From Agathobaculum sp. (lineage in GTDB: Bacteria > Bacillota > Clostridia > Oscillospirales > Butyricicoccaceae), in contig NZ_JALFLA010000076.1 of assembly GCF_022775115.1 (NCBI RefSeq), positions 1 to 32,134 of the forward strand: DNA of 32,134 nucleotides, read 5' to 3'. The position numbers and the translations under genes are program-made. Positions 1 through 32,134 of this stretch are shown in pieces. Under the pieces are notes generated by a model, which worked only from the letters and a program-made list of their open reading frames with translations, searched no databases and had not been told where the DNA came from. Positions within the stretch are counted from its first letter, which is position 1, and each line of letters opens with the position of its first letter.

Positions 1-564
1 GGCAACGGTTATGATGACGCATGGGTGGACGAGGCGGAAAAGCGCGGCCTGCGCAATCTTAAGTCGACGATCGACGCGCTGCCGCACTATCTGGATGAAA
101 AGAACGTTGCGTTGTTCGCGGCGCACGGTATTTATTCGCGCGTGGAGATGCAGTCCCGCATGGAGACCCAGCTCGAGGAGTATGCCAAGACGCTCAATAT
201 CGAAGCGCTGACTGCGAGCGATATGGTACGCCAGCAGATACTGCCTGCATGCATCGCCTTTGAAAACGAACTGGCGCAGACGGTCAACAGAAAGCGGGAC
301 GCGGGCGTGTCCGGCGGTATGGAGGCCGACCTGCTCGGCCGCGTGTCGGACGAGACCGAGATGCTCTATCAGAAGTGCGCCGCGCTGGACGCCGCAGTCA
401 AGGCTGTGCCGGAAGGCGATTGCGAAACGGTCGCTCGCTATTATCACGACGCGGTCATCCCGGCGATGGACGCGGTGCGCGCCCCGGCCGACCGGCTGGA
501 GATGCTGGTGAGCAGACAGTATTGGCCGTATCCGACCTATTCGGACATCCTGTTTTATATGTAA
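1..564 (+). CDS. glnN: Glutamine synthetase type III, C-terminal part (5' end outside window)
   Basis: ATP-dependent synthesis of glutamine from glutamate and ammonia in the cytoplasm. The frame is open from base 1 (reads G-N-G-Y-D-D-A-W) and ends at a TAA at 562-564, leaving about 187 residues. The family is recognised from the C-terminal region typical of the large (about 700 aa) GSIII enzymes: a segment reading LKSTIDALPHYL, the helical tail, and the terminal WPYPTYSDILFYM. The catalytic N-terminal part is not in the window. A strong intrinsic terminator follows 26 bases downstream, so this is the last gene of its transcript. The family call is firm; whether the gene is intact upstream cannot be seen. 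Confidence 0.93.
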   Translation, partial: GNGYDDAWVDEAEKRGLRNLKSTIDALPHYLDEKNVALFAAHGIYSRVEMQSRMETQLEEYAKTLNIEALTASDMVRQQILPACIAFENELAQTVNRKRDAGVSGGMEADLLGRVSDETEMLYQKCAALDAAVKAVPEGDCETVARYYHDAVIPAMDAVRAPADRLEMLVSRQYWPYPTYSDILFYM

Positions 565-589
565 GTAGGGACAATCCCTTTAGCCGATA

Positions 590-622
590 AGGCCGGACGG
601 CAAAGCCGTCCGGCCTTTGTTT
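590..622 (+). terminator. Intrinsic terminator after glutamine synthetase
   Basis: A 10-bp GC-rich perfect stem (591-600 with 606-615, GGCCGGACGG/CCGTCCGGCC) with a 5-base loop is followed by TTTGTTTT. An A590-T616 pair extends it. Confidence 0.92.
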
Positions 623-645
623 TGCGTCGTGCGGGGACAAACGGG

Positions 646-674
646 TTGCGCATTCACCATGCGTGTATTATAAT
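646..674 (+). promoter_or_regulatory. Sigma-A-type promoter for the apbE operon
   Basis: -35 TTGCGC at 646-651, a 17-bp spacer and a perfect -10 TATAAT at 669-674. It lies 32 bases before the apbE start and directly after the preceding terminator. Confidence 0.8.
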
Positions 675-706
675 GTGAAAGTACATTTTTACTGGGGAGA
701 GATAAT

Positions 707-1702
707 ATGAAACGCATCGTTGCGGCGCTTGTGCCGCTTTTATTGATGTGCGGCTGCGCGCCAAAATCGTATAAGACAGATTTTTTTGCCATGGATACCT
801 TTATGTCGGTCATCGTACAGGGCGAGCAGGCCGAGCAGACTGCCCAGCAATGTGAGCGGCGCATCGCCGAGCTGGAGCAGGCGCTGTCCCGCACGCGGGA
901 GGACAGCGAGATATGGCAGCTCAATCATGCCGCGGGTGAGGCTGCAGCCATGCCTACAGCGGGCGGTGCGCTGCTTACGGCCATGGAGTACGCGCGGCTG
1001 ACGGATGGACTGTACGACCCCACAGTCGCGCGCCTGAGCGACCTGTGGGCGATCGGCACGGAAAACGCGCGCGTGCCTGCGCAGGATGAGATCGACGAGG
1101 CGCTGCAAGGCGTCGGTGTGGACAAGCTGACCGCGGAGCAGGGGAATACCTTTGCTCTGCGCGGCGGCGCGCAGATTGATCTGGGCGGTATTGCAAAGGG
1201 TATCGCGGCGGACGAATGCGCGGCTATACTGCGGCAGCGGGGGAACGACGGGCTGCTCGTGCTGGGCGGCAATATCTATGCGGTCGGCGCGAATGAGGGC
1301 GAGGATTGGGTCATCGGCATCGCCGACCCGGAAAACAGCGCGGATTATATCGCAACGCTGGGCGTGCAGGATCAGTCGGTCGTCACCTCGGGCGATTACG
1401 AGCGCTTTTTTGAGCAGGACGGCAGGCGGTATCATCATATTTTTGACCCGCGCACCGGCTATCCCGCGCAGAGCGGCTTGCGCAGCGTGACGGTGATCGA
1501 CGCGGACTCGACCCGCGCCGACGCGCTGACGACCGCGCTGTTTGTGATGGGACTGGACAAAGGCATGGCGTTCTGCGTGGAAAACGAGGTGGCGGCGGTA
1601 TTCGTCACGTCAGACAAGCTGGTTTACACCACGCCGCGGGTGGACGAGGTCTGTCGCTTCCTGCTGACGGGCGGAGAAAAGGGCTACACCCATGCGCGCT
1701 AA
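707..1702 (+). CDS. apbE: FAD:protein FMN transferase (ApbE family lipoprotein)
   Basis: ApbE enzymes attach FMN covalently to threonine or serine of extracytoplasmic proteins, using FAD and Mg2+. The protein has 331 aa, a normal length. It starts with a lipoprotein signal (MKRIVAALVPLLLMCGC, predicted lipidated Cys17), so it should sit on the outer face of the membrane. Family marks are the early FFAMDTFMSV segment, DLGGIAKG in the middle, the FDPRTGYPA segment and the C-terminal ADALTTALFVMG, where the D and T correspond to the family's metal-binding residues. The ATG is preceded by GGGGAGAG. The next gene overlaps by 11 bases, so the two are translationally coupled. It heads an operon with a NusG domain II protein and a Gx-type transporter. 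The acceptor protein that it flavinylates is not obvious in this window. Confidence 0.95.
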   Translation: MKRIVAALVPLLLMCGCAPKSYKTDFFAMDTFMSVIVQGEQAEQTAQQCERRIAELEQALSRTREDSEIWQLNHAAGEAAAMPTAGGALLTAMEYARLTDGLYDPTVARLSDLWAIGTENARVPAQDEIDEALQGVGVDKLTAEQGNTFALRGGAQIDLGGIAKGIAADECAAILRQRGNDGLLVLGGNIYAVGANEGEDWVIGIADPENSADYIATLGVQDQSVVTSGDYERFFEQDGRRYHHIFDPRTGYPAQSGLRSVTVIDADSTRADALTTALFVMGLDKGMAFCVENEVAAVFVTSDKLVYTTPRVDEVCRFLLTGGEKGYTHAR

Positions 1703-2063
1703 GCTGAAGTGGGGTGATCTGGTTATCATCGGTGAGGTACTGCTGCTGGCCGCGGTGCTTTCGGCCGCGCTGGCGCGGCAGGCGGTAGGTGGGCAGCTGT
1801 ACGCCGAGGTCTGGCAGGACGGCGCGCTGGTCGAGCGTGTCGCGCTAACCGAGCAGACCGACCGCGTAATCGAGCTGGACGGGCATAACACCATCGTGCT
1901 GCAGGGCAAAACGGCGGTCATCCAGTCGGCGGACTGCCACGATCAGGTGTGTGTGCGCACCGGCACGCTGACCCGCGCGGGACAGGTGGCCGTCTGCCTG
2001 CCCAACCGCGTGGTGCTCAGGCTTGTAGGAGAGCGAAACGAAGTCGATGCGATCGCCTCGTAA
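1692..2063 (+). CDS. NusG domain II-containing membrane-anchored protein
   Basis: 123 aa. One N-terminal membrane segment (about residues 8-28, VIIGEVLLLAAVLSAALA) is followed by a small beta-rich extracytoplasmic domain. This carries the family's typical C-terminal pattern D-C-H-D-Q-V-C-V-R-T-G and VCLPNRVVLRL. It is not the transcription factor NusG; only the fold is shared. The two cysteines in the DCHDQVC stretch and the one in VCLPN are typical of the family. It starts inside the end of apbE (11-base overlap) and its stop lies 19 bases before the transporter gene. Families of this kind often sit beside ApbE and Gx-type transporters. By recall, the Listeria electron-transfer genes eetA/eetB are of the same types, so a role in extracytoplasmic flavin electron transfer is inferred. 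The biochemical function is not established. Confidence 0.85.
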   Translation: MRAKLKWGDLVIIGEVLLLAAVLSAALARQAVGGQLYAEVWQDGALVERVALTEQTDRVIELDGHNTIVLQGKTAVIQSADCHDQVCVRTGTLTRAGQVAVCLPNRVVLRLVGERNEVDAIAS

Positions 2064-2082
2064 AAAGGAGGAAAAGCACAGG

Positions 2083-2595
2083 ATGCAAACCAGAAGACTG
2101 ACGCTGTGCGGCCTGCTGACCGCGCTGGCGATCGTGCTGTCGCTGGCCGAGCGGCTATTCCCGCTGGACGCGGTCGTTCCGGTGCCGGGCGCCAAGCTGG
2201 GGCTGGCCAACGTGGTCGTCATGTTCGCGCTGACCTATCTGCGCCCGCGCGAGGCGCTGGCGATCCTGCTCGGCCGCGTCACGCTGAGCGCGCTGCTGAT
2301 GGGCAGCGTGACGGCGTTTCTGTTCTCGCTTATGGGCGGGCTGCTTTCGCTGGGCGTGATGTGTCTGCTGCTGCGCGTCGAAGGCCGATTCTGCTCGCTG
2401 CTCGGCGTGAGCGTGGCAGGTGCGGCGGCGCACCATATCGGACAAATCGCGGCGGCAGTCGTTTGGATGAAAACGAGCGCGGTCATCGCGTATCTGCCGC
2501 TGCTGCTGCTGCTGAGCGTGCCGCTCGGCCTGATTACCGGACTGACCTGTGCAGCTGCGCTGACACATATGAAAAAAATAAATTTTGGCGTATAA
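2083..2595 (+). CDS. Gx transporter family membrane protein (HepA-like)
   Basis: 170 aa integral membrane protein with about five hydrophobic segments and the family mark PVPGAKLGLANVVVMFAL near residues 29-46. These proteins are often annotated as heptaprenyl diphosphate synthase component I, but they resemble ECF-type substrate-binding membrane proteins. Start chosen at ATG 2083 because AGGAGG (2066-2071) lies 11 bases upstream. An in-frame ATG at 2047 would lie inside the preceding gene with no ribosome binding site. It is the third gene of the apbE operon. With ApbE and the NusG-like protein it resembles modules linked to flavin or quinone-dependent electron export. The substrate cannot be told from sequence. 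Confidence 0.85.
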   Translation: MQTRRLTLCGLLTALAIVLSLAERLFPLDAVVPVPGAKLGLANVVVMFALTYLRPREALAILLGRVTLSALLMGSVTAFLFSLMGGLLSLGVMCLLLRVEGRFCSLLGVSVAGAAAHHIGQIAAAVVWMKTSAVIAYLPLLLLLSVPLGLITGLTCAAALTHMKKINFGV

Positions 2596-2615
2596 TTGAA
2601 AGACATTTTTCTATA

Positions 2616-2640
2616 CTAAAAGCAAATCGCTTTTAGGAGG
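2616..2640 (+). promoter_or_regulatory. Hairpin overlapping the ribosome binding site of the Asn-rich lipoprotein
   Basis: A perfect 8-bp inverted repeat CTAAAAGC (2616-2623) / GCTTTTAG (2629-2636) with a 5-base loop runs into the AGGAGG at 2635-2640. Its 3' arm covers the first two bases of the Shine-Dalgarno sequence. It could reduce translation, or it could simply be a short AT-rich stem; only the repeat itself is seen. Confidence 0.4.
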
Positions 2641-2648
2641 AAACTGCA

Positions 2649-3041
2649 ATGAAAACGCTTATTGCTTTGCTGGCCGCGTTGACCATGCTGCTGGGAGCCG
2701 GCTGCACCCGCTCGACCGGCGATCCGGGTACGAACGACGTCAATAACGACGGCGTGGTCGACGCACAGGATCAAAACAACGGCACGGCGAATGGCACCAC
2801 CAACGGCACGACCAACGGCAACACGACCACCGATCCGAACAACAATGCAAACAACGGCACGATCGGCGACGCGATCGGCAACGGCATCAACGACGCGGGC
2901 AACGCCATTGAAAACGGCATGAACAGCGTGGGTGATGCGCTGACCGGCAACAACGCAGCAAACAGCACCACAAACAACACCGCCGCGAATAACAATACCA
3001 CCGCGGCCAATCAGGGGACAGGCGTGACCACCAAGCCGTAA
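2649..3041 (+). CDS. Asn/Thr/Gly-rich lipoprotein with a dockerin-like calcium loop
   Basis: 130 aa. A lipoprotein signal ends in LGAGC (lipidated Cys19). Next comes DVNNDGVVDAQD (about residues 30-41), which matches one dockerin/EF-hand loop, D-x-N-x-D-G-x-x-D-x-x-D. The rest is low-complexity sequence built of N, T, G, A and D, with runs such as NGTTNGTTNG and a short amphipathic stretch (IGDAIGNGINDAGNAIENG). The codon choice is GC-rich (aac, acc, ggc), so this is not accidental AT-rich sequence. AGGAGG lies 8 bases upstream. The gene sits 53 bases after the transporter, with no clear terminator between, and may belong to the apbE transcript. No function is recognised. A membrane-anchored, calcium-dependent spacer protein is inference. 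Confidence 0.8.
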   Translation: MKTLIALLAALTMLLGAGCTRSTGDPGTNDVNNDGVVDAQDQNNGTANGTTNGTTNGNTTTDPNNNANNGTIGDAIGNGINDAGNAIENGMNSVGDALTGNNAANSTTNNTAANNNTTAANQGTGVTTKP

Positions 3042-3046
3042 CCCAA

Positions 3047-3082
3047 GCAAAAAGCTCCACCGAAGCCGGTGGAGCTTTTGCA
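3047..3082. terminator. Bidirectional terminator between the lipoprotein gene and ilvA
   Basis: The stem GCTCCACCG (3054-3062) / CGGTGGAGC (3067-3075) has a 4-base loop. It is flanked by an A-run upstream and a T-run downstream, so it works for both converging genes. Confidence 0.9.
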
Positions 3083-3089
3083 TTTGACC

Positions 3090-4301
3090 TTATACCTGTG
3101 TGGTAAAGATATGGTAGCCATGCTGGGTGAGCGCGTCGATCAGGCGCTTGGCGTGCTCGACGCCGCCGACCTCGCACACGACCTGAATGATGGCCTCGCC
3201 GATCTCGAGATCGGCCTGTACGCGGTCGTGCTGGAAGCGGATGATGTTGGCGTTCTGGTCGGCCACCAGATGGGCGAAGTTTTCCAGTGCGCCGGGTGCG
3301 TCCGGCATGATAGTCGAGAATTTCAGGTGGCGGCAGCGGGTGACCAGACCCTTTTCCACGATCTTGTGGATGAAAGAAACGTCGATATTGCCGCCGGAGA
3401 GCACGCAAACCACCTTTTTGCCCTTGGTGTCCACCTTGCCGGTCAGCACCGCGGCGAGGGAGGAAGCGCCGGCTGGTTCGACGACCTGCTTGGCGCGTTC
3501 GAGCAGCAGAAGGATGGTCGAGGCGATGTCATCATCCGACACGGTAACAACGCGGTCAACATACTGCCGGATATACTGGAAGGTGTGCTCGCCGGGTGTT
3601 TTGACCGCAATGCCGTCCGCAATCGTCCGCACGGTGTCGGACGGGGTGAGTACGCCTGCGCGGAACGAGTTGGCAATGGCGGGCGCGCCCTCGGCCTGCA
3701 CGCCGATGACCTGAATGCGCGGGTTGATTTGCTTGGCGCAGGCCGCGATGCCGGAGAGCAGCCCACCGCCGCCCGTGGGCACAAAAATCATATCGACAAA
3801 CGGCAGGTCGCGCAGCAGCTCGAGTGCGATCGTGCCCTGACCGGCCATCACGTCCTCATCGTCAAAGGGATGAATGAACTCCGCGCCGGTCTGCTCACAG
3901 ATCTCGCACGCTTTGGCATAGGCCTCGTCGTAAATTGTGCCGGCGAGCACGACCTCCGCGCCGTAGCCCTGCGTGGCCGAGACCTTGGCGATCGGGGTCG
4001 AGCGCGGCATGACGATGGTCGCTTTAACGCCGACCGAGGCGGCGGCAAAGGCCACGCCCTGCGCATGGTTGCCCGCGGAGGAGGCGACGACCGCGTGCAG
4101 GTCACCCTCGGCGTAGCGCTTCATGATCTTGTTGTACGCGCCGCGCACCTTGAACGAGCCGGTCTTTTGCTGGTTTTCGTACTTCAGATAGACTTCCGCG
4201 CCGGATATGGCCGAAAACGTGGACGAGGTGGACAGCGGGATGGTGTGGATCACGTTTTTCAGGCGGTCGGCCGCGGCCTCAAAGTCTTTGAGCTCTAACA
4301 T
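3090..4301 (-). CDS. ilvA: Threonine ammonia-lyase (threonine dehydratase) with ACT domain
   Basis: PLP-dependent deamination of threonine to 2-oxobutanoate, feeding isoleucine synthesis or 2-oxobutanoate fermentation. 403 aa. The PLP lysine is K51 in KTGSFKVRGA, the substrate loop is SSAGNHAQG (about 74-82), and the phosphate-binding glycine loop is TGGGG (176-180). A single C-terminal ACT-like domain starts near residue 330 (STIMPDAPGALENFAHLV). Length and single ACT domain fit the short IlvA/TdcB class. Start chosen at 4301 (MLELKDFEAAAD) because GGAGAGAG precedes it; a frame extending to 4433 contains no family sequence. It is transcribed alone from a good promoter. Biosynthetic and catabolic roles cannot be separated from sequence alone. 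Confidence 0.95.
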   Translation of the reverse strand: MLELKDFEAAADRLKNVIHTIPLSTSSTFSAISGAEVYLKYENQQKTGSFKVRGAYNKIMKRYAEGDLHAVVASSAGNHAQGVAFAAASVGVKATIVMPRSTPIAKVSATQGYGAEVVLAGTIYDEAYAKACEICEQTGAEFIHPFDDEDVMAGQGTIALELLRDLPFVDMIFVPTGGGGLLSGIAACAKQINPRIQVIGVQAEGAPAIANSFRAGVLTPSDTVRTIADGIAVKTPGEHTFQYIRQYVDRVVTVSDDDIASTILLLLERAKQVVEPAGASSLAAVLTGKVDTKGKKVVCVLSGGNIDVSFIHKIVEKGLVTRCRHLKFSTIMPDAPGALENFAHLVADQNANIIRFQHDRVQADLEIGEAIIQVVCEVGGVEHAKRLIDALTQHGYHIFTTQV

Positions 4302-4338
4302 ATAACTCTCTCCGATTTCAGATTTCTGACTGTTTTTT

Positions 4339-4367
4339 ATCATATCACTGACGCGCGCCAAATGCAA
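4339..4367 (-). promoter_or_regulatory. Promoter for ilvA
   Basis: On the minus strand: -35 TTGCAT (4367-4362), a 17-bp spacer and -10 TATGAT (4344-4339), 38 bases before the ilvA start. Confidence 0.72.
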
Positions 4368-4444
4368 GAGAAAGTACACCCGCGCCCGCGTGAAAACATA
4401 CAAAGATTTGCTGCGGAAGCAGGCAAAAATCACCGCTTTGCCTG

Positions 4445-4473
4445 TTGCCAGACGGCGCGTGCTTTGTTATACT
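4445..4473 (+). promoter_or_regulatory. Promoter for the DivIVA-like gene
   Basis: -35 TTGCCA at 4445-4450, a 17-bp spacer and -10 TATACT at 4468-4473. It lies 35 bases before the chosen start at 4509 and diverges from the ilvA promoter. Confidence 0.75.
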
Positions 4474-4508
4474 ATTCACAAAGAAAGATGGAGATGGAGG
4501 ATACCGTG

Positions 4509-5231
4509 ATGGAGGAGCAGAGCACGGGGTTTCGCGGCGCGTTCTTCGGCGGCTTCAGGCGCGAGGATGTGCTGCGCTACATAGAACAGACCGACGGCAA
4601 ATATCATACAGAGACAGGCGAGTTGCGCCGCCAGCTGGCTGAGGCGCAGGCCGCGCTGTCCGAGCTGCGTGAGCAGAACGAGCAGCTTACCGTCAAAAAC
4701 GCCGAGCTGCTCGAGCGGCTGGGCGAGATGACGATAGACGCTGATAAAATACGCGCTAAGCTGGACGATATCGAGCGCGGTTTTACCATGCAGACGGCCG
4801 AGATCGAGGCGCAGAGCGTCCGCGCGGGTGAGCTTGCGGCGGAAAACGATCGGCTGATCGAGGAGAACGCCAAGCTGGCCGCCAAATGCGGCGAATATGA
4901 CGCCTCGAAGGAAAAAATTGCGGAGATGGAGCTGTCGGCCTACCGGCGCGCCAAGCAGCTGGAGGAGGATACCAAGAACGAGATGGTCAAGCTGCGCCGT
5001 CAGTCGATGGAAATGATCGGCGAGGTCAAGCGCCAGCTGGACACCGCCAAGGAGAACTATCGTATCGTGCTGGCGCGCAGCCAGCAGGAGTCCGCCGAGA
5101 TGGCGCGCAAGGCGGGCGAGGTGTTGGGTGAGATCGATCGCATTGCGGCTTCGCTGGGCGGCAAGGATGATAAAAGCAAAAATGGCCTGCGGGATGTGCT
5201 GAACAATCTGCGTCCCCGGGCGGAGGAATGA
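4509..5231 (+). CDS. DivIVA-like coiled-coil protein
   Basis: 240 aa. A short N-terminal motif (FRGAFFGGFRREDVLRYIEQ, about residues 8-27) resembles the membrane/curvature-sensing head of DivIVA-type proteins. It is followed by an almost continuous coiled coil rich in E, A, L, K, R and Q to about residue 225. No signal peptide or membrane segment is present. Start chosen at ATG 4509 because GGAGG (4496-4500) is 8 bases upstream; two nearer in-frame ATGs (4488, 4494) lie before or inside that site. A role in septum placement or cell-pole organisation is inferred from the head motif and coiled coil. It ends 3 bases before the fumarase beta gene, so the two are co-transcribed, which is an unusual pairing. 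Confidence 0.75.
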   Translation: MEEQSTGFRGAFFGGFRREDVLRYIEQTDGKYHTETGELRRQLAEAQAALSELREQNEQLTVKNAELLERLGEMTIDADKIRAKLDDIERGFTMQTAEIEAQSVRAGELAAENDRLIEENAKLAAKCGEYDASKEKIAEMELSAYRRAKQLEEDTKNEMVKLRRQSMEMIGEVKRQLDTAKENYRIVLARSQQESAEMARKAGEVLGEIDRIAASLGGKDDKSKNGLRDVLNNLRPRAEE

Positions 5232-5234
5232 GCC

Positions 5235-5786
5235 ATGGCGCATTACGAGCTCAACACGAGCCAACTGAAGCAGATGGCGCCTAAGCTGCGCGCGGGGGAT
5301 ACCGTTTCACTCACCGGCACGATTTACACCGCGCGCGACGCGGCGCATAAGCGCATCGTCGCGGCGATGGAGGCGGGCGAGCCGCTGCCGTTTGCGCTAG
5401 ACGGCGCGGTCATCTATTACGCGGGCCCTACGCCCGCCAAGCCCGGTCAGGTGATCGGCTCGGTCGGGCCGACGACCTCGGGACGCATGGACCCGTTTTC
5501 GCCCCGGCTGTTGGACGCGGGACTGTGCTGCATGATCGGCAAGGGGGTGCGCGGTCAGGCTGTACAGGATGCGATGGCGCGCAACGGCGGCGTGTACATG
5601 GTCGCCATCGGCGGCGCGGGCGCGGTAAAGGCAGCGTCTATCAAGGATGTCGCGGTCGTCGCCTATGATGACCTGGGCTGCGAGTCGGTCAAACGGCTGA
5701 CGGTCGAGGGCTTCAGCGCCATCGTCTCGCAGGACTGCGTGGGCGGCAACCTGTATGCTGAGGGCGTGGAAAGATACCGGAGATAG
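5235..5786 (+). CDS. Class I fumarase beta subunit (Fe-S hydro-lyase C-terminal domain)
   Basis: 183 aa, the usual length of the separate beta subunit of two-subunit class I fumarate/tartrate hydratases, which interconvert fumarate and malate with a [4Fe-4S] cluster held by the alpha subunit. Family marks are LRAGDTVSLTGTIYTARDAAHKR near residues 17-39, YYAGPTPAKPGQVIGSVGPTTSGRMD in the middle, GKG (about 100-102) and GGAGAVKAASIK. GGAGG (5222-5226) lies 8 bases before the ATG, within the end of the preceding gene. The alpha subunit, normally the neighbouring gene, is not in the window; the gene just upstream is the coiled-coil protein. The enzyme is either assembled with an alpha subunit encoded elsewhere or the pair was split by rearrangement. 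Confidence 0.9.
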   Translation: MAHYELNTSQLKQMAPKLRAGDTVSLTGTIYTARDAAHKRIVAAMEAGEPLPFALDGAVIYYAGPTPAKPGQVIGSVGPTTSGRMDPFSPRLLDAGLCCMIGKGVRGQAVQDAMARNGGVYMVAIGGAGAVKAASIKDVAVVAYDDLGCESVKRLTVEGFSAIVSQDCVGGNLYAEGVERYRR

Positions 5787-5835
5787 GCTGTGTTATTCCC
5801 GGTGGATAAGACCGAAAAGAGAGAAATATATGCTG

Positions 5836-5857
5836 CCCGCGGCTGTGCGGGATTTTT
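5836..5857 (+). terminator. Weak terminator-like hairpin before the hydrogenase
   Basis: A 5-bp stem CCCGC (5836-5840) / GCGGG (5847-5851) with a 6-base loop is followed by ATTTTT. The stem is short, so it may only partly stop transcription from the fumarase gene. Confidence 0.4.
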
Positions 5858-5874
5858 GGAGGAGATTATTTTTT

Positions 5875-7308
5875 ATGCGTAATTTTGAAACCGATGTACA
5901 GCTGCTCAAGTATCGCGTGCTCAAAGAGGTCGCGCTGCGCGCGTATGACGGCAATCTGATGGAAAGCTATTATGAGATACCGAAGATCATCTCGCCCGGC
6001 CCCAAGGCTACCATGCGCTGCTGCATCTATAAGGAGCGCGCCATCGCGCAGGAGCGCGTCCGGCTGGCGATGGGTGGCGACCGCCGCAACCCCAACGTGA
6101 TTGAGGTCATCCCGATCGCGTGTGATGAATGCCCGGTCGAGCGCTATCAGGTCAGCGAATCCTGCCGCGGCTGTATCTCGCAGCGCTGCATCAAGAACTG
6201 TCCCAAGGATTCGATCACCAAGACCAAGAACGGCAAGGCCGTGATCGACCTTGACACCTGCATCGAATGCGGCCGCTGCGCCAAGGTGTGCCCCTACGGC
6301 GCGATCACTGAGCAGGTTCGGCCGTGTGAGCGCTCCTGCAAGATCGACGCGATCCATATGAACGCGGAGAAAAAGGCCGAGATCGATCTGAACAAGTGCA
6401 TCGCCTGCGGCGCGTGTGTGTCCGCGTGTCCGTTCGGCGCGGTGATGGATAAGTCCTTCATGGTAGATGCCATCAATATCATCAAAAACTCGCGCTACGG
6501 CGAAAATTACCGCACGGTGGCCATTGTCGCCCCCGCGCTGGCCAGCCAGTTTGATGATTGCAGCTTGGGGCAGGTGGTCACCGCCATCCGCCATTTGGGC
6601 ATCGACTATGTGGTCGAGGCCGCGATGGGCGCGGATATGGTGGCCTCCAAGGAGAGTGAGGAGCTGGCTGAGAAGGGCTTTCTCACCTCGTCCTGCTGCC
6701 CGGCGTTCGTTTCGTACATAGAAAAGCAGATGCCCGAGATGGCCGGGCACATCTCGCATAATCTGTCTCCGATGGCAGAGATCGGCCGCTATGTCAAAAT
6801 CAACGCCGAGATGCCGGTCAAGACCATCTTCATCGGCCCCTGCACGGCCAAGAAGGCAGAACAGCAAAAGCCGACTGTCGACCTGTGGATCGACTGTGTA
6901 CTGACCTTTGAGGAGCTGCAAGCCATGGTCGATGCGCGTGAGATCGACATGACCACGCTGGATGAGACGATGCTGTCTGATGCTTCGCCGTGGGGACGCA
7001 TCTTCGGCCGCACCGGCGGCCTGACCGAAGCTGTGCTGCAGGCGGTCAAGGAAAAGGAGCTGGATTTCGAAGTCAAGGCCGAGGTTTGCAGCGGTATCGA
7101 GGAGTGCAGAACGGCGCTGCTCAAGGCCAAGGTCGGCAAGCTGGGTAAGAACTTCATTGAGGGCATGGCGTGTGTCGGTGGCTGCGTCGGCGGCGCGTGC
7201 AGCCTGACCCATGAGCCGAAGAGCAAGATGAAGGTCGACCAATACGGCCAGAAGGCCGAGCATAAGGAGATGAAGGCCTCGATCGAGCATTACCGCGTCA
7301 AGGTGTAA
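5875..7308 (+). CDS. [FeFe] hydrogenase, group B-like, with extra iron-sulfur sites
   Basis: Reduces protons to H2, probably with ferredoxin electrons, in the cytoplasm. 477 aa. There are two ferredoxin-type clusters: C129-x2-C132-x2-C135-x3-C139 and C175-x2-C178-x2-C181-x3-C185. Further cysteines lie at 83/86, 97/100/105/109 and 151/155. H-cluster motifs are TSSCCPAFV (C274, C275), GPCTAKKAE (C323) and MACVGGCVGGAC (C433, C437). These differ from the classical group A wording (TSCCPxW, MPCxxKxxE, MACPGGCxxGGGQP) and fit the less-studied group B. Start chosen at ATG 5875, with GGAGGAG 10 bases upstream; an in-frame ATG at 5830 has no good site. No diaphorase-type NADH subunits are adjacent, so a stand-alone enzyme is likely. 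Confidence 0.92.
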   Translation: MRNFETDVQLLKYRVLKEVALRAYDGNLMESYYEIPKIISPGPKATMRCCIYKERAIAQERVRLAMGGDRRNPNVIEVIPIACDECPVERYQVSESCRGCISQRCIKNCPKDSITKTKNGKAVIDLDTCIECGRCAKVCPYGAITEQVRPCERSCKIDAIHMNAEKKAEIDLNKCIACGACVSACPFGAVMDKSFMVDAINIIKNSRYGENYRTVAIVAPALASQFDDCSLGQVVTAIRHLGIDYVVEAAMGADMVASKESEELAEKGFLTSSCCPAFVSYIEKQMPEMAGHISHNLSPMAEIGRYVKINAEMPVKTIFIGPCTAKKAEQQKPTVDLWIDCVLTFEELQAMVDAREIDMTTLDETMLSDASPWGRIFGRTGGLTEAVLQAVKEKELDFEVKAEVCSGIEECRTALLKAKVGKLGKNFIEGMACVGGCVGGACSLTHEPKSKMKVDQYGQKAEHKEMKASIEHYRVKV

Positions 7309-7386
7309 GCATTTTCAAAAACCGATTCTAATATCCTCCCCCGGGGCGTATGCTTTTTGTGAAGCGGCTTTGGAGGGGGGATTTTT

Positions 7387-8244
7387 TTGCGATTGGGATT
7401 CCGGCATACCGCGTTGCAGGCCGTATGCACGGTGCTCGTGCTGTGCGCGGCGATCGGACTGCTGCGGCGGGAAGAAGCGCGCATGGTGTTTGGTGACGGG
7501 GAGCGCGTGCGTGTGCCCATCCTTATGTATCACAGTATTTTGAAGGACGGCGCGCGGCAGGGCAAATATGTGGTTTCGCCCGATGTGCTTGTCGCCGATC
7601 TGGACGGCCTGCAAAAGCGCGGCTATCAGACGGTGACAGTCACCGACCTGCTGGCCTATGTGCAGCAAGGCACGCCGCTGCCTGAAAAGCCGGTGATGAT
7701 AACCTTTGACGATGGCTACTATAACAACTTCGTCTACGCCTATCCGCTGCTGCAGGAGCGCGGTATGCGGGCCGTCGTATCGGTCATCGGCTGCCAGACA
7801 GCGCTGTACAGCCAAAACGGGCAGGAGAACCCCTATTGGTCCCATGTGACGCTCGACCATTTGAAGCAAATGCAGGATGTGTTTGAGGTACAGAATCACT
7901 CGTGGAACCTGCACGAATACGGTGAGCGCCGCGGCTGCCTGCGCCGGCGCGGCGAGGATAAGGACAGTTATGAGCACATGCTGCGCGAGGATACCGAGCA
8001 GACGCAGCGCCTGTTGACCGAAGCGGGTCTGCCCACACCGGCCTGCTATACCTATCCGTTTGGCGCGTGCTCGGAGGAGAGCGAGCGCGTCATCCGGGAT
8101 ATGGGCTTTCTATGTACACTCGGCTGCGAGGAGCGTGTCAATGTGGTCACGCGGCAATCGGAGTCCCTGTATGGCATGGGGCGCTATAACCGTCCGGCGG
8201 GCGAAAGCACGGAGCACTATCTGGAACGGGTGCTGAATGGATGA
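7387..8244 (+). CDS. Membrane-anchored polysaccharide deacetylase (NodB domain)
   Basis: Removes acetyl groups from an extracellular glycan such as peptidoglycan or a wall polysaccharide. 285 aa. An N-terminal hydrophobic anchor (about 8-27) is followed by VPILMYHSI (43-51), the catalytic metal motif TFDDG (106-110), HSWNLH (171-176, fitting H-S/T-x3-H) and YTYPFGACSEES, the motif-3 analogue. The metal-binding residues are therefore present and the enzyme is likely active. The start is a TTG at 7387, chosen because the purine-rich GGAGGGGGG (7372-7380) is correctly spaced and no ATG is available upstream of the signal anchor. The next gene starts 14 bases after its stop, so the two are co-transcribed. 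The substrate is not determinable from sequence. Confidence 0.88.
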   Translation: MRLGFRHTALQAVCTVLVLCAAIGLLRREEARMVFGDGERVRVPILMYHSILKDGARQGKYVVSPDVLVADLDGLQKRGYQTVTVTDLLAYVQQGTPLPEKPVMITFDDGYYNNFVYAYPLLQERGMRAVVSVIGCQTALYSQNGQENPYWSHVTLDHLKQMQDVFEVQNHSWNLHEYGERRGCLRRRGEDKDSYEHMLREDTEQTQRLLTEAGLPTPACYTYPFGACSEESERVIRDMGFLCTLGCEERVNVVTRQSESLYGMGRYNRPAGESTEHYLERVLNG

Positions 8245-8258
8245 GGAGAGAACAAAAG

Positions 8259-8489
8259 ATGCGATTTAGTGAGCTGCACTGCCGCGAGGTCATCAATCTG
8301 TGCGACGGCGCGCGGATGGGCGAGGTGAGCGATCTGGTGTTCGATCCGGTGTGCGGGCAGATCACCGCGATCGTCGTGCCCGGGCAGGGCGGGCTGATGG
8401 GGCTGTTCTCCAAGGAGGACTGTGTCATCCCGTGGAGCTGCATCGAAACGCTGGGTGAGGACTTTGTTTTGGTACGGTTCAAACGCTGA
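8259..8489 (+). CDS. YlmC/YmxH-family PRC-barrel protein
   Basis: 76 aa single PRC-barrel domain: LHCREVINLCDGARMGEVSDLVFDP, then IPWSCIETLGEDFVLVRF at the end. These match the YlmC/YmxH sporulation-associated family of Firmicutes, whose molecular role is unclear. Start chosen at ATG 8259 because AGGAGAG (8244-8250) sits 8 bases upstream and overlaps the stop of the deacetylase. An in-frame ATG at 8241 would have no ribosome binding site. Last gene of this plus-strand group, followed by a bidirectional terminator. Confidence 0.88.
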   Translation: MRFSELHCREVINLCDGARMGEVSDLVFDPVCGQITAIVVPGQGGLMGLFSKEDCVIPWSCIETLGEDFVLVRFKR

Positions 8490-8492
8490 AAA

Positions 8493-8528
8493 CAAAAAAG
8501 CGCTTTGGAAGCTCCAAAGCGCTTTTTG
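8493..8528. terminator. Bidirectional terminator between the PRC-barrel gene and tsf
   Basis: A 10-bp perfect stem GCGCTTTGGA (8500-8509) / TCCAAAGCGC (8513-8522) has a 3-base loop, with A6 before and T5 after it. Confidence 0.93.
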
Positions 8529-8543
8529 TTGCGGTATACTGGC

Positions 8544-9476
8544 TTACTTGGCCATCGAGGCGACCTCGGCGGCGAAGTCGTCTACCTTCTTTTCGATGCC
8601 CTCGCCCTTTTCAAAGCGAACGCAGCGGGTCAGCTTGATCTCGCCGCCCAGCTCCTTGGCAACGGCGGCAATATGCTGCTCAACGGAAACCTTGTTCTCC
8701 TTTACGAAGGCCTGCTGCAGCAGGCAGTTCTCCTCGTAGTACTTGCCGACGCGGCCGTCAACCATCTTGTGGATGATCTGCTCCGGCTTGGGCTTGGCGG
8801 CGGTCTTGTTCTCCTCCAGCGCCTGCGCCAGCAGGATCTCGCGCTCCTTGGCAAGCGTGGCCTCATCGACATCGGACTTGTCGAGGAAGGACGGGTTCAT
8901 CGCGGCGGCCTGCATACCGATATCCTTGGCCAGCTCACGCACGGTGTCGTTGCCCTTCAGGTTGTCGGACACGGTCAGGCCGACCAGCACGCCGATCACG
9001 CCGCCCATGTGGTTGTAGGCAACATTGATGGTGCTGTCGTCAAAGCGCTCGAAGCGGCGGATCTGGATGTTCTCGCCGATGGTGAGCACCTTTTCCTGCA
9101 ACGCCTGCTGCACGGTCAGCTCGCCCATCTTGCAGTCCTTGAGACCATCCACATCAGCCGGGGCTTCCTTCATGACAACATCGGCCAGATCGGAGACGAA
9201 CTGCTGGAAATCGGCGTTCTTGGCGACAAAGTCGGTCTCAGAGTTGACCTCGATGATCGCACCCACGCCGCAGTCGGCGCAGACCTTGGCGCAGACAACG
9301 CCCTCGGCGGCGATGCGGTCAGCCTTCTTGGCAGCCTTGGCAAGACCCTTTTCGCGCAGCAACTCGATGGCCTTGTCGAAGTCGCCGTCGGACTCGGTCA
9401 GCGCCTTCTTGCAGTCCATCATGCCCACGTTGGTGATCTCGCGGAGCTTCTTTACGTCAGCAGCGGTAAAAGCCAT
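8544..9476 (-). CDS. tsf: Translation elongation factor Ts
   Basis: Guanine nucleotide exchange factor for EF-Tu. 310 aa. The N-terminal UBA-like domain carries TGVMDCKKAL-type sequence (here VGMMDCKKAL, about 18-27). The core has SETDFVAKNADF, and the coiled-coil and C-terminal parts typical of long EF-Ts are present. The ATG at 9476 is preceded by GGAGGAAT. It lies downstream of rpsB, the conserved bacterial order, separated by a strong hairpin that may reduce readthrough or stabilise transcript ends. Confidence 0.98.
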   Translation of the reverse strand: MAFTAADVKKLREITNVGMMDCKKALTESDGDFDKAIELLREKGLAKAAKKADRIAAEGVVCAKVCADCGVGAIIEVNSETDFVAKNADFQQFVSDLADVVMKEAPADVDGLKDCKMGELTVQQALQEKVLTIGENIQIRRFERFDDSTINVAYNHMGGVIGVLVGLTVSDNLKGNDTVRELAKDIGMQAAAMNPSFLDKSDVDEATLAKEREILLAQALEENKTAAKPKPEQIIHKMVDGRVGKYYEENCLLQQAFVKENKVSVEQHIAAVAKELGGEIKLTRCVRFEKGEGIEKKVDDFAAEVASMAK

Positions 9477-9506
9477 TTTCTATTCCTCCAAAATTTTATC
9501 TTCAAG

Positions 9507-9556
9507 CAAAAAAGTAGGGCGAAACGACCCCGGCGCGCCGGGTCGTCGCGCCCTAC
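9507..9556 (-). terminator. Large palindromic hairpin with U-run between rpsB and tsf
   Basis: On the minus strand, GTAGGGCG (9556-9549) pairs with CGCCCTAC (9521-9514). Inside, CGACCC pairs with GGGTCG around a self-complementary GC-rich centre (9531-9540), with three unpaired bases on each side. A run of six Ts follows in the minus direction (9513-9508). It has the form of a strong intrinsic terminator or a repeated intergenic palindrome, yet lies inside the rpsB-tsf pair. A TATAAT-like -10 upstream of it (minus strand, about 9577-9572) could start a separate tsf transcript. Confidence 0.7.
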
Positions 9557-9592
9557 GAACAACATACAGTGTATTATAATATGGCTCGGGAC

Positions 9593-10318
9593 TTATTCAG
9601 CCTTAGCGGTCTCCTTGGCCTCGACCTCAAGCTGCTCGCCCTGCTTGCCCTCAAGCACGGCGTTGGCCATGGTCTGGGAGATCAGCTTGATGGCGCGGAT
9701 TGCGTCGTCGTTGCCCGGGATCACATAATCGATCTCATCCGGGTCGCAGTTGGTGTCGACGATCGCCACGATCGGGATACCGAGCTTGCGGGCTTCCGCG
9801 ATGGCGTTCTTCTCCTTGCGGGAGTCGACAACGAACAGCGCGCCCGGCAGCTTCTTCATTTCCTTAACGCCGCCGAGGTACTTCTCGAGCTTGGCGATCT
9901 CCAGCTGGAGCTTGATGACTTCCTTCTTGGGAAGCAGATCGAAGGTGCCGTCCTCCTGCATCTTGGTCAGCTGGTTCAGGCGGGCGATACGGGTGCGCAT
10001 GGTCTTGAAGTTGGTCAGCATACCGCCCAGCCAGCGCGCGTTGACAAAGAACTGGCCGCAGCGCTCGGCTTCTTCCTTGATCGCGTCCTGCGCCTGCTTC
10101 TTGGTGCCGACAAACAGGATGGACTCGCCTGCGGCGGCCATGTCGCGCACGAAGAAGTACGCCTCCTCGAGCTTCTTGACGGTCTTCTGCAGGTCGATGA
10201 TATAGATGCCGTTGCGCTCGGTGAAGATATAGGTCGCCATCTTCGGGTTCCAGCGGCGGGTCTGATGGCCGAAGTGTACGCCGGCCTCCAGAAGCTGCTT
10301 CATAGAGATTACTGCCAT
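9593..10318 (-). CDS. rpsB: 30S ribosomal protein S2
   Basis: Small-subunit ribosomal protein. 241 aa. Clear family marks are [19 protein letters not shown] near the N-terminus, [23 protein letters not shown], and the [15 protein letters not shown] segment. Start chosen at ATG 10318 ([13 protein letters not shown]) because AAGGAGGA (minus, 10333-10326) lies 7 bases upstream; a further in-frame ATG at 10348 precedes the ribosome binding site. The C-terminal tail is acidic and variable, as usual. Transcribed from a near-consensus promoter through a leader of about 110 bases. Confidence 0.98.
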
Positions 10319-10433
10319 TTTTATTTCCTCCTTGGTTGTTGCCTCCATCCCCGATCATTTGACAGCGGCAGCGACCGTTTCCGGCACGCCACCGGCCGCT
10401 TTCATCACGGGATGTGCGAATTTGTGCTCTGAT
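10319..10433 (-). promoter_or_regulatory. Structured rpsB leader, possible autoregulatory element
   Basis: The leader of about 110 bases contains GC-rich inverted repeats, e.g. AGCGGC at about 10364-10369 against GCCGCT near 10395-10400, with CCGG repeats inside. S2 represses its own mRNA through leader structure in some bacteria. No specific known motif was recognised here, so this is a weak inference. Confidence 0.3.
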
Positions 10434-10462
10434 AGTATATCACTGCAAGGGACGGTTGTCAA
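10434..10462 (-). promoter_or_regulatory. Strong promoter for rpsB-tsf
   Basis: Minus strand: perfect -35 TTGACA (10462-10457), 17-bp spacer, -10 TATACT (10439-10434). This is among the best matches to the housekeeping consensus in the window, as expected for ribosomal protein genes. Confidence 0.9.
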
Positions 10463-10508
10463 TTGTTTTCTGTGGGGAATACGGCGTCTTTTTACAAAAA
10501 ATTACCGT

Positions 10509-11162
10509 TCACCGTGCGTCCGCGCGCCGGCGGCACACAAACGCGGTCAGCCATGCGCCGCCGAATGAGACTGCAAGCACGAGCGCGCCCATGCGCGCCC
10601 AGAACGCCTCGGGCAGAATGAGGATGATCTCGTCCGTGCGCGCGTCGAATATCCAGTTGGACTTGCCGGGGAAGGCTACGCGGTGAAAGGCGGTAAACAG
10701 GCTGCCGAAGTCGATAGCCGCCCAAACGGCCGCGAGCGCGAACAGCGCGGTCAGCACCGCCGCTGCCCAGAATGCCGGACTGCGGCCGCAGAAGCGGTGC
10801 GGGGAGAGCCATTTTCGGCGGCAGAGCAGGCCGCACACGGCCAGCACGACAGCGGATAGGCCGAGCAGCGCAAAATCCAGACGGAACAGGCGGCGGCAGT
10901 CGGCAAAATGGCTTTTGCCGCTCTCCGACCACTTGAGCGCGCCCGTGCCAAAGGGTGCGTCGCCCACCAGATAGTCCATCACCTCGTCGTAGGCGGCGCG
11001 GATGACGGTCTTGTCCCACCCGGTCTGCGCGGGCAGGGAGAGCGCGTCGATCTGCGCGTAATAGAGCGGACGGCACAGGATGGGCAGCGCCACCGCGGCC
11101 GACAGCCAGAACACCATCAGGCATAGGGACAGCAGGACGGAAAGAGCTTTCGAGGCTTTCAC
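10509..11162 (-). CDS. TIGR01906 family integral membrane protein
   Basis: 217 aa, function unknown. About four membrane segments (around 8-28, 95-113, 129-150, 191-209). The family mark is an extracytoplasmic stretch, FHRVAFPGKSNWIFDARTDE (159-178), followed by IILILPEAFW, conserved in TIGR01906/DUF1461 proteins of Firmicutes. Another mark is the early YDEVMDYLVG segment. The start is GTG at 11162, preceded by AAAGGAG (minus, 11178-11172) 9 bases away. It has its own promoter and diverges from the YcxB-like gene. Confidence 0.85.
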   Translation of the reverse strand: MKASKALSVLLSLCLMVFWLSAAVALPILCRPLYYAQIDALSLPAQTGWDKTVIRAAYDEVMDYLVGDAPFGTGALKWSESGKSHFADCRRLFRLDFALLGLSAVVLAVCGLLCRRKWLSPHRFCGRSPAFWAAAVLTALFALAAVWAAIDFGSLFTAFHRVAFPGKSNWIFDARTDEIILILPEAFWARMGALVLAVSFGGAWLTAFVCRRRADAR

Positions 11163-11205
11163 AGGATCACACTCCTTTGCCGCGTCAGCGCGGCAGATAC
11201 CTTAT

Positions 11206-11234
11206 ATGATACGGCGCGGCGCGGCAGGTGTCAA
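11206..11234 (-). promoter_or_regulatory. Promoter for the TIGR01906 gene
   Basis: Minus strand: perfect -35 TTGACA (11234-11229), 17-bp spacer, -10 TATCAT (11211-11206). Confidence 0.8.
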
Positions 11235-11250
11235 GCGCAGGTACTTTTTC

Positions 11251-11279
11251 TTGCATTTGGGCGTGCGATTGAGTACAAT
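11251..11279 (+). promoter_or_regulatory. Promoter for the YcxB-like gene
   Basis: -35 TTGCAT (11251-11256), 17-bp spacer, -10 TACAAT (11274-11279). It lies just beyond the divergent TIGR01906 promoter, with 16 bases between the two -35 boxes. Confidence 0.75.
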
Positions 11280-11312
11280 ATAGAAAATCATACACAAAGG
11301 AGCCTGTCCCCC

Positions 11313-11849
11313 ATGGAATTGCATTATGATATCACGAAGCAGGACTACATTGACTTCAATCTGAATTATTATACCAACAACGCGGTCGTGCAGCGCAGCA
11401 TCCTGATGACCCGGATCGCGTCCGCGGCGATTGTCATACTCGGCGGCACGATGCTGATGTATTGGCTGCAAGCGATCTCGCCCGTGTCCATCGCCGTATA
11501 TGTGGCACTGGCGGCGGTGTGCTTTTTCGGTATGCCGTGGTATATGAAGCGCAAGCTGGTCAAGAACACCGAGCGCATTTTGCGCAACGCCAACAACAAG
11601 CAGCTCTGCGGTCCCAAGACGATGATTCTGCGCGAGCAGGAGTTTGAGCTGAAGGGCGAAAACGAGGACACAGTCTACCAATATGCGGCCGTGCAGCGTA
11701 CCGCGTCGGACGAGGGGCATTACTATATCTTTGTCGATGAGTTTTCCGCGCTGATCGTGCCGTTTACTGCCTTTGAGAGCGAGCAGCAGAAGCAGGCGTT
11801 TTACAGCCGCATCACCGCGCATATCACGGACGAAGCGCTCAAGCTGTGA
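11313..11849 (+). CDS. YcxB-like membrane protein
   Basis: 178 aa. The N-terminal part (LHYDITKQDYIDFNLNYY) is typical of YcxB-like proteins. Two membrane segments (about 31-51 and 57-75) are followed by a cytoplasmic C-terminal domain of about 100 residues with alternating beta strands, including IFVDEFSALIVPFTAFES. The function of the family is unknown. The ATG at 11313 has AAAGGAG 10 bases upstream and a good promoter. It appears to be a single-gene transcript; the serpin gene begins 115 bases later with its own possible regulatory site. Confidence 0.78.
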   Translation: MELHYDITKQDYIDFNLNYYTNNAVVQRSILMTRIASAAIVILGGTMLMYWLQAISPVSIAVYVALAAVCFFGMPWYMKRKLVKNTERILRNANNKQLCGPKTMILREQEFELKGENEDTVYQYAAVQRTASDEGHYYIFVDEFSALIVPFTAFESEQQKQAFYSRITAHITDEALKL

Positions 11850-11904
11850 AAGCGGGAGGGAGAGCCATCCGCCCGCAGCCGGAAAAGAGTATTTTGTCCT
11901 TTTG

Positions 11905-11930
11905 GGAACCTTATGCCGCGCCGTCCGTCT
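11905..11930 (+). promoter_or_regulatory. Possible ECF-sigma-type promoter before the serpin gene
   Basis: GGAACC at 11905-11910 is followed 15 bases later by CGTCT (11926-11930). The GGAAC/CGTC pairing and spacing resemble extracytoplasmic-function sigma promoters. No convincing -35/-10 pair of the housekeeping type was seen in this gap. One instance only, so weak. Confidence 0.35.
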
Positions 11931-11964
11931 ATTTTAGCAAATGGAAAAGGCAGGAGGGGTATCC

Positions 11965-13638
11965 ATGAAAAAGAAACTGCTCAGTCTGACGCTTGCGCTG
12001 TGTATGCTGCCGCCGGCCGGCGCGGGCGCGGCCGATGTGCTGCGGCAAAGCGAGGTCACGCGCGGGGAATTCGTCAACATCTTGGCCGAGAGCGCGGGCG
12101 AGGATTTGTCGCAGAGTGCGTATCTCGAGCTGCGCGACTATTTTGACGACGGCACAGGCCAGCCCGACCACGTCAAATGGGCGTTTGACAAGTGGCTCGT
12201 CAACGGGGACGAGACCGGGCGGCTGCGCATGGCCGACCCCATCACCCGGCAGGAGGCCGCGGTCATCCTTGGCCGCTATCTGGACTACCGGTATACCGCG
12301 CTGCCCGCGGGCTGCGGCACCGGTGCACCGTCTATGGCTGATATCGCCGCATGGGCGCAGAGCGGTGTGATGCAATGCTGGATGTATCGCGTGATCGACA
12401 TGGGTGACGCATCCGCTTTTCACCCGGAGGGCGGCGTTTCGCTTGATGAGGCGCGGCAGTGGTGTGCAAACGCGCAAGAGCTGACCATGTGCGCGGTCAG
12501 CCAGCCGGAGGAGCAGGTCTTTGCCGATGCGCTGGTCGGCGCGCTGGACGCGCAGGGCAACTGGGCGCTCTCGCCGTATTCCATCCGCCTGTGCCTTGCC
12601 ATGCTGGCAAACGGCGCAAAGGGGGAGACGCAGCGCGAGCTGCTCGCCGCCCTGCGGGTCGACGACCTTGACGGGTTTAACGTCGAGGTCGAGACGCTGC
12701 TGACGCAGTATGACGGGTACGCGCGCATCCTGTCGCTCGATACGGCAAATTCCATCTGGCTCAACCGCAGCCAATACGGCGGAAAGGGAGCGTTTGAGCC
12801 TGCCTTCCGGCAGACGATGGCGGACGTGTACCGCGCCGAAGCGCGGGAGGTGACGCGCGATAATGCGGTCGAGCAGGTGAATGCGTGGGTCAAGGACAAG
12901 ACGCGCGGCAAGATCGCGTCGATTTTGACCGAGGACGACCGGGATTTCGTTGCGGCGCTCGTGAACGCAGTGTACTTCAAGGCCGCGTGGGAGAATGAAT
13001 TCCCTGCACAGAACACGAAAAAGGGCGACTTTACAAACGCGGACGGCACCAAGGCGCAGGTCGAGTTCATGCGCCAGACCGATTACTTCAGCTATTACGC
13101 TACGCCGGGCATCGAGGCGGTGTCGCTGCCCTTCCGCAAATATGCAGTGGATGATGAGACGGGCGATGGCTGGGAGTATTTCCGCGACGCGGATTTCAGC
13201 ATGTACTTCATCAAGGCGGATAACACGCTCGACGTGCAGCACTTCCTTGATTACGCGGCGTTTGAGGACGCGCAGGTGCGGCTGTCCATTCCCAAGTTCC
13301 GGGTCGAATACGGTACGGGGTTGAACGACGCGCTGCGGGCGCTCGGCGTACAGACGGCGTTTGACCGCGCGCGCGCCGACCTGACCGCCATGGTGCCGGA
13401 TACGCCAAACGGCAGGGTGTATCTGGACAGCGTGCTGCACAAGACCTACCTTTCCATTGACGAAAAGGGCGCGGAAGCTGCGGCAGTCACCGCTGCGATC
13501 GCAGACGCGGGCGCGGCCGCGCCGACACGGCCACCGCTGGTACGTATGTTCACGGCGGATTCACCGTTCTGGTTTGCCATTCGCGATAACACGAGCGGCA
13601 CGCTGCTGTTCGTCGGCCGCTATGAAAAAACTGCGTAA
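11965..13638 (+). CDS. Secreted serpin protease inhibitor fused to SLH-like modules
   Basis: 557 aa. A signal peptide (residues 1-22, ending AGAGA-AD) is followed by about 150 residues with divergent S-layer-homology features: VTRGEFVNIL, the aromatic pair in VKWAFDKWLVNG, ITRQEAAVILGRYL, and a third partial module around SMADIAAWAQSGV to GVSLDEA. A complete serpin follows from about 182 to 557. Serpin marks are NWALSPYSIRLCLAMLANGAKGET-type sequence (about 199-222), LVNAVYFKAAWENEF (332-346), IPKFRVEYG, and the hinge EKGAEAAAVTAA (500-511). FTADSPFWFAIRD lies near the end. The small-residue hinge is that of inhibitory serpins. The scissile bond is uncertain because the loop after the hinge is long and rich in Ala and Pro. 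Start chosen at ATG 11965, with AGGAGG 7 bases upstream. Probably tethered at the surface and aimed at host or competitor serine proteases (inference). Confidence 0.92.
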   Translation: MKKKLLSLTLALCMLPPAGAGAADVLRQSEVTRGEFVNILAESAGEDLSQSAYLELRDYFDDGTGQPDHVKWAFDKWLVNGDETGRLRMADPITRQEAAVILGRYLDYRYTALPAGCGTGAPSMADIAAWAQSGVMQCWMYRVIDMGDASAFHPEGGVSLDEARQWCANAQELTMCAVSQPEEQVFADALVGALDAQGNWALSPYSIRLCLAMLANGAKGETQRELLAALRVDDLDGFNVEVETLLTQYDGYARILSLDTANSIWLNRSQYGGKGAFEPAFRQTMADVYRAEAREVTRDNAVEQVNAWVKDKTRGKIASILTEDDRDFVAALVNAVYFKAAWENEFPAQNTKKGDFTNADGTKAQVEFMRQTDYFSYYATPGIEAVSLPFRKYAVDDETGDGWEYFRDADFSMYFIKADNTLDVQHFLDYAAFEDAQVRLSIPKFRVEYGTGLNDALRALGVQTAFDRARADLTAMVPDTPNGRVYLDSVLHKTYLSIDEKGAEAAAVTAAIADAGAAAPTRPPLVRMFTADSPFWFAIRDNTSGTLLFVGRYEKTA

Positions 13639-13643
13639 AGCGG

Positions 13644-13672
13644 TTGACAAAGCGGGTTTTCGGGTATAGAAT
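13644..13672 (+). promoter_or_regulatory. Promoter for the thrS T-box transcript
   Basis: Perfect -35 TTGACA (13644-13649), 17-bp spacer, -10 TAGAAT (13667-13672), starting 6 bases after the serpin stop codon. Confidence 0.88.
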
Positions 13673-13684
13673 AGGAGCATTAAT

Positions 13685-13726
13685 ATGAAAAAAGCGATGA
13701 CGGAAAGCCTGAAAGTATCCCGGTAA
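13685..13726 (+). other. 13-codon mini-frame inside T-box stem I
   Basis: ATG (13685) to TAA (13724-13726) encodes MKKAMTESLKVSR, with AGGAG at 13673-13677, 7 bases upstream. It lies on the 5' strand of stem I. It has a plausible ribosome binding site but may be chance, because T-box leaders are not normally translated. Confidence 0.25.
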
Positions 13727-13923
13727 GCGTTTGGCAGAGAGCGGACGACGCGGCTGAGAGCGTCCGCAGACGCGGAGAAAACAGTACCGATTCCCGAGCT
13801 GCGCAGAGGAAACCACAGTATGCTGCGCCGTTTCGTCCGCGTTACGGACTTCCGAGCGGCTGCTTGCCCCACCAATGACGGCAGGGCGGGCGGCAAGCAG
13901 GGTGGAACCGTGGGATTTTTATA

Positions 13924-13966
13924 CTCTCACCCCTGACACACCGTTAGGGGTGAGAGTTTTCTTTTG
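13924..13966 (+). terminator. T-box-regulated terminator before thrS
   Basis: An 11-bp perfect stem (13924-13934 with 13946-13956) has an 11-base loop and TTTTCTTTT after it. It is the regulated terminator of the T-box. Confidence 0.93.
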
Positions 13967-13997
13967 CCCCGCGAGCAAATGAAGGAGGAACATCAAG

Positions 13998-15752
13998 ATG
14001 TCTGAGGACAAGAAGTACACATTTGAAAACCCGGAATACCGGGATACCTACCGGCACACGGTATCGCATATTCTGGCGCAGGCGGTCAAGCGCCTGTATC
14101 CCGAGGTCAAGCTGGCCATCGGCCCCGCGATCGAATCAGGCTTTTATTACGATTTTGACGCGCCCTTCTCCTTTACGCAGGAGCATCTGGACGCGCTCGA
14201 AGCCGAGATGAAGAAGATCTGCAAGGAAAAGCTGCCGCTTGAGCGCTTTGAGCTGCCGCGCGAGCAGGCCATTCAGTTCATGCAGGAGCGTGACGAGCCG
14301 TACAAGGTCGAGCTGATACGCGATCTGCCCGCGGATGTGGCCATCTCGTTTTACAAGCAGGGAGACTTTACCGATCTATGCGCAGGCCCGCATCTGGACT
14401 CGACCGGGCGCGTCAAGGCCAACGGCATCAAGCTGATGAACGTCACCGGCGCATATTGGCGCGGCGACAGCAACAATAAGATGCTGCAGCGTGTCTACGG
14501 CACGGCTTTTCCGAAAAAGGACGAGCTGGAGGCCTATCTGAACATGCTGGAGGAGGCCAAGAAGCGCGACCACCGCCGCCTTGGCCGTGAGCTTGGCCTG
14601 TTTATGCTCACCGAGGAAGGGCCGGGCTTCCCGTTCTTCCTGCCAAACGGCATGACGCTTAAAAACACCCTGATCGACTACTGGCGCGCGGTGCACAAGC
14701 GCTACGGCTATGTTGAGGTGCAGACTCCGATGATCCTCAACCGGCAGCTTTGGGAGCGCTCGGGGCACTGGGGGCATTACAAGCAGAATATGTACACCAC
14801 AGTCATCGACGAGGAGGATTATGCGATCAAGCCGATGAACTGCCCGGGCGGTATGCTGGTGTACCAGTCGCAGCCGCACTCCTACCGGGAGCTGCCGCTC
14901 CGCGTGGGCGAGTTGGGGCTTGTCCACCGGCATGAGCTGTCCGGCGCGTTGCACGGCCTGTTCCGCGTGCGCTGCTTTACGCAGGATGACGCACATATCT
15001 TTATGACATGGGAGCAGATGAAGGACGAGATCAAGAGCGTCGTGCGGCTGTTTGACGAGGTGTACTCGACCTTCGGCCTGACCTATGAGATCGAGCTGTC
15101 CACCATGCCGGACGACCACATGGGTGATGAGAAGGACTGGGCGTTCGCGCAGCAGACGCTCAAGGAGGCCATCGCTGAGATGGGCAAGGGCTATGTCGTC
15201 AACGAGGGCGACGGCGCGTTCTACGGCCCGAAGCTGGACTTCCATCTGGCCGATTCGCTCGGCCGCACTTGGCAGTGCGGCACCATCCAGCTCGATATGC
15301 AGCTGCCCGAGCGCTTTGCGCTGGAGTACACCGGCGCGGACGGCGAGAAGCACCGGCCGGTCATGATCCATCGCGTCGTGTTCGGCTCGATCGAGCGTTT
15401 CATCGGCATCTTGACCGAGCACTTCGCGGGCGCATTCCCGACTTGGCTCGCGCCTGAGCAGGTGCGCGTCATGCCGATGACCGACCGCAACATAGCCTGC
15501 TCGCAGGAGGTGGTCGATCAGTTGACCGCGGCTGGCTTCCGCGTGACGATGGACGCACGCAACGAGAAGATCGGTTACAAGATCCGCGAGGCACAGGTGC
15601 ACAAGGTACCGTATATGATCGTCATCGGTGACAAGGACGAGGACAAGGGGGTTATCTCGGTGCGCGAGCGCAAGAGCGGCGAGACCACCCAGATGGAGCT
15701 GGCCGAGTTCATCGAAAAGCTCAGCTACGAGGTAAAGGAAAAGCTGCGCTGA
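13998..15752 (+). CDS. thrS: Threonyl-tRNA synthetase lacking the TGS domain
   Basis: Charges tRNA-Thr. 584 aa, about 50-60 residues shorter than the usual 635-645. The N-terminal TGS domain is absent and the protein opens directly with the editing domain. That domain is complete: HTVSH (H20, H24) and DLCAGPH (C128, H132), the zinc/editing residues. The class II catalytic core contains MNCPGG, RHELSGALHGLFRVRCFTQDDAH-type motif 2, YGPKLDF and the anticodon-binding domain from about 480. ATG at 13998 with AGGAGG 9 bases upstream; no in-frame extension is possible through the T-box terminator. The SLH gene begins 24 bases after its stop with no terminator between. Confidence 0.97.
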   Translation: MSEDKKYTFENPEYRDTYRHTVSHILAQAVKRLYPEVKLAIGPAIESGFYYDFDAPFSFTQEHLDALEAEMKKICKEKLPLERFELPREQAIQFMQERDEPYKVELIRDLPADVAISFYKQGDFTDLCAGPHLDSTGRVKANGIKLMNVTGAYWRGDSNNKMLQRVYGTAFPKKDELEAYLNMLEEAKKRDHRRLGRELGLFMLTEEGPGFPFFLPNGMTLKNTLIDYWRAVHKRYGYVEVQTPMILNRQLWERSGHWGHYKQNMYTTVIDEEDYAIKPMNCPGGMLVYQSQPHSYRELPLRVGELGLVHRHELSGALHGLFRVRCFTQDDAHIFMTWEQMKDEIKSVVRLFDEVYSTFGLTYEIELSTMPDDHMGDEKDWAFAQQTLKEAIAEMGKGYVVNEGDGAFYGPKLDFHLADSLGRTWQCGTIQLDMQLPERFALEYTGADGEKHRPVMIHRVVFGSIERFIGILTEHFAGAFPTWLAPEQVRVMPMTDRNIACSQEVVDQLTAAGFRVTMDARNEKIGYKIREAQVHKVPYMIVIGDKDEDKGVISVRERKSGETTQMELAEFIEKLSYEVKEKLR

Positions 15753-15776
15753 CCGCCGAAGGAGGCTGATGTTCCG

Positions 15777-17558
15777 ATGAAAAAGCTGTTCACCGCCCTG
15801 TGCATCACGGGCGCGCTGACCCTTGCCGCCGGCGCGGCGGATGTTGGCACGATAGGCAACAGCTTTCCGGGCGACACCGAAGCGCAGGCGCAGATGCTGT
15901 ACGATTTGGGACTGTTTCGCGGCACTGAGCAGGGCTTCGCGCTGGAAAAGCCGATGACCCGTGCCGAAGCGGCTGTCATGCTCACGCGCCTGCTCGGCGC
16001 GGAGCAGGCCGCGCTGGTCGAAAACCGACAGCATCCGTTTGGCGATGTGCCGCAGTGGGCCGCGCCATACGTCGGCTGGCTGTATCAGAACGGCCTGACC
16101 CGGGGCGTGTCCGACGCCGCTTACGGGGCGGATGAAAATGTGACCTGCGTGCAATACTGCACGTTTCTGGCGCGCGCGGCAGCAGATGGGGACGATTACC
16201 GGCCTGTGCTCAGCTTGGGCGAGACTGAGGTGACCGCGTGCGATAGGGCGGGCTTTGTTCGGGGGGACGCGGTCTCGCTGTCCGCGCGCCTGCTGGGCGC
16301 GTATTACACCAAAGGAGAGGATGCGAGCGGCGTTACCGTTGCGCAGAAGCTGATCGACAAGGGCGTGTTCACAAAGGAGCAGCTCAAAGCCGCCGCATGG
16401 GATGTGCTGCCGCGCAGCTACGCGCGGCAAAGCCTGCATGGTGCGGACGACAACGATTACCGGCTGTCCTGCGTGATCGCGGGCGTGCCGGTGGTGCGCG
16501 GTGAGCAAAGTGAAGCAGTCGTGCTCTATACCGACAAGGCGCTGAATGGACTATACGGCGAGAGCCAGCAGGACGGACAATATGTACTCTATCAGATCGA
16601 CCCCGAAACCGTGCGGCTGACCGCGCTCGGCGCGTATGCCGAGGGGAGCGCGGCCGGTTTGGTCGGCCGTGCCGGGCAGACTGATTACCTGTGGCTGCAC
16701 GACAGCGCGGATGGCCGGACAACGCTGTACGCGGTGCGCGGAAGCGCCATGCAGGCCAAGCTGGAGCTGCCCGCCGACGCATCGGTCGGCAGCTGGCAGG
16801 GGAAAAACGGCTGCGTGCTGCAAAGCGGCGGCGCGTTTTATCGCTTGGGCGAGGACGAGGTGCTGCCGCTTGCGATCGCCGCGGGCGAAGAGCTGTTTGC
16901 CGTGACCGAAGGCGGCCTGCTGGTCACGCAGAACGTAGGCCGGGAGCAAACGACGGTATCCGCATGGCGCTGGGATGGCGAGGCTGCGGGCAGCTATACC
17001 GTGTATAATGATTATATCGTCCCGGCGGAACAGCAGGCATATGGGGAACAGCTTCTTCTGCATTACGCGCCCCGGCTGACAGGCAGCGACCAAGCCTATC
17101 TGTACGGCGGCGCGGGACTGTACCGTGAGCAGGACGGCCTTCTGGTGCAGGTGTCGGCGCAGCCGGCCTATGCTTATGCGGCGGACGAGACGGACGGCAG
17201 CATCGTTATCATCACGCACGACGCGGGCAGGCGGGTGGAATACACGGAGAGCGCGGTATCGTTTTTGACCGGCGACACGCTCGCCCGCGTGTCGGCGGAC
17301 GGCACGGTGACGCGCCTGCTGCCCACGCTGTCCGCGGGCAGTCTGCTGCTGGGGCAGATCGAGGACGCGCGGGACGGCGCGGTGCGCTTTACGCTGCTCA
17401 AGGCAACCGAGCCGCGCATGATGGGACGGTTCCGCTGTACGCTGCGGGACGGCAGGGTGACGGTCGACAGCGCCTCGGACGATATCTTGTATATATGGGG
17501 CGAGAACGCCGTATACAAGGAGCAGGAGCGCCTGGGCGGTCTTGGCCTCGGCGCTTAG
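15777..17558 (+). CDS. SLH-domain secreted protein with propeller-like C-terminal repeats
   Basis: 593 aa. The signal peptide ends near residue 20 (TLAAGAAD). SLH modules include MTRAEAAVMLTRLLGAE (about 60-76) and FGDVPQWAAPYVGWLYQNGL (about 90-109), then a weaker third segment to about 200. The rest (about 230-590) is beta-rich with irregular repeats pairing a small motif with Y/L-W and G-x-D turns, such as QYVLYQIDPETVRLTALG and DYLWLHDSADGRTTLYAV. This looks like the blades of a beta-propeller, but no named family was recognised. It follows thrS by 24 bases with GGAGG 11 bases before the ATG, so its expression probably depends on the threonine T-box. It converges on the carboxypeptidase-regulatory-like gene, with stop codons overlapping in TTAG. 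Probably a wall-bound surface protein. Confidence 0.85.
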   Translation: MKKLFTALCITGALTLAAGAADVGTIGNSFPGDTEAQAQMLYDLGLFRGTEQGFALEKPMTRAEAAVMLTRLLGAEQAALVENRQHPFGDVPQWAAPYVGWLYQNGLTRGVSDAAYGADENVTCVQYCTFLARAAADGDDYRPVLSLGETEVTACDRAGFVRGDAVSLSARLLGAYYTKGEDASGVTVAQKLIDKGVFTKEQLKAAAWDVLPRSYARQSLHGADDNDYRLSCVIAGVPVVRGEQSEAVVLYTDKALNGLYGESQQDGQYVLYQIDPETVRLTALGAYAEGSAAGLVGRAGQTDYLWLHDSADGRTTLYAVRGSAMQAKLELPADASVGSWQGKNGCVLQSGGAFYRLGEDEVLPLAIAAGEELFAVTEGGLLVTQNVGREQTTVSAWRWDGEAAGSYTVYNDYIVPAEQQAYGEQLLLHYAPRLTGSDQAYLYGGAGLYREQDGLLVQVSAQPAYAYAADETDGSIVIITHDAGRRVEYTESAVSFLTGDTLARVSADGTVTRLLPTLSAGSLLLGQIEDARDGAVRFTLLKATEPRMMGRFRCTLRDGRVTVDSASDDILYIWGENAVYKEQERLGGLGLGA

Positions 17559-17857
17559 CCGCCCTGCTCGAGCGCACGGATATCGGCCGAGCGCTTGAAC
17601 ACCTTGACATGGTAGAGCTGCCCCGGCTCGAGCGGGCCAAAGGCAAAGCGCCCCAGCTCATCGGTGTACAGCGCGCCGATGGGGGCGGCGGGCGCGTCCG
17701 CGCGGTACAGGGTGATGAACGCCTCCGCGACCGGTTTTCCGCTGGTGTCGACGACTGTGCCGGTCAGCGCGGGGCGCGCATCCAGCGAGAGCGAGATCGC
17801 CGTATCAACGATCTCATGCGAGGCAGGCTTGACATAAAAAGAATGACTGAGATTCAT
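17555..17857 (-). CDS. Small protein with carboxypeptidase-regulatory-like (beta-sandwich) domain
   Basis: 100 aa. After a short N-terminal stretch (MNLSHSFYVKPASHEIVD), residues about 33-92 read ALTGTVVDTSGKPVAEAFIT to PLEPGQLYHVKVF, the typical pattern of carboxypeptidase D regulatory-like domains (G-x-V-x-D-x-x-G-x-P-V, then a D-x-x-G-x-F turn). There is no signal peptide or anchor. Start chosen at ATG 17857 because AAGAGG (minus) lies 8 bases upstream; the frame extends further but would cross into the proS start region on the other strand. It diverges from proS across an AT-rich gap of 73 bases. The function is unknown; similar small domains occur in structural or spore-associated proteins. 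Confidence 0.75.
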   Translation of the reverse strand: MNLSHSFYVKPASHEIVDTAISLSLDARPALTGTVVDTSGKPVAEAFITLYRADAPAAPIGALYTDELGRFAFGPLEPGQLYHVKVFKRSADIRALEQGG

Positions 17858-17930
17858 GGCAAAGACCTCTTTGTAAGTGCAGAATTTAATATAGTTTATG
17901 AAATACGCATCGAAAAAGTGAGGGAACACA

Positions 17931-19370
17931 ATGGCAGAAAAGAAAAAGCTGGTCAGCGAGATCACGTCGATGGACGTGGATTTTGCCCAGTGGTACACGG
18001 ATATCGTCAAAAAAGCCGAGATGATCGACTATTCCTCGGTCAAGGGTTGCGTCATCATGCGTCCGTATGCGCAGGCGCTGTGGGAGAACATCCAGAAAAC
18101 GCTTGACGGCATGTTCAAGGAGACTGGGCATGAGAACGTCGCCATGCCGCTCTTCATCCCTGAAAACCTGCTGCAAAAGGAAAAAGACCACGTCGAGGGC
18201 TTTGCGCCCGAAGTCGCATGGGTGACGCACGGCGGCTCAGAAAAGCTCGAGGAGCGCCTGTGCGTGCGCCCGACCTCGGAGACGCTGTTCTGTGAGCACT
18301 ATGCCAAAATCGTCCGCTCTTGGCGCGATCTGCCCAAGCTGTACAACCAGTGGTGCTCGGTCGTGCGCTGGGAAAAAACGACCCGTCCCTTCCTCCGCAG
18401 CCGCGAGTTCTGGTGGCAGGAGGGACATACCGTGCACGCGACCGAGCAGGAAGCGCGCGAGGAGACCATGCGTATGCTCAACGTCTACGCTACGTTCTGC
18501 GAGGAATATCTAGCCATGCCGGTGCTCAAGGGACTGAAAACCGACAAGGAGCGCTTCGCGGGCGCGGTCGAGACCTATACCATCGAGGCAATGATGCACG
18601 ACGGCAAGGCGCTGCAGTCGGGCACCTCCCACTATTTCGGGGACGGCTTTGCGCGTGCGTTCGATATGCAGTTTGCCGATAAGAACAACACCTTGCAGTA
18701 TATGCACCAGACCTCATGGGGCGCTTCCACCCGCCTGATCGGCGCGATCATCATGACGCACGGCGATAACGAGGGACTGGTGCTGCCGCCGCGCATCGCG
18801 CCGGTGCAGCTGGTCGTCATCCCGGTCGCGGCGCACAAGCCGGGCGTTACCGAAAAGGCGCAGGAACTGCTGGCGGCCGTCAAGGCGGCGGGCATCCGCG
18901 CCAAGATCGACCTTTCGGACAACAGCCCCGGCTGGAAGTTTGCCGAGTATGAGATGAAGGGCGTGCCGCTCCGTTTGGAGGTCGGCCCGCGTGATATCGA
19001 GCAGGGACAGTGTGTGCTCGTCCGCCGCGACACCCGCGAGAAAACCGTTGTCAGCTTCGCGGAGCTGGCCACCGCCGTGCCCGCGCTGCTGGAGGATATC
19101 CAGCGGGCGATGTTCGAGCGCGCGCGCCGCAACCGTGAGGAGCATACCTACACCGCGCATTCGCTCGATGAGATGAAGCAAATTGCCGCCGCACATACCG
19201 GTTTTGTCAAGTCCATGTGGTGCGGCGAGCTGGCGTGTGAGGAGCGCGTCAAGGAGGAGGCAGGCATGTCGTCCCGCTGTATGCCGCTGGAGCAGGAAAA
19301 CCTTGGCGACGTTTGCCCGATCTGCGGCAAGCCTGCAAAGAAGATGATCGTTTGGGGCGTTGCGTATTAA
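17931..19370 (+). CDS. proS: Prolyl-tRNA synthetase, archaeal/eukaryotic-type (short form)
   Basis: Charges tRNA-Pro. 479 aa without the inserted editing domain of the long bacterial form. Class II motif 2 is seen in [23 protein letters not shown] (about 144-166), preceded by [10 protein letters not shown]. Motif 3 lies in [21 protein letters not shown]. The C-terminal zinc-type domain contains CGELACEE and CPICGK, and the chain ends in a tyrosine, as in the Thermus-type enzyme where the terminal carboxylate reaches the active site. The ATG is preceded by GTGAGGG. Such archaeal-type ProRS are common in Clostridia, so this does not by itself indicate recent transfer. An mscS-like gene follows 48 bases later. 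Confidence 0.97.
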
Positions 19371-19418
19371 AGCGGGCGGTCTGACCGGTCGCCGACGCAT
19401 GGAAAGGAGCATTCGCTG

Positions 19419-20285
19419 ATGACAGGGCAACTGGAAGCTTTCTTCGCCACCCGGTTCGGCGCGTTTTTTGGCTCTGTGGCGTTTGCCGTCGTGGTCGTGC
19501 TGGCGACATGGGCCGCCTCGCGCGTGGTCGACCGCGTCATGCGCCGCTTGGTCGAGCGGCATCGCGGGCGGGACGACGGCATGGCCACCGTGCTGGCGTT
19601 TGTGCGCTATGTGGCGGTGACGGCGGTGTATTTCGCGGGCTTCATCATCATCGTGTCAAGCATTCCGCTGCTGTCAGGTGCGGTTAAAACGGTGCTGACG
19701 GCCGGCGGCGTGATCGCTGTTGTCGGCGGTTTGGCCGCGCAGGAGGCGCTGGGCAGTGTGGTCAGCGGGGTGATGATCCTCGCGTTCAAGCCGTTTAAGA
19801 TGGGCGATGTGGTGCGCTATGTGGATAACAACATTTCGGGCGTGATCGAGGAGATCACGCTGCACCACACGACCATCCGCACCATGGAAAGCAAGCGCGT
19901 CATCATCCCCAACAGCAAGATGAACAGCGCGATCATCGAGAACGCCGACTATGCCGACAGCAAGGTCTGCGTGTTCCTTGAGGTCGGCGTGACGTATGAG
20001 TCCGATATCGACCTTGCCAAACAGCTGCTGATTGATGAGGTCGCGCGCCAGCCGGCATATCTGGATGTGCGCACCGAGGCGCAAAAGGCCGAGAACGCCC
20101 CGCCGGTGCAGGTGGTCGTGCTTGCGCTGGCAGACAGCGCGGTCGTGCTGCGTGCGTCGCTGTGGGCAAAGGATAACGGCACAGCGTTCGCGCTCAAGTG
20201 TGCTGTGCTCGAGGGCATCAAAAAAGCCTACGACGGGAACGGCGTGGACATCGCGTATCCGCATCTGACCATTGTCCAGAAATGA
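19419..20285 (+). CDS. MscS-family small-conductance mechanosensitive channel
   Basis: Membrane tension-gated channel releasing solutes on osmotic downshock. 288 aa, the usual MscS size. Three membrane segments (about 15-35, 62-85, 90-112) are followed by the pore helix with GGLAAQEALGSVVSG, then the beta domain with KPFKMGDVVRY, GVIEEITLHHTTIRT and IPNSKMNSAIIENAD, and a C-terminal alpha/beta domain. AAAGGAG is 9 bases before the ATG. It follows proS closely and may be co-transcribed with it. No terminator is visible in the 168-base gap after it. Confidence 0.93.
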   Translation: MTGQLEAFFATRFGAFFGSVAFAVVVVLATWAASRVVDRVMRRLVERHRGRDDGMATVLAFVRYVAVTAVYFAGFIIIVSSIPLLSGAVKTVLTAGGVIAVVGGLAAQEALGSVVSGVMILAFKPFKMGDVVRYVDNNISGVIEEITLHHTTIRTMESKRVIIPNSKMNSAIIENADYADSKVCVFLEVGVTYESDIDLAKQLLIDEVARQPAYLDVRTEAQKAENAPPVQVVVLALADSAVVLRASLWAKDNGTAFALKCAVLEGIKKAYDGNGVDIAYPHLTIVQK

Positions 20286-20453
20286 GCTGCCGCGGTGCGA
20301 GAACTATTCCGCCGCGCCGTTACATAGAGAATATGAACAAATTGTTAACAACGGCAAAATCACGATGCTTTTGCTTGAAATTTTTCTGCAATCTGTTAAA
20401 CTATAACATAGAGCAGCCTGAAAATGCGCTGCAATAGAAGGAGGAAAAGACAT

Positions 20454-21830
20454 ATGAAGAAAAAACTGCGTCTTGCTGTGGCCGGCGTGCTGGTTGCTGC
20501 GGGGTTGGCGGCCACCGCGGGTGCGGCCAGCTTTGAGTCCAGCGCGGATAAGCTGAAGGATGTCGGCCTGTTCCAAGGCGGCACCGCGGGCTATGAGCTG
20601 GACCGCGCGCCCACCCGCGCCGAAGCGGCTACCATGCTGGTGCGTCTGCTCGGCAAGGAGGCCGAGGCCAAGGGGCTGGAGTACACCGCGCCCTTTACCG
20701 ACCTGGACGATTGGCAGAAGCCCTATGTGCAGTATCTGTACACCAATAAGCTGGCCAACGGTGCTTCGGAAACGGCCTTTGAGCCGGAGGGCAAGTGCAC
20801 TGCGCAGATGTACACCACCTTCCTGTTGCGCGCGCTGGGTTACAGCGATGCTGCGGACGGAGACTTCACCTATGCGGGCGCTGTCGACTACGGCAAGTCG
20901 CTGGGTCTGGTCGATATCGCCAACTGCGATGAGACCAACTTCCTGCGCGACCATGTCGCCGCGATGAGCCTGACCGCGCTCCACACCGGGGTAAAGGATG
21001 GCGAGACCGACCTGCTGGATAAGCTGGTGGCGGATGGTGCAGTCGATCAGACCAAGGCCGCCAATCTGCAGGCATTCTTCAAGGCGTATGACGCATATGT
21101 TGCCGTGTCCGACGAGATGAACGCGACCAAGATGGACATGGATATGAACATCAGCGCGGACGTTAAGATGGAAGGCGAGCCGTTCATGAGCCTGACCATG
21201 CCGGTCAACCTGAAGGCAGACATGGATCTGGAAAAGATGGATCAGTCCAAGCTGGCGCTCGTCGGCGCGGCGCAGATGAAGCTGGCGGCCGAGCTGACAG
21301 GCGAGGGTGAGGACAGCACGATGGATATGCCCATCGAAATGTACTACACTAATGGCTGGTACTACATGAACATGCAGGGCGAGAAAATGAAGATGGCGAT
21401 GAGCTTTGACGACATGATGGAGCAGATGGGTGATATGACGCAGATGCCCCAGCAGTCTGAGCCGATCTGCCTGATCGATTCGATTGAGACCACGGGCAAC
21501 AAGACGGTCATCACCTACTCTCCCAGCGGCCTGACCGGCATGATCAGCTCTGTGCTGCAGCAGGTAGGCGTGGCGAAAGAGGACATTGCGATGGAGATCA
21601 AGGATATCAATTCCTCTCTGACGCTGACCGATGGCAAGCTCACCGCGATGAATATGTCTGCTATGCTTTCGATGACGGTGGAAGGCACCACGATGGATAT
21701 GAGCATGAAGGCAGACTACACGATCAAGGCGCTGGGTGACGGCGTGCAGATCACGCTGCCGACCGATCTGGATACCTACACGGATATGGGTACTATGACC
21801 GAGGTCGAGGCTCCTGCTGCTGCGGCGTAA
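20454..21830 (+). CDS. SLH-domain surface protein with methionine-rich C-terminal half
   Basis: 458 aa. A signal peptide (about 1-25, ending AGAAS) is followed by SLH modules: YELDRAPTRAEAATMLVRLL (47-66), FTDLDDWQKPYVQYLYTNKL (81-100) and a third module to about 200. The C-terminal half (222-458) is a beta-rich domain resembling DUF6612-type lipoprotein folds. It contains 34 methionines in 237 residues, about 14%, often as M-D-M or M-K-M alternations. Start chosen at ATG 20454, with AGGAGG 9 bases upstream. It is a clear paralogue of the protein at 23032, nearly identical in the SLH part but diverged after it; that copy has few Met in the same region. It ends at a bidirectional terminator with ldh. 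The role is unknown; metal binding or oxidant quenching by methionine is speculation. Confidence 0.87.
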   Translation: MKKKLRLAVAGVLVAAGLAATAGAASFESSADKLKDVGLFQGGTAGYELDRAPTRAEAATMLVRLLGKEAEAKGLEYTAPFTDLDDWQKPYVQYLYTNKLANGASETAFEPEGKCTAQMYTTFLLRALGYSDAADGDFTYAGAVDYGKSLGLVDIANCDETNFLRDHVAAMSLTALHTGVKDGETDLLDKLVADGAVDQTKAANLQAFFKAYDAYVAVSDEMNATKMDMDMNISADVKMEGEPFMSLTMPVNLKADMDLEKMDQSKLALVGAAQMKLAAELTGEGEDSTMDMPIEMYYTNGWYYMNMQGEKMKMAMSFDDMMEQMGDMTQMPQQSEPICLIDSIETTGNKTVITYSPSGLTGMISSVLQQVGVAKEDIAMEIKDINSSLTLTDGKLTAMNMSAMLSMTVEGTTMDMSMKADYTIKALGDGVQITLPTDLDTYTDMGTMTEVEAPAAAA

Positions 21831-21836
21831 CAGAAC

Positions 21837-21876
21837 AAAAAATCGGAACGGATGCAATGCCGTTCCGATTTTTCTT
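21837..21876. terminator. Bidirectional terminator between the SLH gene and ldh
   Basis: An 11-bp stem AATCGGAACGG (21841-21851) / CCGTTCCGATT (21860-21870) has an 8-base loop. An A-run precedes it and a T-run follows it. Confidence 0.92.
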
Positions 21877-21898
21877 TGGTGGAAACTGCGTGGCGGGC

Positions 21899-22843
21899 TT
21901 ACATGCCCAGCTCGGCGATGACCGATTTCATTTTTTTGGCCGAGGCTTGCAAGGCGCGCAGCTCATCGTCTGACAACGGGATATCCAGCACGGTTTCCGC
22001 CCCGTTTTTGCCCACAACGGTCGGCAGGCCGAGACAGAGATCGTCCACGCCGTAGTGCCCGGTGATGAGCGAGGAGACCGGCAGCACCGAATGCTCGTCG
22101 CGCACGATGGCCTCCGCGATGCGGCGCACGGCCATGCCGATGCCGTAATAGGTCGCGCCCTTGCTCTCGATGATCGAGTAGGCTGCGTCGCGCACGTTCT
22201 CGTAAATGCGCTGCATTGCGCCGAATGAATCATCCTTGCCGGTGATGCGGCAGTAATCAGCAAGATCAACGCCCGAGATGTTGGCACTTGACCAGACGGC
22301 AAGCTCGCTGTCGCCGTGCTCACCGATGATAAAGGCATGGACATTGCGGCTGTCCACGCCGACGTGCTGCCCGACAAGGTATTTGAGCCGCGCGGTGTCC
22401 AGCACAGTGCCCGAGCCGATCACGCGCCCGGCGGGCAGGCCGGAGAGCTTTTGCGCCATATAGGTGAGCACGTCCACCGGGTTGGAGACGATCAGCAGTA
22501 CAGCGTAGCGGTTGACCGCCATCAGCTGTCCGATGATGGAGGACAGAATGGCATGGTTGCGGCCGAGCAGCTCGACGCGGCTCTCGCCCGGCTTTTGGTT
22601 TGCGCCTGCGGCGATGACGATCAGGCCGCAGCCGGCAAGGTCGGCGTAGCTGCCCGCGCGCACACGGCAGGGCTTGGCAAAGGATACGCCGTGGTTGATG
22701 TCGGCGGCTTCGCCCTCTGCTTTTTTCTGGTTCATGTCCACCAGCACAAGCTCGGAAAACAGCCCCGAGGTCGCCAGTGTATAGGCGCTCGTCGCGCCGA
22801 CAAAGCCGACGCCGATCACGCCGCATTTTTGCAGACTGGTCAT
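21899..22843 (-). CDS. ldh: L-lactate dehydrogenase
   Basis: Interconverts pyruvate and L-lactate with NADH/NAD+ in the cytoplasm, a fermentation sink for electrons. 314 aa. The NAD-binding loop is GVGFVGA (about 11-17). The loop reading GANQKPGESRVELLGRN carries Gln in the substrate-specificity position, where malate dehydrogenases have Arg. NPVDVLTY and the catalytic His in GEHGDSE follow. Start chosen at ATG 22843 (MTSLQKCGVIGVG), with AAGGGAG 8 bases upstream; an in-frame ATG at 22861 overlaps that site. It sits on the opposite strand between two paralogous SLH genes, as though inserted between duplicated copies. Confidence 0.95.
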   Translation of the reverse strand: MTSLQKCGVIGVGFVGATSAYTLATSGLFSELVLVDMNQKKAEGEAADINHGVSFAKPCRVRAGSYADLAGCGLIVIAAGANQKPGESRVELLGRNHAILSSIIGQLMAVNRYAVLLIVSNPVDVLTYMAQKLSGLPAGRVIGSGTVLDTARLKYLVGQHVGVDSRNVHAFIIGEHGDSELAVWSSANISGVDLADYCRITGKDDSFGAMQRIYENVRDAAYSIIESKGATYYGIGMAVRRIAEAIVRDEHSVLPVSSLITGHYGVDDLCLGLPTVVGKNGAETVLDIPLSDDELRALQASAKKMKSVIAELGM

Positions 22844-22938
22844 GGATAGCGCTCCCTTCATAATGCAAGAATCAGGAAAAGAGACCGGCTGTATGGGGGA
22901 CATCGGCTCTTATCTTTTCAGTAGTTTGCCTTTGCGGC

Positions 22939-22966
22939 TTGAAAAAATACATTTGCGTGCTATAAT
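22939..22966 (+). promoter_or_regulatory. Promoter for the second SLH paralogue
   Basis: -35 TTGAAA (22939-22944), 16-bp spacer, perfect -10 TATAAT (22961-22966), 65 bases before the gene start. Confidence 0.75.
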
Positions 22967-23031
22967 GAAAAGCAGCGCCGGAGGATACGGCGCGGCCTGT
23001 TATCATAGGATACCACAAAGGAGATTTTTGT

Positions 23032-24297
23032 ATGAACAAGTTGCTTCGAACGGTCTGCGCGGGCGTGCTGCTCGCCGGCGCGTTGACGGTTTCGGTGTTT
23101 GCTGCTGATTTTACGGAATGCGCTGACCATCTGAAAGCGCTCGGCCTGTTCCAAGGCACGGCGCAGGGCTATGAGCTCGACCGCGCGCCCACGCGCGCCG
23201 AGGCGGCAGCCATGCTGGTGCGCCTGCTCGGTAAGGAGGACGAGGCGCGCGCGCTGCCGTATGACGCACCGTTTACCGATTTGGATGACTGGCAGAAGCC
23301 CTATGTGCAGTATCTCTATCAAAATGGGCTGACCACCGGCGTGACTGAGAGCACATTCGACCCGCAGAGCATGTGCACCGCGCGGATGTACGCGGCGTTT
23401 CTCCTGCGCGCACTCGGCTATACCGAGCGTGCGGGCGATTTTACTTACCGCGAGGCTGCGGATTTTGCGCTGTCGATCGGCCTGTACGACCCGGCGACCG
23501 TGGACGAGGCACGTTTTCTGCGCGACCATGTGGCCGCGGCCAGCTATACCGCGTTGTCCATTGCGCCCAAGGATGAGCAGCAGACGCTGCTTGACCAGCT
23601 GACCGGACAGGGCGCGGTCGATGCTGCGGCGGCAGAGCCGTACCGTGCGTTGTTTGCGGATTATGCGGCTTACCGCCGCGCGACGGATAAGATGGACGGT
23701 GTGACCGCGCTCTCCCTCACCCATGCACTGACCCTGGATGCGGGCAGCTTTGCCATGCAAAGCGATGAGAGCATTGCGCTCGATCTGGCGGCTCGCACCT
23801 CGCTGAGCCAGCGCACGGTGACGCTGACGGCTCCGGGCGGGCTGGAAAAGACCTTCACGGCGGAGAGCTACACTGCCGGCGGCTACCGCTATCTGCGGCA
23901 GGACGGTGTGCGCTCGCGCCGCGCGCTCAGCGAGGCGCAGATGAGCGCGGCCTTCACGGGATATGCGCGTGTGCCGGTCGCGCTGATCGAAAGCGTCACG
24001 GCCATACCCGCAGGCAGCTATACCATCGCGTACAGCAAGGCGGGCATGGCGCGGCTGGATGCCGTGCTCGAAGCTGCGAAGGCCGCAGTCGGTGAAGTGG
24101 AGGCGCTTAGGATCGAGGATTTGTCGGTCACGCAGACCACGGCGGATGGCTATGTCAGCGCACAGCAGGTGCAGCTGGTATTTTCCGGTGAGGAGGTCAG
24201 CGGCACGGTGAAAAGCGTCATGCAGCTGGTGGAGCAGGGTGGGCAGGTGACGGTCGCCGTGCCGAACGACCTTGACCAGTATCCGCTGGTCGGGTGA
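23032..24297 (+). CDS. SLH-domain surface protein, paralogue of the 20454 gene
   Basis: 421 aa. A signal peptide (about 1-24, ending SVFAAD) is followed by SLH modules: YELDRAPTRAEAAAMLVRLL, FTDLDDWQKPYVQYLYQNGL and a third to about 195. These are nearly the same as in the protein starting at 20454. The C-terminal part (about 215-421) is a beta-rich domain of the same general layout, ending in TVAVPNDLDQYPLVG where the paralogue has ITLPTDLDTYTDMG. It lacks the methionine enrichment and is shorter. The ATG at 23032 is preceded by AAAGGAG, and the gene has its own promoter. SLH modules bind pyruvylated secondary wall polymers in Gram-positive envelopes, so wall attachment is expected. The function of the C-terminal domain is unknown. 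Confidence 0.87.
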   Translation: MNKLLRTVCAGVLLAGALTVSVFAADFTECADHLKALGLFQGTAQGYELDRAPTRAEAAAMLVRLLGKEDEARALPYDAPFTDLDDWQKPYVQYLYQNGLTTGVTESTFDPQSMCTARMYAAFLLRALGYTERAGDFTYREAADFALSIGLYDPATVDEARFLRDHVAAASYTALSIAPKDEQQTLLDQLTGQGAVDAAAAEPYRALFADYAAYRRATDKMDGVTALSLTHALTLDAGSFAMQSDESIALDLAARTSLSQRTVTLTAPGGLEKTFTAESYTAGGYRYLRQDGVRSRRALSEAQMSAAFTGYARVPVALIESVTAIPAGSYTIAYSKAGMARLDAVLEAAKAAVGEVEALRIEDLSVTQTTADGYVSAQQVQLVFSGEEVSGTVKSVMQLVEQGGQVTVAVPNDLDQYPLVG

Positions 24298-24336
24298 AAT
24301 GCCCGGTTTGCAGCAAGGTTGATGCTGATAAAGCAG

Positions 24337-24352
24337 CGCCCGGTGACGGGCG
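24337..24352 (+). other. GC-rich hairpin with GTGA loop after the SLH gene
   Basis: CGCCCG (24337-24342) / CGGGCG (24347-24352) around a GTGA tetraloop. No T-run follows, so it is more likely an mRNA end-stabilising or pausing hairpin than an intrinsic terminator. Confidence 0.35.
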
Positions 24353-24412
24353 GCATCCACAGGATGGACGGCGCATCACCGGTCGCTCATGATCGAGAAG
24401 AGGAGGGGACAT

Positions 24413-25573
24413 ATGAGTATCATGGAGGAAGTCCTGCGGCTGCGGGACGAGTTGATCGCGCTGCGCCGCGATATTCACCGCCATCCCGAGCTGGGCTGGC
24501 AGGAGACGCGCACGCAGGCACTCATTTGTGCGCAGATGGACGCGCTGGAGATTCCGTATGAAAAGGTGTGCGGCACGGGCGTGATCGCTGTGCTGGAAGG
24601 CGGTGCGCCGGGGCCGGTTATTGGTCTGCGTGCCGATATGGACGCACTCCCGATCACGGAAAAGGGCGCGTGTGCATATGCTTCGGAAAATCCGGGCGTG
24701 ATGCACGCTTGCGGACACGATTGCCACGTTGCCATGCTGCTGACGGCCGCGCGTGTGCTCAAGGCGCACCAGAGCGAACTGTGCGGCACGCTCAAGCTGA
24801 TCTTCCAGCCTGCCGAAGAGCTGATCGAAGGCGGCCGCGCCATGTGCGAGCTGCCGCAGCTGGCCGACCTTGACCGCGTATTCGGTGCGCATATCTGGGT
24901 CGATCTGCCGGTCGGCACATTTTCGGTCGAGCCGGGGCCGCGCATGGCCAGTGCGGATAACATCTACCTGACCGTCAAGGGAAAGGGCGCGCACGGTGCG
25001 CAGCCGCACAACGCGGTGGACGCGATCGTAGCCGCCTGCCATGTGGTGAGCGCACTGCAAACGGTCGTCAGCCGCAATACCACGCCGCTTGAGCCGGTGG
25101 TCGTGACGATCGGTACGATCGAGGGCGGTACCTCATCCAACATCATCGCAAATGAGGTAAGGCTGGCTGGTACGGTGCGCTCGTTCAGCCCCGCGGTGCG
25201 GGACGCGACCGAAAAGCGTCTGGAGCAGGTCGCCTGCACGGCGGCGCAGACCTTTGGCGCAAGCTGTGACTTCACCTACCGGCGCTGCACACCCGCGACC
25301 ATCAATGAGCCGGCCTCGACTGAGATCGCGCGGCAGGCCGTCGAGACGCTGTTCGGCGCGCAGGCACTGGTGCATCTGGAGAAAACGACCGGTGGAGAGG
25401 ATTTCGCGTGGTTTTTGGAGCACGTGCCCGGCTGCTACTTCTTCATCGGTGCGCGCAATGAGGCGGCGGGTAAGTGCAATCCGCTGCACCATGACTGCTT
25501 TGATATTGACGAGCAGGCGCTGGTGAATGGCACGGCTGCGTTGGTGCAGATCGGCCTAAATGCCGGCCGGTAA
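24413..25573 (+). CDS. M20-family amidohydrolase (N-acyl amino acid / hippurate hydrolase type)
   Basis: Metal-dependent hydrolase that removes acyl groups from amino acids or cleaves related amides. 386 aa, a typical length. Motifs in order: DIHRHPELGWQE near residue 20, GLRADMDALPI, HACGHDCHVAM (metal Cys/His), QPAEE with the catalytic glutamate, the dimerisation-domain GKGAHGAQPH, and TTGGEDFAWF with the terminal metal ligand region near HH. Start chosen at ATG 24413, with AGGAGG ending 6 bases upstream. No partner genes are adjacent that would name the substrate, and family members with this layout vary (N-acetyl amino acids, hippurate, auxin conjugates, diaminopimelate intermediates). 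Confidence 0.92.
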   Translation: MSIMEEVLRLRDELIALRRDIHRHPELGWQETRTQALICAQMDALEIPYEKVCGTGVIAVLEGGAPGPVIGLRADMDALPITEKGACAYASENPGVMHACGHDCHVAMLLTAARVLKAHQSELCGTLKLIFQPAEELIEGGRAMCELPQLADLDRVFGAHIWVDLPVGTFSVEPGPRMASADNIYLTVKGKGAHGAQPHNAVDAIVAACHVVSALQTVVSRNTTPLEPVVVTIGTIEGGTSSNIIANEVRLAGTVRSFSPAVRDATEKRLEQVACTAAQTFGASCDFTYRRCTPATINEPASTEIARQAVETLFGAQALVHLEKTTGGEDFAWFLEHVPGCYFFIGARNEAAGKCNPLHHDCFDIDEQALVNGTAALVQIGLNAGR

Positions 25574-25590
25574 AGACAAAAGAGCAGCGG

Positions 25591-25693
25591 ATGTTACATG
25601 GTTTGCAGAATATCCACCATATTTGTACATATGTCGCGTCAATATGTAATCAAAATGTAACTGGAATATATTCTACATACGTAGTAGTATAGA
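25591..25693 (+). promoter_or_regulatory. Candidate regulatory region before rubrerythrin
   Basis: The AT-rich gap has several related short motifs: ATGTTACAT (25591-25599, palindromic), TGTACA (25624-25629), and ATGTAA at both 25644-25649 and 25655-25660, exactly 11 bases apart. CTACATACGTAG (25673-25684) has inverted CTAC/GTAG ends. A TATAGA -10-like sequence sits at 25688-25693, without a good -35 at 17 bp, which would fit an activated promoter. No exact known operator was recognised. Confidence 0.4.
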
Positions 25694-25755
25694 TGGCAGT
25701 AGGGGGGAATCCCCTTGATATTTTCCATTTTAGGTATGAAAAGGAGGATTTTAAA

Positions 25756-26352
25756 ATGGGAATTCAGAACACAAAAACAGAAGAAAATCTTCGCAAAGCG
25801 CTGGCTGGCGAGTCCATTGCCCGCAACAAGTATACATACTTTGCGCAGGCGGCTCGTGAGAACGGCGATGAAGAGGTAGCCTTTGCGTTTGAGCAGATGG
25901 CTAAGAATGAAATGATGCACGCGAAGTTCTGGTTCGAGCAGCTTTACGGCAAGCCGGGCGACACCAAGACCTGCCTGCTGCAGGCGGCGCGTGGGGAATA
26001 TGACGAGTGGCAGGATATGTATCCCTCGTTTGCAAAGCAGGCCAGAGAGGACGGCCTTGAGGAGCTGGCCACCATGTTTGAGCGTGTGGCAAGCATCGAG
26101 CGCAGCCACGAGAGCCGCTTTATGACGCTGCTCGCCAAGCTGAAAAAGGCCGATCCTGCGGTCGCGCCTTCGTCCGCGCCGGCGGCTGAGGCGGCCGAGG
26201 ATGAGGAAGCCGAGGAAGTGGTTTCCGCGCCCCGCCAGAAGGCGCAGGGCTACCGCTGCCAGTTCTGCGGCGCGACCTTTGATGAGCGTCCGGATGTATG
26301 TGAGGTTTGCGGCGCAATCGGCGCATTTGACTTTGTAGACTACTATAAATAA
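25756..26352 (+). CDS. rbr: Rubrerythrin
   Basis: Peroxide-reducing diiron protein of anaerobes. 198 aa. The N-terminal four-helix diiron domain has E19, E52-x2-H55 and E115-x2-H118 (ExxH pairs). An acidic Ala/Glu-rich linker (about 134-156) leads to a C-terminal rubredoxin-like domain with C168-x2-C171 and C182-x2-C185. AAGGAGG is 8 bases before the ATG. It appears monocistronic. The order is the classical one, with the linker somewhat long and low-complexity. Electron donors would be a rubredoxin or NADH-dependent reductase, not found here. Confidence 0.96.
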   Translation: MGIQNTKTEENLRKALAGESIARNKYTYFAQAARENGDEEVAFAFEQMAKNEMMHAKFWFEQLYGKPGDTKTCLLQAARGEYDEWQDMYPSFAKQAREDGLEELATMFERVASIERSHESRFMTLLAKLKKADPAVAPSSAPAAEAAEDEEAEEVVSAPRQKAQGYRCQFCGATFDERPDVCEVCGAIGAFDFVDYYK

Positions 26353-26378
26353 GCCGCGGGCGTGGCCCGGGGCGCTAT

Positions 26379-26424
26379 GGAGCAAGGCTGCGGCGGCCTG
26401 CAAGCACGGTCGCGGCCTTGCTCC
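26379..26424 (+). other. Large stem after rubrerythrin without T-run
   Basis: A 10-bp perfect inverted repeat GGAGCAAGGC (26379-26388) / GCCTTGCTCC (26415-26424) has a GC-rich loop. No T-run follows. A true terminator comes later at 26472-26507. Confidence 0.4.
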
Positions 26425-26468
26425 TGCCATACTCGAGTTTGCGCCGCAGTTGGGGCGGCACGGCATAA

Positions 26469-26508
26469 CAAAAGGGCAGATACCGGTTGGTATCCGCCCT
26501 TGTTTTTG
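26469..26508. terminator. Terminator between rubrerythrin and nfnB
   Basis: AAGGGC-a-GATACC (26472-26484) pairs with GGTATC-c-GCCCTT (26489-26501) around a 4-base loop, with one mismatch, followed by GTTTTTG. The plus-strand function is clear. For nfnB the opposite tail is weaker. Confidence 0.82.
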
Positions 26509-26530
26509 TTTGCGGTGCTGGTTTGCGCGC

Positions 26531-27922
26531 TTACTGCTTGCTGCGGATGTACTCATCCATCGCGGCAGCGGCGCGCTTGCCCGCGCCCATGGCGAGGATG
26601 ACGGTAGCCGCACCGGTGACGGCGTCGCCACCGGCGAACACACCCTCCTTGGAGGTGATGCCGTGCTCATCGTCGGCCACGATGCAGCCCTTGCGGTTGG
26701 TGTCCAGACCCGGGGTGGTGGTGCGGATCAGCGGGTTCGGACTGGTGCCTATGGCCGGAATCACGCAGTCCAGCTCAATCGTGAACTCGCTGCCCTCGAC
26801 CGGGACAGGGCGGCGGCGTCCTGAGGCGTCCGGCTCGCCTAGCTCCATTTGCTGGCAGCGCAGACCGGTGACGTTGTATTCCTCGTCGGTCAGCACCTCG
26901 AGCGGCGCAGTCAGGAACTTGAAGATGATGCCCTCCTCCTTGGCGTGGTCGATCTCCTCAAGACGGGCGGGCAGCTCGGCCTCCGAGCGGCGGTAGACGA
27001 TATAGACCTCCTCCGCACCCATGCGCTTGGCGCAGCGCGCCGCGTCCATGGCGACATTGCCGCCGCCGACGATGGCGATCTTGTGCGCGTGCTGGATGGG
27101 GGTTTCGGCATCCTTTTCGTAGGCTTTCATCAGGTTGATGCGGGTCAGGTATTCGTTGGCTGAGTATACGCCGTTGGCATTCTCGCCCGGCACGCCCATA
27201 AAGGACGGAAGACCCGCGCCCGAGCCGATAAATACGGCCTCATAGCCGTCCTCGAACAGCTCGTCGATCGTCTCCGACCGGCCGACGACAAAATTGAGCA
27301 CAAAGGTGACGCCAAGCTCCTTGAGCGTGTCGATCTCCTTCTGCACGATCTCCTTGGGCAGACGGAACTCCGGGATGCCGTACATCAGTACGCCGCCCGC
27401 CGTATGCAGCGCCTCGAACACGGTGACGGCATAGCCGAGCTGCGCCAGATCGCCTGCGCAGGTGAGACCGGCGGGGCCGGCGCCGATGACCGCGACCTTG
27501 TGGCCGTTGGGCACAGGCTTTATGATTTTTTCCTCACCGCTCTCGCGGGCGTAGTCGGCAACAAAGCGCTCCAGACGGCCAATGGCGACCGCCTCACCCT
27601 TGATGCCGCGCACGCAAATCTCCTCGCACTGGGTCTCCTGCGGGCAGACGCGGCCGCACACGGCGGGCAGCGCGGAGGTCTCCTTGATCTTGGCGGCGGC
27701 TTCGAGGAACTTGCCCTCGGCAACCAGCGCGATGAACTCGGGGATCTTGACCTGCACCGGACAGCCGGAGATGCAGGGCTTGTGCTTGCAGTTGAGGCAG
27801 CGCTTGGCCTCTTCGATCGCCATTTCAGGGGTATAGCCCAGCGTTACTTCTTCAAAATTCTTATTGCGAACGTCCGCCGGCTGCTCAGGCATGGGGACTT
27901 TTTTGGGATTCATATTCGCCAT
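26531..27922 (-). CDS. nfnB: NfnB: NADPH-binding subunit of NADH-dependent ferredoxin:NADP+ oxidoreductase
   Basis: With NfnA it couples NADP+ reduction by NADH to ferredoxin oxidation (electron bifurcation/confurcation) in the cytoplasm. 463 aa, a GltD-like protein. N-terminal cysteine clusters for two [4Fe-4S] centres lie in RCLNCKHKPCISGCP and CGRCV-type CGRVCPQETQCEEIC. The FAD loop is VIGAGPAGLTCAG, and the NADPH loop is IVGGGNVAMDAARCA followed by YRRSEAELPAR. Start chosen at ATG 27922, with AAGGAGGT upstream; the nfnA stop codon lies one base before it, so translation is coupled. By sequence alone it could be annotated as glutamate synthase small subunit, but the adjacent NfnA-type gene decides for Nfn. 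Confidence 0.93.
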   Translation of the reverse strand: MANMNPKKVPMPEQPADVRNKNFEEVTLGYTPEMAIEEAKRCLNCKHKPCISGCPVQVKIPEFIALVAEGKFLEAAAKIKETSALPAVCGRVCPQETQCEEICVRGIKGEAVAIGRLERFVADYARESGEEKIIKPVPNGHKVAVIGAGPAGLTCAGDLAQLGYAVTVFEALHTAGGVLMYGIPEFRLPKEIVQKEIDTLKELGVTFVLNFVVGRSETIDELFEDGYEAVFIGSGAGLPSFMGVPGENANGVYSANEYLTRINLMKAYEKDAETPIQHAHKIAIVGGGNVAMDAARCAKRMGAEEVYIVYRRSEAELPARLEEIDHAKEEGIIFKFLTAPLEVLTDEEYNVTGLRCQQMELGEPDASGRRRPVPVEGSEFTIELDCVIPAIGTSPNPLIRTTTPGLDTNRKGCIVADDEHGITSKEGVFAGGDAVTGAATVILAMGAGKRAAAAMDEYIRSKQ

Positions 27923-27923
27923 G

Positions 27924-28775
27924 TTATTCGACCTCCTTCTTGTACAGGTTGCAGTGCGCCTCGCGGCGCTCGACCGCGGCCTTTTCCTGCGCCTTGTACA
28001 TGGCGGCGCGGCGCATAGAGCTGTCAAAATCGACCAGATGGCCGTCGAAGTCCGGGCCGTCTACGCAGGCGAACTTTGTCTCGCCGCCGACGGTCAGACG
28101 GCAGCAGCCGCACATGCCGGTGCCGTCCACCATGATGGTGTTCATTGAAACGACGGTCTTGATGCCGTAGGGGCGGGTGGTCTCGCACACGAACTTCATC
28201 ATAATCATCGGGCCGATGGCGATGACTGCGTCATACTGGTTGCCCGCGTCGATCAGCTCCTGCAAAACCTGCGTGACGAGCGCCTTGCGGCCGTTCGAGC
28301 CGTCGTCGGTGACGATGTACAGATTGGTGCTGGCAGCCTTCATCTCGTCGGCAAGGATGATGAGATCCTTGGAGCGGAAGCCTGCGATCAGGTCGACCTC
28401 ACAGCCCATTTCGTGCAGCTTTTTGGCCTGCGGGTAGGCGATGGCGCAGCCAAGGCCACCGCCGACGACCGCGACCTTCTTCAGCCCCTCCAGCTCGCTC
28501 TCGCGGCCAAGCGGGCCGACAAAGTCGCACAGGCAGTCACCCTCGTTCAGCATACCAAGCGCCTGCGTGGTTGCGCCGACCTCCTGAAAGATGATCGTCA
28601 CCGTGCCCTTGGCACGGTCGTACTCCGCAATCGTCAGCGGGATGCGCTCGCCGTCCTCATCAACGCGCAGGATGATGAATTGGCCGGGTTCGGCCTTGCG
28701 CGCAACATGGGGCGCGTCGATCACCATCAGCTTGGTGTTGACGTTGAGCGTCTTCTTTTTCAATATCTGATACAC
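27924..28775 (-). CDS. nfnA: NfnA: NAD-binding subunit of NADH-dependent ferredoxin:NADP+ oxidoreductase
   Basis: 283 aa, similar to dihydroorotate dehydrogenase electron-transfer subunits. The FAD-binding region has GERIPLTIAEYD (R-x-P-L). The NAD-binding part has VAVVGGGLGCAIAYPQAK. The C-terminal [2Fe-2S] motif has MCGCCRLTVGG and a further Cys in KFACVDGPDFDGH. The start is GTG at 28775 (reads MYQILKKKTLN), preceded by GAGGAGGT 10 bases away. An in-frame extension upstream contains no family sequence and crosses the promoter. First gene of the nfnAB operon. In fermenting clostridia the complex balances NADPH, NADH and reduced ferredoxin, which here also feeds the [FeFe] hydrogenase. Confidence 0.93.
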   Translation of the reverse strand: MYQILKKKTLNVNTKLMVIDAPHVARKAEPGQFIILRVDEDGERIPLTIAEYDRAKGTVTIIFQEVGATTQALGMLNEGDCLCDFVGPLGRESELEGLKKVAVVGGGLGCAIAYPQAKKLHEMGCEVDLIAGFRSKDLIILADEMKAASTNLYIVTDDGSNGRKALVTQVLQELIDAGNQYDAVIAIGPMIMMKFVCETTRPYGIKTVVSMNTIMVDGTGMCGCCRLTVGGETKFACVDGPDFDGHLVDFDSSMRRAAMYKAQEKAAVERREAHCNLYKKEVE

Positions 28776-28815
28776 TCTTTTCAGTACCTCCTCATTTATC
28801 GCATCAAACACATTT

Positions 28816-28844
28816 ATTATACTGTGCCGACAGGATAAACGCAA
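28816..28844 (-). promoter_or_regulatory. Promoter for nfnAB
   Basis: Minus strand: -35 TTGCGT (28844-28839), 17-bp spacer, perfect -10 TATAAT (28821-28816), 40 bases before the nfnA GTG. Confidence 0.78.
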
Positions 28845-28933
28845 GGCAAAATGACGACATAAATCTGGCTGCATTGACGGAATGCGGCAAACATCGTCTG
28901 CCACATGCGTCCAAGGTGGGGGTGCGCAGTGCT

Positions 28934-29170
28934 TTAGTAATGAAGCACAAGGCAGTCGGCGGGTAGATAGCCCTTGCGCCCGTCGTAATAGGTGGCAAAC
29001 CAGCTGCCGCACCGGCCGCAGAGGGAGAGCACCTCTCCATCCGTCAGCTGGCCGATCACACAGGCGGTCGAGCGCGGTTCAGCGCGGATGGGCAGCCAAC
29101 CGGTGGGGGTCTCGATCGTGGCGGTGTGCACGGTGGGGCGGTATGTAGAAGCGGGAGAACGGGATGACAT
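28934..29170 (-). CDS. Small SH3b-domain protein
   Basis: 78 aa. The body reads as one bacterial SH3-like domain: TGWLPIRAEPRSTACVIGQL, then GEVLSLCGRCGSWFATYYDGRKGYLPADCLVL, the usual R-x-x-P/S ... W-x-x-V/T-x-Y-x-G-x-x-G-Y pattern. No signal peptide, anchor or catalytic domain is present, which is unusual since SH3b domains normally sit in secreted wall enzymes. It has four cysteines. The ATG at 29170 has GGAGGT 6 bases upstream, and a possible promoter lies before it. It stands alone between nfnA and the importer genes. The function is unknown. Confidence 0.72.
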   Translation of the reverse strand: MSSRSPASTYRPTVHTATIETPTGWLPIRAEPRSTACVIGQLTDGEVLSLCGRCGSWFATYYDGRKGYLPADCLVLHY

Positions 29171-29204
29171 AGCAATACCTCCAAAACGGTTTTGATGCTG
29201 TCAG

Positions 29205-29234
29205 ACTATGCCGCGTGCAGGCGGCTTGTCACAA
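29205..29234 (-). promoter_or_regulatory. Possible promoter for the SH3b gene
   Basis: Minus strand: -35 TTGTGA (29234-29229), 18-bp spacer, -10 CATAGT (29210-29205). A moderate match. Confidence 0.45.
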
Positions 29235-29290
29235 AATGGCGCGCTATAAAATTTGCCATAATAAAATCCTGTATTTTGCCGATTTTGAGG

Positions 29291-29319
29291 TTGCATTTTT
29301 AAACACAGCATTGTATAAT
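29291..29319 (+). promoter_or_regulatory. Promoter for the amino-acid importer operon
   Basis: -35 TTGCAT (29291-29296), 17-bp spacer, perfect -10 TATAAT (29314-29319), 58 bases before the binding-protein start. Confidence 0.82.
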
Positions 29320-29377
29320 AAATCTTGTTTGAATGGATCGGTTGTGTTTCAGCCGAATATTGAGAGGAGTAATACCT

Positions 29378-30160
29378 ATGAAGAAGCTTTCTGCTGCCAT
29401 GCTGAGCATGGTGCTGGCCGGCTCGATGCTGCTCACCGGCTGCGGCGGCAACAATACCAACGCGCAGGCCGGGGCTGACACCGGTGCGGCCGAGGGCGGT
29501 ACCCTGCGCATGGGCACCAACGCCGCGTTTCCGCCGTATGAGTTTATGGATGAGAACAATCAGGTTGCCGGTATCGACGCTGAGATTGCCGCTGCCATTG
29601 CCGACAAGCTCGGCATGGAGCTGCAGATCACCGATATGGCGTTCGATTCGCTGATTCCTGCGTTGCAGTCGGATACGATCGACATCGTGCTGGCCGGTAT
29701 GACTGTGACCGAGGAGCGCGCTGAGAGCGTTGACTTTACCGATTCCTACTCGACCGGCGTGCAGGTCATTATCGTGCCCGAAGGCTCGCCGATCACCACG
29801 CCGGACGATCTGGCGGGCAAGACCATCGGCGTGCAGTCCGGCACGACCGGCGATATCTACTGCACCGGCGACTACGGTCAGGAGAATGTCAAGCAGTTTG
29901 AAAACGGCGCGATGGCGGTCGCCGCGCTGGCCAATGGTCAGGTGGACTGCGTTGTTATCGACAACGAGCCGGCCAAGGCCTTTGTCGCGGCCAACGAGGG
30001 TCTGGTCATCCTCGATACCGAGTACATCACCGAGGATTACGCGGCTGCTGTCAACAAGGGCAATACCGAGCTGCTGGACAAGGTGAACGCTGCCATGGCC
30101 GCGCTCAAGGAGGACGGCACGATCGACGCGATCGTCGGCAAGTATATCACGGCTGCGTAA
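29378..30160 (+). CDS. Polar amino-acid ABC transporter substrate-binding lipoprotein
   Basis: 260 aa. The lipoprotein signal ends in LLTGC (lipidated Cys22). A short linker precedes a family 3 solute-binding domain: LRMGTNAAFPPYEFMDENNQ, GIDAEIAAAIADKLG, MAFDSLIPALQSDTIDIVLAGMTVTEER, and the hinge GKTIGVQSGTTGD. These are typical of polar amino-acid (Gln/His/Arg/Cys type) receptors. Start chosen at ATG 29378, with AGAGGAG 8 bases upstream; an in-frame ATG at 29333 precedes the ribosome binding site. It captures the ligand at the outer membrane face and passes it to the permease encoded next. The specific amino acid cannot be told. Confidence 0.94.
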   Translation: MKKLSAAMLSMVLAGSMLLTGCGGNNTNAQAGADTGAAEGGTLRMGTNAAFPPYEFMDENNQVAGIDAEIAAAIADKLGMELQITDMAFDSLIPALQSDTIDIVLAGMTVTEERAESVDFTDSYSTGVQVIIVPEGSPITTPDDLAGKTIGVQSGTTGDIYCTGDYGQENVKQFENGAMAVAALANGQVDCVVIDNEPAKAFVAANEGLVILDTEYITEDYAAAVNKGNTELLDKVNAAMAALKEDGTIDAIVGKYITAA

Positions 30161-30177
30161 TGCGGCGGAACACCAGA

Positions 30178-30206
30178 GGGGACGGCGCACAGACGCCGCC
30201 CCTTTT
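30178..30206 (+). terminator. Partial terminator between binding protein and permease
   Basis: GGGG-a-CGGCG (30178-30187) pairs with CGCCG-CCCC (30194-30202), with one bulged A and a 6-base loop, then TTTT. It probably lowers permease/ATPase mRNA relative to the binding protein, a common arrangement in ABC importer operons. Confidence 0.65.
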
Positions 30207-30237
30207 GCCGATTTTGAACAAGGAGAGGGGATAATCT

Positions 30238-31020
30238 GTGATCGGCATCAAATTTGCAGATTGGATACTTGCAGCCCCCGGCTGGATACAAGGTCTGCCT
30301 AAGGGACTTCAGAACTTTTTCTTTCAGCTTTACCAGACTTTTATCTATCAGGATCGCTGGAAGTGGCTGCTGAGCGGCTTGAAGATCACCTTTATCGTGA
30401 CGATCGGCGCGCTGCTGCTGGGCGTGGTGATCGGTCTGGTCATTGCCATCATCCGCTCGGCGCATGATTCGCGGCGCATCGGCAAGCCTAACCCGCTGCT
30501 GAGCATTTTGAACGCGGTCTGCAAGGTCTATCTGACCGTCATCCGCGGCACGCCGATGATGGTGCAGTTGCTCATCATGTGCTACGTTGTCATGCAGCCC
30601 AAGGACGAGATGGGCTCGATCCTCTGCGGCATCGTTGCTCTGGGCATCAATTCAGGCGCATATGTGGCCGAGATCGCACGTTCGGGCCTGATGTCGATCA
30701 GCGGCGGGCAAATGGAGGCCGGGCGCTCGCTTGGCCTGAGCTACGGGCAGACCATGTGGTATATCATCATCCCGCAGGCATTCAAAAACATTCTGCCTGC
30801 GCTGGGTAATGAAATGATAACGCTTTTGAAGGATACCTCGCTGGTCTCGGTCGTCATGCTGCGCGATGTGACCAAGCAGGCGCAGAACATCGTTGCCAAC
30901 ACCTATTCGGCCTATGTACCCTATATCAGCTTGGCGGTCATCTATCTGGTCATCGTATTGATTTTGACCAGACTGCTCGGTATGCTCGAAAGGAGGCTGC
31001 GCGAAAGTGATCGTCGTTAG
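30238..31020 (+). CDS. Polar amino-acid ABC transporter permease
   Basis: 260 aa. The family 3 inner-membrane permease region starts near residue 44 ([21 protein letters not shown]), with about five membrane segments. [12 protein letters not shown] is the HisMQ-type mark and [12 protein letters not shown]...IIIPQA is the EAA loop that contacts the ATPase. An extra hydrophilic/aromatic N-terminal stretch of about 40 residues precedes the core. The start is GTG at 30238, with AGGAGAGGGG upstream. The ATPase gene overlaps its end by 14 bases. With a single permease gene, a homodimer is expected. Confidence 0.93.
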
Positions 31021-31729
31021 AGACCTGCATAAGTCCTTTGGCGACCATGAGGTGCTGAAGGGCGTGAATGAACGCATTGAAAAGGGTGAGAAGGTCGTCA
31101 TCATCGGGCCGTCCGGCTCGGGCAAGTCGACCTTTCTGCGCTGTCTAAACTTGCTCGAGGAGCCGACCGGCGGCAGTATCATCTTTGAGGGGCAGAACAT
31201 TACCTCTAAGGAGACCGATATTAATATTGTGCGCCGCAAGATGGGTATGGTGTTCCAGCAGTTCAACCTGTTCCCGCATCTGACGGTCAAGGAGAATATC
31301 AAGCTTGCGCCGGTCAAGCTCAAGATCATGACCGACGCGGAGGCGGACAAGCGCGCGATGGAGCTGCTCAGCCGCGTCGGCCTGCCGGACAAGGCCGACC
31401 GCTATCCCATTCAGCTTTCGGGTGGCCAGCAGCAGCGCATTGCCATCGCCCGCGCGCTTGCGATGAACCCGGATGTGATGCTGTTTGACGAGCCGACCTC
31501 GGCGCTCGACCCGGAGATGGTCGGCGAGGTGCTTGAGATCATGAAGGAGCTGGCGGATGACGGCATGACGATGGTCGTGGTGACGCACGAGATGGGCTTT
31601 GCCCGCGAGGTTGCCACCCGTGTGCTGTTCATGGACGGCGGCAACGTCGTCGAGCAGAACGAGCCGCAGGCGTTCTTTGCCAACCCGCAGCATCCGCGCT
31701 TGAAGGATTTCCTGGGCAAGGTGCTGTAA
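31007..31729 (+). CDS. Polar amino-acid ABC transporter ATP-binding protein (GlnQ type)
   Basis: 240 aa. Walker [10 protein letters not shown] (about 34-42), then [14 protein letters not shown] as in GlnQ/HisP, the Q-loop [13 protein letters not shown], the signature LSGGQQQR (about 135-142), Walker [15 protein letters not shown] and the H-loop VVTHEMGFA. The GTG start at 31007 lies inside the permease gene, with AGGAGG 10 bases upstream; the overlap indicates coupled translation. It drives import by ATP hydrolysis at the cytoplasmic face. Followed by a strong terminator. Confidence 0.96.
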
Positions 31730-31791
31730 GCTGCGCTGCTTGGATATGGGATGCAAAAATGCCCTGTCGGGTGCGGTGGGGCTGACACGAC

Positions 31792-31823
31792 AAAACCGGA
31801 CGGTTTGGCCGTCCGGTTTTTTG
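31792..31823 (+). terminator. Terminator of the importer operon
   Basis: ACCGGACGG (31795-31803) / CCGTCCGGT (31809-31817) with loop TTTGG and a T-run to 31822. The stem sequence is almost the same as in the terminator at 590-622. Confidence 0.92.
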
Positions 31824-31854
31824 CCTTGCGCGGTGGTGCTTTAGGGAAAATGAG

Positions 31855-31886
31855 AAAGCGGATGGGAAAAGTCCATCCGCTTTTTA
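31855..31886 (+). terminator. Second terminator-like hairpin
   Basis: GCGGATGG (31858-31865) / CCATCCGC (31873-31880) with a 7-base loop, A-run before and T5 after; it would work in both directions. Confidence 0.85.
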
Positions 31887-31897
31887 TAGGTAAGTTG

Positions 31898-31949
31898 TAA
31901 AAATAAGTGCAACAAGAGACAGTTGGTCTCATGCTGCACTTATTTTTTT
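31898..31949. terminator. Third, branched hairpin with T-run before the HTH gene
   Basis: The outer stem AAATAAGTGCA (31901-31911) / TGCACTTATTT (31935-31945) encloses an inner stem GAGAC (31916-31920) / GTCTC (31926-31930). A/T runs flank it on both sides. It could be a bidirectional terminator or the imperfect end of a mobile region. Confidence 0.7.
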
Positions 31950-31972
31950 ATGTGTGAAAGCGGGGTGATACT

Positions 31973-32134
31973 ATGAATGCTAAAATCAATAAAATCACAG
32001 ATGAGGATCGCAGAATCATCTACGAGATGTGGACGAATGGCTATACGCAGGTCGAGATAGCGGAAGCATTGCATATTTCAGTAGGCAGTCTGCGCAATGA
32101 AATGCTCAAGGGCTTCAATGGCGAATTTTATGTG
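31973..32134 (+). CDS. Helix-turn-helix DNA-binding protein, N-terminal part (runs off window)
   Basis: 54 codons from ATG 31973 to the window end with no stop. It reads MNAKINKITDEDRRIIYEMW, then a helix-turn-helix, GYTQVEIAEALHISVGSLRN (about 23-42). The pattern resembles the N-terminal HTH of IS30-type transposases and of phage-type regulators. A GGGGTGA site lies a few bases upstream. Its base composition is clearly richer in A/T than the rest of the window, suggesting acquired DNA. Family and length cannot be decided from this fragment. Confidence 0.65.
   Translation, partial: MNAKINKITDEDRRIIYEMWTNGYTQVEIAEALHISVGSLRNEMLKGFNGEFYV

Follow-up and report, generated by a model that had tools for sequence, protein, structure and literature searches.

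Agathobaculum encodes a serpin preceded by an N-terminal part of S-layer homology (SLH) modules, and this protein is probably secreted, held on the cell wall and able to trap proteases at the surface of the cell that produces it. This reading draws on computation over a 32,134-nucleotide stretch of the genome (the window) and over related genomes, which gave the gene and its domains, the predicted fold, a hinge of inhibitory type, the anchoring genes, the sequence conservation and the placement in a separate clade. Feature coordinates are collected in Table 1.

Coding sequence, export signal and genomic context

The open reading frame that the initial annotation had placed at this locus was confirmed, with a Shine-Dalgarno-like sequence ahead of its ATG; an alternative in-frame ATG at 11941 is a less likely start than 11965. 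No promoter ahead of the serpin gene was listed when 11800-14050 was scanned for sigma-70 sites, Rfam at gathering scores matched nothing anywhere in the window, and an NCBIfam scan of the protein returned no family at E <= 0.1. The Pfam scan of the whole protein, extended up to E 10, reported Serpin and SLH only and no dockerin module, which led to the rejection of a dockerin tether.

Table 1. Coordinates of the SLH-serpin gene, its parts and its neighbours in the window
Feature	Position	Strand	Basis
Upstream neighbour, YcxB-like protein	11313..11849	+	PF14317, 31.4 bits; precedes serpin in 9/11 genus loci
Shine-Dalgarno-like AGGAGGGG	11952..11959	+	Read directly; ATG 11965 five bases downstream
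SLH-serpin coding sequence	11965..13638	+	Open frame, 557 aa plus stop
Predicted signal peptide, residues 1-22 (MKKKLLSLTLALCMLPPAGAGA)	11965..12030	+	Eye and hydropathy; putative cleavage site
SLH module 1, second half only (TRGEF helix, residues 27-44)	12043..12096	+	hhalign; model helix 11-22; R33 invariant in 15/15
SLH module 2 (residues 57-106)	12133..12282	+	Sub-cut-off PF00395; R95 invariant in 15/15; fold match
Cys117 and Cys138 codons	12313-12315, 12376-12378	+	Conserved columns
SLH module 3, degenerate (residues 121-172)	12325..12480	+	hhalign, model, fold match; no Arg at TRxE-type motif
Serpin domain, residues 195-553	12547..13623	+	PF00079, Foldseek
Reactive centre loop region, Glu500 (P17) to conserved Pro-Phe (534-535), 36 residues	13462..13569	+	Alignment
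Expected scissile bond Gly516-Ala517 (P1-P1')	13510..13515	+	Putative, by standard count from hinge, P15 = Gly502
Downstream neighbour, threonyl-tRNA synthetase, called thrS	13998..15752	+	Sequence and T-box leader
Further SLH protein beyond thrS, 593 aa	15777..17558	+	PF00395, 37.4 bits; present in 6/11 genus loci

The predicted signal peptide shows, by eye and hydropathy, a basic start, a hydrophobic core and an AxA-type end. A lipobox-like motif, sought with one loose pattern in all sets, was found in none of the 15 genus members, and a lipoprotein reading of the SLH-serpin was rejected on that ground. Among 34 other distinct serpin ORFs (most, not all, from the same order), the same pattern hit 15; it also hit two of six SLH-serpins outside the genus, at positions unsuited to a lipobox (residue 10 in L073, residue 163 in L109). 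The difference between 15/34 and 0/15 suggests that some related bacteria probably tether their serpins by lipid, whereas the SLH-serpin clade uses SLH modules.

Of 11 genus loci, 10 have thrS downstream of the serpin gene, and the eleventh contig ends inside that gene; this constant place led us to reject a recent mobile acquisition. Two genus genomes that lack the serpin (G011 and G024) have the YcxB and thrS genes directly adjacent; the thrS upstream region was inspected in five of the ten serpin-lacking genus genomes, these two included, and of the other three G008 has no YcxB gene at that place and two contigs end too soon. The long C-terminal part of the SLH protein beyond thrS matched no Pfam family at E <= 0.001, and a 421-aa protein encoded at 23032-24297 (+) is another SLH protein whose N-terminus resembles, by eye, that of the former. 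A T-box leader before thrS (13688-13937, +) scored 70.4 bits (E 2.3e-15), below the Rfam gathering score of 93, with a promoter-like site (13644-13672) and a terminator-like hairpin (13923-13957) nearby. Judged by eye from the L146 and L147 frames, 8544-9476 (-) and 9593-10348 (-) are likely tsf and rpsB, and the overlapping plus-strand ORFs at 8505 and 9569 appear to be shadow frames of these genes.

Serpin domain and reactive centre loop

The initial annotation had read a full serpin with an inhibitory-type hinge after the SLH part, and both elements are present. PF00079 matched at 261.9 bits against a cut-off of 27 (E 1.4e-77) and covered positions 18-367 of 370, and this near-full-length match places the protein in the serpin superfamily (Pfam PF00079, MEROPS I4). 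The AF2 model of the protein (pLDDT 76.0, pTM 0.68) contains a serpin fold: Foldseek against the PDB gave 415 matches at E <= 0.001, the best 50 of the 415 all being serpins by title, led by antithrombin (E 6.9e-30) and tengpin (E 9.0e-30).

The hinge, EKGAEAAAVTAA at residues 500-511, reads EKGAEAAAV over P17-P9 against the inhibitory consensus ExGTEAAAA. It agrees with the consensus except for Val at P9 and Ala in place of Thr at P14, the latter found in the window protein only, as the 13 other full orthologues carry Thr (EKGTEAAAV). A non-inhibitory serpin, with a structural, binding or folding-related role at the surface, is conceivable given that one Streptomyces serpin clade may be non-inhibitory, according to PMC8233489, and that Gly at P1 is unusual. 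However, hinge positions P12-P8 (A-A-A-V-T) are fixed in all 14 full orthologues, the E-x-G-T-E-A-A-A hinge is kept in 6/6 SLH-serpins outside the genus, and the columns that vary flank the expected cut and spare the hinge, making a non-inhibitory role quite improbable.

Within the loop of the presumed inhibitor, Gly516, the expected P1, is invariant in 14/14 full-length orthologues and is followed by Ala or Ser, Ala (Gly once), a variable residue, Pro, any residue, Arg and Pro, the genus loop carrying a conserved P-x-R-P-x-L-x-R stretch. The small residues around the expected cut suggest an elastase- or subtilisin-like target rather than a trypsin-like one. The loop measures 36 residues in all 14 full-length genus members, 31-35 in non-genus ORFs with a recognisable pattern (16/21) and 33-34 in five further SLH-serpins; the genus loop exceeds the 21 other prokaryotic serpins measured by 1-5 residues, and, in alignment with the other SLH-serpins, three extra residues fall on the P' side. 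The initial annotation had estimated an excess of about six residues over alpha-1-antitrypsin; the loop is indeed longer, but by seven (36 against the 29 residues that we take the antitrypsin loop to have by the same count). Gly is unusual at P1, and the loop excess might shift the cleavage position; in siropins, the cut can fall several residues from the expected P1, as described in part of PMC5127057.

The most variable loop columns are P5-P2, P3', P5' and P8'. Over the 13-column loop stretch the variability is 1.12 bits, compared with 0.62 in the serpin domain; of 326 other alignment windows, 18 were equally variable. Loop variability is modest at this level, not clear hypervariability, and a strong arms-race signal was rejected.

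SLH part and wall-anchoring capacity

The N-terminal part comprises about 2.5 SLH modules, module 1 being without its first helix. The motifs TRGEF, W-A-x-D-K-W and TRQEAAVILGR were all recovered where the initial annotation had seen them. Its reading of this part as SLH-like gains support from profile-profile comparison, orthologues and predicted structure, although the Pfam score of the window protein itself is sub-threshold: the SLH profile search that it proposed found a single module, PF00395 at residues 68-99, with 17.2 bits (E 0.0051) against a cut-off of 20.8. Alignment of the N-terminal part with SLH regions of the same genome by hhalign gave a probability of 98.4 (E 5e-15), and a profile-profile control with one unrelated alignment of very low diversity gave E 0.44. 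SLH matches at E <= 1 occur in 11 of the 15 genus members (window included; best 5.3e-8), and all six SLH-serpins scanned outside the genus exceed the PF00395 cut-off. The predicted structure of the N-terminal part and its structure comparison support an SLH trimer fold, the best Foldseek SLH match having E 1.2e-3 with none at 0.001 or below; when the SLH part was searched against PDB sequences, two SLH chains came up at non-significant E-values (0.11 and 0.18). Both profile and structure comparisons thus favour an SLH-like fold.

The TRxE-type motif is the SLH ligand motif. Arg33 and Arg95, in the first two such motifs, are invariant in 15/15 members, and the third motif, in module 3, lacks Arg in 15/15. 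Wall affinity may be weak, given the sub-cut-off SLH score of the window protein and the missing Arg of module 3. These same features, together with the absence of half of module 1, are what a serpin that diffuses away after secretion, with its SLH part a decayed, non-anchoring remnant, would be expected to show. Such decay appears unlikely, however, in view of the invariance of Arg33 and Arg95, the retention of the SLH part in SLH-serpins of several families, and SLH arrays on three other contigs of the same genome (C9, C19 and C21) whose first match likewise begins at profile position 20-24, so that the match positions of the 2.5-module arrangement recur elsewhere among the genome's SLH proteins. 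Cys117, just before module 3, and Cys138, within it, are invariant in 15/15 genus members, and these columns hold no Cys in 6/6 SLH-serpins outside the genus; a Cys117-Cys138 disulphide in a surface protein of an anaerobe is possible.

SLH modules bind pyruvylated wall polysaccharide, and several SpaA and Sap structure entries among the fold matches name this polysaccharide in their titles. The genome holds 90 SLH-module matches and a CsaB pyruvyl transferase, the latter at 213.2 bits against the TIGR03609 cut-off of 213.1, a margin of 0.1 bit. With the SLH profile, the structure comparison and these anchoring genes, the SLH-serpin fusion stands, as does its reading as a presumptive surface tether. 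A single protein of 779 aa (L079:226-2562, +) carries the CsaB sequence as a fusion behind a GT4-type glycosyltransferase, and the following gene gave a TuaH match under the cut-off.

Distribution and phylogeny

The window protein has 14 orthologues at 56-63% identity, one of them a fragment (L070). Eleven named records contain an SLH-bearing protein at 56-62% identity over the best segment (9 Agathobaculum, 2 Eubacteriales bacterium), and an orthologue is present in Agathobaculum desmolans ATCC 43058 (L072). The genome containing the window (2.19 Mb, 88 contigs) yielded one serpin match. A serpin occurs in 15 of 25 genus genomes (9/15 of the better ones), with one protein each, the G010 serpin being split across two contig ends and counted as one protein. 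No match was obtained in 10/25, several of these genomes being incomplete; on the basis of these genomes, the serpin is not essential to the genus.

Across the order sample, the genus model gave matches at E <= 1e-20 in 99 of 295 genomes, with every listed match lying in the serpin part of the model, so the earlier view of bacterial serpins as uncommon does not apply to this order, and the uncommon feature looks to be the SLH fusion rather than the serpin. Matches starting before model position 100 occur in nine of the 99 genomes (four of the own genus, G094, G270, G123, G126 and G038); in G172 the match starts at 193, yet SLH is present by Pfam. The proposed search for SLH-serpin fusions gave at least 10 genomes in the order, a minimum because the N-termini of most lower-ranked serpins fall outside the count, and a further SLH-serpin in Monoglobus (L073). 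In the phylum sample, where at most three candidates were scored per genome, 68 of 398 genomes match the wider model at E <= 1e-40, and among these candidates the window's own match alone begins before model position 160.

In a tree of 48 serpin domains, 14 SLH-serpins group with one long-branched intruder (L055), whose position among them accounts for the two changes required; none of 500 shuffles was as low as two changes, and a single change sufficed in 41% of bootstrap trees. When the long-branched L122, L077 and L055 were removed (45 rows), the SLH-serpins formed one clade (100/99). The SLH-serpins are a separate branch of bacterial serpins, common to relatives.

Proposed function and candidate targets

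From these features we infer export, wall binding, inhibition, the cleavage site, the protease type and the outside origin of the target. The signal peptide would export the serpin, and the 2.5-module SLH part would attach by non-covalent binding to the pyruvylated wall polysaccharide in whose synthesis CsaB takes part, leaving the serpin domain facing outward from the wall. A serine protease reaching the wall would cut the exposed loop at or beside Gly516, upon which the cut loop would insert into beta-sheet A and trap the protease, inactive and covalently bound, in a complex fixed to the wall. With anchor and serpin-protease bond on a single molecule, the dead protease would stay on the wall of the cell that caught it. 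The serpin probably serves to shield the SLH surface proteome from gut proteases, candidates being elastase-like enzymes of the host and subtilases from other microbes.

The target might instead be the cell's own SLH-bearing subtilisin-like (S8) protease, restrained beside the serpin on the wall. The single S8 match of the genome (L080, G000 C31) falls in an open frame of 1191 aa with SLH matches of its own, and the small residues around P1 would fit a subtilase as target. Serpin 1 of C. thermocellum inhibits subtilisin and has been proposed (PMC6718151) to restrain that organism's own subtilisin-like protease. Against this, S8 occurs in only 4/25 genus genomes, comprising 2/15 with the serpin (one of them, G019, a 23.5-bit partial match) and 2/10 without it, and 13 of the 15 serpin-bearing genomes keep the serpin in the absence of S8. 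Co-occurrence gave a Fisher p of 1.0 (0.54 without the partial G019 match). Since S8 does not track the serpin in the genus, an own subtilase was rejected as the common target, and restraint of the cell's own protease is quite unlikely to be the common function. An outside protease is favoured as the putative target through the elimination of one own candidate, S8.

A narrower version of the wall-held inhibitor is put forward more tentatively, at somewhat less than even chances: this wall-anchored lineage, kept at one genus locus, may act as a surface flypaper whose 36-residue loop is adapted to a single class of gut proteases that prefer small residues. A serpin tied to its producer points to wall self-protection rather than a released signal, a question that is testable in a cultured species, as A. 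desmolans ATCC 43058 has an orthologue. The protein also offers a template from nature for presenting a suicide inhibitor on a commensal of the gut, and raised serine protease activity has been linked with inflammatory bowel disease (PMC8201313, PMC5127057).

Comparison with known systems

A search of open-licence PMC full texts found no SLH-serpin paper. Cellulosomal dockerin-serpins (C. thermocellum serpin 1/PinA and the Ruminococcus flavefaciens Doc-Serpin) are likewise held at the surface via an added binding module, and PMC6718151 and PMC5301203 propose that they guard a protein assembly on the surface against proteases; however, they are tethered via dockerin to the cellulosome scaffold, whereas the Agathobaculum protein would be tethered via SLH on wall polysaccharide. 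Group T serpins, including the siropins of Eubacterium siraeum and the serpin of Bifidobacterium longum, and miropin are likewise serpin domains of gut or oral bacteria, as covered in sections of PMC8233489. HNE and PR3 cut the siropins after Val (PMC5127057); the siropins differ in their loop from the Agathobaculum serpin, and the word SLH is absent from the text of that paper. Tengpin (2pef, 2vh4) is the closest solved sequence relative (E 1.6e-41) and also a fold match, but its solved chains are without an SLH part and its loop has 32 residues as opposed to 36.

Same-order serpins without SLH sit on separate tree branches, and their serpin domains are mostly 27-36% identical over near-full-length matches; many are likely lipoproteins, with a membrane lipid anchor, where present, in place of wall SLH. 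C. thermocellum Chte0880 (SLH-IPI, BsuPI) likewise joins wall-binding SLH to a putative protease inhibitor, as reported in PMC3901451, but its inhibitor fold is an Ig-like IPI, whereas that of the Agathobaculum protein is a serpin. Surface-held serpins, and SLH with another inhibitor fold, are therefore already known, and what is new within the open-licence literature is the SLH-type anchor on a serpin.
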